Below, piece after piece: positions 1 through 64,000 of a stretch of DNA of 64,000 nucleotides; positions within the stretch are counted from its first letter, which is position 1; each line of letters begins with the position of its first letter. The stretch lies in NCBI GenBank assembly GCA_947243855.1, contig CAMXIK010000001.1, forward strand, positions 1 to 64,000. The letters run 5' to 3'. The position numbers and the translations under genes are program-made. A model generated the notes under the pieces. The model searched no databases. It saw only the letters and a program-made list of their open reading frames with translations, and was not told the origin of the DNA. Source of the DNA: an uncultured Lachnospiraceae bacterium. GTDB taxonomy: Bacteria; Bacillota; Clostridia; Lachnospirales; Lachnospiraceae.

Positions 1-9
1 GCAGGGTTG

Positions 10-246
10 TCAGTACTCCCTGCTGATTTCACTGATGCCGCAGCGGCTCATAAATTCTGTCAGGTCTTTCTCGTTTCTGATGAGCATGACCTCCTCAAAT
101 TTTCCCGTATTCAGGTTTTTAAAACCGGCAACCTGTTCTCCTGTGCATATGCTGCACCTGAGAACAGGTTTTTGTATTTCCGGGTCAAAAGAAAGTGTCG
201 ATTGGGTTTTCCCTTTTGCTTTATTGAATGAAAAAATAGAAAACAT
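10..246 (-). CDS. small conserved hypothetical protein, 78 aa
   Basis: I do not recognise a named family. The protein starts with a short basic, hydrophobic stretch, has one CSIC motif in its centre followed by GEQVAGFKN and TGKFEEVMLI, and ends in a charged tail finishing EY. The pattern resembles short cytosolic proteins common in Clostridia, but the function is unknown. The start is supported by a GGGAG ribosome site six bases upstream of ATG on the minus strand. It ends nine bases inside the window edge, so any downstream partner is not visible. The overlapping plus-strand frames have no comparable support. Confidence 0.6.
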   Translation of the reverse strand: MFSIFSFNKAKGKTQSTLSFDPEIQKPVLRCSICTGEQVAGFKNLNTGKFEEVMLIRNEKDLTEFMSRCGISEISREY

Positions 247-288
247 GACGGTCTCCCTTTTATAGTAACTGGAATTTGTACGATATTG

Positions 289-657
289 TTATTGTGTTTC
301 TGTCAACTTTTGAATTGCTTCTTCTTTGGTTGGCACAAAAAAGAAGTCGTTACCATGATTGGATTCATAAATAAAATCTTTTAATGGTTTGCTTGTATAA
401 TGTGAGTAATCCCCATAAATGGCGATTCTGACATGATAATTAATAAACTTTTGAAGTATTTCGCCTGCTATGCCGTTGCTAAGGATAAAAAATTCCTCGC
501 ATACTGCCGATTTACAGATTACTATATTTGTTGCACCTGTTTCATATTTAACAGTCATAGCCAGATCTAAAGCAGATTGCGTATCAACAATCAGAGTTTC
601 TTCACTGGAAATGACTGCAATATCTGTTCCATTGTCTTTCAAGTGTTCAATATTCAT
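289..657 (-). CDS. DUF4180 domain protein
   Basis: This 122-residue protein matches my recollection of DUF4180: an N-terminal stretch with ISSEETLIVDTQSALDLAM, a central segment about recognising a conserved ICKSAVCEEFF region, and a C-terminal YGDYSHYTSKPLKDFIYESN block. No catalytic residues are evident and no biochemical role is established for the family. There is no signal peptide or membrane segment. AGGAGG-type ribosome binding sequence precedes the start on the minus strand. It is transcribed away from the YdeI-like gene, and the two share a 173-bp intergenic region. The family call is from memory, without a profile search. Confidence 0.75.
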   Translation of the reverse strand: MNIEHLKDNGTDIAVISSEETLIVDTQSALDLAMTVKYETGATNIVICKSAVCEEFFILSNGIAGEILQKFINYHVRIAIYGDYSHYTSKPLKDFIYESNHGNDFFFVPTKEEAIQKLTETQ

Positions 658-763
658 AATATCCTCCTAAACCTCATTTGCAGTACAAATTCCAGTTAAG
701 GCAATATTTTACTTGTAAAATAATAGCTTGTCAAGCGTTGTATAGTTTAGCGTATTTGATAGC

Positions 764-793
764 TTGACTTAGAATTACTATAGGAAGTATGCT
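764..793 (+). promoter_or_regulatory. putative promoter for the YdeI-like gene
   Basis: TTGACT at 764-769 and TATGCT at 788-793 are separated by 18 bp, about 40 bp before the start at 831. An 11-bp palindrome, GCTTGTCAAGC, lies upstream at 726-736 and could be an operator. Prediction by inspection only. Confidence 0.45.
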
Positions 794-830
794 ATAAGAA
801 AATATTTTCCAACGGAAAGAGGGATACAAC

Positions 831-1391
831 ATGAACGATTTGCTCCAATTTTCAAACAGAGAGGAATTTCGGAAATGGCTTACTGAGCATTGCCAGTCAG
901 AGGACGGCGTCTGGCTTTTGTTCGGCAAGGCTGGCGGCCCGAAAACAATAAAGGCAGGAGAAGCGTTGGAAGAAGCTCTGTGTTTTGGATGGATTGACGG
1001 GCAAATGCAGAGCCTCGATGATCGGACCTATAAGAAATATTTTTCTATGCGCAGGGAGAAGAGCAAGTGGTCGGAGAAAAATAAGGACTTGGTTAAGAAA
1101 CTGGAAGAGCGGGGAATGATGACCGATTTTGGTAGAAAGAAAATAGAGGAAGCCAAAAGCAACGGCCAGTGGGACGCCCCCAAACCCGCTGGCATTACGG
1201 AGGAACAAATTGCCTGCGTGCTTGCGCTTTTGGAAGGATATGAGCCAGCCTGTACGAATTTTCAGGCGATGTCCCCGTCAGTAAGAAAAACTTATACACG
1301 CGCATATTTTGACGCCAAGACGGATGCCGGACGGGAAAAGCGTCTGGCATGGATGGTGGACAGGCTGAATCGGAATTTAAAGCCGATGTAG
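831..1391 (+). CDS. YdeI/OmpD-associated family protein
   Basis: A 186-residue cytosolic protein of the YdeI (OmdA, bacteriocin-protection) type. Visible signatures are the N-terminal FRKWLTEH and GVWLLFGKAG segments, the CFGWIDGQ motif near residue 50, and FSMRREKSKWSEKN after it. The C-terminal part has the YTRAYFDAKTDAGREKRLAWMVDRL helix pair typical of the family. The biochemical role is not established; some members are linked to resistance to cationic peptides. GAGGG lies seven bases before the ATG. The MATE exporter gene follows after 44 bases on the same strand and may be co-transcribed. Confidence 0.8.
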   Translation: MNDLLQFSNREEFRKWLTEHCQSEDGVWLLFGKAGGPKTIKAGEALEEALCFGWIDGQMQSLDDRTYKKYFSMRREKSKWSEKNKDLVKKLEERGMMTDFGRKKIEEAKSNGQWDAPKPAGITEEQIACVLALLEGYEPACTNFQAMSPSVRKTYTRAYFDAKTDAGREKRLAWMVDRLNRNLKPM

Positions 1392-1435
1392 CTTTCGGCT
1401 TGAGGAAACAGTATGGGAAAGTGTGTGAGGCATAT

Positions 1436-2770
1436 ATGCGTGATATGACTGTTGGCCCGGCGCAGGGGCATTTATGGAAATTTGCAATGCCGGTTTTGCT
1501 CGGGAATTGGCTGCAGCTTGCGTATCATGCGGTGGACTCCATCATTGCGGGGCGCTTTATCGGGAAAGAAGCGCTTGCAGCGGAGGGAATTGCCGCTCCG
1601 GTGATGAACTTAGTTATTTTAGCGGTCAGTGGGCTTTGCATTGGTGCAGGCGTTTTGATGAGCGAATATTTCGGCGCGGGGAAGTGGGAAAAGCTGCGGC
1701 AGTCTATGGGGACAATGCTTCTTTTTGGGGCTGTGGTAAGCAGTGTTTTGGCAGCAGTTGGCGCTGTGCTTGCGCCATATTTGCTGCGTGCAATGGACGT
1801 GCCGTCGGAAATTTTTGAGATGACGGTCATTTATCTAAGAATTATATTTGTGGGATTTCCTTTTACGTTCTTTTATAATGCGTTGTCAGCAGGTCTAAAG
1901 AGTGTGGGCGATTCCAAGACGCCGCTAAAATTTTTAGCGTTTTCAGCGGTGCTGAATGCGGCGATGGATCTAATTTTCTTGGGCGTTTTTCGGTTTGGCA
2001 TTGTTTGCAGTGCAGTAACGACAGTAGTCGCGGAGGGATGCTCCGCTATTTTAGCGGCAGGGTATCTTGTGATGAGGACAAAAGAGCTTTGCCCAACGCG
2101 GCAGCAATGGCGAATTGAGAAGGAAGTGTTGCGAAAAATTCTTTTCTATGGAGGGCCGACAGCATTACAGCAGGCGGCGCAGCCGATCGGCAAGGTGCTG
2201 ATTCAGGGACAGGTTAACGGCTTGGGCGTTACAACCATCGCGGCGTTTCAGACGGTCACGAAGGTCGATGATTTTGCTTGTATTCCGGAACAGGGAATTG
2301 CAGCGGCAATTTCTACCTTTGTCGCGCAAAACAGGGGCGCAGGAAAACAAGATCGGATTAAGAAGGGTTTCTTCGCGGGACTGCGACTGGAAGTCTGCTA
2401 CTTCCTGCTGATTGGAGCTGTAACTTTTTTCTTTCGGAAACCGATTGTGTCGCTGTTCGTTGCCGGGGCCGAGGCGGACGAGGTAGTGCGTCTGGGCAGT
2501 CAATATTTGTTGTACATGTCCTTTTTTTATCTGTGGCCCGCATTTACCAACGGATTTCAGGGATTTTTCAGAGGTATGGGGAAAATGTATACGACGATTT
2601 GCGGGACGGTGATCCAGATCACGGTGCGGACAGTGTGTACCTATTTTCTTGCGCCCACTATGGGGATTGCAGGGATTGCGTTTGCCTGTCTTATTGGGTG
2701 GTCGGCTATGCTGCTGTTTGAGGTGCCGTATTATTTTTATGGAGTTACGCGAAAGCGGGAGGCAAAATGA
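1436..2770 (+). CDS. MATE family multidrug efflux transporter
   Basis: A 444-residue integral membrane protein with about twelve hydrophobic segments in two homologous halves, the expected length and layout for a MATE exporter. These use sodium or proton gradients to expel cationic compounds. Near the start it has MTVGPAQGHLWKFAMPVLLGNWLQ, and later GLKSVGDSKTPLKF and FQGFFRGMGKMY at the equivalent loops of the two halves. The frame is open back to 1349, but I chose ATG 1436 because GAGG lies five bases upstream and the family normally begins just before the first helix. Substrate cannot be told from sequence. Confidence 0.88.
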   Translation: MRDMTVGPAQGHLWKFAMPVLLGNWLQLAYHAVDSIIAGRFIGKEALAAEGIAAPVMNLVILAVSGLCIGAGVLMSEYFGAGKWEKLRQSMGTMLLFGAVVSSVLAAVGAVLAPYLLRAMDVPSEIFEMTVIYLRIIFVGFPFTFFYNALSAGLKSVGDSKTPLKFLAFSAVLNAAMDLIFLGVFRFGIVCSAVTTVVAEGCSAILAAGYLVMRTKELCPTRQQWRIEKEVLRKILFYGGPTALQQAAQPIGKVLIQGQVNGLGVTTIAAFQTVTKVDDFACIPEQGIAAAISTFVAQNRGAGKQDRIKKGFFAGLRLEVCYFLLIGAVTFFFRKPIVSLFVAGAEADEVVRLGSQYLLYMSFFYLWPAFTNGFQGFFRGMGKMYTTICGTVIQITVRTVCTYFLAPTMGIAGIAFACLIGWSAMLLFEVPYYFYGVTRKREAK

Positions 2771-2779
2771 ACTGCGGAA

Positions 2780-3307
2780 CTACTCGTCTAAATATACTTT
2801 AGAACCAGTAGCGCCCCGTTGTCCTTGATACTTGCCGCGGTATGGATGTAAAGCGACTTGATCCATTTGAGCAAAAACCAACTGCCCGATTCTGCGGCCT
2901 GCCTGTAATTCGATAGCGCAGCGGTTCGCATTAAATAATTCCAATGTGATTTCGCCCGAAAAACCGGGATCAACCCAGCCAGCATTTTGGATAAAGAGTC
3001 CCATGCGGCCGAGGGAGCTGCGCCCCTCCACAAATGCCGTTAGGTCGTCGGGCAGACGGATGTATTCCTTTGTGGTTGCTAAAACAAACTGCCCCGGCAA
3101 AAGCAGATAGGTATCCGTCTGCATTTTTTTATAAGCGATTTCATTTGTAAAAGTGAGAATGCCTGTAGAAGAATCTTCCACAATGCTGAATGTATTTCCG
3201 AGCCTGATATCGACGCTGGCGGGCTGAATCTGGTTGTCTTCAAGTGGCGATATGGATAAGGTTCCTTTTTGGAGTAAAGACTTAATTGTTTTATCTGATA
3301 AAATCAT
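2780..3307 (-). CDS. dcd: dCTP deaminase
   Basis: A 175-residue enzyme of the trimeric dUTPase/dCTP deaminase fold. It converts dCTP to dUTP, feeding dTMP synthesis; some relatives also release pyrophosphate, which I cannot judge here. Visible motifs are [11 protein letters not shown] near residue 27, the nucleotide-binding [22 protein letters not shown], which carries the catalytic glutamate region, and the C-terminal YQGQ before GATGS. Start: GGAGG about eight bases upstream. The start codon directly abuts the stop codon of the upstream hydrolase gene on the same strand, so the two are probably translated from one mRNA. Confidence 0.92.
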
Positions 3308-4141
3308 TTAGAGGACCTCCGCGGTAATTTGTTTTTGCAGAAAGTTTTCAATGAGGTGATTCACCCTGCCGGGACAGTCGGTGTTGGAATTATGCCCTGC
3401 ATTTTTAATCCATTCAATAGGAATCCCGGTCTTTTTGTGCCATACTTTATTATAGCGGATGCACGATCCGGCATGATCTTTTTTCCCGCAGATAAGGAGC
3501 GCGGGGCAGTCTAATTTGAATGGTAAATCGGCTTCCATTGCTTCCGCCAATATCCGAAAACCATGTCCGGCAATTTTGGCGTAACGTTCCTGATCGTCCT
3601 CATATACCAGCATCATTTCTCGCATTAACTGTCTGCCGTATTCGGATGTGGCAACCCCGTTACTTCCTGATTTTAGAAGAGATTTCCATGGATAATGGCG
3701 ATAGACGGGTTCCATTCTTTTCAAAAGCCAAAGTTCGGTGTTTGTGACATAACATTTCTGCAAAGGAGCGGAATCTATGGAAATAAATCCTTTTAACTTG
3801 TCGGGAAATAGTTCGGCGTAAACTTGTCCCACATACCCGCCCATGGACTGGCCGATAATGACAGGGTGTTCGATGTTTTCAGCCGTTAAAATTTCATCCA
3901 GCCATTTCGCTTTGTCAAACAGGTTGAAGGTAAAGCTAAAAGGCCATGAAGCGGCATGTCCCGGCGCATCCCAGACGAACACCTGATAGGTTGACTCAAA
4001 ATAGGAAATCTGTTTGTCAAATAGTCTGTGGTCTGCGGTCAATCCGGGGAGAAAAATCAGAGTTGGCTGTTGGTCGCTTTTCTTTTCGCTGAGCCAGTAA
4101 TGGATAGTTCCGCAAGGCGTAGCGTATGTTTTTTCTGTCAT
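3308..4141 (-). CDS. alpha/beta fold hydrolase
   Basis: A 277-residue alpha/beta hydrolase. The oxyanion region FLPGLTADHRLFDKQ is near residue 31. The nucleophile elbow GQSMGGYVGQ places the catalytic serine in the S of GQSMGG. A late acid in the ICGKKDHAG region and the histidine of NAGHNSN complete the probable triad. There is no signal peptide, so it is cytosolic. AAGGGA lies seven bases before the ATG. It is the first gene of a two-gene unit with dcd, with stop and start abutting. Substrate is unknown; esterase or peptidase activities both occur in this fold. Confidence 0.85.
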   Translation of the reverse strand: MTEKTYATPCGTIHYWLSEKKSDQQPTLIFLPGLTADHRLFDKQISYFESTYQVFVWDAPGHAASWPFSFTFNLFDKAKWLDEILTAENIEHPVIIGQSMGGYVGQVYAELFPDKLKGFISIDSAPLQKCYVTNTELWLLKRMEPVYRHYPWKSLLKSGSNGVATSEYGRQLMREMMLVYEDDQERYAKIAGHGFRILAEAMEADLPFKLDCPALLICGKKDHAGSCIRYNKVWHKKTGIPIEWIKNAGHNSNTDCPGRVNHLIENFLQKQITAEVL

Positions 4142-4361
4142 TGTTTTATCCCTTGTTTCAAAATAGAGATTTTATTTGATTGTATCATATGCTCTTTTTG
4201 GTGACAAACAAATAATGGAGCATTTTCAACACTTATGAGAAGCATCGCTGCGATTTAATGGAGCGGTGTGGACAGCTATGGTAAAATAGTAATAGGAAAT
4301 AGTAGATAAAGATGCAGCAATAATGGATTGAGCTTAGGAATTATATGGAGGAAGCTTTGAA

Positions 4362-4793
4362 ATGACAGAGGTTAAGTTTTACGAAAATGCAGCGGATGAT
4401 TTGCTTAAGTTTGCTGTAATCATAGCTAAAACAGAAAATAAATATGTATTTTGCAAACATAGGGATAGGGATACGTGGGAAATCCCCGGAGGGCATCGGG
4501 AACCCGGGGAAAATATTATAGATACGGCAAAACGGGAACTGTATGAGGAAACGGGAGCTTTGGAATTTGATATAGAGCCGGTCTGTGTATATTCGGTTAC
4601 GACACCGGATCATTTGAATCATGGGGAAGAGTCTTTCGGAATGCTGTTTTTTGCTGATATAAAATGTTTGGAAGGCGAGTTGCGCAATGAGATTGAAGAG
4701 ATTGTGTTGATGGATGAATTACCAGAGAAATTAACATATCCGGATATTCAGCCGTGCTTGATGAGGGAGGCAAAGCGGCGGGGATATTTTTAA
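4362..4793 (+). CDS. NUDIX hydrolase
   Basis: A 143-residue NUDIX protein with a full NUDIX box starting GGHREPGENI and ending RELYEETGA, so all the metal-binding glutamates are present. Such enzymes hydrolyse nucleoside diphosphates linked to another group; the substrate, such as 8-oxo-dGTP, a sugar nucleotide or capped RNA, cannot be deduced. The segment before the box, AKTENKYVFCKHRDRDTWEIPGG, is typical of the house-cleaning MutT-like subgroup. Its ATG follows GGAGG by about 11 bases. It is transcribed alone, with a regulatory dyad and a new promoter immediately downstream. Confidence 0.9.
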   Translation: MTEVKFYENAADDLLKFAVIIAKTENKYVFCKHRDRDTWEIPGGHREPGENIIDTAKRELYEETGALEFDIEPVCVYSVTTPDHLNHGEESFGMLFFADIKCLEGELRNEIEEIVLMDELPEKLTYPDIQPCLMREAKRRGYF

Positions 4794-4830
4794 GGAAGAA
4801 ATTTGCTGATGGTGAGTTGGATGAAGCGTC

Positions 4831-4855
4831 AGTTATTCGAAAATTTCGAATAACT
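4831..4855. promoter_or_regulatory. perfect 25-bp dyad upstream of the toxin-antitoxin promoter
   Basis: Twelve-base arms, AGTTATTCGAAA at 4831-4842 and its exact complement at 4844-4855, flank a single central base. No T-run follows, so it is not a normal terminator for the NUDIX gene. It ends 11 bp before the -35 element at 4867, a position suited to an operator or activator site for the UPF0175/PIN unit. Confidence 0.55.
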
Positions 4856-4866
4856 ACGTCAGGAGA

Positions 4867-4895
4867 TTGAGAAAATGATTTTTGGGGTATATAAT
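4867..4895 (+). promoter_or_regulatory. promoter of the UPF0175/PIN unit
   Basis: TTGAGA at 4867-4872 and a perfect TATAAT at 4890-4895 are spaced by 17 bp, about 60 bp before the antitoxin start. Seen by inspection; it agrees with the housekeeping sigma-A consensus. Confidence 0.7.
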
Positions 4896-4958
4896 AATAT
4901 AAAATGAGTATAAGAGATATTTAAAGCAGCTTGTATTAAAAATTGAGGAGGGAAGGCA

Positions 4959-5234
4959 ATGGCAGTAGTAAGCATAGAAATACCTGATGAAATGATAGAG
5001 TTTGCAATACCATCAAGCAAAGATGAACAGCTTAAAGTAAATGCCATGATATTATATCCTTATATACAACAGGGAACAATTTCCCATGGGAGAGCGGCTG
5101 AGATTCTTGGGATTTTCAAAATGGATTTGATTACTTTATATGGAAAAATGGGATTGTCATATATTGAGATGTCAGAAGATGAAATAGAGGAGGAACTTGA
5201 AACAGTCAGATATTTGGAGGAAGTGATGAAATGA
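4959..5234 (+). CDS. UPF0175 family protein, probable antitoxin
   Basis: A 91-residue protein of the UPF0175 type: an N-terminal beta segment with VVSIEIPDEMIEFAIP, then a helical part with YPYIQQGTISHGRAAEILGIFKMDLITLYGKMGLSY, which looks like a helix-turn-helix. The C-terminal tail is acidic. UPF0175 proteins are commonly encoded just before PIN-domain DUF3368 toxins and are thought to act as antitoxins and autorepressors. Here the stop overlaps the next ATG by four bases (ATGA), the classic coupled arrangement. GGAGGG precedes the ATG by eight bases. The partner toxin is frameshifted, so the antitoxin may now lack an active partner. Confidence 0.8.
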   Translation: MAVVSIEIPDEMIEFAIPSSKDEQLKVNAMILYPYIQQGTISHGRAAEILGIFKMDLITLYGKMGLSYIEMSEDEIEEELETVRYLEEVMK

Positions 5235-5736
5235 TTGTGATTTCGGATACAACCCGATTATATCGTTACTTAAAGCAGGGCAATTAGAATTATTACAAAA
5301 ATTGTATAATAATGTTTTAATGCCGCAGGCTGTTTATAGAGAACTGATAGAAAATCCAGTGTATGTAAATGAGGCAGCGATTATTAAAAGCACAGATTTC
5401 CTTTTGGCTGCTGAAGTAGAAAATATAAAATCAGTGAGTGTTCTCCGTGCAGTTACCGGGTTAGATGAAGGAGAAAGCGCAGCACTTATTATGTATGATG
5501 AACAAAAGGCAGATCTTTTATTGATGGATGAACAGAAGGGCAGAAGGGTTGCCAAACGACTCAATGTAAGACATATCGGGACAGCGGGTATTCTGATGTT
5601 GGCATATGATAAAGGTTTGATTCAAGCAGAAAAAGTCAAAGAATGTATCGATATAATGCTTGAAAATAAAATCAGATTAGGCGAAAACATTTGCAATATA
5701 GTAATGGCTCATGTAGGTTTGGGCATTCAGTATTAA
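5231..5736 (+). pseudogene. DUF3368 PIN-domain toxin, frameshifted near the start
   Basis: Reading from ATG 5231 gives MIVISDTTRLYR and stops after 18 residues. Restoring one C in the CCC run at 5252-5254 changes this to MIVISDTTPIISLLKAGQLELLQKL and joins it to the open frame ending at 5736, giving about 168 residues. The restored protein has the PIN features: an early Asp in ISDTT, ELIENPVY, GLDEGESAALIMY and LLLMDEQKGRRVA. PIN toxins are metal-dependent RNases. The reading frame offset (71 bases from 5231 to the first Met of the downstream frame at 5302) is consistent with a one-base loss. It could be a real inactivating mutation, a phase-variable run or a sequencing error. Confidence 0.8.
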
Positions 5737-5763
5737 TTCTGAATGATGTACTAAGGATTTGAT

Positions 5764-6561
5764 ATGATGCTGCCAGAATTTTTATCTTTAAGGGAAAAAG
5801 AGAAATTCTTCCGTTCACTGAATGGTGAGCAGAAAATAGATGCGTTGAACGAGATGATAGAAGAATCGGAGCATATCGTCTTTCTTGGCGGAGCAGGCGT
5901 TTCTACAGAGAGCGGGATACCAGATTTTCGGAGTAAGGACGGGTTATATAATAGGCAGGATCGTAAATTTCAGAAGTACAAACCGGAGTATCTGCTCAGT
6001 TATGATTGTCTGAATAAGAAGCCGGAGATATTTTTTTCCTATTTCCGGAAGAATCTGGATTGTCGGACCTTCCAGCCTAATGATGCGCATAAGAAACTGG
6101 CGGAAATGGAGCGGAAGGGAAAGCTAGATGGAATTATTACTCAGAATATTGATGGACTGCATCAGAAGGCAGGGAGTAAGAAGGTGTGGGAGATTCATGG
6201 AAGTGCGCTCCGATGCCATTGTGTAAGCTGCCGTGCGGAATATAGGGCGGAGTCTGTTTTTGAAAATACAGAGGAAATACCGCGCTGTCCGAAGTGTGGC
6301 AGGATGATACGTCCTGATGTGACCTTGTATGGAGAGCTCCTGCCACAAAGAGCATATGAAGAAGCCGTTGCGCTCATCAGGTATGCGGATTGCCTGATTA
6401 TTGGCGGAACCTCATTGGAGGTGGGAAGTGCAGCGCAGCTTGCGCATATGTATCATGGGAAGTATCTTGTGATTATTAATAAAGGTAAAACGAAGATGGA
6501 AGGCAAGGCAGATCTTGTATTTCATGACAACATTGGTAAAGTGATGAATCAGATTAGGTGA
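5764..6561 (+). CDS. Sir2 family NAD-dependent protein deacylase (first copy)
   Basis: A 265-residue sirtuin. NAD-binding GAGVSTESGIPDFRS lies near residue 45, TQNIDGLH with the catalytic HGSALR follows, and the zinc module CVSC...CPKC sits in between the two Rossmann parts. GGTSLEVGSAAQL and LVIINKGKT complete the fold. It removes acyl groups from lysines with NAD as co-substrate. It has about 25 extra N-terminal residues (LREKEKFFRSLNGEQK) compared with the second copy at 37488. AAGGA lies six bases before the ATG. It stands alone between a broken toxin gene and the uvrB promoter. Confidence 0.93.
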   Translation: MMLPEFLSLREKEKFFRSLNGEQKIDALNEMIEESEHIVFLGGAGVSTESGIPDFRSKDGLYNRQDRKFQKYKPEYLLSYDCLNKKPEIFFSYFRKNLDCRTFQPNDAHKKLAEMERKGKLDGIITQNIDGLHQKAGSKKVWEIHGSALRCHCVSCRAEYRAESVFENTEEIPRCPKCGRMIRPDVTLYGELLPQRAYEEAVALIRYADCLIIGGTSLEVGSAAQLAHMYHGKYLVIINKGKTKMEGKADLVFHDNIGKVMNQIR

Positions 6562-6629
6562 AAATACCTATAATGAAAGTGAGTAAGACACCAGAACGAA
6601 AAGCATTAGAGGATTTGTTGTTAAAGAGC

Positions 6630-6667
6630 AGAAGAATGAAGGGCAGAGCGGTTCTGTTCTTCTTTTT
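6630..6667 (+). terminator. intrinsic terminator after the sirtuin gene
   Basis: AGAAGAA at 6630-6636 pairs with TTCTTCT at 6657-6663, with an inner CAGA/TCTG pairing, and a run of seven T follows. It separates the sirtuin from the uvrB promoter. Confidence 0.65.
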
Positions 6668-6685
6668 TTGTATTAAATCAAACAA

Positions 6686-6697
6686 GAACAAACGTTC
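6686..6697. promoter_or_regulatory. LexA (SOS) box upstream of uvrB
   Basis: GAACAAACGTTC fits the Gram-positive LexA consensus GAAC-N4-GTTC exactly. It ends nine bp before the -35 hexamer of the uvrB promoter. UvrB and UvrA genes are established members of the SOS regulon in Firmicutes, so LexA repression released by DNA damage is the natural reading. Confidence 0.8.
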
Positions 6698-6706
6698 TAA
6701 AAATGC

Positions 6707-6735
6707 TGTACAAATTTGGAGTAGTGTGCTATAAT
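6707..6735 (+). promoter_or_regulatory. uvrBA promoter
   Basis: TGTACA at 6707-6712 and TATAAT at 6730-6735 are spaced by 17 bp, giving a leader of about 50 bases before uvrB. The LexA box lies just upstream. Confidence 0.65.
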
Positions 6736-6794
6736 CAAAACTGCTTTTGAATTGACCTATAATTAAGGATATATGGAATCCATAGGGGGTTATG

Positions 6795-8783
6795 ATGGAT
6801 CATTTCAAACTAGTATCAGAATACCAACCCACCGGCGACCAACCCGAAGCCATCGAAGCTCTTGTAAAAGGCTTCAAAGAGGGCAATCAATTCCAAACCT
6901 TGCTTGGCGTCACGGGTTCCGGTAAGACGTTCACCATGGCCAACATCATACAGCAGCTTAACAAGCCCACTTTGGTGATCGCCCACAATAAGACGCTGGC
7001 GGGACAGCTTTACGGCGAGTTTAAGGAATTTTTCCCTGAAAATGCGGTAGAATACTTTGTGTCCTACTATGATTATTACCAGCCGGAGGCCTACGTGCCG
7101 TCCACGGACACTTATATTGCAAAGGATTCTTCCATAAACGACGAGATAGACAAGCTGCGGCTCTCAGCTACGGCTTCTTTGACGGAACGGCGTGACGTGG
7201 TGGTGATTGCCAGCGTTTCCTGTATTTATGGATTGGGAAGTCCCGAGGAATATGCAGGCATGAGTATGTCTCTGCGCCCCGGTATGACGAAAGACCGGGA
7301 TGAAGTGATTCGCGGTCTGATCGAGATGCAGTATAATAGAAATGACATGGATCTTGACCGATGCTGTTTTCGGGTGCGGGGCGATGTGCTGGAAATCTGC
7401 CCGGCGCAGGGCGGCGATTACCTAATCCGCGTGGAGTTTTTCGGGGATGAGATTGACCGAATCGCGGGGGCCGATCCTCTGACGGGACAGGTGCATGCGG
7501 TCTTGGAACATGTAATGATTTTCCCGGCCTCTCACTATGTTGTGCCGCCGGAGAAGATTCGCACGGCCTGCAAGGTGATCGAACAGGAGCTTGACGAACG
7601 GGTAAAATTTTTTAAAGGTGAGGACAAGCTTTTAGAGGCGCAGCGGATTTCGGAGAGAACTAACTTTGATATCGAAATGCTGCGGGAGACAGGATTTTGC
7701 TCTGGCATCGAAAATTATTCCAGACATTTAAACGGGATGGCGGAGGGTGAACCGCCTTTCACGCTGCTGGATTATTTTAAGGATGATTTCCTGATTATCA
7801 TAGACGAGTCCCATATGACGATTCCGCAGATACGGGGCATGTTTGCGGGGGACAGATCGAGGAAAAATACCTTAGTTGATTATGGGTTTCGCTTGCCCTC
7901 TGCGTTGGACAACCGGCCTCTTTGTTTTGAAGAGTTCGAGGGCCATATCGACCAAATGCTTTTTGTTTCTGCGACGCCCTCCGATTACGAAGCGGCTCAC
8001 GAGCTGTTCCGCACGGAGCAGATTATACGGCCTACCGGACTGTTAGACCCGGAAGTTTCCGTGCGTCCCGTAGAGGGGCAGATCGACGACCTGATTTCGG
8101 AGATTAATAAGGTGACGGCGGAAAAGGGCAAGGTGCTGGTGACCACGCTTACAAAGCGGATGGCGGAGGATTTGACGAGTTATATGAACGATGTAGGGAT
8201 TCGGGTCAAATATCTGCATTCCGATATCGACACGCTGGAACGGGCCGAGATTATCCGCGATATGCGGCTGGACGTTTTTGACGTGCTGGTGGGAATCAAC
8301 CTTTTGCGTGAGGGATTGGATATCCCGGAAATTGAATTGGTGGCGATATTGGATGCGGATAAGGAAGGATTTTTGCGCTCCGCTACATCACTGATTCAGA
8401 CTATCGGGCGGGCGGCCAGAAATGCGAAAGGACATGTGGTCATGTACGCGGACGATATGACGGATTCCATGAACGTAGCTATTACGGAGACGAACCGCCG
8501 TCGTAAGATTCAGCAGGCGTATAATGAAGAACATGGGATTACGCCGCAGACAATTCAAAAAGCGGTGCGCGATTTGATCAGCATTTCCAAGACGATTGCG
8601 AAGGAAGAGCAGCGGTTTGAGAAAGACCCAGAGTCCATGAGCAGGGAGGAACTAGAAAAGCTGATCAAGGAAGTGGAAAAACAGATGAAGAAAGCCGCCG
8701 CAGATCTGAACTTTGAGGCCGCCGCAGAATTGCGTGACCGGATGGTGGATTTGAAGGTTAAACTCAGGGATTTTGACAAGTAG
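6795..8783 (+). CDS. uvrB: excinuclease ABC subunit UvrB
   Basis: A 662-residue nucleotide excision repair helicase-like subunit that takes over damaged DNA from UvrA and recruits UvrC. Seen in order: Walker [13 protein letters not shown] near residue 40, the damage-probing hairpin region [19 protein letters not shown], Walker B with [12 protein letters not shown], the helicase motif region [22 protein letters not shown], and a C-terminal UVR domain ([17 protein letters not shown]) that contacts UvrC. Two ATGs are adjacent; the second has the better spacing to AGGGGG. Its promoter carries a LexA box, and uvrA follows after 36 bases in the same operon. Confidence 0.97.
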
Positions 8784-8819
8784 CGGGAACAGCACAAAAT
8801 AAAAAAAGAGGATAAATTT

Positions 8820-11687
8820 ATGTCTGACAATCTTAAGATGCGTCCGCGCGAATATATTAAAATACGCGGCGCGAACGAACACAATTTAAAAGGAATCGAT
8901 CTGGATATTCCCCGTAATGAGTTTGTAGTGCTTACGGGGCTGTCGGGTTCGGGAAAATCTTCCCTTGCTTTTGATACCATCTATGCGGAGGGACAGAGGC
9001 GTTATATGGAATCCCTCTCTTCCTATGCGAGACAGTTTTTGGGGCAGATGGAAAAACCTGATGTGGAACGAATCGAAGGACTGTCTCCGGCAATCTCTAT
9101 TGACCAGAAATCCACGAACCGGAATCCGCGTTCTACCGTGGGAACGGTGACGGAGATTTACGATTATTTTCGTCTTCTCTATGCCCGCATCGGCATTCCT
9201 CATTGCCCGAACTGCGGGAAGGAAATTAAGAGGCAGACGGTAGACCAGATTGTGGATCAGGTGATGGCGCTGCCTGAGGGGACGAAAATTCAGCTTCTTG
9301 CGCCGGTGGTGCGGGGCAGGAAAGGCCAGCATGAGAAGATTTTTGAGCGGGCGCGCAGAAGCGGCTATGTGAGAGTGCGGGTGGACGGCAGCCTTTATGA
9401 TCTGAGCGAGGAGTCTGACAGTTTTAAATTAGACAAAAATATCAAGCACAACATTGAGATTGTGGTGGATCGCCTTGTGGTTAAGGAGGGGATCGAACGT
9501 CGCCTGACGGATTCTGTGGAAAATGTTTTTGCGCTGGCGGAGGGGTTGATGACCCTTGACGTGATAGACGGGGAACCGATTCAGTTTAGCCAGAGCTTTG
9601 CCTGTCCCGATTGTGGAATCAGTATCAGTGAGATCGAGCCGAGAAGCTTTTCCTTTAATAATCCGTTTGGCGCTTGTCCGAGTTGCTTTGGCTTGGGCTA
9701 TAAGATGGAGTTTGACGAGGATCTGATCATACCGGACAAAAGCGTTAGTTTGGAGGACGGGGCGATTGCCGTTTTGGGATGGCAGTCCAGCGGCGACAAA
9801 GGCAGTTTTACTAACGCGGTTTTGCAGGCATTGGCCAAGAAATTTAAGTTCAGCCTGAAAACGCCTTTCGGAGAGCTTTCGGAGGAAGTACAGGATATTA
9901 TCGTTCACGGTACGACTAAGTCGGTGGACGTGTATTACGAGGGACAGCGGGGAAGCGGCGTTTACCCTGTAGTTTTTGAGGGCGTGATCAAAAATGTGGA
10001 GAGGCGATACCGGGAGACTAGCTCTGACTGGAGTAAGCAGGAGTATGAGAGTTTTATGAGGATTACCCCCTGTAAAGAATGTAAGGGGATGCGTTTGAAA
10101 AAAGAGTCTCTTGCGGTGACTGTCTGCGATAAAAATATTTTTGAAATCACGTCCATGTCCGTGGCAAAGCTGCATGATTTTATCGGCGGTATGCAGTTGA
10201 CGCCCCAACAGGAGTTGATCGGGAAACGAGTTTTAAAGGAAATCCGTGCAAGAGTCGGTTTTCTTGTGGAAGTGGGATTGGAATATCTGTCGCTGGCAAG
10301 GGCCACCAGCTCTCTTTCCGGCGGTGAGGCGCAGAGAATCCGTTTGGCGACGCAGATCGGCTCCGGGTTGGTGGGAGTCTGTTACATTTTGGACGAGCCA
10401 AGTATTGGCCTGCATCAGAGGGATAATGACAAGCTGATTGCAGCGCTCAAGAATCTGCGGGATATGGGAAATACGCTTCTGGTGGTGGAGCACGACGAGG
10501 ACACCATGCTGGCGGCGGACCATATCGTGGATATCGGGCCGGGAGCGGGAAGTCGTGGCGGCGAGGTGGTTGCGCAGGGAACGGCGGAAGAAATCATGCA
10601 GGTGGAAGAGTCTGTCACCGGACAGTATCTGAGTGGAAAGCTACAGATTCCAGTACCGAAGACGCGCCGGAAACCTCTGGGCTGGCTGACCGTGAAAGGC
10701 GCGGAAGAAAATAACCTCAAAAAAATTGACGTGAAATTCCCCACGGGCATTATGACCTGCGTGACCGGGGTTTCGGGTTCAGGAAAAAGCTCCCTTGTCA
10801 ATGAGATTCTTTATAAACATCTGGCAAAGGATTTGAACAGGGCGCGTACCATTCCCGGTAAACACAAGGAAATTTTGGGGATCGACCAGCTTGACAAGGT
10901 GATTAATATCGATCAGTCGCCCATCGGCAGGACGCCCCGTTCTAACCCTGCTACCTATACGGGCGTGTTTGATCAGATCCGTGATCTTTTTGCGACCACG
11001 CAGGATGCGAAAGCCAGAGGTTACAAGAAGGGGCGGTTCAGTTTCAATGTGAAGGGCGGTCGTTGCGAGGCCTGCGGCGGCGACGGTATTATCAAGATAG
11101 AAATGCACTTTTTGCCAGACGTTTATGTGCCTTGCGAAGTCTGTGGCGGCAAGCGGTATAACAGGGAAACGCTGGAAGTAAAGTATAAGGGTAAGAATAT
11201 TTTTGATGTGCTCGACATGACGGTGGAAGAGGCGGTGCCTTTCTTTGAAAATCTTCCTTCCATCCGCAGAAAAATAGAGACGTTAAATGACGTGGGCCTT
11301 TCCTATGTGAAATTGGGACAGCCGTCCACCACACTTTCGGGCGGCGAGGCGCAGCGGATTAAACTGGCCACGGAACTTTCCAAGCGAAGCACGGGTAAAA
11401 CCATCTATATTCTGGACGAGCCTACTACGGGCCTGCACTTTGCGGACGTACACAAGCTGGTAGATATTCTGCACAAGCTGGCCGAGGGCGGCAATACCGT
11501 GGTAGTGATTGAGCACAACCTTGACGTGATTAAAACTGCCGATTATATTATCGACATGGGCCCGGAAGGCGGCGAGGGCGGCGGCACTGTTATTGCGCAG
11601 GGAACACCGGAGCAGATTGCAAAAAATCAGAAATCCTATACCGGGGTTTACATTAAGAAGATGCTTGAGAGGGCGGAGCAGGGGTGA
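8820..11687 (+). CDS. uvrA: excinuclease ABC subunit UvrA
   Basis: A 955-residue damage-sensing ABC ATPase, of usual length. Two ABC modules are present: Walker [17 protein letters not shown] near residue 40 and [16 protein letters not shown] near residue 645. Signature motifs are [14 protein letters not shown] and [14 protein letters not shown], each followed by a Walker B with LDEPSIGLH or LDEPTTGLH. Zinc modules show CPNC, CPDCG with CPSC, and CEACGG with CEVCGG. It forms the UvrA2-UvrB complex that scans DNA for bulky lesions. AGAGGA lies about eight bases before ATG. Second gene of the LexA-controlled operon. Confidence 0.97.
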
Positions 11688-11709
11688 TGCTGGCCGTGTA
11701 GTAGTGAGA

Positions 11710-11761
11710 ATATTCCTTGGCATGCAATATAGGAATCGAGAATTTGCATGTCAAGGAATAT
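11710..11761. terminator. long inverted repeat between convergent genes
   Basis: ATATTCCTTG-g-CATGCAA at 11710-11727 pairs with TTGCATG-t-CAAGGAATAT at 11744-11761, giving a stem of 17 pairs plus one central G-T opposition around a 16-base loop. It lies between uvrA and the convergent DJ-1 gene, so it may end both transcripts, but a clean T-run is lacking. Confidence 0.5.
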
Positions 11762-11766
11762 GAAAA

Positions 11767-12405
11767 TTATTTTTCTTTGTCGGGCGCTAATGTCCGCATG
11801 AGAGCAAAGAAAGATGCCTCTTTTCCGGTACTAAAATACTGATACCAAAATTCTAAAGTATCTGATTGAAAAACGTCTAAATACTCAATGATTTGTTTTG
11901 CCCACAGCAGAGAACCCGTAGAACTTGCGGTGATGAGGTTGTTATCTGCTACAGATGGCTCGTCTATATAAAAATCCAGCCCTTGATAAGCAGGTGAAAA
12001 CATTTCAAGAAAGCCCTTCCCGTTACTGGTATGCCGGCGGTTATCCAATAATCCAAAATCAGCAAGTGCAGCGGTAGCCCCGCAAATGGCAGCAACCATA
12101 GTTCCTAAAGAGAGAAGCTCGCCTGCTTTTTTGATAATGGCTCTATGCTTTGGGTCATTCCATGTATCTGCGCCCGGTAATAGCAATGCGCTTGCTTTAT
12201 TAACAGGGATGTCATTAATGAGACAATCGGGCACAATGGTTAGCCCGCCCATCGTATGGATTGGCTCTTTGGAATAACTGACTGTTTTAAGTGATACAGG
12301 CTCTGCATCTTTTTTGAAAAACCGCCCCGAATGCAGTTCCGAAGTGACATAACCTAATTCCCAGTCGGCTAGTGTTTCAAGAACATAAACATAGATTGTA
12401 AACAT
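11767..12405 (-). CDS. DJ-1/PfpI family protein
   Basis: A 212-residue protein of the class I glutamine amidotransferase-like fold. The nucleophile elbow AAICGATAAL near residue 110 carries the cysteine. SALLLPGADTWND earlier holds the conserved loop, and the DJ-1 type helix follows. Members act as chaperones, deglycases, amidases or hydratases; the substrate cannot be inferred. It has no signal peptide. GGAGGG lies five bases before the ATG on the minus strand. It is divergent from a WYL regulator, which is a likely controller of it. Confidence 0.85.
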   Translation of the reverse strand: MFTIYVYVLETLADWELGYVTSELHSGRFFKKDAEPVSLKTVSYSKEPIHTMGGLTIVPDCLINDIPVNKASALLLPGADTWNDPKHRAIIKKAGELLSLGTMVAAICGATAALADFGLLDNRRHTSNGKGFLEMFSPAYQGLDFYIDEPSVADNNLITASSTGSLLWAKQIIEYLDVFQSDTLEFWYQYFSTGKEASFFALMRTLAPDKEK

Positions 12406-12463
12406 AAATTCCCTCCATTTTCGTTGTGTAATTGATTTGTGTGCTTATTTATTCTATCATGCA

Positions 12464-12489
12464 ATTGTTGACAACATTATGGCAACAAT
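12464..12489. promoter_or_regulatory. inverted repeat in the DJ-1/WYL divergent region
   Basis: ATTGTTG at 12464-12470 and CAACAAT at 12483-12489 are exact complements, 12 bp apart, inside the only intergenic space between the two divergent genes. The left arm overlaps a TTGACA at 12468-12473. A candidate operator for the WYL regulator. Confidence 0.4.
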
Positions 12490-12526
12490 AGATAGGATCA
12501 ATGAAATTTTGAAAGGCGGTTCTCAG

Positions 12527-13459
12527 ATGAAAATTGACAGGCTCGTGAGTATTATTATGATGCTGCTTGCTAAAGAGAGAATAGGAGCGCAGGAATTAGC
12601 GGACATGTTTGAGGTGTCGCCCCGCACGATTTACCGCGATATAGACACAATCAATATGGCGGGTATTCCCATTCGTTCGATATCGGGAGCAGGCGGCGGC
12701 TTTGAAATTATGCAGAACTATAAAATGGACAAAAATGTTTTTTCGACGGCTGACCTTTCCGCTATCCTGATGGGACTTTCAAGTCTTTCGGACATGATAA
12801 GGGGAAATGAAGTAATAAATGCTCTTGCAAAAGTCAAAAGCTTTATTCCTGCTGATCGAGCGAAAGAAATAGAATTAAAAGCAAACCAAATATGCATAGA
12901 CTTAAGTCCTTGGATGGGCAACCGTAACACACAATCCTATTTGGAAATTATCAAAACAGCTCTACAGGATTGCAGGCTGGTTTCTTTTGAATATACAGCT
13001 CATCACGGGAAGAAAGCGATACGAACGGTTGAGCCGTATCAGCTTGTTTTAAAAAGCGGCCACTGGTATTTTCATGGATATTGCTATATGCGAAAGGACT
13101 TTCGCTTATTCAGACTATCCCGAATATCAAATTTGCATATGAAAGAGGAATATTTTACTCCGCGGGATTATTCCAAACCGATTTTAGACTTTGAAGAAGT
13201 TTTGGAAACGATGCAAATAGCAATAAAAATCCGTGTTCATAAATCCATTATGGACAGGGTGCTTGATCATTGCGATTATAAACATTTTTCTCCCGATGGT
13301 GACGAATATTATATTGTTGATTTTCCTTTTATAGAGAATGAATATTACTACGATATTCTTCTCGGCTTTGGGGATAAGTGCGAGTGTTTGGAACCACTAT
13401 ATATTCGCGACGAAATGAAGCGCAGAATATATAATATAGCGGCTATATATGAAAAATAA
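12527..13459 (+). CDS. HTH and WYL domain transcriptional regulator
   Basis: A 310-residue YafY-type regulator. An N-terminal HTH (MKIDRLVSIIMMLLAKERIGAQELADMFEVSPRTIYRDIDTINMAG written in part) is followed by a linker and the WYL ligand-sensing domain near residues 130-220, with RTVEPYQLVLKSGHWYFHGYC and FRLFRLSRI. A C-terminal WCX-like extension follows. The frame is open from 12437, but ATG 12527 starts exactly at the HTH and has AAGGCGG seven bases upstream. It is divergent from the DJ-1 gene and probably regulates it and itself. The ligand is unknown. Confidence 0.88.
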   Translation: MKIDRLVSIIMMLLAKERIGAQELADMFEVSPRTIYRDIDTINMAGIPIRSISGAGGGFEIMQNYKMDKNVFSTADLSAILMGLSSLSDMIRGNEVINALAKVKSFIPADRAKEIELKANQICIDLSPWMGNRNTQSYLEIIKTALQDCRLVSFEYTAHHGKKAIRTVEPYQLVLKSGHWYFHGYCYMRKDFRLFRLSRISNLHMKEEYFTPRDYSKPILDFEEVLETMQIAIKIRVHKSIMDRVLDHCDYKHFSPDGDEYYIVDFPFIENEYYYDILLGFGDKCECLEPLYIRDEMKRRIYNIAAIYEK

Positions 13460-13481
13460 CCTGATTATCCTCATTAGACCT

Positions 13482-13542
13482 ATTAAATATTAATGATAAA
13501 AATTAAATATTTAATGACAAACATTTACGCACGTGCTAAAAT
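13482..13542 (+). promoter_or_regulatory. tandem repeats overlapping the DUF2975/HTH promoter
   Basis: Two near-identical repeats, ATTAAATATTAATGATAAA at 13482-13500 and ATTAAATATTTAATGACAAA at 13502-13521, are offset by 20 bp, two helical turns. The second overlaps the proposed -35 ATGACA at 13514-13519, which is 17 bp from TAAAAT at 13537-13542. This is a credible autorepressor site for the HTH protein at 14110. Confidence 0.55.
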
Positions 13543-13590
13543 TGAATAAAGAAGGTGAATAAAGAAAGTAATAGAATAGGAGGAAAAAGT

Positions 13591-14100
13591 ATGGATAGGT
13601 TAGAAGAGGTTAAAAAAGTAAGCAGACTTATTGCAAAAATGGGAAAGATATTTCAAATAGTGTTTGGAATCTTTATTGGAATGTTTTTGATTTCTATTAT
13701 CATATTGTCTGTACTACGAAATACTCTCAATGGCATGACCGTTGCGTTCCAAATAGGTGTTAATTTTGATAATTTGGGATATTGGGCTAACAAATTAGCA
13801 AGTGAAGGAAAGATTATAGACGCATTTATTGTATTTGGTATATCTGGATTATTGTTTTCGCTTATGATAACAATAATCATGCACTTTGTTGTAAAAATTT
13901 TTGCCAATTTTTGTGATGCGTATTCACCGTTCTTACCAGAGACGGTAAAGGATTTAAAAATAATTTCTGCATTGGTTACATTACTCATTTTGAGAAACAG
14001 TATCGGATTAGGTATGATTTCAGGATTTGTCTTCTGGGGAATCATTCAGCTCTACGAATATGGGTGCGAATTACAAAATCAGGCAGATGAAACGTTGTAG
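13591..14100 (+). CDS. DUF2975 (YoaS-like) membrane protein
   Basis: A 169-residue integral membrane protein with four predicted helices: after a charged start, at about residues 20-45, 75-105, 125-140 and 140-155. The layout, length and its direct pairing with a small YozG-like HTH protein match the DUF2975/YoaS family, whose function is unknown. The frame is open from a GTG at 13555, but AGGAGG lies eight bases before ATG 13591, so I chose the latter. The next gene begins within ten bases of the stop. The promoter region carries tandem repeats. Confidence 0.78.
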   Translation: MDRLEEVKKVSRLIAKMGKIFQIVFGIFIGMFLISIIILSVLRNTLNGMTVAFQIGVNFDNLGYWANKLASEGKIIDAFIVFGISGLLFSLMITIIMHFVVKIFANFCDAYSPFLPETVKDLKIISALVTLLILRNSIGLGMISGFVFWGIIQLYEYGCELQNQADETL

Positions 14101-14109
14101 GTGATAAAG

Positions 14110-14316
14110 ATGGCTATTATTTTAAGATTAGACAGAGTTATGGCTGACAGGAAAATTTCTTTGAATGATTTGGCAGATCAAGTGGGGATAGCAAATGTCA
14201 ATTTATCTAAAATAAAAACAGGAAAAGTAAGTGCGATCCGTTTCTCGACATTGAATGCGATATGTGATGTACTGGATTGCCAACCGGGAGACATATTAGA
14301 ATTTCAAAAAGATTAA
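14110..14316 (+). CDS. small XRE-type (YozG-like) HTH regulator
   Basis: A 68-residue Cro/C1-type DNA-binding protein that is almost only a helix-turn-helix: LDRVMADRKISLNDLADQVGIANVNLSKIKTGK, then FSTLNAICDVLDCQPGDILEF. This is the compact YozG form that usually partners a DUF2975 membrane protein, and it probably represses the pair. ATG 14110 has AGGTGA five bases upstream, overlapping the stop of the previous gene, so translation is likely coupled. A terminator follows at 14344. Confidence 0.88.
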   Translation: MAIILRLDRVMADRKISLNDLADQVGIANVNLSKIKTGKVSAIRFSTLNAICDVLDCQPGDILEFQKD

Positions 14317-14343
14317 TCTGGTAACAACACAAAATAATAGGAG

Positions 14344-14386
14344 ACCGCCGCTATGGTTTATTGCCAGATGCGGCGGTTTCCATTTT
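14344..14386 (+). terminator. intrinsic terminator after the DUF2975/HTH pair
   Basis: ACCGCCGC at 14344-14351 pairs exactly with GCGGCGGT at 14370-14377 around an 18-base loop, followed by a T-rich stretch. Confidence 0.65.
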
Positions 14387-14440
14387 TACATATTGGCTAC
14401 AGTTGCCGTGGGAGGCAGACATTCCTTTGCGGGAAGAAGA

Positions 14441-14507
14441 TTTCACACCCAAAATGAAACATTTGGCACCCTGCAATCAGTTGGTAATATGCCAATGCCG
14501 ATATAAT
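14441..14507 (+). promoter_or_regulatory. LytTR-type repeats and promoter of the two-component operon
   Basis: TTTCACACCC at 14441-14450 and TTTGGCACCC at 14462-14471 are direct repeats 21 bp apart, the spacing of two LytTR monomers on one DNA face. TATAAT follows at 14502-14507 with only a poor -35, as in activator-dependent promoters. A closely related block lies at 16730 before the unknown cassette, with the same distances. Confidence 0.65.
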
Positions 14508-14556
14508 AAATGATATTCAGATGTTTTTTATTTTAGGTGCTGAAAGGAAAAAATTG

Positions 14557-15279
14557 ATGAAGATAGCGGTTTGTGATGATGACCGGCCGATCCGGGAAGA
14601 ACTGATTCGTCTGATACAAAGGCAGATATCTGATGCGGATATCACAGAGTTTCAGTCGGGGGAAGAATTGCTCCATGCCGGAGCTGACTTCGATATCTAT
14701 TTTCTTGATATTGAAATGGATGCCGTGTCCGGCATGGAGCTGGCAAGGCATATCCGGGAACGGGAAGAAACCGGCAGGAAAAGGAGCATTATTATCTTTG
14801 TGACAGGGTATCGGGAATACATGGGAGAAGCCTTTGACGTCAATGCTTTCCACTATCTGGTAAAGCCTTTGGATGAGGATAAATTTGCAGAGGTTTTTGC
14901 CCGTGCATGGAAAGAGGCGTCTGTTTTTTGTGAACAGGAAAAGAAGTACATCATGGTGAAAAGCCTTGGCGCGCAGCAGCGATTACTGCTAAAGAATATT
15001 TACTATATTGAGAGCCGCAATAAAAAAGTCATTATCCATACAACGGACAAAACGTTGGAAGTCTACGGGAAAATGGAAGAGTTGGAAAACAGGCTGGGCA
15101 GTACCTTTTACCGCTGCCACAGATGCTATCTTGTAAACATGGAGAAGATATCTGCTTACAGTGCGGATAACATACAGGTCATAAATGGGGATAACCTGCT
15201 CCTTGCAAGGACGAAATATTCTGATTTTATCAAAGCCTATATGCGGTATATCAAAAATGGAGGGATTGTCAATGTTTGA
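14557..15279 (+). CDS. LytTR family response regulator (AgrA/LytR type)
   Basis: A 240-residue regulator. The receiver domain spans about residues 1-120, with acidic pocket CDDD, phosphoacceptor Asp51 in YFLDIEMD and Lys in HYLVKPLD. A LytTR DNA-binding domain occupies about 135-238 (LLKNIYYIESRNKKV, FYRCHRCYLVN, DNLLLARTKYSDFIKAY). Such proteins bind pairs of direct repeats upstream of weak promoters. The frame is open from 14521, but ATG 14557 matches the family start and follows AAAGGA. Its stop overlaps the kinase start by eight bases. It is probably autoregulated through the repeats at 14441. Confidence 0.93.
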   Translation: MKIAVCDDDRPIREELIRLIQRQISDADITEFQSGEELLHAGADFDIYFLDIEMDAVSGMELARHIREREETGRKRSIIIFVTGYREYMGEAFDVNAFHYLVKPLDEDKFAEVFARAWKEASVFCEQEKKYIMVKSLGAQQRLLLKNIYYIESRNKKVIIHTTDKTLEVYGKMEELENRLGSTFYRCHRCYLVNMEKISAYSADNIQVINGDNLLLARTKYSDFIKAYMRYIKNGGIVNV

Positions 15280-16705
15280 TCTGTTGCTTCCGATTTTCAT
15301 GTACCTGATTGACAGTATATTGAGCGTTGTCTATACACGGGGTTTTCTGAAAGAAAAGTATGAGAAAAGGGGAATGCCGGTGATCTGGGCTGGCGTTTAT
15401 TTCCTGATTCAGATTCTGGTATTTACCATAGGAGCCGACAGGTTTCCGGTGGGCATAGCTGCCAGAAGCATCTTAAATATCTGCATTCTGCTGTTCATGC
15501 AGTCGTTTTTCTTCCAAAAAGAGATACAAAAACAGTTTTTTATTACCTTTAGTTTTGTAGCGGGGACAGAGACGGTAAAATATTTGTTCGTTACGTTTGA
15601 TATTGTGGTAAGCGGATGGGGGAATCAGATCTTAGATCATCTGCTCGCAGAGAATATCTTAAATACGGTAGAAAGAACTGAGAATGTGATAACGATCTAC
15701 AATGCCGTAATGACGGTCTTATGCGTATTGTTCTATATCTTGTTATTGTCCGGATTTCTATTTTTCATAAGCAGGAAGTATGTCAAAAAGGACTATCCGT
15801 TACAGACATATGAGAATGTCTTTCTGCTCTTACCCTGCATTGCTGCGCTGTGTATCTCAGTCATCATAAGGCTGATCATCAGTTCGCTGAACAACGGGAT
15901 GGGGATTGTTATCTATGAGACCGTTCCACCGATTCGGTTTTGGCTGCCTGTTGTCGGTGCCTTGATGCTTTCTGACATGATCGCCAGTGTCATACTGTTT
16001 CAGAAACAGGTACAGTACCATGAGGAGACAGGGAAACGTGCCCTGCTGGAAAACCAAGTCCGGCAGATGCAGAAAGAGATCACGGAGATACAGGATATCT
16101 ATAGCGACATGAGAGGGCTCCGGCACGATATGAGAAGCCATTTGGCAAACATCTCCCTGCTTGTCAAAGGTACGGCAGATTCCGTGGAGGAAGAACTGGA
16201 AAGCTATATCGGGAAAATGGAAGAAACGGTCAGCAGGTTAGACTTTACCTATCAGACAGGCAATCCGATCACGGACATTATCATCCACCAGAAAGGGCAG
16301 GAAGCGGAGAAGAAACAGATACCGTTTCAGGTTGATTTCGCTTATCCATGCAACCTGCTGATAGATGTTTATGACATTGCTGTGATCTTGAATAATGCGC
16401 TGGAAAATGCCATAGAAGCGTGCGGCAGGGCAGAGGGTGAAAAACAGATCAGCTTACGTTCTTTTGTAAGAGGCTGTCTGTTCTTTATAGAGGTTGAGAA
16501 TGATTTTGCAGGGAACATTGTCATGGAAAAAGAAAGCGGGCTGCCGGTCAGCAGCAAGGGAAACGGGAAACTGCATGGGATCGGTATATCCAGCATACAA
16601 AGATGTGCGAGGAAGTATATGGGTGATATTGATATTGCAATCTCCGAGACAGACGGCAGGAAGAAATTCAGCCTTACCGTCATGATGAATGGAAAAACCG
16701 CGTAG
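15272..16705 (+). CDS. AgrC-like sensor histidine kinase (GHKL)
   Basis: A 477-residue kinase. Six or seven hydrophobic segments fill about residues 1-255, forming a membrane sensor without a large outer domain, as in peptide-sensing AgrC kinases. A coiled linker leads to the phosphoacceptor helix MRGLRHDMRSHLAN, and a GHKL ATPase domain has LNNALENAIEA and the G-box HGIGISSIQRCARKY. It is the cognate partner of the LytTR regulator, whose gene overlaps it. GGAGGG precedes ATG 15272. I found no agrB or agrD-like gene nearby, so the signal is unknown. Confidence 0.92.
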   Translation: MFDLLLPIFMYLIDSILSVVYTRGFLKEKYEKRGMPVIWAGVYFLIQILVFTIGADRFPVGIAARSILNICILLFMQSFFFQKEIQKQFFITFSFVAGTETVKYLFVTFDIVVSGWGNQILDHLLAENILNTVERTENVITIYNAVMTVLCVLFYILLLSGFLFFISRKYVKKDYPLQTYENVFLLLPCIAALCISVIIRLIISSLNNGMGIVIYETVPPIRFWLPVVGALMLSDMIASVILFQKQVQYHEETGKRALLENQVRQMQKEITEIQDIYSDMRGLRHDMRSHLANISLLVKGTADSVEEELESYIGKMEETVSRLDFTYQTGNPITDIIIHQKGQEAEKKQIPFQVDFAYPCNLLIDVYDIAVILNNALENAIEACGRAEGEKQISLRSFVRGCLFFIEVENDFAGNIVMEKESGLPVSSKGNGKLHGIGISSIQRCARKYMGDIDIAISETDGRKKFSLTVMMNGKTA

Positions 16706-16729
16706 GCCGTTTGACGATATAGTTAGAAG

Positions 16730-16797
16730 TTTCGCGCCCAAAATGGAGCAGTTCGCGCCAAATCTATGAAAAATATTTTGCAGACCGGCGATAAAGA
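16730..16797 (+). promoter_or_regulatory. second LytTR-type repeat block, upstream of the unknown cassette
   Basis: TTTCGCGCCC at 16730-16739 and GTTCGCGCCA at 16751-16760 are direct repeats 21 bp apart. Over 31 positions this block is identical to the block at 14441 at 23 positions. In both, a CGATA sequence lies at the same distance downstream; here the -10 (around 16790-16797) is poor, which fits a promoter that needs activation. Confidence 0.6.
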
Positions 16798-16834
16798 AGG
16801 TAAGAACATTTATCACATGGGAGGAGAAGTGAAG

Positions 16835-16876
16835 ATGGATTTAGGAGTAACGGATAAGTTGGAGGCTGCGTTATGA
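16835..16876 (+). CDS. 13-residue leader ORF
   Basis: ATG 16835 follows GGGAGGAG by about seven bases and encodes MDLGVTDKLEAAL. Its stop overlaps the ATG of the next gene by four bases (ATGA). The strong ribosome site and exact overlap suggest a translated, coupling leader peptide, although chance cannot be excluded at this length. Confidence 0.4.
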   Translation: MDLGVTDKLEAAL

Positions 16877-17553
16877 CAAATATAACTAATTATGACTATC
16901 ATGTTCAAAAGATGGGTGGAGGAACAGGCTCGACATTACCGGGTATGTTTCAGTTTTCGCAATTAAACAGCAACAGCATACAGTCACGATTAAAAGCGGC
17001 GGGTATTGACACAGGCAGCAGGCAGTATAAAGCCGTTATCCGGCAAATGGCAAAGGACGGCTGTACTGGCAGTATGTTTACATGTGTTCAGGCAATTAAG
17101 AATCTGATGAAAAACTATAATGCAAGAGGAGAGTGGGTTGAACCGACTACAGGATTGACAGGCCTGCTTGTAACAGATGAAACGGGAGATAGTTATAAAA
17201 GGATGATTGATATTCCTGAAAGCAGTAAAGAGAAAATGTTTGAATATGTAAAAAATAACTATATTGAAAAAAATGGAATGACGGACGGAGCAGGAAAAAC
17301 GGAAATTTATATGGAGATGTATAAACAAATGGACAGGGATGATCGGTTGTCGGCAGGCTGGACATTGGGCGAGTACCGTAAGGCGTATTCGCAAGCGTTT
17401 GTATCTGCGATTAAGGAAGTTGATCCGGCATGGGCATATGGTAAAGCCATACCTTCGGGTGTCTTGGAGGATATCACAAGGGAGCTTGTGGAAGATAATC
17501 TGAAAAAAACGGACAGTTCTCTTGCACGGGCATCACTGAACATACAGATATGA
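16873..17553 (+). CDS. DUF3879-like protein of unknown function
   Basis: A 226-residue protein with no signal peptide or membrane segment. The N-terminus is Gly/Ser/Asn-rich and low in structure, then comes IQSRLKAAGIDTGSRQYKAVIRQM, which I recall as the hallmark of DUF3879, a family from Lachnospiraceae. Later blocks are QAIKNLMKNYN, IDIPESSKEKMFEYVKNNYI, and YMEMYKQMDRDDRLSAGWTLGEYRKAYSQAFV. No catalytic motif is evident. GGAGG lies seven bases before the ATG, which overlaps the leader ORF stop. It heads the cassette that sits behind LytTR-type repeats. Family assignment is from memory. Confidence 0.65.
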   Translation: MTNITNYDYHVQKMGGGTGSTLPGMFQFSQLNSNSIQSRLKAAGIDTGSRQYKAVIRQMAKDGCTGSMFTCVQAIKNLMKNYNARGEWVEPTTGLTGLLVTDETGDSYKRMIDIPESSKEKMFEYVKNNYIEKNGMTDGAGKTEIYMEMYKQMDRDDRLSAGWTLGEYRKAYSQAFVSAIKEVDPAWAYGKAIPSGVLEDITRELVEDNLKKTDSSLARASLNIQI

Positions 17554-17602
17554 AATGCTCTATGACGTAAACATTTTCTAAAAGAAAAGGGGTAAGGATA
17601 AG

Positions 17603-18559
17603 ATGATAAACACGGCTTTTACAGGCGCAGCCGGACTTCGCCAGCCACTGTTACGTTCTAACAAAACAAACAAACTGGCAAGACAGCGGGCGGCGCTCCA
17701 ATTTTTGTCGGGAGCAGGCAGCGTCAGAAGCAGGGACAGCTTCACTATTTCCAGTGAAGCGAGGAAGTTTTCAAGGGAAAGTATCGTGGCTTTGGTTGAC
17801 AAGAGCGCAAATGTATCTAGGGAAGAGTTATCCTATTATTTTGCCAACTATAACAATTCACGTGCGATTCTGGATGGGATCAATTTCAGTGAAGGGATTT
17901 CTCGCGGATACAATCCTGCGTTTAAGGATTATGGCGTTATGCGCTTTCGTTATAACGGGAGCAGGCAGATCATACCCCTTTATGCCGTACCCAAAATGAG
18001 CGCGGGGGCTCTTCCGGGAATCCATGCTGTCAATAATACATTGGTTTTGGATGATAAGAGCTATTACGCATGGACAGCGCCGAGCGGTCATCGGTATCCG
18101 TGGGCTGTTCATAACGGATATATAGGATGGGCGGCGTCGGAATCTATGCTAGCGGAAGATACGAATCGGGAGGAAATAAGCGAAAGATGGAAAATGTCAA
18201 AGGCAGGGGACATCTTGACGCATCTGGCACAGGGAAGGGGTATGTGGGATGAATTATACAGCAGGGAGGAAATTTTATCGACCTGTGAGAAAGTCGGGAT
18301 TAAACCGGGTTTCTTTTCCATAGACGCAGGGGCCGGAAAACATACCTATATCCTACAGGAGTCCGGAGATGTAATAAATGTGAGTAAGGAAATTAAATAT
18401 TTGAGTAGCACAAATTGGATAAATGCTGGCTATAAAGAGGGGGATACATTTTCCGTTTATGGCAATGAGTATGTAATAGACAGCAGCGGACACATTCATG
18501 TTTCGGAGGATGATACGTTTACTGGAATGAAAGTTAAGTTTCCGAGGCGTTCCATTTAA
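17603..18559 (+). CDS. unrecognised 318-residue protein of the LytTR-linked cassette
   Basis: I do not recognise a family. The first 35 residues are basic and Ala/Leu/Arg-rich, lacking a proper hydrophobic core. A segment DSFTISSEARKFSRESI follows, similar in style to short motifs in flagellar and secreted proteins. The middle has RYNGSRQIIPLYAVP and YYAWTAPSGHRYPWAVHNGYIGWAASESMLAED. The C-terminal third is a helical REEILSTCEKVGIKPGFFSIDAG segment followed by beta-rich sequence with VYGNEYVIDSSGHIHVSEDD. A GGGG(T)AAGG ribosome site precedes ATG. It lies 49 bases after the DUF3879-like gene and 42 before the next, so all three are probably one operon. Confidence 0.6.
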   Translation: MINTAFTGAAGLRQPLLRSNKTNKLARQRAALQFLSGAGSVRSRDSFTISSEARKFSRESIVALVDKSANVSREELSYYFANYNNSRAILDGINFSEGISRGYNPAFKDYGVMRFRYNGSRQIIPLYAVPKMSAGALPGIHAVNNTLVLDDKSYYAWTAPSGHRYPWAVHNGYIGWAASESMLAEDTNREEISERWKMSKAGDILTHLAQGRGMWDELYSREEILSTCEKVGIKPGFFSIDAGAGKHTYILQESGDVINVSKEIKYLSSTNWINAGYKEGDTFSVYGNEYVIDSSGHIHVSEDDTFTGMKVKFPRRSI

Positions 18560-18601
18560 TAGATTTTAAGATGTTATGTTCGTAAAAAGAGAGGAGAAAA
18601 T

Positions 18602-19246
18602 ATGATGCAGGTGGGATTAAATAATTACCAGATCGGGAACAGCAATGTAGCTGAGAGGGCAGACAATAAAAAAGTGGAGAAAAAGACAGAGGACAAATAC
18701 GCCAGTGTATCAGCGTATCAGGCATACTTAAAAGATAAATATTCTTGTTTATCTGCGCCTGATTATAAGGTGACGATATCGCCGGCATATTTGGAGAAAT
18801 GTATCAAAAATCCCAAAGAAGCGGAAGAGTTGGAAAAGAATCTGGCGCATATACCGGTCAGCCATCAGATGGCGAAAGCATTTTGGAGTGCCCAAGGGGC
18901 AAGAGTCGTAAATGACGAATTAATCTTTGACGAAAATGGAAATTGTTGCGGCAGCCCTAATACATATGTGACAAACAGTAAATCATCGGACGACAGGGTG
19001 CAGAATGAGGCATCGATGAAAAAAGGGAGGCGGAAAAAGGTTTCACCGCAGCAACATTACGAAAAAAGAAAGTTCCTGAGGGAGCAGTTTGAGGAGCGAT
19101 TGGCGAAGAAGGAGTATTTGAAAGATCAGTTAGAAGAAAAAGAGATGAAGGATGAATTACTGGAAAAAAGCATTTTGTCAAAGGAGCGGAATGCCGGCAG
19201 ATTTATTGAACGATACGAAGCCAATATTTTAAAATTTTCACATTAA
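18602..19246 (+). CDS. DUF6033-like protein, last gene of the cassette
   Basis: A 214-residue cytosolic-looking protein. Residues 35-100 contain VSAYQAYLKDKYSCLSAPDYKVTISPAYLEKCIKNP (in part) and the region EELEKNLAHIPVSHQMAKAFWSAQGARVVNDELIFDENGNCCGSPNTYVTN (in part), which I associate with DUF6033. The rest, about 135-214, is very charged and predicted as a long helix or coiled coil (KKGRRKKVSP, then EQFEERLAKKEYLKDQLEEKE). Function is unknown. GAGGAG lies six bases before ATG. A terminator at 19343 ends the unit. The family name is from memory and should be checked by a profile search. Confidence 0.55.
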   Translation: MMQVGLNNYQIGNSNVAERADNKKVEKKTEDKYASVSAYQAYLKDKYSCLSAPDYKVTISPAYLEKCIKNPKEAEELEKNLAHIPVSHQMAKAFWSAQGARVVNDELIFDENGNCCGSPNTYVTNSKSSDDRVQNEASMKKGRRKKVSPQQHYEKRKFLREQFEERLAKKEYLKDQLEEKEMKDELLEKSILSKERNAGRFIERYEANILKFSH

Positions 19247-19342
19247 GATGACATCCTCGGAGGGGGCTTTGGCGATAAATAACTCGAAAAAAGGAAAAAC
19301 CGAAGCGCATGTTCCGGCTGATGGTCGGCAATATACTTTTTG

Positions 19343-19375
19343 AAAGACGGGGCGGATTTATCTTCCCCGCCTTTT
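19343..19375 (+). terminator. intrinsic terminator of the cassette
   Basis: AAAGACGGGG at 19343-19352 pairs with CCCCGCCTTT at 19365-19374 with one mismatch, around a 12-base loop, with T residues at the end. Confidence 0.6.
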
Positions 19376-19444
19376 CACGTGGCTAATACTAGCGTTGCAC
19401 ATTTTTTTGAAAAAATCCCAAACAAAAAACACATATTTTCACCC

Positions 19445-19494
19445 TTGACAAAGCGACACGCATGACGCATAATAAAAAGCGACACAAGTGTTGC
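19445..19494 (+). promoter_or_regulatory. TetR gene promoter with operator
   Basis: TTGACA at 19445-19450 and CATAAT at 19468-19473 are 17 bp apart. A 16-bp near-palindrome, GCGACACAAGTGTTGC, lies at 19479-19494 over the expected start of transcription, and its half-site GCGACAC also occurs in the spacer at 19453-19459. This fits autorepression by the TetR protein. Confidence 0.6.
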
Positions 19495-19514
19495 AAAATA
19501 AAAGAGGTACTCCC

Positions 19515-20102
19515 ATGAGCTTGAGAGGAGAAAAGACAAAACAGGAAATCAGAGAAAACGCCTATCAACTGTTTGCGGAAAAAGGATTTAAAGAGGTGAC
19601 TATGAAAGACATCTGCGAACGGACAGGGCTTAGCCGTGGCGGACTGTACCGCCATTATGAAAGCACCGGACAGATTTTTCTGGAAATCGTGAATGGTTTT
19701 GCCAGTAAGCAGAAAGACGAAGTGTTTGCCAAAATGGAGCAACACATGCCGGCTACTGTCATATTGGAGGAACTTCTTACAAAATATGTGAGTGAAATGA
19801 CGGACTGTGAAAATTCTCTCAGTCTTGCGATTTGCGAATTTTACAGCAATCCAGCCATTTCTAAAGAGGACAATTCTGTAAAAAAACAGTATGAAATTTC
19901 AAAAGCAACATGGACGGTGTTAATCAACTATGGGATCGGTACGAAAGAATTTAATCCTGTAAAGCCGGAAGCTGTTTTCCATGTCATGATATTTGCTTAT
20001 CAGGGTGTGCGCATGTACAGCAGATTGATGAAAATAGATCATGAGATTCCTGCACAAATGATAGGAGAAATAAAACGGCTTTTGTTACCAGAGAAGGATT
20101 AA
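19515..20102 (+). CDS. TetR/AcrR family transcriptional regulator
   Basis: A 195-residue repressor. The N-terminal HTH is clear: TKQEIRENAYQLFAEKGFKEVTMKDICERTGLSRGGLYRHYES (in part), a textbook TetR DNA-binding domain. The remaining 140 residues form the helical ligand and dimer domain. The frame is open from TTG 19488, inside the operator, so ATG 19515 behind AGAGG is the better start. Its target is probably itself and possibly the adjacent acetyltransferase remnant. The ligand is unknown. Confidence 0.9.
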   Translation: MSLRGEKTKQEIRENAYQLFAEKGFKEVTMKDICERTGLSRGGLYRHYESTGQIFLEIVNGFASKQKDEVFAKMEQHMPATVILEELLTKYVSEMTDCENSLSLAICEFYSNPAISKEDNSVKKQYEISKATWTVLINYGIGTKEFNPVKPEAVFHVMIFAYQGVRMYSRLMKIDHEIPAQMIGEIKRLLLPEKD

Positions 20103-20155
20103 ATTATATTTGCAGATTCAAATTCACAAACTGAGAAAGGAGCATGGATATTGAT

Positions 20156-20583
20156 ATGGAAAATGAAATTCATTTGATAAAACCGAAAGTTATGAGGAAT
20201 GGCTGTCTTCTGTAACGCGGAATACCGATCCCAAAACGGTAAATGAAAACTGGGTGGTGACAGACACCTTTTTTGCAGTCAGAAAAAGCGACGGCAGGAT
20301 CATCGGAATCATTGATTTGAGGCATACACTAAACGAATTTTTAAAAGACTTGGGGAACTGCGGCTATAGCGTGCGTCCCTCCGAAAGAAAAAAGGGATAT
20401 GCGACGGAAATGCTGCGCCAGCTTATCCAAGCGGCGAAAGAAGCGGAAATGAAAGAGCTTCATATATCTGTGGAAAAAGAAAATGCGGCGTCCATAAAAG
20501 TCATCCAAAAAAATGGCGGCGTGTATGAACGGAGCTTTTCCTTTGAAGGGGAAACGGCGGATATTTATAAAATTGAGTTATAG
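20156..20583 (+). pseudogene. GNAT acetyltransferase, N-terminal part damaged
   Basis: The C-terminal acetyl-CoA-binding half is intact: IIGIIDLRHTLNEFL, GYSVRPSERKKGYATEML with the pyrophosphate loop, then ENAASIKVIQKNGG. The start at ATG 20156 (MENEIHLIKP) runs out of frame after about 15 codons and meets a stop at 20213-20215. The remaining frame carries SYEEWLSSVTRNTDPKTVNENWVVTD just after the break. Compared with typical 165-175 residue relatives, 20 to 30 residues between these parts appear missing, so this is an out-of-frame internal deletion rather than a single-base slip. An internal start at 20254 could still give a 109-residue fragment. Confidence 0.6.
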
Positions 20584-20592
20584 ATTTTAGAT

Positions 20593-20628
20593 ATAAGGGG
20601 AGATAGTCTGGTCACTATCGCCCCTTAT
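20593..20628. terminator. terminator between convergent genes
   Basis: ATAAGGGG at 20593-20600 pairs with CCCCTTAT at 20621-20628, and ATAGT at 20603-20607 with ACTAT at 20614-20618, around a 6-base loop. The symmetric position between two convergent genes suggests it ends both. Confidence 0.65.
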
Positions 20629-20650
20629 AAATAATAAATATGACGCGGTG

Positions 20651-22312
20651 TCACAGCATCCGATACCTTGCCAGACACGCCAGAATCTCCTGCCGTCTCA
20701 CATAAGCCGCAGGGCCAGTCCCATAGTTTCTGGGCGTCAAGGCAAGAATCCCTTCTTTTTCCAGCTTGTCGGAAACCTCCTTTGCTAACTGGGGAATGGT
20801 CTTTTTCCCATCCGCCAGTTTATCCAAAGTATACTGCATAATATAAGCGAGAGCGGCGGTCTGGCTTTCGCCCACGATCTGTTCCAGATAGCGCAGGTCG
20901 ATTTCGTTTTTGTCGAGGCTGATTGTGTCCCAGCCGTGGGTCCGCGCTTTTTCAATCTGTTTTTTGCGGACGGATTTTTTCACCCAGTCGTTTTGTTGTA
21001 CTTTTTCTTCAATCAACTCTACCGCAAGTTCTTTCGCCCGCGCAGTCACATCCTTTGTCTCATAGCAGTCCATCTGTAATACGGTATCGGCTACGGAAAG
21101 ATAATCGCCGGAGCTTCCCGCCACTAATATGGTAGAAATGCCCAGATCCTGATAGAGGCTTCTGATCTTTCGGATAAAAGGCGTAATGGGTTCTTTTTCA
21201 TCGGAGACTAGCTGGGCCATGCGGGTGTCGCGCACCATAAAGTTGGTGGCGGAGGTGTCCTCGTCGATCAAAAGCACCGTACTTCCCGCGGCCAGAGCTT
21301 CCACGGTATTGGCAGCCTGCGAGGTGCTTCCGCTGGCGTTTTCGGTGTGAAAACGGGTGGTGTCAGATTTCATCGGCAGGTTATTGATAAACATGGAAAT
21401 ATCCGTCTCGTGAATGCAGCGGTTTTCCTCAGCCCGCAGTTTAAAGGCGCTCTCGTCGGTAATGACAAGCTCTCTGCCGTCCCCGGCGATATGGTTGTAC
21501 ACGCCTCGTTCCAGTGCCTTTAACAGCGTAGATTTTCCGTGGAAACCGCCGCCAGCGATCACTGTGATGCCGCGGCGGATGCCCATACCGCGCACGGCGC
21601 CCCGGTGGGGAAGCGTTAAGGTGATTGCCAGAGAGTCGGGGCTTTTGAAAACGACAGCCTCTTTCAAGGGCCTCTGCGACACGCCGCTTTCTCTGGGAAG
21701 AATGGAGCCGTCCGCTACAAAAGCCGCAAGGTCATGCTCGGCGAGAGCCTCCCGGATAAACTGCTGGTCGTCCGCTAGTGCGGTGACCTTGTCCAGGTCC
21801 TGTTTCATGCGGGGCTCCATGCGGAAACACTTTTGCGCCAGATCGGGGAGCTGGCGGAAAAGGATCTGGGAAAGTTCCCCTGCGGCGATGGTGCGCCCGA
21901 AAGCGGGGAAGCCGACTTCAATCCGCGCTTCAATCGCCTCATTGCTGATATGCATGGCGGTGGTTTCCAGAATTTCCTGTCCTACCCGACAGGCGGTTAA
22001 AAGTCCGCTTTTACCGGAGCCTTTTGCGGCCCGGCCGTCCCCGCTTCTAAGCGCGCGGTGCAGACAGCGGAGCAGATAATCCTCTGTTGCGATTCTGCGG
22101 TGTTTGTTCTCAAAATAGGCGGCGGGAATATTGCCTTGGTTTCGGTACACGATCCGTACCCGCGAGGGGGTAGCGAAGGGATCGCCCTGCACATGGTCGA
22201 TGCAGAGGCGGTACGCGCCAAAGTCGTATTCTCCTTCTAAAACTTTATAAGCTTTGTAGCCTTTGTGGTCGATTTCTCTCAGCTTCGTTTGCAATTCTGT
22301 CTGTGTTCGCAT
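20651..22312 (-). CDS. predicted ATPase of the ABC class
   Basis: A 553-residue orphan ATPase of the ABC_ATPase family, not part of a transporter. Walker A is GGGFHGKSTLLKAL, followed by DGRELVITDESAFKLRAEE. The Walker B is VLLIDEDTSATNFMVRD, and the C-terminal part has LRYLEQIVGESQTAALAYIM. The N-terminal 180 residues, with a small insertion SGDGRAAKGSGKSGL, are typical too. No role is established for this family. The frame opens earlier, but ATG 22312 has GGGAGG five bases upstream and matches the family start. It stands alone, divergent from the mbl operon. Confidence 0.88.
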   Translation of the reverse strand: MRTQTELQTKLREIDHKGYKAYKVLEGEYDFGAYRLCIDHVQGDPFATPSRVRIVYRNQGNIPAAYFENKHRRIATEDYLLRCLHRALRSGDGRAAKGSGKSGLLTACRVGQEILETTAMHISNEAIEARIEVGFPAFGRTIAAGELSQILFRQLPDLAQKCFRMEPRMKQDLDKVTALADDQQFIREALAEHDLAAFVADGSILPRESGVSQRPLKEAVVFKSPDSLAITLTLPHRGAVRGMGIRRGITVIAGGGFHGKSTLLKALERGVYNHIAGDGRELVITDESAFKLRAEENRCIHETDISMFINNLPMKSDTTRFHTENASGSTSQAANTVEALAAGSTVLLIDEDTSATNFMVRDTRMAQLVSDEKEPITPFIRKIRSLYQDLGISTILVAGSSGDYLSVADTVLQMDCYETKDVTARAKELAVELIEEKVQQNDWVKKSVRKKQIEKARTHGWDTISLDKNEIDLRYLEQIVGESQTAALAYIMQYTLDKLADGKKTIPQLAKEVSDKLEKEGILALTPRNYGTGPAAYVRRQEILACLARYRML

Positions 22313-22533
22313 CATGACCTCCCATATCAGAGCAGTTTTGTGTCTGCAAAGAGTATAACACATCTGCCAAAATCTGTTACTAATTTTTTTCAAAAGAAAT
22401 GCCGCGATTGGGTAAAGATTTTCGCACACTCATCCGATAATAGAATAGGAAGCACGGATGCTGAATTCAGAACGGAAGGAACCGTTCTGTTTTTGGCGTT
22501 TTTTAATTTTTTCGAAAAAAATGAGAAAAACCT

Positions 22534-22562
22534 TTGAAAAACCACTTCAATGAGGGTATAAT
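22534..22562 (+). promoter_or_regulatory. mbl-flhOP operon promoter in the 362-bp divergent region
   Basis: TTGAAA at 22534-22539 and TATAAT at 22557-22562 are 17 bp apart, leaving a leader of about 105 bases. The rest of 22313-22674 is AT-rich, includes several T and A tracts, and holds no gene I can support. Confidence 0.7.
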
Positions 22563-22674
22563 ATAATAGCCGCATTAGAAAAACTAGCGCAAAGTGCGGA
22601 TTTGCGAGCTACATGTATATTGCGATTAAGAAAAATGATGCGACATTGACTCTCAGGAAGGGGAACAAAGATAA

Positions 22675-23667
22675 ATGCAGTTTACAGATATCGGTATTGA
22701 TCTTGGCACAGCCAGTATTTTAGTATATATCAGAGGCAAAGGCGTTGTGTTGAAGGAGCCTTCGGTGGTGGCTTTCGACAGGGACACGAATAAAATTAAG
22801 GCGATTGGTGAGGACGCGCGCCTCATGCTCGGCAGGACGCCGGGTAATATTGTAGCGGTAAGACCCTTGCGACAAGGCGTTATTTCCGACTATCAGGTTA
22901 CAGAGAAAATGATGAAATATTTTATCCAGAAGGCTTTGGGTAAGAAGACGTTCCGCAAGCCCCGTATTGCGGTGTGCGTGCCCAGCGGCGTGACCGAAGT
23001 GGAGAAGAAGGCCGTAGAGGACGCGACTTATCAGGCGGGCGCGAGAGAGGTTTCCATTATCGAGGAGCCTATTGCGGCAGCGATCGGCGCGGGTATTGAT
23101 ATTTCTAAGCCCTGTGGGAACATGATCGTCGATATCGGCGGCGGCACTTCCGATATTGCGGTGATTTCTCTGGGCGGTACGGTGGTCAGCGCTTCTATTA
23201 AGATAGCGGGCGACGATTTTGACGAGGCCATCGTGCGATACATGCGTAAAAAACACAATCTGCTGATCGGTGAACGGACGGCGGAGGATTTGAAGATAAA
23301 GATTGGTTCCGCTTTTAAGCGGCCTGAGGTTGACTATATGGATGTCCGGGGCCGTAATCTGGTGACCGGCCTTCCCAGAACCGTTAAGGTTTCCTCGGAG
23401 GAGACGGAGGAAGCGCTGCATGAGACCACGGTGCAGATTGTTGAGACCATACACAGTGTGCTTGAGAAGACGCCTCCGGAGCTGGCGGCGGATATTGCGG
23501 ACCGCGGTATTGTCCTGACGGGAGGCGGAAGTCTTCTGCGCGGATTGGAAGATTTGATCGCGGCTAAGACGGGCATTAACACCATGACGGCGGAAGATCC
23601 GATGACAGCGGTGGCGATCGGCACTGGAAAATATGTAGAATTTTTGGCAGGATACCGCGAAGAATAA
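22675..23667 (+). CDS. mbl: MreB/Mbl rod-shape determining protein
   Basis: A 330-residue bacterial actin. ATP-binding motifs are visible: DIGIDLGTASILVY at the start, NMIVDIGGGTSDIAVISLGG near residue 145, and GIVLTGGGSLLRGLEDL near residue 280. It polymerises under the membrane and guides lateral wall synthesis. Its position directly before the flagellar rod genes flhO and flhP matches Mbl of Bacillus rather than MreB, which normally sits with mreC and mreD. AGGAAGGGG precedes ATG by about ten bases. First gene of a four-gene unit. Confidence 0.93.
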   Translation: MQFTDIGIDLGTASILVYIRGKGVVLKEPSVVAFDRDTNKIKAIGEDARLMLGRTPGNIVAVRPLRQGVISDYQVTEKMMKYFIQKALGKKTFRKPRIAVCVPSGVTEVEKKAVEDATYQAGAREVSIIEEPIAAAIGAGIDISKPCGNMIVDIGGGTSDIAVISLGGTVVSASIKIAGDDFDEAIVRYMRKKHNLLIGERTAEDLKIKIGSAFKRPEVDYMDVRGRNLVTGLPRTVKVSSEETEEALHETTVQIVETIHSVLEKTPPELAADIADRGIVLTGGGSLLRGLEDLIAAKTGINTMTAEDPMTAVAIGTGKYVEFLAGYREE

Positions 23668-23704
23668 AGCGCATTCTCGGTAGAGAGATGAAGGGAGAAA
23701 CAGC

Positions 23705-24586
23705 ATGTTAAAGGGCTTGTATACAGCTTATACTGGCATGATCAACGAACAACACAGAATGGATGTCCTGACGAACAATCTGGCCAACTCCACAACTAAC
23801 GGCTTTAAAAAGGAGGGTACCACGAGCGAGGCTTTTGATACGGTGCTTGCCTATAAGATCAAAGACTTGTCCGAGCCGGGAAATCTTCCCAGACCGATGG
23901 CAACTAACAGGCCGGTTGACGAGGCGGAGGCAAACAATCCGTTAAATGAGACCTATATGGAAAGAAGAATCAGCAAGACGGGACTGAATTTGGGCGTAAA
24001 GATCGGTGAGAATTATGTGGATTATTCCGAAGGGCCGATCAAAGAGACGGGAAACGTGCTGGATCTGGCTTTGACTGACAGAGGCTTCTTTTCGGTACAG
24101 TATACAAATAAGGCGGGAGAGACTTCTATCAAGTACACGAGGGACGGTAATTTTACGATGAATCGTCTTGGTTATCTGACCACGCAGGATGGCGATTTTG
24201 TGTTGGATGAGGATGGGCAGAGAATCCAGTTGGACCCGGCGCTGGAGATCAGTATTAATACAGACGGCGATATCTTTCAGGACGGCGAGATCGTAGCGAC
24301 GGTTGATGTCACTGATTTTGAAGATTATAATTATCTGGAGCGGTTCGGAGAGAACTTCTTCCAGCCTGTAGATGGAGCTGTGGAGCTTGACAGGGAAGCG
24401 ATGGCCGAGGAGCTTGGTACGAATACAAGGATTCATTCGGGCTTTCTGGAGATGTCTAATATTTCCGTAGTGACGGAGATGGTTAATATGATCGCTTTGC
24501 AGCGCCAGTATGAGAGTAATCAGAAGGTGATCACCACCTATGACGATACGCTTGAACAGGCAGTGACGAACGGCAGAATAAGCTAA
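23705..24586 (+). CDS. flhO: flagellar hook-basal body protein (FlhO/FlgF type)
   Basis: A 293-residue rod-type protein exported by the flagellar secretion system. The N-terminal motif LYTAYTGMINEQHRMDVLTNNLANSTTNGFKKEG (in part) is the flagellar basal-body rod signature. The central beta part has DRGFFSVQYTNKAGETSIKYTRDGNFTMNRLGYLTT (in part). The C-terminus, GFLEMSNISVVTEMVNMIALQRQYESNQKVI, is the paired helix. Length and order next to a second paralogue match flhO of Bacillus. It likely builds part of the distal rod. Confidence 0.9.
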   Translation: MLKGLYTAYTGMINEQHRMDVLTNNLANSTTNGFKKEGTTSEAFDTVLAYKIKDLSEPGNLPRPMATNRPVDEAEANNPLNETYMERRISKTGLNLGVKIGENYVDYSEGPIKETGNVLDLALTDRGFFSVQYTNKAGETSIKYTRDGNFTMNRLGYLTTQDGDFVLDEDGQRIQLDPALEISINTDGDIFQDGEIVATVDVTDFEDYNYLERFGENFFQPVDGAVELDREAMAEELGTNTRIHSGFLEMSNISVVTEMVNMIALQRQYESNQKVITTYDDTLEQAVTNGRIS

Positions 24587-24624
24587 TAAATGTAATTAAT
24601 TTGTAATGTGATAAGGAGGATTCT

Positions 24625-25443
24625 ATGGTCAGGAGTTTATGGTCGGGAGCGACCGGCATGAATGCACAGCAGACAAATGTGGATACGATAGCGAATAATC
24701 TCGCTAATGTCAATTCAGCAGGTTATAAGGCGCAGGTGGCGCAGTTTAAGTCCCTGCTGTATCAGAATTTACATTCCACAACTACCACGGCAAACGGGGA
24801 CCCGAAGCCGACCACTTCTCAGATCGGTTTGGGTGTGCGCACCGCGTCCCTCAATCAGATTTTCAGACAGGGCAGCTTGCTGGACGCCGATTCCGATACT
24901 GCATTTGCGATTGAAGGAGACGGTTTCTTTGCATTGCGCGGCGAGGATGGACAGATTTTCTATACAAGAAACGGTGATTTTACTTGGGCGATCAGCGCGG
25001 GAAACCGTATGGCGCTGACCAATTCCGACGGACTGCCGGTACTGGATTCCGAGGGACGTGCGATTGTTTTAAACGCTGATTACATAGCGAGCAACCTCTC
25101 TATTACGGAGGACGGTCAGATCTGCTATCCGGATGAGCGGAACAATCCCCAGCCCATCGACGTGCAGATCGGCACATTCCAGTTCAGCAATCCCGGCGGC
25201 CTGAGCAGAGTGGGAAACACGCTTTACTCGGTGACAGAAGCCAGCGGCCGTGCGCTCAATGAGGATACGGAGGATAATGTCAGAAAGAGCCGTATCATAC
25301 AGGGATATTTGGAAGGATCAAACGTACAGGTGGCAAACGAGATGGTGAATCTGATTGTGGCGCAGCGCGCTTACGAAATGAACTCTAAGTCCATCACAAC
25401 GTCCGATTCCATGCTTGAAGTAGCTAACAACCTTAAGCGTTAA
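24625..25443 (+). CDS. flhP: flagellar hook-basal body protein (FlhP/FlgG type)
   Basis: A 272-residue paralogue of the preceding gene. It has the N-terminal signature SGATGMNAQQTNVDTIANNLANVNSAGYKAQ and the C-terminal GSNVQVANEMVNLIVAQRAYEMNSKSI. Its centre contains IEGDGFFALRGEDGQIFYTRNGDF. This is the distal rod protein type. GGAGG lies five bases before the ATG. Order mbl-flhO-flhP-flgJ-like suggests one operon and a motile cell, although the main flagellar cluster is outside the window. Confidence 0.9.
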   Translation: MVRSLWSGATGMNAQQTNVDTIANNLANVNSAGYKAQVAQFKSLLYQNLHSTTTTANGDPKPTTSQIGLGVRTASLNQIFRQGSLLDADSDTAFAIEGDGFFALRGEDGQIFYTRNGDFTWAISAGNRMALTNSDGLPVLDSEGRAIVLNADYIASNLSITEDGQICYPDERNNPQPIDVQIGTFQFSNPGGLSRVGNTLYSVTEASGRALNEDTEDNVRKSRIIQGYLEGSNVQVANEMVNLIVAQRAYEMNSKSITTSDSMLEVANNLKR

Positions 25444-25459
25444 CGATAGGAGATAGCAC

Positions 25460-25819
25460 ATGAACGACTTAACGAATTTATCCGCTTACACAGACTACAT
25501 GACAGACACAAACCGCGTGGCCACAGAGCAGCTTCAGAAAAATCTGCAAAATGCGGACGAGGCGGCGAAGAAGAAAGAGGACGACGCCCTCTTTGACGCA
25601 TGTAAGCAGTTTGAGGCGTATCTGTGGGAGCAGGTTTATAAAGAAATGCAGAAAACCGTCGATATTTTCAGCGAAGATGAGGACGGTTACGCTTCCAATA
25701 TGGTAGACTATTTCAAGGATACTGCGATTCAGCAGATTTCAGAGCAGACTGCGACGCAGGGTTCCAATTCTTTAGCGCAGATGTTATATGAACAGGCAAA
25801 GATCAATTACGGTCTATAA
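25460..25819 (+). CDS. rod-binding protein, FlgJ N-terminal domain type
   Basis: A 119-residue protein consisting only of the rod-binding (FlgJ_N) domain: CKQFEAYLWEQVYKEMQKTVD followed by a helical C-terminal part with YFKDTAIQQISEQ and SLAQMLYEQ. It lacks the muramidase domain of enterobacterial FlgJ, as usual in Firmicutes. It probably caps rod assembly. GGAGA lies about eight bases before ATG, and the gene follows flhP by 16 bases. Confidence 0.88.
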   Translation: MNDLTNLSAYTDYMTDTNRVATEQLQKNLQNADEAAKKKEDDALFDACKQFEAYLWEQVYKEMQKTVDIFSEDEDGYASNMVDYFKDTAIQQISEQTATQGSNSLAQMLYEQAKINYGL

Positions 25820-25833
25820 TCTTCAGGGGTTTC

Positions 25834-28071
25834 ATGGAAACAATCAAAGGATTTATCGATCACATTATTTACCGCAATAAGGACAATGGATATACGGTAT
25901 TAAATCTTCTCACGCAGGAGGGAGAACTCACCTGCGTGGGTTTTTTTAAAACCATGGATCAGGGCGAGACCATCGAGGCACAGGGGGACTATGCCCAGCA
26001 CCAGATATACGGAAAACAGTTTAAAATAGAACAATATCAAATACTTCCGCCGAGCGATGAAGTCAGCGTGGAACGTTACCTTTCTTCGGGCGCGGTGAAG
26101 GGCGTGGGCGAGGCGCTGGCGCGACGGATCGTGAAGGCGTTTGGCGCAGATACCTATCGAATTATTGAGGAAGAGCCGGAGCGTCTGGCGGAGGTAAAGG
26201 GAATCAGCCTGCGGAAAGCAAGGGAAATTGCGGCTTCCGTTTATGAAAAAAGGGATGCCCGGGACGCTATGACTTTTTTACAGGGATATGGTATTTCCAA
26301 TACGCTGGCGCTCCGCATTTACGAGACCTATGGCATGGGGCTTTACGGCATTATGCGTGAGAATCCCTATAAACTGGCGGAGGATATACAGGGAATCGGA
26401 TTCCGCATTGCAGATGAGATCGCGGCGAAGATCGGCATTCATACCGATTCCGATTACCGGATCAGAAGCGGGTTGCTCTATACCTTGCAGCGTGCAGGCG
26501 GCGAGGGACATTGCTACCTTCCGGTGGACAAGCTTTTGGCCGAGGCGGGGGAGCTTTTGGGGATTGAGCCTTCTTTGATGGAGCCGCAGCTCCAAAATTT
26601 AGCCATGGATAAAAAGCTGGTTATTAAAATGCCGGTTTCGGGTGAAAACGAGCGAAGGGTTTACGCGGCCACCTTTTATTATGCCGAATTAAACTGCGCC
26701 CGGCTTCTTCATGATCTGAATATCAGTGAAGAACTTCTTCCAGCGGAGGAGGAAGCCCTTCTTAAAAAAATAGATCAGGTGGAAAAGGAACTGGATATCG
26801 CCTTGGACACGCTGCAAAAGCGCTCGGTTTTAGAGAGTATCCGAAACGGGGTGTTCATTCTGTCCGGCGGACCGGGCACGGGTAAGACGACTACCATCAA
26901 TGCGATTATCCGCTATTTTCTCTCTCAGGGAATGGATATTTCCCTTGCTGCGCCCACCGGAAGAGCTGCCAAACGAATGACGGAGGCTACCGGATATGAG
27001 GCGCGCACGATTCACCGGCTTTTGGAGCTGTCTGGGGCGGCCGCGTTGGAGGGAAAGCCGGCCCAGTTTGAGCGCAATGAGGAGAATCCGCTGGATGCGG
27101 ATGTGATCATTGTGGATGAAATGTCCATGGTAGATATTTTCCTGTTTCAATCTCTTTTGAAGGCGATTCCTGTCGGGACGCGTCTGATTATGGTCGGAGA
27201 TGTGAACCAGCTTCCGTCTGTAGGGCCGGGACAGGTGTTGGCCGACCTAATGAAAAGCCACGCATTCCAAACGGTGACGCTTGAAAAGATTTTCAGGCAG
27301 GCGCAGGAGAGCGATATTGTACTGAATGCCCATAGAATCCATGCGGGGGAGAACCCGGTACTGGACAATAAGAGCAGGGACTTTTTCTTCTTGGAAAGAA
27401 ACGATGTGAATGTTATTTATAAACATATGATTCAGTTGATTCTGGAAAAACTTCCCCGCTATGTGGACGCTTCGCCTTACGACATTCAGGTGCTTACGCC
27501 TATGCGGAAGGGAAAGCTTGGTGTGGAGACGCTAAACGGCATTTTACAGAAATATTTGAATCCTCCGGATGCGAAAAAAAGGGAGTGCCAGATTGGGGAC
27601 ACCCTGTTTCGGGAGGGGGACAAGGTGATGCAGATCAAAAATAATTACCAGCTTCCGTGGGAAGTGGTAAGCCGCTACCAGATTCCGATCGATCAGGGAA
27701 TGGGAGTATTTAACGGGGATCTGGGCGTCATCCGCTCGATAGACGATTATGCAAAAGAAGTGGTGGTGGAGTTCGATGAGCACAGGCGGGTTACTTATCC
27801 TTACGCCGGCCTCGATGAGATCGAACTGGCCTATGCCGTCACCATACATAAATCGCAGGGAAGCGAGTATCCCGCCGTGATTATGCCCCTGCTTTCGGGG
27901 CCTCATATGTTATTTAACCGCAATCTGCTCTATACGGGGATCACCCGGGCTAAGGCGTGCGTCACCATTCTGGGAAGCCGCGCCACCCTTTATGATATGA
28001 TTGCTAACAATCAGGAGAACCGGCGTTACACTGGTTTTGCCGATCAAGTCGCTGCCACAGCATCAGACTGA
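25834..28071 (+). CDS. recD2: RecD2 5'-3' DNA helicase
   Basis: A 745-residue RecD-like superfamily 1B helicase lacking RecBC partners. The N-terminal OB-like region and helix-hairpin-helix repeats (SSGAVKGVGEALARRIVKAF, VKGISLRKAREIA, IQGIGFRIADEIA) identify RecD2. Walker A is GGPGTGKTTTINAI near residue 347, Walker B IIVDEMSMVD, motif III and IV follow, and motif VI is YAVTIHKSQGSEYPAV. It works in replication restart and mismatch repair. It starts 14 bases after the rod gene and may share its transcript. Confidence 0.95.
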   Translation: METIKGFIDHIIYRNKDNGYTVLNLLTQEGELTCVGFFKTMDQGETIEAQGDYAQHQIYGKQFKIEQYQILPPSDEVSVERYLSSGAVKGVGEALARRIVKAFGADTYRIIEEEPERLAEVKGISLRKAREIAASVYEKRDARDAMTFLQGYGISNTLALRIYETYGMGLYGIMRENPYKLAEDIQGIGFRIADEIAAKIGIHTDSDYRIRSGLLYTLQRAGGEGHCYLPVDKLLAEAGELLGIEPSLMEPQLQNLAMDKKLVIKMPVSGENERRVYAATFYYAELNCARLLHDLNISEELLPAEEEALLKKIDQVEKELDIALDTLQKRSVLESIRNGVFILSGGPGTGKTTTINAIIRYFLSQGMDISLAAPTGRAAKRMTEATGYEARTIHRLLELSGAAALEGKPAQFERNEENPLDADVIIVDEMSMVDIFLFQSLLKAIPVGTRLIMVGDVNQLPSVGPGQVLADLMKSHAFQTVTLEKIFRQAQESDIVLNAHRIHAGENPVLDNKSRDFFFLERNDVNVIYKHMIQLILEKLPRYVDASPYDIQVLTPMRKGKLGVETLNGILQKYLNPPDAKKRECQIGDTLFREGDKVMQIKNNYQLPWEVVSRYQIPIDQGMGVFNGDLGVIRSIDDYAKEVVVEFDEHRRVTYPYAGLDEIELAYAVTIHKSQGSEYPAVIMPLLSGPHMLFNRNLLYTGITRAKACVTILGSRATLYDMIANNQENRRYTGFADQVAATASD

Positions 28072-28100
28072 GGCGCTATGGATTTTTGAAAGGAAACTTT

Positions 28101-28814
28101 ATGAATACATTTCTGGACACTGTTCTGTCACTTTTCTATCCCCGCCGCTGTCCGGTCTGCGACGGGCCTGTCAAACCGTGGAATGCCCTGATTTGCAGGG
28201 AATGCAGGCCGGCCCTGACTTATAGTAAACCGCCGCGGTGCATGAAGTGCGGGAAACAGATCGGGGACGAGGAAAAAGAATACTGCGCTGACTGCGCGGG
28301 GCGTGTCCACTTTTATGACAGGGGCCGCGCTCTCTTTGCCTATTCAAGCGTTTCGGACTCGATTGCCCGCTTTAAGTATCGTGGAAGGAGGGAATATGCC
28401 GCCTTCTATGCCGCGTGCATGGCAGAGAGGCTGGGAGATTTCATCAGCGCCTGCGAAGCGGACGCTTTTGTGCCGGTTCCCCTTCACAAGAGCAGGAAAC
28501 AGAGGCGGGGATATAATCAGGCGGAGGTCTTGGCGAGGGAACTTTCAGCCCTCACGGGAATACCAGTATATGGCAATTTGATAGGAAGAGTGAAAAAAAC
28601 AGCGCCTATGAAAGAATTATCTGCCGTGGAGAGACAAAATAATTTGAAAAAGGCTTTCAAAATTCTTCGTAATGATGTAAAATTAAATACGATTATAATT
28701 ATTGATGATATCTACACGACGGGCAGTACGATAGACGCCGTAAGCCGCGAGCTGAAAAACGCGGGTGTAGAGAAGGTTTACTTTGTGGCTCTTGCTATTG
28801 GGAGAGGCATGTGA
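28101..28814 (+). CDS. comF: ComF family protein
   Basis: A 237-residue protein. A zinc-finger-like N-terminus (CPVC...ICREC, then CMKCGKQ and CADC) is followed by a phosphoribosyltransferase domain with IIIIDDIYTTGSTIDAVSREL. ComF is needed for DNA uptake or handling in competence in Bacillus and other bacteria. ATG 28101 has AAAGGAAA before it; the frame is open from 28086. The next gene is the flagellar-region zinc protein, the same order as in Bacillus. Confidence 0.92.
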   Translation: MNTFLDTVLSLFYPRRCPVCDGPVKPWNALICRECRPALTYSKPPRCMKCGKQIGDEEKEYCADCAGRVHFYDRGRALFAYSSVSDSIARFKYRGRREYAAFYAACMAERLGDFISACEADAFVPVPLHKSRKQRRGYNQAEVLARELSALTGIPVYGNLIGRVKKTAPMKELSAVERQNNLKKAFKILRNDVKLNTIIIIDDIYTTGSTIDAVSRELKNAGVEKVYFVALAIGRGM

Positions 28815-28839
28815 AAAACAATCTGAGGGAGGATGAAGT

Positions 28840-29247
28840 ATGAACGTAAGGAATTGTAGAAAATGCGGAAATCTGTTCAACTATGTTTCCGGACCGCCGA
28901 TTTGTCCTGCGTGCAGGGAGAAAATGGAAGAAAAGTTTCAGGAAGTAAAGAAGTACATCCAAGACAATGGACACGCATCTATTCCGGAAGTGGCGGAGGC
29001 ATGTGACGTTTCCACAAATCAGATTCACCAGTGGCTCAGAGAGGAGAGGCTGGAGCTTTCAGCAGAATCCGGCATTACGCTTACCTGCGAGAACTGCGGC
29101 GCGCCCATCATGACAGGCCGCTTCTGCCAGAAGTGTAAAAACACGATGGCCAATGAGCTGGGAAGCAGCATCAAGAAACCGGAACCGCCAAAGGTTCAGA
29201 AGAAAAAGGATACGAAGGAAAATCCTAAGATGCGTTTCTTGAATTAA
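28840..29247 (+). CDS. flagellar operon protein, TIGR03826 (YvyF) type
   Basis: A 135-residue protein with two zinc-ribbon pairs: NCRKCG with CPACREK at the start and CENCGAPI with CQKCKN near residues 90-105. Between them lies a helix-turn-helix-like stretch ASIPEVAEACDVSTNQIHQWLREERLEL. This matches the YvyF/TIGR03826 family found between comF and flgM. The function is unclear, with links to flagellar gene control. A strong GGAGG lies about ten bases before ATG. No flgM follows here; two unknown membrane proteins do. Confidence 0.85.
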   Translation: MNVRNCRKCGNLFNYVSGPPICPACREKMEEKFQEVKKYIQDNGHASIPEVAEACDVSTNQIHQWLREERLELSAESGITLTCENCGAPIMTGRFCQKCKNTMANELGSSIKKPEPPKVQKKKDTKENPKMRFLN

Positions 29248-29263
29248 CCTTTATTTTTGGAAG

Positions 29264-29671
29264 TTGGAGAACTATAAGGATATGTTAAATGAAGAGAGAG
29301 TCGTTTTGATGACGAAGATGGCTGCCTTCGAGGAACATGAGGGAAAGAGGAGCCTCGATATCGGCAGCTATTTTCGGAGCGACTATATAAGTTGGCAGGT
29401 GCTTAAATCCATTATAAGTGCAACCATCGCATTTGTAGTGGTTTTTGCTATGTACATTTTTTATGATTTTGAAATTTTTATGACGGACATTTATAAGATG
29501 GACCTTTTGGAGTTCGCGAAAAATGTTCTGTTCTACTATTTGGGAACGGTGGGCGTTTACGCGCTTATTTCCTACATAGTGTACACGGTGAGGTACAGCA
29601 GGGCGAAGAAGAATTTGCGGGTGTATTATATGAATCTGCATAAACTTTCTTCCATGTACAGAAACGAATAG
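29264..29671 (+). CDS. unknown membrane protein, two helices
   Basis: I do not recognise a named family. The 135-residue protein has a hydrophilic N-terminal part with a repeated acidic/basic pattern, two predicted membrane helices (about residues 46-68 and 86-110) and a basic C-terminal tail (YSRAKKNLRVYYMNLHKL). The track start is TTG 29264; ATG 29282 (MLNEERVVLM) is equally possible, and neither has a perfect ribosome site. It lies 16 bases after the YvyF-like gene and 24 before the next membrane protein, which argues for one operon running towards cdaA. Confidence 0.65.
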   Translation: MENYKDMLNEERVVLMTKMAAFEEHEGKRSLDIGSYFRSDYISWQVLKSIISATIAFVVVFAMYIFYDFEIFMTDIYKMDLLEFAKNVLFYYLGTVGVYALISYIVYTVRYSRAKKNLRVYYMNLHKLSSMYRNE

Positions 29672-29695
29672 AACGGATAAAGGAATTAACATACA

Positions 29696-30661
29696 ATGAC
29701 TACTTTACTGGTTGCAAAACAGATACTTTTGACGATATACAGTAAATATGAAGTGTATATCACACCGCTTTTAAAATTTCTTTTGGCGCTTATTACGCTT
29801 TCCCTGATCAATTCCCGATTGGGATATATGGAGACAATCAACAGGGCGACAGTGGTTTTGATTGTGGCGCTTATGTGCTCTTTTATGCCGACAAACTTTA
29901 TTGTGCTGATGGGAGCGGTGTTTGTCCTTCTGCATCTCTATACTTTTAGTTTGGAGTGCGCAGCGGTGATTGGCGCGGGCTTTCTGCTGCTCTTTTTGCT
30001 GTATCTGCGGTTTGCCCCGAAAGATACGCTGGTGGTGACTCTTTTACCGGTCTGTTTTCTTTTGCGGATACCTTATGTCATTCCTATATCCATGGGTCTG
30101 ATCGGAACGCCGGCTTCGGCTGTGTCTGTGGCCTGCGGCGTGATTGTGTATTATATGATCCATTATGTAACGCAAAATGCGACAGTGATTGCGGCGATGG
30201 CGGACGAGGAGACGGCGGCCAAGTTTAAGTTTATTATTGACGGGCTTTTAAAGAACCGGGAGGTGGTGGTTACCATTGCGGCTTTTGCAATCACAGTCAT
30301 TATCGTATATCTGCTACGCCGTATGAGCGTGGATTATGCATGGACGATCGCTATGACGGCGGGCGCGGTGGTAAATATTATGGTGCTTTTGGTGGGAGAT
30401 CTGATTTTTGATATGAATCAATCTTTGGCCGGCGTGATTTTAGGTACGATTATCTCGTTCCTGATTACATTGGTATTACAGTTTTTTGTGTTTTATGTAG
30501 ATTATAGTCGAACGGAAAAAGTACAATTTGAGGATGATGAGTATTATTATTATGTGAAGGCGGTTCCCAAGGTTACTGTGGCGAAACCGGATAAGAAAGT
30601 GAAGCAGATTAATTCTGCGAGAAGCGGCGCTTCGAGAAACACCAGACCGACACATTATTAG
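29696..30661 (+). CDS. unknown multi-pass membrane protein
   Basis: I do not recognise a named family. The 321-residue protein has about eight hydrophobic segments over residues 20-275, with many Val, Leu and Ile runs, and a central soluble loop ATVIAAMADEETAAKFKFIIDGLLKNREV. The C-terminal tail is charged and basic, with tandem tyrosines (EYYYYVKA) and a Ser/Arg end. AAAGGA precedes ATG. It precedes the c-di-AMP cyclase gene by 41 bases, suggesting an accessory role, but nothing in the sequence shows one. Confidence 0.65.
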   Translation: MTTLLVAKQILLTIYSKYEVYITPLLKFLLALITLSLINSRLGYMETINRATVVLIVALMCSFMPTNFIVLMGAVFVLLHLYTFSLECAAVIGAGFLLLFLLYLRFAPKDTLVVTLLPVCFLLRIPYVIPISMGLIGTPASAVSVACGVIVYYMIHYVTQNATVIAAMADEETAAKFKFIIDGLLKNREVVVTIAAFAITVIIVYLLRRMSVDYAWTIAMTAGAVVNIMVLLVGDLIFDMNQSLAGVILGTIISFLITLVLQFFVFYVDYSRTEKVQFEDDEYYYYVKAVPKVTVAKPDKKVKQINSARSGASRNTRPTHY

Positions 30662-30702
30662 AGATATGGAATATAAATGACACAAAGGGTAGGTGATGAG
30701 AG

Positions 30703-31584
30703 ATGGAACAATTGAATAACTGGATCGGAGTCTATCTCGCAAAGCTGCATATGCCTTCCATTCATTGGAATGATGTGGCGGAGATTGTCATTATGACCTT
30801 TGTGGCATATCACATTTTAGTATGGATCAAAAATACGAGGGCTTGGGCGCTTTTAAAGGGCGTCATTATCATCCTCGTTTTTATCATCATTGCGGCTTTC
30901 TGCAAGATGAATACGATTCTCTGGATTGTGCCCAATATTATCAGCATTGCCGCTACGGCGTTTGTGGTAGTTTTGCAGCCGGAACTGCGCGCCGCATTGG
31001 AAGAACTGGGGCGTAAGAATTTTTTCGCTTCCATCCTTGACGCCAACAAACGGGAGGACGGGCGGTTTTCGGACCGGACGATCAACGAGATTGTGAAAGC
31101 TTCCGTTGAGATGGGAAAAGTGAAGACAGGGGCGCTGATTGTGATCGAGCATGAACAGTCCCTGCGCGAATACGAAAGAACGGGTATTGATGTGGACGGT
31201 ATTATTTCAAGCCAGTTGCTCATCAATATTTTTGAACACAATACGCCTCTGCACGATGGAGCGGTCATCGTTAGAGGTAACAGGGTTGTGTCTGCAACCT
31301 GCTATCTGCCGCTATCGGATAATATGGCGCTCAGTAAAGATCTGGGAACCAGACACAGGGCCGGCGTGGGCATTTCGGAGGTAACAGATTCCCTGACGGT
31401 GATTGTCTCCGAGGAGACGGGAAAGATCAGCGTGGCTTATGGCGGCGCGCTTGAAAGAGGTCTGGACGCGGGACGTTTGAAGGAACGGCTCCAGGGGATT
31501 CAGGACAAACCGGTGGAGGAGAAAAAACGGAAGATCTGGAAAGGCAAGAGCATCGGAAAGGCGGGGGTTAAGGATGAAGAATAG
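30703..31584 (+). CDS. cdaA: diadenylate cyclase CdaA
   Basis: A 293-residue membrane cyclase that makes c-di-AMP from two ATP. Three membrane helices lie in about residues 20-95. The DAC domain follows, with KTGALIVIEHEQSL, HDGAVIVRG (DGA motif) and LGTRHRAGVGISE (RHR motif), all catalytic landmarks intact. c-di-AMP controls potassium and osmolyte uptake and wall homeostasis. The downstream gene overlaps by 11 bases and encodes its regulator. Together with glmM this is the standard cdaA-cdaR-glmM operon. Confidence 0.96.
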   Translation: MEQLNNWIGVYLAKLHMPSIHWNDVAEIVIMTFVAYHILVWIKNTRAWALLKGVIIILVFIIIAAFCKMNTILWIVPNIISIAATAFVVVLQPELRAALEELGRKNFFASILDANKREDGRFSDRTINEIVKASVEMGKVKTGALIVIEHEQSLREYERTGIDVDGIISSQLLINIFEHNTPLHDGAVIVRGNRVVSATCYLPLSDNMALSKDLGTRHRAGVGISEVTDSLTVIVSEETGKISVAYGGALERGLDAGRLKERLQGIQDKPVEEKKRKIWKGKSIGKAGVKDEE

Positions 31585-32854
31585 ACTTACCCGGAACTGG
31601 GGATTAAAAATCGCTTCCTTCCTCAGCGCAGCGTTACTGTGGCTGGTTGTCACCAATATAAACGACCCGATAGTGTCTTACCGTGTGGCGGATGTGCCTG
31701 TCACAATCAGAAACGCGAGCTTGATCACTGATAGGGGGCAGGTGTACGAAGTGCTGGACGGGACAGATACGATTGATACCGTTACGGTGTCAGCGCCCCG
31801 CTCGATTATTGATTCGTTGGATAAAAGTAATATTGTGGCGGTGGCGGATATCAACGATTTGACCAGTGTGGACACGGTGCCGATTAAACTGTCTACGAAC
31901 AAATATAACGATAAGCTGGACAGTATACGCGGTAATATAGACAATGTGCGGTTGAGCATTGAGGAGAAGCAGACCCGCTCGCTGCAGATCAGACCGGTAA
32001 CCACGGGAGAAGTGCGGGAGGGCTACAAGGTGGGCGATGCCACGACGGATCAGAATTTGATTCGGATTTCCGGTCCGCAGTCCGTTATTTCGCAGGTGGC
32101 AAAAGCGCAGGCGGAGGTCGATATCTCTGGCTTTACAAATAATATTGAAGCGGATTCGAACATTCGTCTCTATGACGAAGATGGGAAAGAAATTACGGCG
32201 GTAAATATTGAAAAGAGCATCAGTAAGGTGCGGGTTAAGGTGGAGATTCTGGAACTTAAGGCGCTGCCTGTTGTCTGTGAAGTTACAGGAACGCCTGAGG
32301 ACGGTTACCAGTATACGGGAGAAATTGAGTTCAGTAAAGCCACGGTTATGGTAGCGGCTAAATCCCAGATATTGGAGCGGGTGGAGGCGATTGAGATCCC
32401 CGCCGGAGTTTTGGATGTGACGGACGCTTCCGAGGATGTGACGGTTCTTGTTGATCTCAACGAATATCTGCCGGACGGTGTAAAGCTGTCGGAAAATAAT
32501 TTTGTGGGCCGGATTAATGTAACTGCAAAAATAGAGGCGGAGCGGGAACGGGCAGTGAGAATCCCGGTAGGAAAGATTGTCTTTGAGGGACTTCCCGATC
32601 GCTATCAGGCTGTCATTACAGAGCCGGCTAACGAATGCAGCATTATGCTGACAGGACTGCAGGGGGCTTTGAATGAGATTACGGCGGAGGACGTCATTGC
32701 TTCCGTGGATCTGGAGGCGTGGATGGCGCAGGAAGAGATGGAAGAACTCACAGAGGGAAGCTATTGGGTTCCCGTAAATGCCACGGTGACGGACGACAGG
32801 CTGAAACAGAGCGGCGTTACTGAGGTGCGGGTGCATTTGATCGAAGAGGAATAA
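31574..32854 (+). CDS. cdaR: CdaR, YbbR-domain regulator of CdaA
   Basis: A 426-residue protein with a single N-terminal membrane anchor (GLKIASFLSAALLWLVVTNI) and three or four extracytoplasmic YbbR-like beta repeats. Repeats share the pattern of VDISGFTNNIEADSNIRLYDEDGKEI and VLDVTDASEDVTVLVDL. CdaR binds CdaA at the membrane and modulates its activity. The coding region overlaps cdaA, implying coupled translation. The acidic C-terminus is usual. Confidence 0.92.
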   Translation: MKNRLTRNWGLKIASFLSAALLWLVVTNINDPIVSYRVADVPVTIRNASLITDRGQVYEVLDGTDTIDTVTVSAPRSIIDSLDKSNIVAVADINDLTSVDTVPIKLSTNKYNDKLDSIRGNIDNVRLSIEEKQTRSLQIRPVTTGEVREGYKVGDATTDQNLIRISGPQSVISQVAKAQAEVDISGFTNNIEADSNIRLYDEDGKEITAVNIEKSISKVRVKVEILELKALPVVCEVTGTPEDGYQYTGEIEFSKATVMVAAKSQILERVEAIEIPAGVLDVTDASEDVTVLVDLNEYLPDGVKLSENNFVGRINVTAKIEAERERAVRIPVGKIVFEGLPDRYQAVITEPANECSIMLTGLQGALNEITAEDVIASVDLEAWMAQEEMEELTEGSYWVPVNATVTDDRLKQSGVTEVRVHLIEEE

Positions 32855-32877
32855 AGGAAAAGAAAACGGAGGTGCGT

Positions 32878-34227
32878 ATGAGCAGATTATTCGGTACGGA
32901 CGGGGTGCGCGGTGTGGCAAACGAGGAGCTGTCTCCTCTCTTGGCGATGCAGCTTGGGCAGGCGGGAGCCTATGTCCTGACTAAGGAGAATGAACATAAA
33001 CCTACCATTATGGTTGGATGTGATACAAGAATATCGGGAGATATGCTGGCAAACGCATTAATGGCGGGTGTGTGTTCGGTGGGCGCAAATGCGGTGTATG
33101 TGGGAGTGGTTCCCACGCCTGCGGTGGCGTATCTGACCAGAAAGTACAAAGTGGATGCCGGCGTTGTCATTTCCGCGTCCCATAATACCGTGGAATTCAA
33201 CGGCATTAAATTTTTTGACGGAAATGGTTATAAGCTTCCCGATTCTCTTGAGGATGAGATTGAAGAGCTGATTAAGAGCGATATGAAGGGTGTGAAGTTT
33301 CCTACAGGCGCAAGCGTGGGTAAGATTAAATACCGCACGGACGCGAGAGAGGAGTATATCAATCATGCCATGAAGGCGGTAAACGTGGATCTTCGGGGCA
33401 TGAAGATAGTTTTGGACTGCGCGGAAGGCGCGTCCTTCTACACTTCTGTGGAAACCATGAAAGAGCTGGGCGCGGAAGTCGTAGCGATTCACAATAACCC
33501 TGACGGTACGAACATTAACGCCAACTGCGGTTCGACCCATATGGAGGAGCTGCAGGCGAGGGTGGTTTATGAGAAAGCGCAGTTAGGGCTGGCTTTTGAC
33601 GGGGACGCTGACAGGCTGCTGGCGGTAGACGAATTGGGAAATATCGTGGACGGCGATCAGATCATGGCCATTGTCGGCAATCATATGAAAGCGCAGGGAA
33701 AGCTGAACAAAAACACGATTGTGGCTACCGTCATGAGCAATTTGGGCTTCTTCCTTATGGGGCAGAAAAACAATATTAAGATAGAACAGACCAAGGTGGG
33801 AGACCGGTACGTGCTGGAGCGTATGCGTGAGATCGGGGCAAGCCTCGGCGGAGAGCAGTCGGGCCACGTGATCTTTTTGGATGAAAATACCACAGGAGAC
33901 GGACTTCTCAGTGCGCTTCATCTTTTACAGGTGCTGGTGGAGACGAAAAAACCGCTCTCGGAACTGTCCGCCATTATGGAAGTAATGCCGCAGGCGCTGG
34001 TGGGCGCTAAGGTGCCGAACCATAAAAAAGAGAACTTTATGGATTATCCAGAGATTGCGGAAGCCATTGCCGCCCTCGAAAAGAAGTTTGCGGGGGAGGG
34101 CCGCGTGCTGATTCGTCCTTCGGGAACGGAGCCTCTTGTCAGGGTTATGATTGAAGGAAAAGACCAAAAGGTGATCAATGCGGAAGCGAAGAAGCTTGCC
34201 GAGCTGATTCAAAATAGTATGCTATGA
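32878..34227 (+). CDS. glmM: phosphoglucosamine mutase
   Basis: A 449-residue enzyme interconverting glucosamine 6-phosphate and 1-phosphate in the path to UDP-GlcNAc. The active-site serine is Ser101 in VISASHN. Metal-binding DGDADRLL near residue 240 and the sugar-binding GGEQSGHVIF follow. The phosphate-binding RPSGTEPLVRVMIEG lies near the end. ATG 32878 is chosen over GTG 32872 because GGAGG is correctly spaced and the protein then begins MSRLFGTDG. GlmM also inhibits CdaA in relatives, so the operon couples wall precursor supply and c-di-AMP. Confidence 0.97.
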   Translation: MSRLFGTDGVRGVANEELSPLLAMQLGQAGAYVLTKENEHKPTIMVGCDTRISGDMLANALMAGVCSVGANAVYVGVVPTPAVAYLTRKYKVDAGVVISASHNTVEFNGIKFFDGNGYKLPDSLEDEIEELIKSDMKGVKFPTGASVGKIKYRTDAREEYINHAMKAVNVDLRGMKIVLDCAEGASFYTSVETMKELGAEVVAIHNNPDGTNINANCGSTHMEELQARVVYEKAQLGLAFDGDADRLLAVDELGNIVDGDQIMAIVGNHMKAQGKLNKNTIVATVMSNLGFFLMGQKNNIKIEQTKVGDRYVLERMREIGASLGGEQSGHVIFLDENTTGDGLLSALHLLQVLVETKKPLSELSAIMEVMPQALVGAKVPNHKKENFMDYPEIAEAIAALEKKFAGEGRVLIRPSGTEPLVRVMIEGKDQKVINAEAKKLAELIQNSML

Positions 34228-35312
34228 AACGCGAACTGGTTCATATTGAAATACTGCGGGTGATTGCGATCTGCTTTGTGGTTTTTAATCATACATGGAC
34301 GTCGGGGTTTATGCTGTATTCGGCCGTGGGGAGAAGCTACCGCTATTATTACCCGCTTGTGTTTTTGTCCATTCTTTGTAAGATCGCCGTTCCGGTTTTC
34401 TTTATGATTTCCGGCGCGCTGCTCCTTGGGCGGGAGGAAAGCTACCGGGAGTTATACGCGAAAAGAGTCGCGCGGATGCTGTTTGTACTGATCTTGTTTT
34501 CCTTTGTGGAATACTGTTATAAGCTCGCAATGGGAGCCGGAAGTGTGGGAGCGGCGGTTCGCGCCGTTATGGACGGATTTCATCCGGCGGATTTTTTGAG
34601 AGGGATTTATTCCGAGGAGCAGGCGGCAGCTTATTGGTATCTGTATGCGTATCTGGCGTTTTTGGTTATGCTACCCTTGTTGCGGAAAATGGTTCGTATG
34701 ATGCGGGCGGAGGACTACAGATACCTCGCGATATTGCAGTTGGTGATCGTAGGCGTCCTTCCGATTCTCGAATATCTTCTGTGGGGCGGGCAGGGCATGC
34801 TGCAAAGCGATTTTAGCATTGTGCTTGTCACCACGGATTGTGTGTTTTATGCGCTGATGGGTTACGCCATGGAACACGTGCTGGACAAGAGGCGGTACAC
34901 GGGAAGGAATGCGTTGCTCTTGACGGCGGTGGGAATTTTAGCCATTGTGATATGCTGTATTCTTACCACGGACCGTATGCAGCTAACAGGGGAAAAGACG
35001 GCGGAAGTATTTCATAACAGCCTGATAGCCCTGCCTGCCTGTGCGGTTTACTTTACGGCGAAGTTTCTGTGCGGGAAGTACAGGCTGCCCGGGATTATCA
35101 GGCGTGCTGCGGCCGAAATCGGCAGTACGGTTTTTGGCATTATGCTGTTGGAAGACATTCTGCGCAAGGAGCTGGCGGGGATATTTGAATCTTTAAAACC
35201 AACCTTCGGTATTTTCCCAGCGTGTGTTGTCTGGGTGGCCGCGGTGGTGGCATCCGGGGCTGTGCTGACATGGCTGCTCAAACGGATTCCCGGCGTGAAA
35301 AGACTGTTGTAA
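34224..35312 (+). CDS. acyltransferase 3 family membrane protein
   Basis: A 362-residue protein with about ten membrane helices. The family landmarks are at the N-terminus: HIEILRVIAICFVVFNHTWTSGF, where the histidine is the likely catalytic residue, and KIAVPVFFMISGALLLGRE. These enzymes add acyl groups, often O-acetyl, to cell-envelope glycans. Its ATG overlaps the glmM stop (ATGA), so it is translationally coupled to the preceding operon. The target is unknown. The C-terminal part is shorter than in two-domain relatives, with no SGNH domain. Confidence 0.85.
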   Translation: MKRELVHIEILRVIAICFVVFNHTWTSGFMLYSAVGRSYRYYYPLVFLSILCKIAVPVFFMISGALLLGREESYRELYAKRVARMLFVLILFSFVEYCYKLAMGAGSVGAAVRAVMDGFHPADFLRGIYSEEQAAAYWYLYAYLAFLVMLPLLRKMVRMMRAEDYRYLAILQLVIVGVLPILEYLLWGGQGMLQSDFSIVLVTTDCVFYALMGYAMEHVLDKRRYTGRNALLLTAVGILAIVICCILTTDRMQLTGEKTAEVFHNSLIALPACAVYFTAKFLCGKYRLPGIIRRAAAEIGSTVFGIMLLEDILRKELAGIFESLKPTFGIFPACVVWVAAVVASGAVLTWLLKRIPGVKRLL

Positions 35313-35351
35313 GAAAGCGTTTGGCATGTCCGCAATATTGTGTTTTGGGAC

Positions 35352-35380
35352 TTGTGATACAGACAGAAAAATGATATACT
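35352..35380 (+). promoter_or_regulatory. promoter of the HPr-like gene
   Basis: TTGTGA at 35352-35357 and TATACT at 35375-35380 are 17 bp apart, about 30 bp before the start at 35412. Confidence 0.6.
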
Positions 35381-35411
35381 TTTTATATTATCTAAGAAAG
35401 AGGAAGAGGTT

Positions 35412-35675
35412 ATGGTAAGTCAAAAGGTAGTCATAAAAAACCCGACAGGGCTACATCTAAGACCGGCAGGCATCCTATGTAAGGAAGCGATGCAGTTCAA
35501 ATCTCTGATAACTTTTACATTTCGTGAAAATACAGCGAACGCCAAGAGCGTCCTAAGCGTGCTTGGGGCATGCGTTAAGTGTGGCGATGAGATTGAGTTT
35601 GTATGTGACGGTGAGGATGAGGAGGAAGCCCTGAAAGCGCTGGTCAGCGCGATCGAGAGCGGTCTTGGAGAATAA
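35412..35675 (+). CDS. ptsH: HPr family phosphocarrier protein
   Basis: An 87-residue protein with the HPr fold. His15 in TGLHLRPAG is the site phosphorylated by enzyme I, and Ser46 in NAKSVLSVLG is the site for HPr kinase, at the exact usual positions. It passes phosphate to PTS sugar permeases and, as Ser-phosphate, signals carbon catabolite control. Cysteines at the C-terminus (VKCGDEIEFVCDGE) are unusual but outside the active regions. It stands alone, with its own promoter and terminator and without ptsI. Confidence 0.9.
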   Translation: MVSQKVVIKNPTGLHLRPAGILCKEAMQFKSLITFTFRENTANAKSVLSVLGACVKCGDEIEFVCDGEDEEEALKALVSAIESGLGE

Positions 35676-35685
35676 CGTCACAGAT

Positions 35686-35714
35686 AGCCCCCGCTGTATT
35701 CAGCGGGGCTTTTT
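35686..35714 (+). terminator. intrinsic terminator of the HPr-like gene
   Basis: AGCCCCCGCTG at 35686-35696 pairs with CAGCGGGGCT at 35701-35710 (one bulged C) around TATT, followed by five T. A textbook terminator. Confidence 0.85.
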
Positions 35715-35716
35715 CG

Positions 35717-35750
35717 CGCATAAGCAGAGCATTTTGAGTCTGCTCATGCG
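35717..35750 (+). repeat. hairpin in the leuA leader
   Basis: CGCAT at 35717-35721 pairs with ATGCG at 35746-35750, and AAGCAGA at 35722-35728 with TCTGCT at 35739-35744, around a 10-base loop. It sits between the terminator and the leuA ribosome site. No T-box sequence or leader peptide is visible, so I do not assign a function. Confidence 0.45.
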
Positions 35751-35776
35751 TGCATAAAATAAAAGGAGGAACAGTC

Positions 35777-37456
35777 ATGTTAAACTATAAGAGGTATCGT
35801 AGAAATCCGGTGGTAGATTACCCGGAGAGAGAATGGGTCAATAAAGAAATTGAGAAGGCGCCGATCTGGTGCAGCGTGGATCTGCGGGACGGTAATCAGG
35901 CGCTGATCGATCCTATGGTGGTTTCGGAAAAAATTGAGTTTTTTAATTATCTGATTAAGCTTGGTTTTAAGGAAATTGAGATCGGATTTCCGGCGGCCAG
36001 CCAGATCGAGTATGATTTTCTGCGCCAGCTTGTGGACAGAAAGCTGATTCCGGACGACGTGGTAGTACAGGTGCTGACACAGTGCAGGGAAGAGCTTTTG
36101 GAGCGCACTTTTGAGTCCATTGAGGGGTGTAAGCAGGCCATCGTTCATATTTACAACTCTACTTCCACTTTACAGCGGGATGTGGTTTTCCATATGAATC
36201 GTGAGGAGATCACCAATATCGCCGTGGAGGGGGTAAAGATGGTGAAACGCCATGCCGCTAAATTTCCCGGCAAGGTGATTCTGGAATACTCGCCCGAAAG
36301 TTTTACAGGCACAGAGTTAGATTACGCGTTGGAGGTCTGCAACGCGGTACAGAGGGAATGGGGGCCTACGAAGGAAAATCCCATGATCATTAATCTGCCT
36401 TCCACAGTGGAGATGACGACGCCCAATGTCTTTGCGGACAGGATAGAGTGGATGAATAAACATTTGGAAAACCGGGAGGCCATTATCCTGAGCATCCATC
36501 CCCACAACGACAGGGGAACCGGCGTGGCTACGGCGGAGCTTGCCCTGCTTGCAGGCGCGGAGCGTGTAGAGGGAACGCTTTTCGGAAACGGGGAGAGGAC
36601 CGGAAACGTAGATGTTTTAAATATTGCCTACAACATGTTCTCTCAGGGCATTGACCCTAATCTTGCCATAGAGCATGTCAATGAGAGTATTGAAATATAC
36701 GAAAGATGCTGTAAAATCCCGGTGCATCCCAGACATCCCTATGCAGGGAAACTGGTGTTTACCGCATTCTCCGGTTCCCATCAGGATGCCATCAACAAGG
36801 GCGTAAAGGCGATGAAAGAGCGGGGAGGCGAGTATTGGGAGGTTCCCTATCTGCCCATTGATCCGGCGGATATCGGCAGGGAATACGAACCGATTGTGCG
36901 CATTAACTCCCAGTCCGGCAAGGGCGGCGTAGCCTTTGTGATGGATACCTATTTTGGTTTCAAACTGCCGAAAGGAATGCACAGGGAATTCGCAAATGTG
37001 ATTCAGGCAATCTCAGAGAAACAGGGAGAGGTAAGTCCGGATCAGATTATGGAGAGCTTCCGTCAGGAGTACCTGATGAAAAAAGAGCCGATTCATTTCC
37101 GCAAATTGCGGGTGGATGATCTGAGCGAGGAGACAGAGTCCGAGTTTGACACAAAAGTGACGGTGGTCTATACCGACAAGGGTGTGGAGAAGAGCTTTGA
37201 GGCGGTCGGAAACGGGCCTATCGACGCAGTGAAGCGGGGACTTCAGGAAGAACTGAATGTGGCCATCAAGATTCTGGATTATGAGGAGCATGCGCTGCAG
37301 AGCGGTTCCAATTCCCAGGCAGCGGCCTATATTCATCTTTTGGATGCGGACGACGGCAGGGTGACCTACGGCGTGGGCGTCAGCTCCAATATTACAAGAG
37401 CGTCGGTGCGCGCGATTTTCTCGGCGGTAAATCGTCTCGGTCTTGGCGGCGTATAG
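35777..37456 (+). CDS. leuA: 2-isopropylmalate synthase, LeuA2 type
   Basis: A 559-residue enzyme for the first step of leucine synthesis, condensing acetyl-CoA with 2-oxoisovalerate. The N-terminal MLNYKRYRRNP and APIWCSVDLRDGNQALIDPM mark the longer bacterial/yeast type. Metal-binding IHPHNDRGTGVA and EGTLFGNGERTGNVD are in place. The C-terminal LeuA dimer domain (about 430-559) has the regulatory leucine-binding type sequence, including SNITRASVRAIFSAVNRLG. AGGAGG lies five bases before ATG 35777. No other leu genes are adjacent. Confidence 0.95.
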   Translation: MLNYKRYRRNPVVDYPEREWVNKEIEKAPIWCSVDLRDGNQALIDPMVVSEKIEFFNYLIKLGFKEIEIGFPAASQIEYDFLRQLVDRKLIPDDVVVQVLTQCREELLERTFESIEGCKQAIVHIYNSTSTLQRDVVFHMNREEITNIAVEGVKMVKRHAAKFPGKVILEYSPESFTGTELDYALEVCNAVQREWGPTKENPMIINLPSTVEMTTPNVFADRIEWMNKHLENREAIILSIHPHNDRGTGVATAELALLAGAERVEGTLFGNGERTGNVDVLNIAYNMFSQGIDPNLAIEHVNESIEIYERCCKIPVHPRHPYAGKLVFTAFSGSHQDAINKGVKAMKERGGEYWEVPYLPIDPADIGREYEPIVRINSQSGKGGVAFVMDTYFGFKLPKGMHREFANVIQAISEKQGEVSPDQIMESFRQEYLMKKEPIHFRKLRVDDLSEETESEFDTKVTVVYTDKGVEKSFEAVGNGPIDAVKRGLQEELNVAIKILDYEEHALQSGSNSQAAAYIHLLDADDGRVTYGVGVSSNITRASVRAIFSAVNRLGLGGV

Positions 37457-37487
37457 GAATATCAATGAAAGAAAAGGAGGCGGGGTT

Positions 37488-38204
37488 ATGAATCAGATCG
37501 AACAGTTAAGACAGTGGGTAAACGAATCGGATAACATTGTTTTCTTCGGCGGTGCGGGCGTTTCCACGGAGAGCGGCATTCCGGATTTCCGCAGCGTGGA
37601 CGGCCTTTACAATCAGCAGTATGACTATCCGCCGGAGACCATACTAAGCCATACTTTTTACCGGAGAAATACGGAAGAGTTTTACCGTTTTTACCGTAAT
37701 AAAATGCTCTGCCTTGACGCGAAGCCCAATGCGGCCCATTTAAAGCTTGCGCAGTGGGAAAAAGAGGGAAAGCTAAAGGCGGTGGTGACCCAGAATATCG
37801 ACGGTCTCCATCAGGCAGCGGGCAGTGAGAAGGTGTATGAGCTTCATGGGTCGGTGCTTCGGAATTTCTGTGAATCCTGTCATAAATTTTATGACGTAAA
37901 CTATATTGCCAATTCAGAGGGGGTTCCCATGTGCAGCTGCGGCGGCTCGATCAAACCGGATGTCGTTTTGTACGAGGAAGGACTGGATCAGAACACCCTC
38001 ACCGGTGCGATCCGCGCGATCAGCGAGGCGGATGTGCTGATTGTTGGCGGTACGTCTTTAGCCGTATATCCGGCGGCGGGACTTTTGGATTATTATAATG
38101 GCAATAAACTGGTGCTTGTGAATAAGACGCCGACAGCCAGAGACGGGATTGCTGATCTGGTGGTGCAGGGAAGCATCGGGGAGATCTTTTCGCAGCTCGA
38201 CTAG
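37488..38204 (+). CDS. Sir2 family NAD-dependent protein deacylase (second copy)
   Basis: A 238-residue sirtuin. GAGVSTESGIPDFRSVDGLYNQQ lies near residue 20, TQNIDGLHQAAGS near 95, the catalytic histidine in YELHGSVLRNF, and the zinc module is CESC with CSCGG. GGTSLAVYPAAGLLDYYNGNKLVLVNK ends the Rossmann part. AAGGAGG precedes ATG 37488. It is a shorter paralogue of the sirtuin at 5764, lacking the N-terminal extension. It follows leuA by 31 bases and precedes a DUF951 gene. Confidence 0.94.
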   Translation: MNQIEQLRQWVNESDNIVFFGGAGVSTESGIPDFRSVDGLYNQQYDYPPETILSHTFYRRNTEEFYRFYRNKMLCLDAKPNAAHLKLAQWEKEGKLKAVVTQNIDGLHQAAGSEKVYELHGSVLRNFCESCHKFYDVNYIANSEGVPMCSCGGSIKPDVVLYEEGLDQNTLTGAIRAISEADVLIVGGTSLAVYPAAGLLDYYNGNKLVLVNKTPTARDGIADLVVQGSIGEIFSQLD

Positions 38205-38239
38205 CGCGTGAGAAGAACTTTTGATTGGAGAGCGCAGGT

Positions 38240-38443
38240 ATGGACATTCAGGTGGGCGATATCTTAAAAATGAAAAAGAAGCATCCCTGCGGCAGCGCCG
38301 AATGGGAGGTGCTGCGCATTGGCGCGGACTTTCGCCTGAAATGTGCCGGCTGCGGGCACCAGATTATGATTTCCCGTCCGAAGGCGGAGAAAAGTATTCG
38401 CGGGATTACACGTCCGGGTGCGGGCGACGGGAGCATATCGTAG
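38240..38443 (+). CDS. DUF951 family protein
   Basis: A 67-residue basic protein with the DUF951 pattern: MDIQVGDILKMKKKHPCGSAEWEVLRIGADFRLKCAGCGHQIMISR (in part), including HPCGS and CAGCGH, which may bind zinc. The C-terminal tail is Gly-rich and Ser-rich. Its role is unknown, though the gene is common before rpsF in Firmicutes, as here. ATG 38240 has GCAGG three to eight bases upstream; the frame opens at 38225. Confidence 0.88.
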   Translation: MDIQVGDILKMKKKHPCGSAEWEVLRIGADFRLKCAGCGHQIMISRPKAEKSIRGITRPGAGDGSIS

Positions 38444-38450
38444 AAATTTC

Positions 38451-38479
38451 TTGCATAATCCGGTGGATTATGGTATTAT
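38451..38479 (+). promoter_or_regulatory. rpsF-ssb-rpsR promoter with a palindrome in the spacer
   Basis: TTGCAT at 38451-38456 and TATTAT at 38474-38479 are exactly 17 bp apart. The spacer is nearly filled by CATAATCC-GGT-GGATTATG at 38454-38472, a perfect 8-bp inverted repeat around three bases. A protein bound there would block RNA polymerase. Confidence 0.65.
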
Positions 38480-38570
38480 AGGTATCCGTGATATATTAAT
38501 TGGGCGTAAAGCCACACATCCTTGCTCCTTTTTCAAGAAGGGGCCAGAGACCAAAAGGAGGGAAAGAAGC

Positions 38571-38861
38571 ATGAACAAGTATGAGTTAGCCGTTGTTGTC
38601 ACCGCTAAGATTGAAGATGACGAGCGGGCCGCTACTCTGGAAAAGGTGAAAGCCTTAGTGGAGAGATTTGGCGGAAAGATCACAGAAGTTGACGACTGGG
38701 GTAAGAAGAGACTCGCATACGAAGTGCAGAAGATGAAAGAGGCTTTTTATTACTTTATCCGCTTTGAAGCAGAGAGCACAGCTCCCGGCGAGATTGAAAG
38801 CCGCATCCGCATCATGGATAACGTCATCCGATACCTGTGCGTCAGACAAGACGAGAAATAG
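38571..38861 (+). CDS. rpsF: 30S ribosomal protein S6
   Basis: A 96-residue ribosomal protein with the S6 pattern MNKYELAVVV and later WGKKRLAYEVQKMKEAFYYFIRFEAE, then RIMDNVIRYLCVR. It binds S18 and the 16S rRNA platform. ATG 38571 follows GGAGGG by about seven bases; the frame is open from 38418 but the leader contains the promoter. The 90-base leader has a GCTCCTT/AAGGGGC hairpin at 38525-38545, a possible site for S6:S18 feedback that I cannot confirm. First gene of rpsF-ssb-rpsR. Confidence 0.95.
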   Translation: MNKYELAVVVTAKIEDDERAATLEKVKALVERFGGKITEVDDWGKKRLAYEVQKMKEAFYYFIRFEAESTAPGEIESRIRIMDNVIRYLCVRQDEK

Positions 38862-38876
38862 GAAGAGGTATTCTAT

Positions 38877-39320
38877 ATGAATAAAGTGATACTGATGGGA
38901 CGTTTGACAAGAGACCCCGAAGTGAGATATTCACAAGGGGAGAACGCGACTGCGGTTGCCAGATATACGCTGGCGGTAGACCGCAGATTTAATCGCAATA
39001 ACGACGACCAAACGGCAGATTTTATCAACTGCGTGGCTTTTGGAAGATCCGGCGAATTTGCCGAAAAGTATCTTCACAAAGGCACGAAGATTGCAATTAC
39101 AGGGCGCATCCAGACTGGGAGTTATACCAATAAGGATGGCGTCAAGGTGTATACGACAGACGTTGTGGTAGAGGATCAGGAGTTTGCAGAGAGCAAGAAT
39201 GCGTCGGCAGCAAACGGCGGGTATGCGCCTGCTGAGAGAAACGATTCCGCTCCGGCGGCTGCAGGGGATGGATTTATGAACATTCCCGATGGCATTGATG
39301 AAGAACTGCCGTTCAATTAA
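38877..39320 (+). CDS. ssb: single-stranded DNA-binding protein
   Basis: A 147-residue SSB. The OB fold spans about residues 1-105 (MNKVILMGRLTRDPEVRY, FINCVAFGRSGEFAEKYLHKGTKIAITGRIQTGSY in part). A flexible Ala/Gly-rich linker follows, and the conserved acidic tip, GIDEELPFN, recruits partner proteins. It coats single-stranded DNA during replication and repair. It lies in the classic rpsF-ssb-rpsR order, with GGAAGAGG upstream. Confidence 0.96.
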   Translation: MNKVILMGRLTRDPEVRYSQGENATAVARYTLAVDRRFNRNNDDQTADFINCVAFGRSGEFAEKYLHKGTKIAITGRIQTGSYTNKDGVKVYTTDVVVEDQEFAESKNASAANGGYAPAERNDSAPAAAGDGFMNIPDGIDEELPFN

Positions 39321-39355
39321 GAGGAGCGCCTTAGGCGCGAGATTGGAGGTTTACT

Positions 39356-39616
39356 ATGGCATTTAATAAAACAGACAAGCCGGACTTCCCCAAGAAAAAA
39401 GGGGGTATGCGCAGAAGAAAGAAAGTCTGCGTATTCTGTGGTAAGGATAATGTGATCGACTACAAGGACAGCAATAAGCTTCGCAGATACATTTCTGAGA
39501 GAGGTAAGATTCTTCCTAGAAGAATTACCGGAAACTGCGCAAAGCATCAGAGAGCGCTTACTGTGGCGATCAAACGTGCGAGACACCTTGCTTTGATGCC
39601 TTACGTACAGGATTGA
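39356..39616 (+). CDS. rpsR: 30S ribosomal protein S18
   Basis: An 86-residue ribosomal protein: the N-terminal extension has [16 protein letters not shown], with the core [48 protein letters not shown] (in part). The four cysteine/histidine pattern CVFC...C-x-KH is of the zinc-binding (C+) S18 type. A GGAGG site precedes ATG, and a GC-rich terminator follows. Confidence 0.96.
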
Positions 39617-39640
39617 TTTTTATATTGGAATTTAGGGAAT

Positions 39641-39671
39641 CGGGCGCCGTGCGCGCCCGGTTTCTTCTTTT
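39641..39671 (+). terminator. terminator after rpsR
   Basis: CGGGCGC at 39641-39647 pairs with GCGCCCG at 39653-39659, followed by a T-rich tail with TTTCTTCTTTT. Confidence 0.8.
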
Positions 39672-39768
39672 GTAAAAAAACGCCGGTTACCCCAACATTA
39701 TGTCATATTTAATCAAAAAAAGTCTATATATTGGTGTGGCGGTATTTGGCAAAAAATGCTATACTAGC

Positions 39769-39860
39769 ATGAGAAGAAACTCTAAATGCTCGCAGTAATG
39801 ACTGCTTCGCAAAGAGTTTCTAAGTCTCATGCAGAAGAATGCTAAAGAGCAGCATTCTTC
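39769..39860. repeat. hairpin cluster upstream of gdpP
   Basis: This lies in the 278-bp rpsR-gdpP gap. ATGAGAAGAAACTCT at 39769-39783 pairs with AGAGTTTCT at 39813-39821 and TCTCAT at 39825-39830, enclosing an inner GCAGT/ACTGC. Next, GAAGAATGCT at 39834-39843 pairs with AGCATTCTTC at 39851-39860 around the loop AAAGAGC. The same loop and GAATGC arms recur after gdpP. A TATACT at 39760-39765 could be a -10 element. Confidence 0.6.
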
Positions 39861-39894
39861 CTGAGTGGCTGGAAACAGTTTCAAGAGGAATAAG

Positions 39895-41955
39895 ATGAAA
39901 AATACGGTGAAGTTAAAAGGGAGGATGAAGGCATACCTGCAGTCCTCTTTATATCTGGGTTTTTTGCTTGCGGTTGTGGATATCTTAGTCTATATGCTGG
40001 ATTATCGGGCAGGGCTTGTGTTGACCGCATTTTTAATTTTCTATTTTGCGATCGTATTATCCATGATGTTATATAACAAACCGATCATCATGAATGAGCT
40101 GATCAGCTTTGCAACCCAGTACGGGCAGATTCAAAGAAGACTTCTGCGTGATCTGGAACTTCCCCATGCGCTTTTGGACGATACAGGTAAAATTATCTGG
40201 ACGAATATTGCTTTTGAACATGTGACGCATCAGGAGAAAGGCTATCGTAAATCCATTACCACTTTGTTCCCCACGATTACCAAGGACAAGCTTCCCGGAC
40301 GTGACGGTGAGATCGAGGTGGAGTGCCGTGTAGATTATGAGAATGGAAATTATCTGGCTAAGTTAAAGAAAATTTCTTTAAAAGAGATGGCGGAAAACAG
40401 TGATATCATTGAGGCGAAGGGATATGACGGGTATCTGATTGCCTTGTACTTATTTGACGAGACGGCTTTGCAGATTGCGCTGCAGGAAGTGGACAACCAA
40501 TCTCTGGCGGTAGCCCTTATTTATCTGGATAACTATGAAGAGGCGCTTGAAAGCGTGGAGGAAGTCAGGCGTTCCTTGCTGATCGCGTTGATTGACCGTA
40601 AGGTAAATAAGTATATTGCCGCGTTGGACGGTATCTGCAAGAAGCTGGAGAAAGATAAATATTTAGTAATTATGCGTAAGGAGGCGGCAGCCCATCTGCA
40701 AGAAAACCGGTTTGATATTTTGGAGGATGTGAAGACGGTCAATATCGGCAATGAGATGGCTGTCACGATCAGTATCGGGATGGGATTAAACGGACTGTCC
40801 TATGCGCAGAATTACGAGTTTGCACGGAATGCGATCGATATTGCCTTGGGGCGCGGCGGCGATCAGGCAGTGGTGAAAGTTCCGGAAAACGTGATTTATT
40901 ATGGCGGAAAGAGCCAGCAGATGGAGAAGAGCACCCGTGTCAAGGCGAGGGTAAAGGCGCACGCTCTGCGAGAGATTATCTCCGTCAAAGACGAAGTCTA
41001 TGTGATGGGACACCGCATAGGAGACGTAGACAGCTTTGGAGCGTCGGTGGGTATTTACAGAATAGCGGAAGCGCTTGACAAGAAAGCTCATATTGTGTTA
41101 AACGATGTGACGGCCTCCATGCAGCCAGTAGTGGAGATGTTCAGGGACAATGAGGACTATGAAGAAGATATGATCATCAATAACCAGCAGGCCCTTGAAA
41201 TGGTGGGGAACAATGCGGTGCTTGTGGTGGTTGACGTCAATAAACCCAGTATTACGGAATGTCCGGAATTATTGAAACGCTGTAAATCTATCGTGGTGCT
41301 GGATCACCACAGACAAGGGACGGAGATTATTGAAAATGCGACCCTGTCTTATATAGAGGCGTATGCTTCCTCCGCCTGCGAGATGGTTTCGGAAATTTTG
41401 CAGTATATCAGCGACAATCTGCGGCTGCGCCCGGAAGAGGCGGCATGCATGTATTCCGGCATTATGATAGACACCAATAACTTTATGACGAAAACAGGCG
41501 TCAGAACCTTTGAAGCGGCCGCTTTCCTGCGCAGGAACGGCGCGGATGTGACCCGTGTCAGGAAGCTGTTCCGGGATGACGCCGCAGAATATAAGGCGAA
41601 GGCGGATGCGGTCAGTCAGGCGGAGATATACAGACATTTTTATGCGATATCTGTCTGTACGGGCGAGGATGTGGCAAGTCCTACCGTTGTAGGGGCACAG
41701 GCGGCCAATGAGCTGTTGAATATCAGGGGAATTAAGGCAAGCTTTATTCTTACGAAATACAATGGAATTATTTATATCAGCGCACGTTCTATTGACGAGG
41801 TGAACGTACAGGTGATTATGGAGAGAATGGGCGGCGGCGGCCACCTGAATATGGCTGGGGCACAGATTGAAAACGGTACGGTGGAAGAAGGAATTGAGAG
41901 TATTAAGAGAACGTTGGATACGATGATAGAGGAAGGGGAACTGGATTCGGATTAA
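39895..41955 (+). CDS. gdpP: cyclic-di-AMP phosphodiesterase GdpP
   Basis: A 686-residue membrane enzyme degrading c-di-AMP to pApA. Two N-terminal membrane helices (about residues 15-60) are followed by a degenerate PAS region, a degenerate GGDEF domain (LIYLDNYEEALESV; no GGDEF motif) and the DHH/DHHA1 phosphoesterase. The latter shows VMGHRIGDVDSFGASVGIY, VVDVNKP, VVLDHHRQG, GIMIDTNNF, and the C-terminal GGGGHLNMAGAQ. ATG 39895 has AGAGGA about seven bases upstream. It balances CdaA, whose gene is 9 kb upstream. Confidence 0.95.
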   Translation: MKNTVKLKGRMKAYLQSSLYLGFLLAVVDILVYMLDYRAGLVLTAFLIFYFAIVLSMMLYNKPIIMNELISFATQYGQIQRRLLRDLELPHALLDDTGKIIWTNIAFEHVTHQEKGYRKSITTLFPTITKDKLPGRDGEIEVECRVDYENGNYLAKLKKISLKEMAENSDIIEAKGYDGYLIALYLFDETALQIALQEVDNQSLAVALIYLDNYEEALESVEEVRRSLLIALIDRKVNKYIAALDGICKKLEKDKYLVIMRKEAAAHLQENRFDILEDVKTVNIGNEMAVTISIGMGLNGLSYAQNYEFARNAIDIALGRGGDQAVVKVPENVIYYGGKSQQMEKSTRVKARVKAHALREIISVKDEVYVMGHRIGDVDSFGASVGIYRIAEALDKKAHIVLNDVTASMQPVVEMFRDNEDYEEDMIINNQQALEMVGNNAVLVVVDVNKPSITECPELLKRCKSIVVLDHHRQGTEIIENATLSYIEAYASSACEMVSEILQYISDNLRLRPEEAACMYSGIMIDTNNFMTKTGVRTFEAAAFLRRNGADVTRVRKLFRDDAAEYKAKADAVSQAEIYRHFYAISVCTGEDVASPTVVGAQAANELLNIRGIKASFILTKYNGIIYISARSIDEVNVQVIMERMGGGGHLNMAGAQIENGTVEEGIESIKRTLDTMIEEGELDSD

Positions 41956-42029
41956 ATTGCTACGCAATTAAATCCAGAGAATGCAAAGAGCGCATTCTCT
42001 GCAGGCTGTGAAGAAAGAGCGCATTCTTC
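41949..42029. repeat. hairpin cluster after gdpP
   Basis: Three hairpins in the gap before rplI: GGATTAAATTGC at 41949-41960 with GCAATTAAATCC at 41964-41975; CAGAGAATGC at 41975-41984 with GCATTCTCTG at 41992-42001 around loop AAAGAGC; and GAAGAA at 42010-42015 with TTCTTC at 42024-42029. The middle one repeats the arm and loop of the hairpin at 39834. Confidence 0.6.
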
Positions 42030-42062
42030 GTGGGTTGAGAATAGGAAAGAGGGACGATATAT

Positions 42063-42509
42063 ATGCAGGTTATATTACTGGAAGATGTGAAGAGTTTAGG
42101 GAAAAAGGGAGACATCGTGGACGTCAGCGACGGGTACGCGAGAAATTTTGTATTGCCAAAGAAGCTTGGCGTGGAAGCCAATGCGAAGAATAAAAACGAC
42201 TTAAAGCTTCAAAAAGCCAATGCGGATAAGATTGCGAAGGAGCAGCTTGAGGCGGCGAAGGAGCTGGCGGGGGTTCTCGAGACAAAGGAAATCACGCTTA
42301 CCATGAAGTCCGGTGAGGGCGGGAAGGCTTTTGGTTCTGTGTCTTCTAAGGAAATTGCACAGGCAGCGAAGGCTCAGTGCGGATTGGAACTGGATAAGAA
42401 AAAGATACAGCTTTCAGAGCCGATTAAGGCGCTTGGCGTCTACGAAGTGGGCGTGAAGCTTCATCCGAAGGTGACGGGAAAGCTGAAAGTGAAAGTGACC
42501 GAAGCATAA
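42063..42509 (+). CDS. rplI: 50S ribosomal protein L9
   Basis: A 148-residue two-domain ribosomal protein. The N-terminal domain has the signature [35 protein letters not shown] (in part), then a long connecting helix of about residues 45-75, and a C-terminal domain with [21 protein letters not shown]. It binds 23S rRNA helix 76. The order gdpP-rplI-dnaB is conserved in Firmicutes. Confidence 0.96.
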
Positions 42510-42530
42510 CGTCCGCATGGGAGGTATATT

Positions 42531-43865
42531 TTGCCAGAGGAAGCATTATTAAAAAGAATATTGCCTCACAGCATGGAGGCGGAACAGTCGGTGATCGGTT
42601 CTATGATTATGGACAGGGATGCGATTATTGCGGCTTCGGAGATCGTGCAGGGGGAGGATTTTTACAATAAACAGTACGGCGTTTTGTTTGATGCGATGGT
42701 GGAGCTCAACGACGAGGGAAAACCGGTAGATCTGGTGACGTTACAGGACAGACTGCGGGAGAAGGATGTACCTTCGGAAGTCAGCAGTCCGGAGTTTATC
42801 AGGGATTTGATTACTGCGGTGCCTACCTCGGCCAATGTGAAATATTATGCGGGTATCGTTTCGGATAAGGCGGTGCTCAGAAGATTGATCCGCATGAATG
42901 AGGAGATCGCTAACCAATGCTATGTAGGCAAGGAGAGTCTGGAAACCATTCTGGAGGATACGGAGAAGCGGGTATTTGATCTGGTACAGAGGCGCGGAGG
43001 CGGCGAGTTCGTTCCCATCAGACAGATCGTGATGGACGTGATGGATAACATTGAAAAGGCCTCCCATAACAAGGGGAATGTCACCGGCGTGGCGACAGGC
43101 TTTCTGGATCTGGATTACAAAACCTCCGGTATGCAGCCCTCCGATCTTGTTTTGGTAGCGGCAAGACCTTCCATGGGAAAAACAGCCTTTGTCTTGAACA
43201 TAGCCGAATATGTGGCGTTTAAGCAAAATAAAACGGTGGCCATATTCAGCTTGGAGATGTCGAAGGAACAGTTAGTCAACCGCTTGTTCTCCATGGAAGC
43301 CAAGGTGGATTCCCAACATATCAGAACGGGTAATCTTTCGGATGCAGAGTGGGAGAAGCTGATTGAGAGCGCGGGGGAGATCGGGAAGTCCAATCTCATT
43401 ATTGACGATACGCCGGGCATCAGCATTTCAGAGCTGCGCTCCAAGTGCCGTAAATATAAATTGGAACATAATCTGGAGATGGTCATTATCGACTATCTGC
43501 AGTTGATGTCGGGAAGCGGCAGATCCACGGATTCCAGACAGCAGGAAATCTCGGATATTTCCCGCTCTTTAAAAGCGCTTGCCAGAGAACTTCGGGTGCC
43601 GGTCATAGCGTTATCCCAGCTTTCCCGTGCGGTGGAGCAGCGACCGGACCACAGACCGATGCTTTCCGATTTGCGTGAATCCGGCGCAATCGAGCAGGAC
43701 GCCGACGTGGTTATGTTCATATACCGCGACGACTATTACAATAAAGATACGGAGAGAAAAGGGATTGCGGAAATCATTATAGCGAAGCAGAGAAACGGCC
43801 CGATCGGAACGGTGGAGCTGGTTTGGCTGCCTGATTACACGAAATTTGCGAACTTAGCAAAATAA
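42531..43865 (+). CDS. dnaB: replicative DNA helicase DnaB
   Basis: A 444-residue replicative helicase. The N-terminal domain has LPHSMEAEQSVIGSMIMD, and the RecA-like domain has Walker A ARPSMGKTAF, Walker B MVIIDYLQLMSG, and the DnaB motif LSQLSRAVEQRPDHRPMLSDLRESGAIEQDADVVMFIYR (in part). It unwinds DNA at the fork. The start is TTG 42531, with GGGAGG about seven bases upstream, and no ATG is nearby. It follows rplI by 21 bases. An intrinsic terminator ends the operon. Confidence 0.96.
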   Translation: MPEEALLKRILPHSMEAEQSVIGSMIMDRDAIIAASEIVQGEDFYNKQYGVLFDAMVELNDEGKPVDLVTLQDRLREKDVPSEVSSPEFIRDLITAVPTSANVKYYAGIVSDKAVLRRLIRMNEEIANQCYVGKESLETILEDTEKRVFDLVQRRGGGEFVPIRQIVMDVMDNIEKASHNKGNVTGVATGFLDLDYKTSGMQPSDLVLVAARPSMGKTAFVLNIAEYVAFKQNKTVAIFSLEMSKEQLVNRLFSMEAKVDSQHIRTGNLSDAEWEKLIESAGEIGKSNLIIDDTPGISISELRSKCRKYKLEHNLEMVIIDYLQLMSGSGRSTDSRQQEISDISRSLKALARELRVPVIALSQLSRAVEQRPDHRPMLSDLRESGAIEQDADVVMFIYRDDYYNKDTERKGIAEIIIAKQRNGPIGTVELVWLPDYTKFANLAK

Positions 43866-43879
43866 ATAAGAAACTTACG

Positions 43880-43911
43880 AAAGAGACGACCTTAAGAGGG
43901 AGTCTCTTTTT
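43880..43911 (+). terminator. terminator after dnaB
   Basis: AAAGAGAC at 43880-43887 pairs with GTCTCTTT at 43902-43909, followed by further T residues. Confidence 0.75.
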
Positions 43912-43945
43912 CCGTGCATAAGGACTAGAAAAGGGAGGAAAGTTC

Positions 43946-44584
43946 ATGAATGAAACCGTTTATTATATTTCGGAGGCTTCGAAAAAAGTTGAGGTGGAGC
44001 CCCATGTCCTCCGCTATTGGGAGGATGAATTAAAACTTTCCATAGAACGTAACGAAATGGGACATCGCTGCTATAAAGAGAAAGATATTGAAACGCTGCG
44101 CAGAATCAAGCAGCTTAAGGAGCAGGGATTACAGCTAAAAGCCATAAGGACGGTTCTGCAGGGGGATAGAATAGAAGAAAAGGTGGAGGATTTGGTCATG
44201 AAGAAAGCGAAGAAGTATATGGTCACCATGTCAAAAGGAAAAGAGACGGTTTTGGAAATGCCGGAGGAGGGAGAGGAACTTAAGGAGTATGAAGAGCCCG
44301 TGGATGATGAGCGGGAGAAAAAGGCAAAACGTCTGCAATATTTATTACAGCATATGGTGACCGATGCGGTTAAAAACGCGAATAAGGAAATGTGCACGGA
44401 GATCAAAGAGAGTATCCTGAAAGAGCTGGATTACCAATTCAGGCAGCAGGAGGAGCGGGATGAGGAACGCCGCAGGCTTGACGAGGAGCACTACCGCAAG
44501 ATTGATGAGATGATCAGCCAGAGAAGGCGGCCGGGAGAGAAATTTGGCAGAGCCAAAAAGAAAGAACCACTTTCCCCAAAGTAA
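43946..44584 (+). CDS. MerR family transcriptional regulator
   Basis: A 212-residue regulator. The N-terminal winged HTH of MerR type is clear: YYISEASKKVEVEPHVLRYWEDELKLSIERNEMGHRCYKEKDIETLRRI (in part), with the KEQGLQLKAIRTVL helix. The remaining 130 residues are highly charged and probably coiled coil, rich in Glu and Arg, with no cysteine-rich metal site. This resembles the MerR-type regulators often found after dnaB in Lachnospiraceae. The target is unknown. GGGAGG precedes ATG. Confidence 0.85.
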   Translation: MNETVYYISEASKKVEVEPHVLRYWEDELKLSIERNEMGHRCYKEKDIETLRRIKQLKEQGLQLKAIRTVLQGDRIEEKVEDLVMKKAKKYMVTMSKGKETVLEMPEEGEELKEYEEPVDDEREKKAKRLQYLLQHMVTDAVKNANKEMCTEIKESILKELDYQFRQQEERDEERRRLDEEHYRKIDEMISQRRRPGEKFGRAKKKEPLSPK

Positions 44585-44600
44585 GATACTTTGAGGAAAG
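44570..44600 (-). terminator. terminator in the convergent MerR-ferredoxin gap
   Basis: CTTTCCCCAAAGT at 44570-44582 and ACTTTGAGGAAAG at 44588-44600 form a 13-bp stem with one mismatch. It overlaps the 3' end of the MerR gene; the minus strand side is T-rich, suiting the ferredoxin transcript. Confidence 0.5.
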
Positions 44601-44629
44601 GGTCCTCCCCATCATTTGACAAAATAAAA

Positions 44630-44800
44630 TTAACCCTGAGAGATGGAGCCTGTCGGGCAAACACCTGCGCAGGAGCCGCAGTCGATGCACTTTGCGGGAT
44701 CGATCTCAAACTTGCCGTCGCCCATGCTGATTGCGCCAACCGGACACTGAGCCTCGCAAGCTCCACAAGATACGCAAGCGTCACTGATTACATATGCCAT
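44630..44800 (-). CDS. 2[4Fe-4S] ferredoxin, 56 aa
   Basis: A 56-residue clostridial ferredoxin too short for most ORF cut-offs. It reads MAYVISDACVSCGACEAQCP, then VGAISMGDGKFEIDPAKCID and CGSCAGVCPTGSISQG. The two CxxCxxCxxxCP motifs bind two [4Fe-4S] clusters for low-potential electron transfer, for example with hydrogenase or pyruvate:ferredoxin oxidoreductase. A perfect AGGAGG lies about eight bases before ATG on the minus strand. It is convergent with the MerR gene and divergent from the hybrid kinase. Confidence 0.97.
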   Translation of the reverse strand: MAYVISDACVSCGACEAQCPVGAISMGDGKFEIDPAKCIDCGSCAGVCPTGSISQG

Positions 44801-45015
44801 GATAATATCCTCCTTTTATGTTGTAAAAATAATGGTTAGCAATAGCAATTTGCCATGCTCTTATTTTAATATAAAAGAGACCAATATACAAGTAGAAAAA
44901 TATAGCTATATCTTGATTTTCGTTCTGCCAGTGAGTAGAATAGAAATAGATAGACGCTTGGTGCCAAAGCGTGTTTTTGGCGGTAAGAAACAGATTGCAG
45001 AGGAAGATTTTTATA

Positions 45016-47982
45016 ATGGGGAAAATAAGTAAAATCCAGATTTTGAGGAAAATGAGAAATAACATTATTGTGTTGAGCGCATTTATTTTGATCGTTGTGC
45101 TCTGCACTTTTATTTTGCGGGATACGCTTTGGGACAATACGAATCAGATGGGGCTGACTCTGGTAGAAAACTATACTTCGTCCGAGGAAAGCAACTTCCG
45201 TACCTGTGAGGCGGTTTTGCGAATCTGCGTGAATTATGTTGAGGAGAGGGAAAAAGAAGGCATATCGATTGAGGAGCTTAGAGAAGGGCTGTATCCTTTT
45301 ATACGGGGCCTGACAGATATGTACGGCAACGAAAATATTCGGGTTTACGGGAAGACCTTTAATGCGACGGAGGTTTTGTCGGATGATCCGGCGGCCGAAC
45401 AGATGAAAGAATATGATTTTACAGATACAACTTACTATCAGGGTGCGTTGAAGGCAGAGGGAGAGACCTATATTTCACCGGTGTACACGGATGCGACGAC
45501 CAAGCTTCCGGTTGTCACTATGTGCAGGGTTGTGCCTGAAACGGGAAGCTTTCTAGCTATTGATATCAAGCCCGGCTGTTTTGAATTGTATAATGATAAT
45601 CTGGAACTTCCCGAGAGCGCATCCTATTATCTGGTAGACAGCGAAGGCACTTTGTTATATTACAAATCCTGTTGGGATTACGGGCGCGACGAATTTCAAG
45701 CGCTGGTGGATAACTACAGGGAAGATGCGGTTTGTAATCAAACAAATCATGTTTTGGAGAATATTACGCCAGTGGACAATATAGTCCGCAACGTTTATTT
45801 TCATCATATCAGTAACGGCTGGACAGGAATCCTGACGATATCGAGGGACGAAATTTTGTCGGGTTCGGATACCTTTCGCAATATCAGCGTTGTGTTGATT
45901 CTGCTTGGCGTTGCCGTATTTTTGTTTCAGGCGGTCAGAGAGTATGGAAATGCGAAAAGTAATCAGGTTTTGATGGAGCAGACGCAGATATACCGAAACG
46001 CTATGGACAGTACGGCGCGCGCCTGCAGGACCATTCTTTATATTCATGTGAAAGATAAGACCGTGGAAGTTGTTTATCCGCGAATTCAAGGGCGGACACA
46101 GAGGAAGCCTTTTGTGGAAGCCATGGAGGCTTTTTTTTGCCGTGGAATCGTGGCGGAAGAATACGGCGACCAGTTGAGGGAGCTTTTGGATCTTTCCCAT
46201 ATTGTGAAGCGTCTTGCGGAGAAAGAACATATTGAACAGCAGTTTAAGGTGAAGAGAAACAATGGCGATGGCTATGAGTGGTGCTCGATTGCCATTACTG
46301 TTGCGGAGGAAGAAAATGGCGAACCAACAGCGGTTACTATGGCCGTACGAAACATCGACGATGTGATCAGCCGCGAGGAGAAGCAGAAGCAGATGCTGGA
46401 GCAGGCTGTGGAGCGGGCCGAGGCCGCCAATCATGCCAAGAGCGATTTCCTTTCCAGAATGAGTCATGATATCCGGACGCCAATGAATGCCATTCTTGGA
46501 ATGACGTCTATCGCAACCATACATATCGACGAGAAAGAGCGCGTGCTGGATGCTTTGGAAAAAATTACGGTTTCCGGCAAACATCTTCTTGGATTGATTA
46601 ACGAAGTGCTGGATATGAGCCGGATTGAGAGCGGCAAGGTTAGTCTGACGGAGGGGGCGTTTAATCTTTCCGACACCATAGAGAGTTTGATGACGGTCTT
46701 CCGCACGCAGATGGAGACCAAGGGGCTTATGCTAAACGCCGGGATTGCGAAGCTCGAGCATGAAAATGTCATTGGCGATGAACAGCATTTACAGCAGATC
46801 TTCATGAATATTATGGGAAATGCGGTTAAATTTACGCCGGAAGGTGGAAAAATCAGTATTTTTATTGAAGAGAAACCGTCCTCTATTAAGAATTGCGGTT
46901 ATTATGAGTTCACCTTTGAAGATACCGGCATCGGTATGGAAAAGGAATATATTGATAAGATATTTGAGCCTTTCTCCCGCGCGTCGGATTCGCGTACAAG
47001 CAAGATTGAGGGAACGGGTCTTGGCATGTCGATTGCGGTCAATATTGCCCGGATGATGCACGGGGATATCAAAGTGGAAAGTGAGATTGGTAAAGGTTCT
47101 AAATTTATTGTTACCGTATATTTGAAACTGGACGATATCACAGATAACAGTCTTGAGGCATGTAAAGGAATGCCGGTGCTGGTGGTGGACGACGAGGAGA
47201 TGTCCTGTGAAAGCTCCTGCGAGATGTTAAAGACGCTGGGGATGGCGGCGGAGTATGTTCTTAGCGGTGAGGAAGCTGTGAATCGCATTGTGGATGCAAA
47301 GACGAAAGAGCGGCCGTTCTCGGTGGTGATTCTCGACTGGAAAATGCCGGATAAAGACGGACTGGAAACGGCAAAAGAGATCCGCAAGGCAGTAGGCAAT
47401 GATATTTCCATTATTATTTTGTCGGCGTATGATTGGGCGGATATTGAATCGGAGGCGATGGATGCCGGCGTGAATGCATTTATCGGAAAGCCCCTGTTTA
47501 AATCCCGTCTGATCCAAGTGCTTCGGGAAGTGATGGGACAGGAACGAGAGAGCAATGAACAGGAAACGACGGCGCTTGAGACCTTCAAACAGCAGGATTT
47601 TTCTGGAAAACGGGTTCTGCTTGTGGAGGATAATGAGATTAATATTGAGGTAGCCAAGGAGCTGTTGAGTATTGTGGGCATTCAGGTGGAGACGGCGATG
47701 AATGGAAAGCAGGCTGTCGAGGCGGTTAAGGAGAAAGAACCGGGTTACTTTGATTTGATTTTTATGGATATTCAAATGCCAATTATGAACGGATATGAAG
47801 CGGCCAGAGCAATCCGTTCCAGCGGCAGAAAAGATATGGAAGAAATTCCCATTGTGGCTATGACGGCGGATGCTTTTGCGGACGATATCAGAAGGGCTGA
47901 GGAGGCCGGAATGAACGGCCATATTTCGAAGCCGGTGGATATTGGGAAGTTGGAAGAAGCCCTGAGACAATGGGTTTCTTAA
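45016..47982 (+). CDS. hybrid sensor histidine kinase with two receiver domains
   Basis: A 988-residue membrane sensor. It has a first membrane helix (about residues 15-40), an extracytoplasmic Cache-like domain (about 45-280) with [20 protein letters not shown], a second helix (about 285-310) and a PAS-like cytoplasmic region. The HisKA domain has phosphoacceptor [21 protein letters not shown] near 480. The HATPase has [10 protein letters not shown] and [21 protein letters not shown]. Receiver 1 starts VLVVDDEEM, with [11 protein letters not shown], and receiver 2 starts [10 protein letters not shown], with [16 protein letters not shown] preferred ATG 45016; ATG 45052 is possible. The signal is unknown. 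Confidence 0.92.
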
Positions 47983-47994
47983 GCGGATAGAAAC

Positions 47995-48032
47995 AAAAAA
48001 GGACGGATTCGGGTAACCGGCGCCGTCCTTTT
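47995..48032. terminator. bidirectional terminator between hybrid kinase and pflA
   Basis: AAGGACGG at 47999-48006 pairs with CCGTCCTT at 48023-48030, with A-rich sequence on one side and T-rich on the other. It suits termination of both convergent genes. Confidence 0.75.
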
Positions 48033-48044
48033 CGCATGTTATGA

Positions 48045-48806
48045 TCAGTGTATGCCAAGTTCTTCACGGCGCTTGCGAAGGCCGCTTAAAATCACTTTCT
48101 TTTTCTCAATCAATTTATCTTTGTCCATAGCGGGAACGCCAGCCAGCTTATATTCCATGCCGAGCTTTTCGTACTTGGATTCGCCCATCGTGTGATAAGG
48201 AAGGGCGTCCAGAGCCTTTAGATTGGAAAGGCCGCCGATAAAATAACCGAGCTGGTACAAATATTGATCATCGTCCGTGACGCCCGGGACAATGACATGG
48301 CGAATCCATACATCCACATGCTTTTCGTCCAGATATTCGGCAAAGGCGAGAATACCTTCATTGGGCTGCGAGGTCAATTCCTTATGTTTTTCGGGATCAA
48401 TATGTTTGATGTCCAACATGACAAGGTTGGTCAGCGTCATCAGATGATCCAGCTTGGCAAGCCATTCCGGATTGGCGTTTTTCTTATAGGCAATTCCAGA
48501 AGAGTCAATACAGGTGTGTACATTTTCAGATTTGGCAAGAGTGAACAAATCGATTAGAAAATCCACCTGCATCAGCGGTTCGCCGCCGGTGACGGTAATA
48601 CCGCCTCCGTGATAAAAGGCCTCGTTTCTCTTGTATTGCTCAAAAATATATTCAGGCTCCATCAGCGTGCCGCCGTTCATATCCCAGGTGTCTGGATTGT
48701 GGCAGTAGGCGCAGCGCATAGGGCAGCCCTGTACGAAGACTACAAAACGAGTTCCGGGCCCGTCTACGGTGCCAAAACTTTCTAAGGAATGGATTCGTCC
48801 CTGCAT
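48045..48806 (-). CDS. pflA: pyruvate formate-lyase activating enzyme
   Basis: A 253-residue radical SAM enzyme. The cluster motif CxxxCxxC is GCPMRCAYCHNPDTW with Cys28, Cys32 and Cys35. The SAM-binding GGGITVTGGEP follows near residue 73. It abstracts hydrogen from the PFL glycine to make the glycyl radical. Here its target glycine lies on a separate 80-residue protein encoded upstream on the same strand. The gene is separated from the PFL unit by a terminator, and its own promoter was not clear. Confidence 0.96.
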   Translation of the reverse strand: MQGRIHSLESFGTVDGPGTRFVVFVQGCPMRCAYCHNPDTWDMNGGTLMEPEYIFEQYKRNEAFYHGGGITVTGGEPLMQVDFLIDLFTLAKSENVHTCIDSSGIAYKKNANPEWLAKLDHLMTLTNLVMLDIKHIDPEKHKELTSQPNEGILAFAEYLDEKHVDVWIRHVIVPGVTDDDQYLYQLGYFIGGLSNLKALDALPYHTMGESKYEKLGMEYKLAGVPAMDKDKLIEKKKVILSGLRKRREELGIH

Positions 48807-48865
48807 CGGTATAACCTTCTTTCTGTTTATTCTTTTATTCTGTCCAGTTCAGTGAGATTCATACA

Positions 48866-48897
48866 AAGGAGCCGGCCAGTTACTTGGTCGGCTCCTT
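48866..48897 (-). terminator. terminator of the pfl operon
   Basis: AAGGAGCCGGCCA at 48866-48878 pairs with TGGTCGGCTCCTT at 48885-48897, with one mismatch, around a 6-base loop. It follows the radical-domain gene on the minus strand. Confidence 0.8.
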
Positions 48898-48917
48898 GAA
48901 AGTTTAAGCTTTTTTGC

Positions 48918-49160
48918 TTAGATGCTCTCGTGGAAAGTACGAGAGATAACGTCCGCCTGCTGTTCCGGTGTCAGTTTGATGAAGTTTACTGCGTAGCCGG
49001 AAACGCGGATGGTCAACTGAGGATAGTTCTCAGGATGCTTCTGTGCATCCAGTAAGGTATCTCTGTTGAGTACGTTTACGTTAAGGTGATGGCCGCCCTT
49101 TGTTGCGTATCCATCTAATAAATTCACAAGGTTATCTACCTGAGCTGTTGCTGCTGCCAT
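48918..49160 (-). CDS. stand-alone glycyl-radical domain of pyruvate formate-lyase
   Basis: An 80-residue protein equal to the last 75 or so residues of Pfl[51 protein letters not shown] (in part). Gly55 in RVSGYAV is the radical-bearing glycine. The catalytic chain encoded upstream stops before this region, so this protein must supply it and the pair reconstitutes one enzyme. It also resembles the spare-part protein GrcA, which can repair oxygen-cleaved PFL. AGGAGG precedes ATG. It is the third gene of the pfl operon. Confidence 0.93.
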
Positions 49161-49179
49161 TGTATGATCCTCCTATTTT

Positions 49180-49392
49180 TTATTTGTAATTTTCCAACCC
49201 GTCTAATCCGTCATGGAGAGTCGGAACGCTGCAGGCCAGCGGGGTGCGGGAGCAATCCGTGCACCCCATGGTCTGAACATTTTTAGAGTTGTCGGCATTG
49301 TCATCGACGTCCACATTTACATGCCCGACGCCCTGCGCCATCCCGGAATCCATCATCTTGATAAAATCGTCTATCATTTGTTTGTCATCCAT
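49180..49392 (-). CDS. 70-residue Cys-containing protein between the two PFL parts
   Basis: I do not recognise a named family. Residues 8-30, DDFIKMMDSGMAQGVGHVNV, resemble the start of the radical domain ([23 protein letters not shown]) encoded 20 bases downstream. The second half differs: MGCTDCSRTPLACSVPT followed by LHDGLDGLENYK, with a CxxC and a third cysteine. No glycine-radical motif exists, so it cannot replace the radical protein. It may be a diverged relative that binds PFL or a metal. GAGGC lies before ATG on the minus strand, and the gene is 25 bases after the catalytic chain. Confidence 0.8.
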   Translation of the reverse strand: MDDKQMIDDFIKMMDSGMAQGVGHVNVDVDDNADNSKNVQTMGCTDCSRTPLACSVPTLHDGLDGLENYK

Positions 49393-49417
49393 AACTTACA
49401 ATGCCTCCTGTTATCAT

Positions 49418-51454
49418 TTACTTCAAGTCTACTTCGATGTCGCCTGCGAATACCTGATCCTCTTTACCAAGAGCGCCCGGAATGATGGTGAAGGTATTGG
49501 AGATACCATCCTGTGCATCGTTGAACGGAAGCTTGGATACGGAAGACAGGGAAGCAACTGCACCGTGGGTATCACGGCCGTGCATCGGGTTAGCGCCGGG
49601 TGCGAAAGGCTGGCCCTTCTTACGTCCGTCAGGCGTGTTACCGGTAGCCTTACCGTAGGTTACGTTAGACGTAATGGTAAGGATAGAGGTTGTAGGAACA
49701 CCGTTTCTGTAGGTATGGTGTCTTCTGATCGCGGTCATGAACTTGTGAACGATCTCCTGAGCGATTTCGTCTACGCGGTCATCGTCGTTACCATATTTCG
49801 GGAACTCGCCGGTGGTCTTAAAGTCAACGATGATGCCGTCCTCGTCTCTGATGGGCTCAACCTTCGCATACTTGATAGCGGAAAGGGAGTCAGCCACGAT
49901 GGAGAGACCTGCAACACCTGTTGCGAAATAACGCTTAACGTCTCTGTCATGAAGAGCCATCTCTGCTCTCTCATAGCAGTATTTGTCATGCATGTAGTGG
50001 ATGATGTTCAGTGTATTTACATACACGTCTGCCTGCCACTCAAGCATGTCGATGAACTTATCCATTACATCGTCGTAATCCAGAACGTCGCCGGTAACAG
50101 GACGATACTTAGGACCTACCTGCTTCTTGGTAACTTCGTCGATACCGCCGTTTAAAGCGTACAGCAGGCACTTAGCAACGTTTGCACGTGCGCCGAAGAA
50201 CTGCATTTCCTTACCGATCACCATGGAGGATACGCAGCAAGCGATACCGTAGTCATCGCCGTGTGTCACTCTCATCAGGTCGTCGTTCTCGTACTGGATA
50301 GAAGAGGTCTGGATGGACATCTTCGCACAGTATTTCTTCCAGCTTTCCGGAAGTCTGGTGGACCAGAGAACTGTCAGGTTAGGCTCCGGAGAAGGACTTA
50401 AGTTGGTCAAGGTGTGCAGATAACGGAAGCTCATCTTGGTTACCATGTGACGTCCGTCAACGCCAACACCGCCGAGGGACTCGGTTACCCATACCGGATC
50501 GCCTGCGAAAATCTGGTTGTACTCAGGCGTACGAGCGAACTTCACGCATCTTAATTTCATGATGAAGTGGTCAACAAACTCCTGAATCTGCTGCTCTGTG
50601 AATGTACCGTTAGCCAGATCTCTCTCAGCGTATACGTCAAGGAAAGTAGAGGTACGGCCAAGAGACATTGCTGCACCGTTCTGCTCTTTTACGGAGCAAA
50701 GATATCCGAAGTAGGTAGCCTGAATTGCTTCCTGTACGTTAGAAGCGGGTTTGGAGATATCGCAGCCGTAAGAAGCAGCCATCTCCTTCATCATCTTAAG
50801 AGCAACCATCTGCTCGGAGATTTCCTCGCGAAGACGGATCACGTCGTCGGTCATAACGCGGCCGGTAGAATCCTTCTGCGCCTGTTTGTCCTCAATCAAT
50901 CTGTCAATACCGTACAGAGCAACACGTCTGTAGTCGCCAATGATACGTCCGCGTCCATATGCATCCGGAAGACCGGTGATGATATGGGAGGAACGGCAAG
51001 CTCTCATCTCCTGATTGTAAGCGTCGAAACAGCCAGCATTGTGAGTCTTTCTGTGTGTGGAGAAGAACTCACTGATTTCGGGATCAACTTCGTAACCGTT
51101 GTCGGAGCAAGCTTTCTCAGCCATTCTGATACCGCCGTAAGGCTGTAAAGAACGCTTGAAGGGCTTATCTGTCTGGAAACCTACGATGGTTTCTTTGTTC
51201 TTGTCCAGATAGCCGGGGCCGTGGGATGTAATGGTAGATACAACCTTGGTATCCATATCCAGTACGCCGCCTGCCTCACGCTCCTGCTTCTGCAGATCAA
51301 GAACCTGCGCCCAAAGGTCTTTTGTGTTTTGTGTAGGCTCTGCCAGGAAAGACTCATCACCGTCATAAGGGTGATAGTTTCTCTGGATAAAGTCGCGGAC
51401 ATTCACTTCTTTGTCCCATTTACCGCCTACAAAATCTTTCCATTCTGGTCTCAT
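49418..51454 (-). CDS. pflB: pyruvate formate-lyase catalytic chain, lacking the radical domain
   Basis: A 678-residue chain, about 80 shorter than ordinary PflB. It converts pyruvate and CoA to acetyl-CoA and formate. The catalytic Cys pair is at about Cys406-Cys407 in [10 protein letters not shown]. Also seen are the substrate-region [32 protein letters not shown] and the C-terminal [23 protein letters not shown]. The end, [24 protein letters not shown] in part, is exactly where the usual linker to the glycine domain begins. I chose ATG 51454; the TTG at 51466 directly touches the GGAGG site. Confidence 0.95.
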
Positions 51455-51559
51455 TTTTTGTACCAACCTCCTATTTTAAAATTTTTATAAAGTAACGTAG
51501 AAACGACCGCCTTCAATGCTTTGCACAACCGTTTTGCGCCGCTCTGAATCGGTAAGAAT

Positions 51560-51589
51560 ATTATATGCCATACCATGAATCACAGTCAA
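51560..51589 (-). promoter_or_regulatory. pfl promoter
   Basis: On the minus strand TTGACT (plus 51584-51589) and TATAAT (plus 51560-51565) are 18 bp apart, giving a leader near 100 bases before pflB. The 358-bp region 51455-51812 contains this promoter and the divergent one at 51690, but no gene. Confidence 0.7.
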
Positions 51590-51689
51590 GACGGCCTTTG
51601 TTCTTTTTCTCATACAAATACAAAAAAAAGAATGAATTTTTTGTGAAAAATGCAATAAAGCAAAATGCGTTCGCCGGGAGGCTGAACTG

Positions 51690-51718
51690 TTGACGGAATT
51701 GCCGCTTTCTACTATAAT
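51690..51718 (+). promoter_or_regulatory. promoter of the DUF1858 gene
   Basis: TTGACG at 51690-51695 and TATAAT at 51713-51718 are 17 bp apart, about 95 bp before the ATG at 51813. Confidence 0.7.
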
Positions 51719-51812
51719 TCAATTTGAACAGGAAGCGGGATGTATTTTTTCAAGGGTACTTGGAATTCTATCCTTAATGACTGAATGATAGGAAATGGAG
51801 GAAATTATTATT

Positions 51813-52004
51813 ATGGCAGATATTACAAAGGACACGACAATAGGCGAAGCGCTCAGGACGAATCCGGATATCGCGCCGGTTTTGATGGAGATTGGCATGC
51901 ACTGTCTTGGCTGCCCTTCCGCGCAAGGTGAGACGCTTGCGGAAGCCGCTATGGTACACGGGATTGAAGTGGACGATCTGATGAGCAGAATCGCGGCAGT
52001 GTAA
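51813..52004 (+). CDS. DUF1858 domain protein
   Basis: A 63-residue protein with the DUF1858 pattern: [47 protein letters not shown] (in part), where CLGCPSA holds two cysteines of a proposed redox-sensing or metal-binding site. The fold is all helical. Function is unproven. GGAGG lies about eight bases before ATG 51813. It is divergent from pflB, which fits a link to anaerobic fermentation, though nothing proves it. Confidence 0.9.
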
Positions 52005-52035
52005 GTTCGCGGCGGCGGCATACGGTTGGAAAAGG

Positions 52036-52079
52036 AAAACCCCTGCGTTATCTCTCAAGCGGAGAGCGCAGGGGTTTTT
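52036..52079. terminator. bidirectional terminator DUF1858/mecA
   Basis: AAAACCCCTGC at 52036-52046 pairs with GCAGGGGTTTT at 52068-52078, with an inner TCTC/GAGA pairing. It has A-rich and T-rich flanks, so it ends both convergent genes. Confidence 0.8.
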
Positions 52080-52087
52080 GACGAAAC

Positions 52088-52852
52088 TTATATCTCGGAT
52101 AACACTTCCAGCGCGTTGTCCTTGATCAGCGGATCGCAGTGTTCCTCCAGATAAGCCTTAGTAGCGGATACGGATTTTTCTGCTTTCGCATATTCGGAAA
52201 TCAGGCTGCAGAGACGGTTGTAACCGTCGGCCTTTTCTGTTTCCGGATTTAGGAGCAGAAGGTATGCGCCAGTGTGTTCATCTTTGTAGAGCGTGTCGCT
52301 TCCCTGACGGAAACGTCCGGTAACCCGGGCAAGTCTGGATACTTCGCGCAGGGAGCGGAAGGAGTAAAGGCGGCTTACCGCTTTGTCTTTTTCGGTGGAA
52401 GAACGCGTACCCTCACGGGCGGAACTGTGTGAGGAACGATCAGCTTCCTCTGCGTTGTTCATTCTGCGCAGGAGATTCAGCACTTCATCCGCGCTGTCGG
52501 CAAACGCTTCCATTAACGCCTCGTTGTCTTCGCTGTCCGCTGGATCGAAACCGTCGTCGTGGACGGAAGGGGCAAATTTGGAAAAACGGGTATCTAACTC
52601 CTCAGGGTCTTCTACCTTTGTGACGATCAGTACAAGACATTCCGCGTTTAAGGGGATGGCCTCAATCATGAGGGGGATATCCTCCGCTTCGAAGCCGCAT
52701 TCATAAGCGGCCTGCTGCATCAATTCGCGGAAGAGGCTTTTTGCTTTTTCTGTGCCATAGGCAAGCTCGCTGATTTTTAATTCCCGGTTCATCAGGTCTT
52801 CTCTGGTGAGGGTGCAGCGAATCTGCTGCTCGTTTACTTTTTCTATTTTCAT
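52088..52852 (-). CDS. mecA: adaptor protein MecA
   Basis: A 254-residue ClpC adaptor. The N-terminal domain starts MKIEKVNEQQIRCTLTREDLMNRELKISELAYGTEKAKSLFRELMQQA (in part), the family hallmark. A flexible acidic/serine-rich linker (about residues 90-150) follows, and a C-terminal ClpC-binding domain with VSRLARVTGRFRQGSDTLYKDEHTGAYLLLL (in part). It delivers targets to ClpCP. The frame opens earlier with TTG 52906, but family alignment favours ATG 52852; the ribosome site AAAGGA is rather distant. Confidence 0.9.
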   Translation of the reverse strand: MKIEKVNEQQIRCTLTREDLMNRELKISELAYGTEKAKSLFRELMQQAAYECGFEAEDIPLMIEAIPLNAECLVLIVTKVEDPEELDTRFSKFAPSVHDDGFDPADSEDNEALMEAFADSADEVLNLLRRMNNAEEADRSSHSSAREGTRSSTEKDKAVSRLYSFRSLREVSRLARVTGRFRQGSDTLYKDEHTGAYLLLLNPETEKADGYNRLCSLISEYAKAEKSVSATKAYLEEHCDPLIKDNALEVLSEI

Positions 52853-52981
52853 GCTTTTGATCGCGTCCTTTTCTTTGATATTTTTAATACGATTCCTTTG
52901 TGGCAAATATACTCCTGCCGTCGCTTTTAGTCAATAGTGCGCGGAAAGTGTTTAAAAATTTTTAATAATTTTAGAAAATGC

Positions 52982-53011
52982 TTGCATTTTATGTCAGATT
53001 ATGGGTATAAT
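52982..53011 (+). promoter_or_regulatory. promoter of the putative structured RNA
   Basis: TTGCAT at 52982-52987 and a perfect TATAAT at 53006-53011 are 18 bp apart. No coding region with a ribosome site follows within 500 bases. Confidence 0.6.
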
Positions 53012-53017
53012 CCACCT

Positions 53018-53264
53018 ATAAGATGTCTTCTGATAGTCCGCAGGGAAAGGAGGCATGCGAAATTATAAATAACATCTATGTCTTCGCAGTATCATGAAGC
53101 GGGGACAGTCTTATGGGCGATGTGCCTGTCGGAGAACATATCTTACTCTCTTCTCTAAACACGAAACAGGTTTTACCTTTCGGGTACACACAAATTATAA
53201 TTCACAAGGAACGAGTAGGTTATACAGTTATTTTTCAAATTTATCTGCATGTCAGAAGTATCTT
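53018..53264 (+). ncRNA. candidate structured non-coding RNA
   Basis: No gene is supported in the 692 bases from 52853 to 53544. Behind the promoter, the start and end of this segment are complementary: AAGAT (53020) with ATCTT (ending 53264), CTTCTGATA with TGTCAGAAG, and GCAG (53040) with CTGC, about 18 pairs broken by two small internal loops. Inside are TGCGAA/TTCGCA near 53055 and 53082, and GACAG/CTGTC near 53104 and 53126. The closed-end architecture recalls 6S RNA, but I cannot identify a known class. A weak CCGT/ACGG stem with a T-rich run follows near 53300-53330. Confidence 0.45.
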
Positions 53265-53365
53265 TAGAACTATTTCCATCCTATATATCATATGCCGTTA
53301 GTATATCACGGTTGAGTTATTTTATTGTTTTTTATCGCTCTTTTTGGAGGATGCGGCATAAAAAG

Positions 53366-53440
53366 GCAGTCATAAACAGCGTAAGGAGGTTCCCGCTAAA
53401 TGCGCTGGCAGTCGGAACACTAAAAAAAATTAATGACTGC
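53366..53440 (+). promoter_or_regulatory. switch-like region upstream of the GH18 gene
   Basis: GCAGTCAT at 53366-53373 pairs with ATGACTGC at 53433-53440, but a second GCAGTC at 53408-53413 can pair with the same 3' arm. Inside, CAGCG at 53377/CGCTG at 53403 and GTTCC at 53389/GGAAC at 53414 would cross, a pseudoknot arrangement. The segment 53433-53461 also contains ATGACT, 17 bp, TATAAT, a possible promoter. No known riboswitch is recognised. Confidence 0.35.
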
Positions 53441-53462
53441 AAGGGAATAGTTTGTTATAATC

Positions 53463-53520
53463 GTAGTAAATGCGGCAGGCAGGAAAGGGAAAACCTCCCT
53501 GCCTTGTCGGCGTTTACTAC
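53463..53520 (+). repeat. two-tier hairpin before the GH18 gene
   Basis: GTAGTAAATGC at 53463-53473 pairs with GCGTTTACTAC at 53510-53520, and GGCAGGCAGG at 53474-53483 with CCTCCCTGCC at 53494-53503 (one mismatch). It lies 25 bases before the start codon and would form at the very 5' end of a transcript from the TATAAT at 53456. Confidence 0.55.
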
Positions 53521-53544
53521 AGTCGGTCAAAAGGAGTTGGACAA

Positions 53545-55260
53545 ATGAAAAAAATGATTCCGGTGATCATCGCGGTCGTTCTTATTCTATTGATTGCGGG
53601 GGTAGGATTTGGGGCGAAACTGCTGGAAAAATATTCTTACTCGAAAGAGCGGGCGGATTTAACCGAATATTTTGATGTGCAGGGGGATAACGACGTACCG
53701 ATTGTCCTGCAGGATGAATTGATTGAAGAACATGCGAAAATATTTGATGACATGTGTTATTTTGATATCGCTACGGTGCACAAATATTTTAACGATAGAT
53801 TTTATGAGGATAAGGCGCAGGAACTATTGGTTTATGCGATGCCGAACGGCTTCTTGACAACCCGGATCGGCCATGCGGATCTGTCGGATTACGGCGCGGA
53901 TTTTGAGGAAGCCGGGATGGCGTGGGATTATGTAATTTCCCGCTATGAGGACGGCATGCTCTATATTGCGGCGGATTTTGTACAGAAGTATTCCAATTTT
54001 ACCTATGAGCTGTTTACAGAACCGAACCACATGCAGGTTTATACGGAGTGGGGAGAGCGGCAGACGGCAGCGATTACGAAAGACACGCAGGTGCGCTATC
54101 AGGGCGGCATCAAGAGCGATATCCTGACGGACGTTTCAGAAGGAGACACGGTTATTGTATTAGAGGAAATGGAAAACTGGACGAAGGTGAAGACTCGGGA
54201 TTCTTTCATTGGTTATGTGGAGAACAAGCGGCTGGGAGAAAAGTCTACGGAGACGACGGAATCGCCGACGGATTATAAGGAGCCGGTCTATGAGTCGAAT
54301 ACCCGCGATCACAAAATTAATATGGGCTGGCATGTGATCGGCGGCGTAGACGGAAACGAAACGCTGGAGAGCGCGGTGGCGCAGACAAAGGGGCTGAATG
54401 TGATTTCGCCTACATGGTTTAGGCTCACCGGCAACGAGGGAGAGTTTACCAGCTTTGCTTCGACTTCCTATGTAGATAGGGCGCACAATATGGGGCTTGA
54501 GGTTTGGGCGCTTGTGAGCAACTTGGAGGCCGAGAGCGCGGATGTTGATATGTATGAGCTGCTTTCCCGGACGTCGAGCAGATGGAATTTGATCCGCAAT
54601 CTGATTGCAACCGCGCAGGAGTACAATCTGGACGGCATTAACATTGACTTTGAGAATATCAGTCTGGATGCGGGGGAACCCTTTATCCAGTTTATCAGGG
54701 AGCTTTCCGTCCCCTGTAGAAATTACGGCATCGTGCTTTCGGTGGACAACTTCGTGCCCATGGGCCATACGAACCATTACGACCGGGCCGAGCAGGGTGT
54801 GGTAGCGGATTATGTGATTATCATGGGCTATGACGAGCATTACGCCGGCAGCGATGCGGCCGGTTCCGTCGCTTCCATCAATTTTGTGGAGAGCGGTATT
54901 GAAAACACGGTGGCGGAGGTACCGCCGGAGAAGGTGATTAACGGAGTTCCGTTTTATACAAGAGTCTGGAAAACAGGTCCGGAGGGCCTTAGCAGTGAAG
55001 CCATGGGGATGGACGCGGCGCAGGCTGCGGTCAACGAGCATGGTATGGCGCTCCGGTGGGACGAGACTACCTGCCAGAATTACGCGGAAGCGCTGGAAGG
55101 CGATACCCTTTATCAGGTGTGGCTTGAGGATGCGGATTCGATCCGCGTGAAGCTGAACATTATGCAGAATTATGATATTGCGGGCGTGGCGGCATGGCGG
55201 CTGGGCTTTGAGTCGGCTAATGTCTGGGATGTGATTGAGGAATATATGAACCAGCCGTAA
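53545..55260 (+). CDS. membrane-anchored GH18-like glycoside hydrolase with SH3 domain
   Basis: A 571-residue envelope protein. An N-terminal membrane anchor (MIPVIIAVVLILLIAGVGFG) is followed by an unassigned region, an SH3-like domain (about residues 175-235, with DTVIVLEEMENWTKVKTRD and FIGYVENK) and a GH18 barrel (about 255-570). The catalytic motif DxxDxDxE appears as LDGINIDFENI, with the acid glutamate present. Relatives such as YaaH and SpoVS-type hydrolases act on peptidoglycan or spore cortex. ATG 53545 has AAGGAG seven bases upstream. Confidence 0.85.
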   Translation: MKKMIPVIIAVVLILLIAGVGFGAKLLEKYSYSKERADLTEYFDVQGDNDVPIVLQDELIEEHAKIFDDMCYFDIATVHKYFNDRFYEDKAQELLVYAMPNGFLTTRIGHADLSDYGADFEEAGMAWDYVISRYEDGMLYIAADFVQKYSNFTYELFTEPNHMQVYTEWGERQTAAITKDTQVRYQGGIKSDILTDVSEGDTVIVLEEMENWTKVKTRDSFIGYVENKRLGEKSTETTESPTDYKEPVYESNTRDHKINMGWHVIGGVDGNETLESAVAQTKGLNVISPTWFRLTGNEGEFTSFASTSYVDRAHNMGLEVWALVSNLEAESADVDMYELLSRTSSRWNLIRNLIATAQEYNLDGINIDFENISLDAGEPFIQFIRELSVPCRNYGIVLSVDNFVPMGHTNHYDRAEQGVVADYVIIMGYDEHYAGSDAAGSVASINFVESGIENTVAEVPPEKVINGVPFYTRVWKTGPEGLSSEAMGMDAAQAAVNEHGMALRWDETTCQNYAEALEGDTLYQVWLEDADSIRVKLNIMQNYDIAGVAAWRLGFESANVWDVIEEYMNQP

Positions 55261-55404
55261 TGTTTCCGCTTCTTTCTTCATATATATGCACAAAGAGGCT
55301 GGAATGGGGAAAGAAAAACGGAAAAATATGATAAACTTATCAGGAATTTACTGATTCTGTTATTATGTATTGCGGCAGGGTTTGCACTGCGGGGCGGGGC
55401 GCGC

Positions 55405-56031
55405 ATGGTATCGTCGAGCCGGATTGAGATGAACGGCGCCGCGAAGGAAAAGCCCTGTGTGGTCATCGACGCCGGGCATGGCGGCGCAGATCCCGGAAAA
55501 GTGGGTGTGGACGGCAGCCTGGAAAAGGATATCAATTTAAAAATTGCAAAAAAACTGGCCGGATTTCTTACGGCGGCGGATGTGGATGTGATTCTTACCA
55601 GAGAGACCGACATTGGGCTTTATGATGAGAACGTTTCCAATAAAAAGGTACAGGACATGAAGAACAGGGTGGCGCTGATTGAGGAAAAGAAACCGGCGCT
55701 GACCGTGAGCATTCACCAAAACAGCTATCATGAAGAATACGTGCATGGGGCGCAGGTGTTTTATTACGAGGGAAGCCAAGAGAGCAAAGCGGTTGCGGAG
55801 CGGATGCAGCAGGTTCTTGCGCAGCAGATCGATCCGGATAATGCCCGGCAGGCCAAGGCGAACGACAGCTATTATCTTTTGAAAAAGACTTCCACGCCTA
55901 TCGTGATTGTGGAGTGCGGTTTCCTTTCTAATTATGAGGAGGCACAGAAGCTGTCTTCCGAGCTTTATCAGGAAAAGACGGCGTGGGCGATTCATCTGGC
56001 CATTATGAACTATCTCAACAAAGAAGGATAA
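55405..56031 (+). CDS. cwlD: N-acetylmuramoyl-L-alanine amidase (CwlD-like), N-terminus frameshifted
   Basis: A zinc amidase of 208 residues from ATG 55405. Zinc ligands and catalytic residues are intact: VVIDAGHGGADPGK, GSLEKDINLK, VSIHQNSYHEEY and VIVECGFLSNYEEA. It cleaves the muramic acid-alanine bond. The same frame continues upstream through a perfect membrane anchor, LIRNLLILLLCIAAGFAL, but has no start codon. ATG 55304, with AGAGG upstream, is in another frame. Adding one A to the A5 run at 55332-55336 joins MGKEKRKKYDK to the anchor, giving about 242 residues. A base is lost here or missing from the assembly. Confidence 0.85.
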   Translation: MVSSSRIEMNGAAKEKPCVVIDAGHGGADPGKVGVDGSLEKDINLKIAKKLAGFLTAADVDVILTRETDIGLYDENVSNKKVQDMKNRVALIEEKKPALTVSIHQNSYHEEYVHGAQVFYYEGSQESKAVAERMQQVLAQQIDPDNARQAKANDSYYLLKKTSTPIVIVECGFLSNYEEAQKLSSELYQEKTAWAIHLAIMNYLNKEG

Positions 56032-56035
56032 AGAA

Positions 56036-57085
56036 GTGAACACAAGAGTGGTTCGGATAGACGAACAGCATATAGACGAAGCTTTGATCAGAGAGGCAGG
56101 CTGGATCATTAAAAAAGGCGGTTTGGTGGCTTTTCCGACAGAAACGGTTTACGGGCTGGGAGGGGACGCGCTGAATCCCGACTCTTCCAAAAAAATATAT
56201 GAGGCCAAGGGCAGGCCCTCCGATAATCCGCTGATCGTGCATATCGCGCGCATGGAGGATCTGCCGGCTCTTGTGCGGACTGTGCCGGAGACGGCCAAAA
56301 AACTGGCGCAGGCTTTCTGGCCGGGGCCTCTTACTATGATTCTGGAAAAGTCGGAGGCGGTTCCCAAGGAAACTACGGGCGGTCTTGCTACGGTGGCGGT
56401 GCGGATGCCGTCCCATCCGACGGCGAAGGCTTTTATTGAGGCGGCGGGCGGCTATGTGGCGGCGCCAAGCGCCAACCGTTCCGGCAGACCGAGTCCTACG
56501 GTGGCCGGTTATGTGGTAGAGGATTTGGACGGCAGAATTGAAATGATTTTGGACGGCGGAGATGTGGAGCTGGGGCTGGAATCCACGATTGTGGATTTGA
56601 CGGTGGAGCCGCCGGTGATTCTGCGGCCGGGCTTTGTCACGCAGGAAGCTCTTGCCGGGGCGCTGGGGAAGGTGGAACTGGACGTTACGCTCTTTTCCGA
56701 AGACAGTGGACAAGCGCCGAAAGCGCCGGGCATGAAGTATAGGCATTATGCGCCGAAGGGAGAGCTTACCATCGTCAGGGGAGCTTCTGCTGCGGTGACG
56801 GCTTATATCAATGAACGACTATCGGAAGGTCGGAAACACAATAAGAAAACGGGCGTTATTGCAACTGATGAGACGATTGGGGAATACAGGGCCGATGTGC
56901 CGCGAAGCGTGGGAAAGAGAACAGACGTTAATGCGGTGGCGAAGGGCTTGTACCGGATTCTGAGAGAATTTGACGACGAGGGCGTTGAACTGATTTACTC
57001 GGAAAGTTTCGATGGAGACGGCGTTTCCCAGGCTGTGATGAACCGGCTGCTAAAGGCGGCGGGACATAGAATGATAAACGTGTGA
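56036..57085 (+). CDS. sua5: L-threonylcarbamoyladenylate synthase (Sua5/YwlC type)
   Basis: A 349-residue enzyme making threonylcarbamoyl-AMP for tRNA t6A37. The YrdC domain (about residues 15-205) has GGLVAFPTETVYGLGGDA, KGRPSDNPLIVHI, FWPGPLTMIL, and SANRSGRPSPT. The C-terminal Sua5 domain (about 225-349) includes PGMKYRHYAPKGEL and VSQAVMNRLLKAAGHR. The start is GTG 56036, with AAGGA seven bases upstream. It lies four bases after the amidase gene and is probably co-transcribed. Confidence 0.95.
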   Translation: MNTRVVRIDEQHIDEALIREAGWIIKKGGLVAFPTETVYGLGGDALNPDSSKKIYEAKGRPSDNPLIVHIARMEDLPALVRTVPETAKKLAQAFWPGPLTMILEKSEAVPKETTGGLATVAVRMPSHPTAKAFIEAAGGYVAAPSANRSGRPSPTVAGYVVEDLDGRIEMILDGGDVELGLESTIVDLTVEPPVILRPGFVTQEALAGALGKVELDVTLFSEDSGQAPKAPGMKYRHYAPKGELTIVRGASAAVTAYINERLSEGRKHNKKTGVIATDETIGEYRADVPRSVGKRTDVNAVAKGLYRILREFDDEGVELIYSESFDGDGVSQAVMNRLLKAAGHRMINV

Positions 57086-57118
57086 GAAAAGCAACCATAT
57101 ATGAAGGAGGGAAATGAT

Positions 57119-57550
57119 ATGATAGCAATCGGAAGTGACCACGGCGGATATGATTTGAAACAGAAGGTAATCGCGCATTTGAAGGAACGGGGGCTTGCAT
57201 GTAAGGATTTCGGCTGTCCGGACAAAAACTCCTGCGATTATCCGATTTACGGCGCGGCGGTGGCAAAGGCGGTAGCGTCGGGAGAATGCGACAGGGGTAT
57301 CGTGATCTGTACGACGGGCATAGGTATTTCCATCACGGCGAACAAGGTGAAGGGAATCCGCTGCGCGCTCTGCGGCGATCCGGTATCGGCAAGGCTGACC
57401 AGAGAGCACAACGACGCGAACGTGCTGGCTATGGGCGCGGCGATTATCGGAGAGCGGGTGGCTCTCAATATCGTGGATATTTTTATGGACACGCCCTTTT
57501 CCGGGGAAGAGAAGCATCAGAGAAGAGTCAATGAGATCGAAGGCTGTTAA
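57119..57550 (+). CDS. rpiB: ribose-5-phosphate isomerase B
   Basis: A 143-residue RpiB/LacAB-type isomerase. MIAIGSDHGGYDLK begins the substrate site, VICTTGIGISITANKVKGIRCALC carries the catalytic cysteine, and LTREHNDANVLAMGAAIIG is the second phosphate-binding segment. It interconverts ribose 5-phosphate and ribulose 5-phosphate. ATG 57119 follows GGAGGG; the frame opens at 57101. It may belong to the sua5 operon. Confidence 0.95.
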   Translation: MIAIGSDHGGYDLKQKVIAHLKERGLACKDFGCPDKNSCDYPIYGAAVAKAVASGECDRGIVICTTGIGISITANKVKGIRCALCGDPVSARLTREHNDANVLAMGAAIIGERVALNIVDIFMDTPFSGEEKHQRRVNEIEGC

Positions 57551-57591
57551 CTGCCGCTCAGGATTGTGACCGGGAATTTGACCTGAGGCAG
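57551..57591 (+). repeat. hairpin between rpiB and the SleB-type gene
   Basis: CTGCCGCTCAGG at 57551-57562 pairs with CCTGAGGCAG at 57582-57591 with a two-base bulge. There is no T-run, so it is more likely an attenuator or mRNA-stabilising stem than a terminator. Confidence 0.4.
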
Positions 57592-57608
57592 AAAGGCATG
57601 GTTTTACT

Positions 57609-58808
57609 ATGGAAATGAGACGTAGATCGGCTGTGTGTCTGGCGCTGCTCTTGCTTTGCGGCGCAATGCCGTTTTCCGTGCAGGCTACGGAGGAAACAAG
57701 ACAGCAGATCAGAGAGGCGGAACAGCAGAGGGAAGAGACAGAGAGCAGACTGGATGAGACGGAGAAGAATCTGCAGGGATTAAACGAGCAGCACGACTCC
57801 TTGCAGGGGACGCTTTCCACTTTGAATACGGAATTGGCGCAGGTGAGCAATAATCTGAGCGAATTGGAAGTACAGATTGCGGATAAGGAAGCGGAGATCG
57901 ACGATCTGGAGGCGGATATCGCGCAAGTGGAAGAAGAGCTTGCGGAGGCCATTGCGCTAAAGGATCAACAGTATGCGACGATGAAAAGGCAGATACAGTT
58001 TACTTATGAGCGCAGCAGCAATCTGTACATGGAGCTGTTTTTTTCTTCTGGGAGCTTGTCGGACTTTCTGAATAAAAATGAATATGTTGAACAGCTTTCC
58101 GCCTACCAGAAGAAGGTGTTGGACGAGTATAAAGCCGCGCAGGCAGCCATGGAACAGAAGCAGGAAGAACTGGAGCTTGCCAAGGCGGAGCAGGAAAAAA
58201 ACAGGGAAGAGCTCGCCGATTATAGGGTGCAGGTCGTGGCGGAGCAGGGCCGTGTGTCGGGACTTGTCAGCCAGACCTCCAATTCCTTGAATGCGACGGC
58301 AAGCCAAATATCTGAGGCGGAGGCGGCAGCTCTTGCTTATGAGCAGCAGTTGAAGGAGCAGGAGGAAAACCTTTCGGCTCTGCGGGCAAAGCTGGCGGAG
58401 GAAATCCGCATGGCGGAGCTGGCGGCGCAGTCGAGCTGGCGTGATATTTCGGAAGTGAGTTTTGCGGAAGGGGACCGTTATCTGCTTGCGAATTTAATTT
58501 ACTGCGAAGCAGGCGGGGAACCTTACGTGGGACAGGTGGCCGTCGGTTCGGTGGTGATTAACCGTGTACTGAGTTCGGTATATCCCGATACGGTAACAGG
58601 TGTTATCTATCAATCCGGACAGTTTTCACCAGTAGCCAGCGGAAGGCTTGCTCTTGCATTGGCGGAAGGGCGCGCCACGGCCTCCTGCTATCAGGCGGCG
58701 GATGAAGTCATGGGCGGAACCACGACCGTGAGTAACTGCGTTTATTTCAGGACGCCCGTGGATGGAATCAATCCCAGATACCGGATTGGGGGACACATCT
58801 TTTATTAA
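57609..58808 (+). CDS. secreted cell wall hydrolase, coiled coil plus SleB domain
   Basis: A 399-residue secreted protein. A signal peptide (RRRSAVCLALLLLCGAMPFSVQA, probable cut after VQA) precedes a long coiled coil (about residues 25-270) of the PcsB/NlpC-associated type, rich in Glu, Gln and Leu. A C-terminal SleB/Hydrolase_2 domain (about 285-399) has LIYCEAGGEPYVGQVAVGSVVINRVLS with the catalytic glutamate, and GQFSPV. It acts on peptidoglycan in division or spore cortex lysis. ATG 57609 or 57615 are both possible starts. Confidence 0.9.
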   Translation: MEMRRRSAVCLALLLLCGAMPFSVQATEETRQQIREAEQQREETESRLDETEKNLQGLNEQHDSLQGTLSTLNTELAQVSNNLSELEVQIADKEAEIDDLEADIAQVEEELAEAIALKDQQYATMKRQIQFTYERSSNLYMELFFSSGSLSDFLNKNEYVEQLSAYQKKVLDEYKAAQAAMEQKQEELELAKAEQEKNREELADYRVQVVAEQGRVSGLVSQTSNSLNATASQISEAEAAALAYEQQLKEQEENLSALRAKLAEEIRMAELAAQSSWRDISEVSFAEGDRYLLANLIYCEAGGEPYVGQVAVGSVVINRVLSSVYPDTVTGVIYQSGQFSPVASGRLALALAEGRATASCYQAADEVMGGTTTVSNCVYFRTPVDGINPRYRIGGHIFY

Positions 58809-59281
58809 AAATAGGTTTCAAGGGGTTTTTGCAGGTCGTCAAATCCGCCGTCATAGATGATCTGTAACAGACGATTGAGCGTCAGAAGCGATTCTTTGAG
58901 CATATCTTCGCTGAGAAGACCGGATTCTCTGGCGGTGGCCAGTTCGTCGATATCCACGACTTTTACAAAGCCGTCGGGATAAACGATCACATCCGCCAGC
59001 AGATCCGTGATAATGTAGGTATCGGTTTCTTCATGGTAGTCGTAGTCAACAATATCGCAGTACCAGTACAGGAGAGAGTCGCTGGCGTCATAGAAGCGGC
59101 TCACTTTGATGCCCTTTTGCAGATAATAGCACGAGCGGCCGTGATGGATATCCTTGCGGGGTTTCAGGGTGTTCCATGCAGTCACGATAATCTTTTCGTC
59201 GCGGTAAAGGAATTTGTCGTCTTTTAACAGTACGCACTCTTCTGGAATCAATCTTTTGCGGTAAAGAATCGGATCTGCCAT
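58805..59281 (-). CDS. DUF402 domain protein
   Basis: A 158-residue protein of the DUF402 type: VTAWNTLKPRKDIHHGRSCYYLQKGIKVSRFYDASDSLLYWYCDIVDYDY (in part) followed by YIITDLLADVIVYPDGFVKVVDIDEL. Conserved His, Tyr, Asp positions suggest a metal site as in RNA-capping or nucleoside-phosphate hydrolases of the family, but its role is unproven. It converges with the SleB gene and overlaps its last four bases. There is no signal peptide. Confidence 0.85.
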   Translation of the reverse strand: MADPILYRKRLIPEECVLLKDDKFLYRDEKIIVTAWNTLKPRKDIHHGRSCYYLQKGIKVSRFYDASDSLLYWYCDIVDYDYHEETDTYIITDLLADVIVYPDGFVKVVDIDELATARESGLLSEDMLKESLLTLNRLLQIIYDGGFDDLQKPLETYF

Positions 59282-59423
59282 ATCGTTATCCCCCGTTTTG
59301 CTTTGTTTACTTTGTTATTAAACGTACACCGACAGAGGGGAAAAGTCAATGCGGTTTCTGCGAATTTGTCTGAATGATTCTATGCGAATTGTTTCAGTAT
59401 TTCTCTCTTTTTCATAATTTTAC

Positions 59424-59452
59424 TGGACAAAAGTACCAAAAATGAGTATAAT
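59424..59452 (+). promoter_or_regulatory. ATP synthase operon promoter
   Basis: TGGACA at 59424-59429 and TATAAT at 59447-59452 are 17 bp apart. The -10 lies inside the longest possible first ORF (from 59442), which argues that translation really begins at TTG 59502. Confidence 0.7.
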
Positions 59453-59501
59453 TTTATTGTTAGACTTTGGGGGAAGTTCTGCGGATTGGGAAGGCGATAC
59501 T

Positions 59502-59771
59502 TTGAAGTACAATAAAACTGTCTATCGGGCCTTAGTTATGATTACACAGTTTGGCGTCAACATGCTGGTTCCCATCTTTCTCTGCTCCTTCGCGGGTATG
59601 TATTTGGACAGAAAGCTTGGAACAAACATATGGATGGTGGCGCTCTTTTTTGTGGGAGCGTTAGCGGGATTTACCAATGTGTTTCGGTTCGCCAAAAAGA
59701 TTTATGAGATACCGGCGCAGACCCGCAGGCGCAGTAAGCGGATAAGAGGAAACGATGAAAAGAAAGATTGA
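59502..59771 (+). CDS. AtpZ/AtpI family protein
   Basis: An 89-residue membrane protein with two helices: LVMITQFGVNMLVPIFLCSFAGMYLDRKLG and WMVALFFVGALAGFTNVFRFAKKIY, the AtpZ signature. It probably aids magnesium uptake or assembly of the c ring. TTG 59502 follows GGGAAGG by about seven bases; the longer frame from 59442 overlaps the promoter. Its end overlaps the next gene by 17 bases. First gene of the ATP synthase operon. Confidence 0.82.
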   Translation: MKYNKTVYRALVMITQFGVNMLVPIFLCSFAGMYLDRKLGTNIWMVALFFVGALAGFTNVFRFAKKIYEIPAQTRRRSKRIRGNDEKKD

Positions 59772-60174
59772 CCCGACCCTGTTAGAACTTTGGATTGGCA
59801 TTTTGGCATATGGCATTGTTTTTGAGCTGGCACTTTTGCTGTTTGCAAGAAATCCGGCTTACAGCATAGGACTTTGGATTGGCGTTTTCTTAGCCTTGGC
59901 GGGAGCCTTTCATATGTGGTGGTCTCTCAACCGGGGGTTGGAGCTGCCGGAGAAGGCGGCTGTAAAGAGTGTGAGCACACAAAATATCATCCGTTATGTT
60001 ATGATAGCGGCGGCTCTGGCCGTGCTTATGTGCACGAATTTTGCGAATCCAATTTTTGCTTTCTGCGGTTATATGGGAATGAAAGTGTCCGCTTACTTAA
60101 ACCCGCTGATTCACAGGGTTCGGGTAGGTAAAGAGGAGCGGAAAGAGGAAATTTCGGACGGCACAGCTTTGTAA
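59755..60174 (+). CDS. atpI: ATP synthase subunit I-like membrane protein
   Basis: A 139-residue protein with four predicted helices (about residues 10-32, 36-56, 80-98, 100-120) and a charged tail. The position between AtpZ and atpB and its helix pattern fit the ATP_synt_I family, an assembly chaperone of the rotor. Sequence similarity to known AtpI is modest, so the symbol rests partly on context. The start overlaps the previous gene. Confidence 0.7.
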   Translation: MKRKIDPTLLELWIGILAYGIVFELALLLFARNPAYSIGLWIGVFLALAGAFHMWWSLNRGLELPEKAAVKSVSTQNIIRYVMIAAALAVLMCTNFANPIFAFCGYMGMKVSAYLNPLIHRVRVGKEERKEEISDGTAL

Positions 60175-60237
60175 CGGCAGATATGTCTGCCAGTTACAGT
60201 CTATATATTTTACTAATGTGTAGAAGGAGGTGAAAAG

Positions 60238-60957
60238 ATGGGACAGGGGATTATGTTATCCGGAGGTGCGGATATTGATTTCATGATTCACGGCGTCTTT
60301 CCCTATCAACTCTTTGGACAGACAGTCTGGATCACGACCACCCATGTATGTGTTCTGATTGTTATGTTGGTGATCGTAGGCTTCTGCATTGCGGCGAACC
60401 GTGTGATCAAGCGTGCCTCAGATGTTCCGGGAACGTTCCAGAATATTGTCGAGATGGTAGTGGAGATGCTTGACAAGATGGTTGGCGGCGTTATGGGAAA
60501 ATTCAGCCCTCAATTTCGCAACTACATAAGCACGATCTTCATATTTATCCTGCTCTCCAATATTTCTGGATTATTTGGACTGCGGCCGCCGACGGCGGAC
60601 TACGGCGTGACTTTACCCATGGGTATCATGACGTTTACGCTGATTCACTTTAACAAGTTCAGGTATCAGAAGGTGAAGGGCGTGATTGCTGGATTGTGCG
60701 ATCCGTGGCCGATTTGGGCGCCGATCAATGTCATCGGTGATGTGGCGGTGCCGATCTCGTTGTCGCTGCGTCTGTTTGCAAACGTTTTGTCTGGCACGGT
60801 TATGATGGCTTTGGTATATGCGCTTCTTTCAAAGATCGCGATTATCTGGCCGGCAGCGCTCCATGTGTATTTTGATCTGTTTTCGGGAGCGATCCAGACG
60901 TATGTGTTCTGTATGCTGACGATGACGTATATCACGGATGCCTGCACGACGGAGTAA
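60238..60957 (+). CDS. atpB: F0 ATP synthase subunit a
   Basis: A 239-residue stator protein with five or six helices. The essential arginine lies in ISLSLRLFANVLSG, and the fourth-helix NPFRPVxS-like motif appears as NISGLFGLRPPTADYGVTLP. It forms the ion half-channels against the c ring. GGAGGTG lies close to ATG 60238. Spacing to atpE is normal. Confidence 0.95.
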   Translation: MGQGIMLSGGADIDFMIHGVFPYQLFGQTVWITTTHVCVLIVMLVIVGFCIAANRVIKRASDVPGTFQNIVEMVVEMLDKMVGGVMGKFSPQFRNYISTIFIFILLSNISGLFGLRPPTADYGVTLPMGIMTFTLIHFNKFRYQKVKGVIAGLCDPWPIWAPINVIGDVAVPISLSLRLFANVLSGTVMMALVYALLSKIAIIWPAALHVYFDLFSGAIQTYVFCMLTMTYITDACTTE

Positions 60958-61254
<297 letters not shown>

Positions 61255-61303
61255 CTGCGTTACGGTAGGCATCAAGCCATTTTAACGAAAGGAGGACTAA
61301 CGT

Positions 61304-61864
61304 TTGAGTGCGACAGTTGCGGGTTTGGTAATGGCGTCTGCTGAGATGGCGCCGAGGCTTTTTGACCTCGACTTACAGCTTATTGCAGATTCCGTACTGA
61401 TGATTATAGCTGTATTCTCGCTCTTTTTGATCGCGTCCCATTTTTTGTTCAATCCCGTGCGGGATATGATGGAAAAGAGACAGGAGCGTATTAAGAACGA
61501 ACTTGATACGGCGGCGTCTGACATGGAAAATGCCAAGGCGCTGAAAGAAGAGTATGAGAAAAAGCTGAAAGAAGTTGATAAAGAGGCCGAAGAGATTCTC
61601 GCGGAGGCGAGAAAGAAGGCTTTGGCTAATGAGAATAAGATCGTGGCGGACGCGAAGGAAGAGGCGGCAAGAATCCTCGAAAGAGCCGGCGTAGAGGCGG
61701 AGCTTGAGAAGAAGAAGGCTGCTGACGAAGTAAAACGCGAAATGGTTGTGCTTGCATCCATGATGGCCGCCAAGGTCGTGAATGCAGCGATCGATACGAC
61801 TGTACAGGACAGTCTGGTGGAAGAGACGCTTAAGGAAATAGGTGAAAGCACATGGCTAAGCTGA
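61304..61864 (+). CDS. atpF: F0 ATP synthase subunit b
   Basis: A 186-residue stator stalk protein: one membrane helix (about residues 28-48, VLMIIAVFSLFLIASHFLF) followed by a long charged helix with heptads. The start is TTG 61304, eight bases after AGGAGG. Its end overlaps atpH by 13 bases. It links subunit a to the F1 head through delta. Confidence 0.94.
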   Translation: MSATVAGLVMASAEMAPRLFDLDLQLIADSVLMIIAVFSLFLIASHFLFNPVRDMMEKRQERIKNELDTAASDMENAKALKEEYEKKLKEVDKEAEEILAEARKKALANENKIVADAKEEAARILERAGVEAELEKKKAADEVKREMVVLASMMAAKVVNAAIDTTVQDSLVEETLKEIGESTWLS

Positions 61865-62397
61865 TTTCAAAGACATACGGTGACGCGTTGTTCGAGCTTG
61901 CGGTGGAAGAAGGTAAGATAGACGTCCTGTTGGAAGAAATCGAACAGCTTCAGAAAATCCTCGCAGAGAATGAGGATTTTGGCAGATTGATGAATCATCC
62001 GAAGATTATTAAGGAGGAGAAGATCGAGGTTGCCAAAAGCGTGTTTGCGGGAAGAATATCCGAGGAGCTGCTTGGATTTCTCACTATCATTATCTCAAAA
62101 GACCGTTACAGGGAGATCGACGAGATCCTGACGTATTTTGTTGCTAAGGTTAAGGAGTACAAGGGAATAGGCATTGCCACGGTGACAACAGCCGTTCCGC
62201 TCAAAGACGGCCAATGTAAGGAGATCGAGCAGAAACTGCTTGACACCACAAAGTATAAATCGATGGAGATTAGTTACGGCGTGGACGCATCCCTGATCGG
62301 GGGAATGGTGATCCGGATTGGCGACAGAATCGTTGACAGCAGTATCAGCACGAAGCTGAACGAGCTGCAAAAGGATCTGCTAAAGGTACAGATATAG
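61852..62397 (+). CDS. atpH: F1 ATP synthase subunit delta
   Basis: A 181-residue OSCP/delta protein. The N-terminal helical domain has SKTYGDALFELAVEEGKID, and the C-terminal part has the family pattern IGGMVIRIGDRIVDSSISTKLNEL. It caps F1 and holds the b stalk. It overlaps atpF and precedes atpA by 29 bases. Confidence 0.94.
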   Translation: MAKLISKTYGDALFELAVEEGKIDVLLEEIEQLQKILAENEDFGRLMNHPKIIKEEKIEVAKSVFAGRISEELLGFLTIIISKDRYREIDEILTYFVAKVKEYKGIGIATVTTAVPLKDGQCKEIEQKLLDTTKYKSMEISYGVDASLIGGMVIRIGDRIVDSSISTKLNELQKDLLKVQI

Positions 62398-62423
62398 AAA
62401 ATTATAAAGAAAGGTGCGTATGA

Positions 62424-63932
<1,509 letters not shown>

Positions 63933-63943
63933 GAGGTAATGCT

Positions 63944-64000
63944 ATGGCCTCAATGAGAGACATTAAAAGGCGTAAAGGCAGTATTCAGAGTACACAGCAG
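63944..64000 (+). CDS. atpG: F1 ATP synthase subunit gamma, 5' end only
   Basis: The window ends after 19 codons: MASMRDIKRRKGSIQSTQQ, the standard start of the rotor shaft subunit. AGGAGG lies six bases before ATG 63944. The rest of the gene and the beta and epsilon genes lie beyond the window. Confidence 0.9.
   Translation, partial: MASMRDIKRRKGSIQSTQQ

Follow-up and report, generated by a model that had tools for sequence, protein, structure and literature searches.

We analyzed 64,000 nucleotides from an uncultured Lachnospiraceae bacterium (GenBank assembly GCA_947243855.1, contig CAMXIK010000001.1, positions 1 to 64,000 of the forward strand; hereafter the window) and found a LytTR-type two-component system whose operon and neighboring gene cassette are each preceded by a block of two direct repeats and a CGATA sequence. 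The reading that we favor, at a probability of about 0.72, is that the regulator binds both blocks and activates the promoter of its own operon (P1) as well as that of the cassette (P2), most likely via sigma-28, and that the cassette is an exchangeable, flagella-linked one.

Two direct-repeat blocks flank a LytTR regulator–kinase operon

The operon has the make-up of a two-component system, a regulator with receiver and LytTR domains adjoining a GHKL kinase that has multiple membrane segments (Table 1). Hydropathy analysis of the kinase gave six hydrophobic segments, and its gene overlaps that of the regulator by 8 bp. Directly upstream of the regulator region, at 14101-14316, lies a gene for a Cro/C1-type protein (HTH_26). 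Elsewhere in the window (22675-25819), two flagellar rod/hook-type genes and a gene for a rod-binding protein come immediately after an MreB/Mbl gene; these flagellar genes lie at 23705-25819.

Table 1. Features of the regulator operon, its putative promoters and the cassette (positions in the window).
Feature	Position	Strand	Remarks
Block 1, LytTR-type direct repeat	14441..14470	+	half-sites 14441-14449 TTTCACACC and 14462-14470 TTTGGCACC
P1 -10, CCGATATAAT	14498..14507	+	sigma-28-type core CGATA overlapping TATAAT
LytTR response regulator (receiver + LytTR domain)	14557..15279	+	Pfam Response_reg 7.5e-17, LytTR 2.6e-19
GHKL histidine kinase	15272..16705	+	Pfam HATPase_c_5 1.6e-19
Block 2, LytTR-type direct repeat	16730..16759	+	half-sites 16730-16738 TTTCGCGCC and 16751-16759 GTTCGCGCC
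P2 -35, near-consensus sigma-28, GAAA	16768..16771	+	16 nt before GCGATAA
P2 -10, sigma-28-type, GCGATAA	16788..16794	+	
13-aa leader ORF MDLGVTDKLEAAL	16835..16876	+	stop overlaps start of DUF3879 gene (ATGA)
Cassette gene 1, DUF3879 protein	16873..17553	+	Pfam PF12995 7.2e-63
Cassette gene 2, 318 aa	17603..18559	+	no Pfam match at E 0.1
Cassette gene 3, DUF6033-like	18602..19246	+	Pfam PF19498 2.2e-5

The first-pass annotation of this DNA had placed the four 10-mers of the repeats at 14441, 14462, 16730 and 16751, with an offset of 21 bp in either pair and an agreement of 23 out of 31 positions between the blocks, the first block lying before the regulator and kinase genes and the second before the cassette. 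All of these statements agree with the coordinates that we obtained. When the two intergenic regions were subjected to 2000 mononucleotide shuffles, none matched the real agreement of 23, the maximum being 22. Set against the full 2.7 kb, an identity of 77% over 30 nt is unremarkable, as two 41-nt pairs of coding DNA reach 73-76%; the identity of the blocks is thus not outstanding region-wide, and the decisive support for them is phylogenetic. Two details required correction. CGATA, reported to follow at an identical distance in each block, starts at 14499 and at 16789, which is 58 nt from the start of block 1 and 59 nt from that of block 2. The search pattern proposed for further copies, TTTCRCRCCC-N11-TTYSRCRCC, misses block 2 itself, its single match being block 1.

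With a corrected consensus, we searched the 3.58-Mb draft genome (81 contigs) and found the full block, at up to three mismatches, solely in these two places, while the reversed control gave 0 matches. The shorter half-site pair likewise occurred at these two places alone when no mismatch was permitted and at four more with one mismatch; at up to three mismatches it fell to background level (262+251 versus 248+261). A dispersed repeat, the outcome that would have spoken against the first-pass annotation, is therefore not what the genome contains, as the full block has two copies.

The blocks are conserved at orthologous loci

A search with the regulator as query yielded 80 orthologous loci from other genomes, the best 80 of 257 relatives. 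Calling a block at a half-site score of at least 16/18, we found one before the regulator in 52 of the 81 sources (window included) and one after the kinase in 43 of the 81. In these sources, block 1 lies at -241 to -96 from the regulator start and block 2 at +1881 to +2210. Among the Lachnospiraceae loci with block 1 whose sequence reaches at least 2450 nt past the regulator start, block 2 is present in 38 of 46; at this threshold it was not found in the remaining eight (L025, L054, L057, L060, L062, L067, L073 and L085), of which L025 has a weaker block 2 below threshold. The blocks are kept in orthologues whose regulators are down to about 55% identical. The regulator orthologue itself is patchy, occurring in 3 of the 31 same-genus genomes drawn.

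The spacing was measured in the 64 of 78 loci with CGATA 15-200 nt upstream of the regulator, each aligned on the nearest CGATA regardless of repeats. Matches between 9-mers 21 bp apart peaked 58 nt upstream of CGATA, with a mean of 7.20 of 9 positions; elsewhere in the same 64 loci the mean was 2.31 (sd 0.17, maximum 2.61). Among periods of 10-49, 21 alone stands out, the next best reaching 3.59. Paired direct repeats about two helical turns apart upstream of the target promoters were thus found across loci.

P1 and P2 carry a CGATA-type -10 element

After removal of near-identical promoters, CGATA was found 57-59 nt past the start of block 1 in 37 of 41 promoters (expected 0.30) and 58-59 nt past the start of block 2 in 28 of 29 (expected 0.23). 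The block-1 promoters without it at this place are L034, L060, L065 (TATAAT instead) and L030 (neither); the one block-2 exception is L022. Judged by comparison with published promoters, CGATA at P1 and P2 is the -10 core sequence known from flagellar sigma-28 promoters, an identification that goes beyond the first-pass annotation. In a printed table, most Roseburia and Eubacterium flagellins have sigma-28 promoters of the form taaa-N15-17-[acgt]cgatat, and the same source gives TAAA-N16-17-MCGATAa as the Butyrivibrio consensus (PMC3720852, parts cited); C. difficile SigD promoters are described, in the section cited, as retaining TAAA and CG (PMC3865298).

The two promoters differ in what surrounds this core. 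P2 of the window reads GAAA-N16-GCGATAA, and across relatives the P2 -35 matches TAAA at three or four of four positions in 24 of 28 non-redundant promoters (23 with three, one with four), against a background of 25%. At P1 the same level was reached in 11 of 37, near the 25% background, which was taken from all CGATA in the loci. Exact TATAAT occurs in 21 of 37 promoters at P1 versus 1 of 28 at P2, and P1 keeps T-A-T-A-A/T-T after CGA in most relatives. To judge from these elements, P2 appears to be a clear sigma-28-type promoter to which a LytTR-type operator has been added, and P1 a CGATA-type promoter without a -35; as its TATAAT overlaps CGATA and is well conserved, sigma-A may read P1 too.

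A gene for FliA/SigD is present on contig 72 of the genome (TIGR02479, 268.6 bits; cut-off 189.6). Of the seven flagellin genes readable in this genome, one has TAAA-N15-ACCGATAT and another TAAA-N16-GCCGATAA; a full TAAA/CGATA promoter was not seen at the other five. A further flagellin N-terminal domain match, on contig 56 (9193-9600), falls within a 1876-aa open frame, well beyond the length of a usual flagellin, and the genome has seven flagellin-like matches besides this one. Since CGATA corresponds to the sigma-28 -10 core and FliA/SigD is encoded, the two-component system most likely acts as a co-activator of sigma-28-type promoters; P1 and P2 share [N]CGATA, not TATAAT, as their conserved element, which likewise points to the sigma-28 polymerase.

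The regulator and DUF6033 co-occur with FlhA

FlhA was found in 129 of 250 Lachnospiraceae genomes. The regulator (E 1e-40) was present in 34 of the 250, and all 34 were FlhA-positive (hypergeometric P 1.5e-11); for DUF6033, present in 81 of 250, the figure was 80 of 81 (1.1e-29), P values that are overstated because the genomes are related and not independent. A control family, AgrB, showed mild enrichment too, with 63 of 98 FlhA-positive against 50.6 expected (P 0.001). AgrB occurs somewhere in 18 of the 34 regulator-positive genomes; the present genome has two matches, on contigs 3 and 17, and none at this locus. For 50 of the 80 orthologous loci, the source genome was examined as well: 46 of these 50 genomes have FlhA, and it was not found in the other four, all of which are MAGs. 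DUF3879 was detected in 6 of 150 genomes searched, each FlhA-positive. In some genomes (G016, G045, G096, G164, G166, G173, G184 and G206), FlhA is accompanied by separate frames of about 210-300 aa with short FHIPEP matches, which are shortened FlhA-like proteins.

The promoter element was also sought at DUF6033 genes elsewhere: a TAAA (at most one mismatch)/CGATA pair lies upstream of 20 of the 30 best-scoring ones, compared to 22 of 283 other control windows and 1 of 30 when reversed. The solitary DUF6033 gene of the present genome, on contig 21, has TAAA/CGATA upstream with one mismatch.

These data bear on a possible, though distinctly less probable, reading, in which the LytTR regulator activates both promoters via housekeeping sigma-A, CGATA is another -10 preference and the flagellar link is incidental. 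The frequent TATAAT at P1 would fit it, as would a paralogue on contig 9 that has the repeat without CGATA, and AgrA and VirR are described at ordinary -35/-10 promoters in the passages cited below. Against it stand P2, where exact TATAAT is confined to a single promoter while CGATA is nearly invariant and a TAAA-like -35 sits at sigma-28 spacing in most cases, and the finding of FlhA in all 34 regulator-positive genomes of the 250. We favor sigma-28 as the most likely form at both promoters.

Co-varying half-sites point to one regulator for both blocks

In five loci that belong to another regulator clade (L069, L071, L074, L075 and L076), block 1 is of the TTCGTGAC type. Block 2 is altered likewise in four of the five, 7 of the 8 half-sites ending in RTGAC; in L071, no altered-type block was found after the kinase. 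More broadly, half-site distance correlates with LytTR-domain distance (r=0.60, 0 of 2000 permutations) in 59 of 69 anchored loci, namely those with a full regulator and at least 6/9 repeat matches; three of the 59 rows (L053, P_C6 and P_C24) are visibly out of register, and shared ancestry alone could yield such a correlation. The joint change of both blocks to the TTCGTGAC type is more telling in this comparison. Taken together, the conservation of the blocks (38/46), their co-change (4/5) and the sharply defined 21-bp periodicity, set at a constant spacing from the -10, support the proposal of the first-pass annotation that one LytTR regulator acts on both its own operon and the cassette.

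At E 1e-40 the genome has four LytTR regulators, one of them at the present locus. The three paralogues, on contigs 6, 24 and 9 (L133, L134 and L135), are 48, 46 and 42% identical to it and are accompanied by half-sites of their own: TTTCGTTCC on contig 6 (period 22), AGTTACTAC/AGATACAAC on contig 24 and CTTTTACAAC on contig 9. CGATA follows at 58-59 on contigs 6 and 24; on contig 9 a 21-bp repeat is present and CGATA was not found. Downstream, the contig 6 paralogue is followed by three DUF6033 matches, that on contig 24 by a relative (79% identical) of a cassette protein of locus L018, and that on contig 9 by a FlxA-like gene (PF14282, 1.6e-14). On contig 6 the first cassette-like gene overlaps or abuts the kinase gene, and no second block was seen between them.

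With four such regulators in the genome and an HTH_26 gene just upstream of the operon, the blocks might instead be repression operators, or be bound by the Cro/C1-type protein or by a LytTR paralogue. We consider this improbable: conservation of the blocks tracks the regulator that they flank, the three paralogues have different half-sites, and the HTH_26 gene gave a tblastn match (E 1e-3) in only 1 of the 80 orthologous loci, L011. Moreover, both blocks are placed as activator sites are, upstream of the -35 position; since the repeats lie 7-8 bp from it, in a setting of the sort described for VirR and AgrA, we infer activation rather than repression. Chance similarity or a functionless dispersed repeat, which the similar pair identities in coding DNA of the region might have suggested, is already refuted by the comparative data, that is, by the two genomic copies and their conservation across orthologues.

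The cassette is a variable slot

Where at least 670 bp beyond block 2 were available, 38 of 40 loci had a same-strand gene starting within 250 nt; in the two exceptions the gene starts at 271 (L030) or its start call falls before the block (L014). A DUF6033-like gene lies within the run in 32 of the 40, and the remaining genes vary by locus. In the window, the DUF6033-like gene scores 24.9 bits, marginally below the curated PF19498 cut-off of 25. The closest relative, L011, whose regulator is 93% identical, gave no DUF3879 match at E 1e-3 and has gene 2 directly after P2. On visual inspection, the leader ORF of the window is similar to the N-terminal end of one L066 cassette protein; together with its overlap with the DUF3879 start, this likeness suggests that an earlier first gene was replaced, the leader possibly being a remnant of it. 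By gene content, then, the cassette is an exchangeable slot associated with flagellated Lachnospiraceae; its products, DUF6033-like and others, are uncharacterised and for the most part soluble. The first-pass annotation had recognized neither this variability of the cargo slot nor its link to flagellated genomes.

A hydrophobic 19-mer occurs in 3 of 48 non-redundant cassette proteins versus 43 of 145 upstream controls. A FlgM-like motif was seen in 5 of the 48 versus 4 of the 145, which is a weak test, and one L030 cassette gene matches FliD_C at 3.5e-5, below the cut-off. In two structure models the N-termini are of low confidence and probably disordered; for cassette gene 2 this concerns residues 1-132. 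The scarcity of hydrophobic segments, the low-confidence N-termini and the association with FlhA would perhaps fit flagellar export of the cargo. A literature search, with most subscription journals outside its scope, returned no paper on DUF3879 or DUF6033 by those names.

Discussion

We propose the following mechanism. Upon stimulation, the six-segment GHKL kinase would phosphorylate the LytTR regulator, which would then bind the two half-sites on the same face of the DNA, separated by two helical turns. From there, 7-8 bp upstream of the -35 position, it would recruit RNA polymerase, most likely in its flagellar sigma-28 (SigD/FliA) form. If transcription starts about 7 nt past CGATA, the half-sites would be centred near -66 and -45. 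Recruitment at P1 would drive the regulator-kinase operon itself, as positive feedback, and recruitment at P2 the cassette. Should the polymerase indeed be the sigma-28 form, the cassette would need both the flagellar state and the signal, an AND-gate that would keep it off unless the flagellar programme runs and the two-component signal is present.

The half-sites of AgrA and of VirR both differ from those at this locus. Their arrangement is nevertheless alike. In the S. aureus agr system, AgrA is described as binding two direct repeats immediately upstream of the weak promoters P2 and P3 (PMC4227749, section cited), and here too a LytTR response regulator is combined with two direct repeats directly upstream of promoters; the differences are the CGATA-type -10 and, as cargo, a variable cassette of uncharacterised proteins. 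In C. perfringens, the cited part of PMC2838878 reports two imperfect direct repeats for VirR, on one helix face and just upstream of the -35, both boxes being required. The VirR/VirS system shares with ours the pairing, the single face and this position, whereas here the genome has just two full blocks, each with a sigma-28-type -10. Promoters of the sigma-28/SigD regulons of Roseburia, Eubacterium, Butyrivibrio and C. difficile resemble P1 and P2 in their CGATA-containing -10; they are described, in the sources as cited above, without a two-component activator site, while a LytTR-type repeat lies upstream here and the -35 is weak or absent. Among the literature matches listed, judged by title or the start of the abstract, none dealt with the present locus or with a sigma-28 promoter under LytTR control.

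What the cargo does is a matter for speculation. The FlxA-like gene beside the contig 9 paralogue recalls E. coli flxA, which is FliA-dependent and, in the passage cited, without an obvious role in motility (PMC4183435). We tentatively entertain, as a wider scheme that as a whole is rather doubtful, that flagellated gut Lachnospiraceae possess a number of LytTR two-component systems, insulated from one another by distinct repeats, which activate sigma-28 promoters of swappable cargo exported via the flagellar apparatus, with the soluble DUF3879, DUF6033 and other products serving as accessory filament parts or secreted effectors.

Ordinary promoters are the known setting of LytTR systems, and an activator is not generally regarded as necessary at sigma-28 promoters. 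The new part of the present locus is the -10: the geometry is that of LytTR regulators such as AgrA and VirR, and the polymerase, going by the promoter element, is most likely the sigma-28 form. If this is true, the combination of a LytTR operator and a sigma-28 -10 would constitute a two-input switch that joins the flagellar programme to an outside signal. A repeat pair with CGATA 57-59 nt from the block start would then serve as a rule for predicting targets of this two-component system in flagellated Lachnospiraceae, and DUF3879 and DUF6033 would gain a first functional context.
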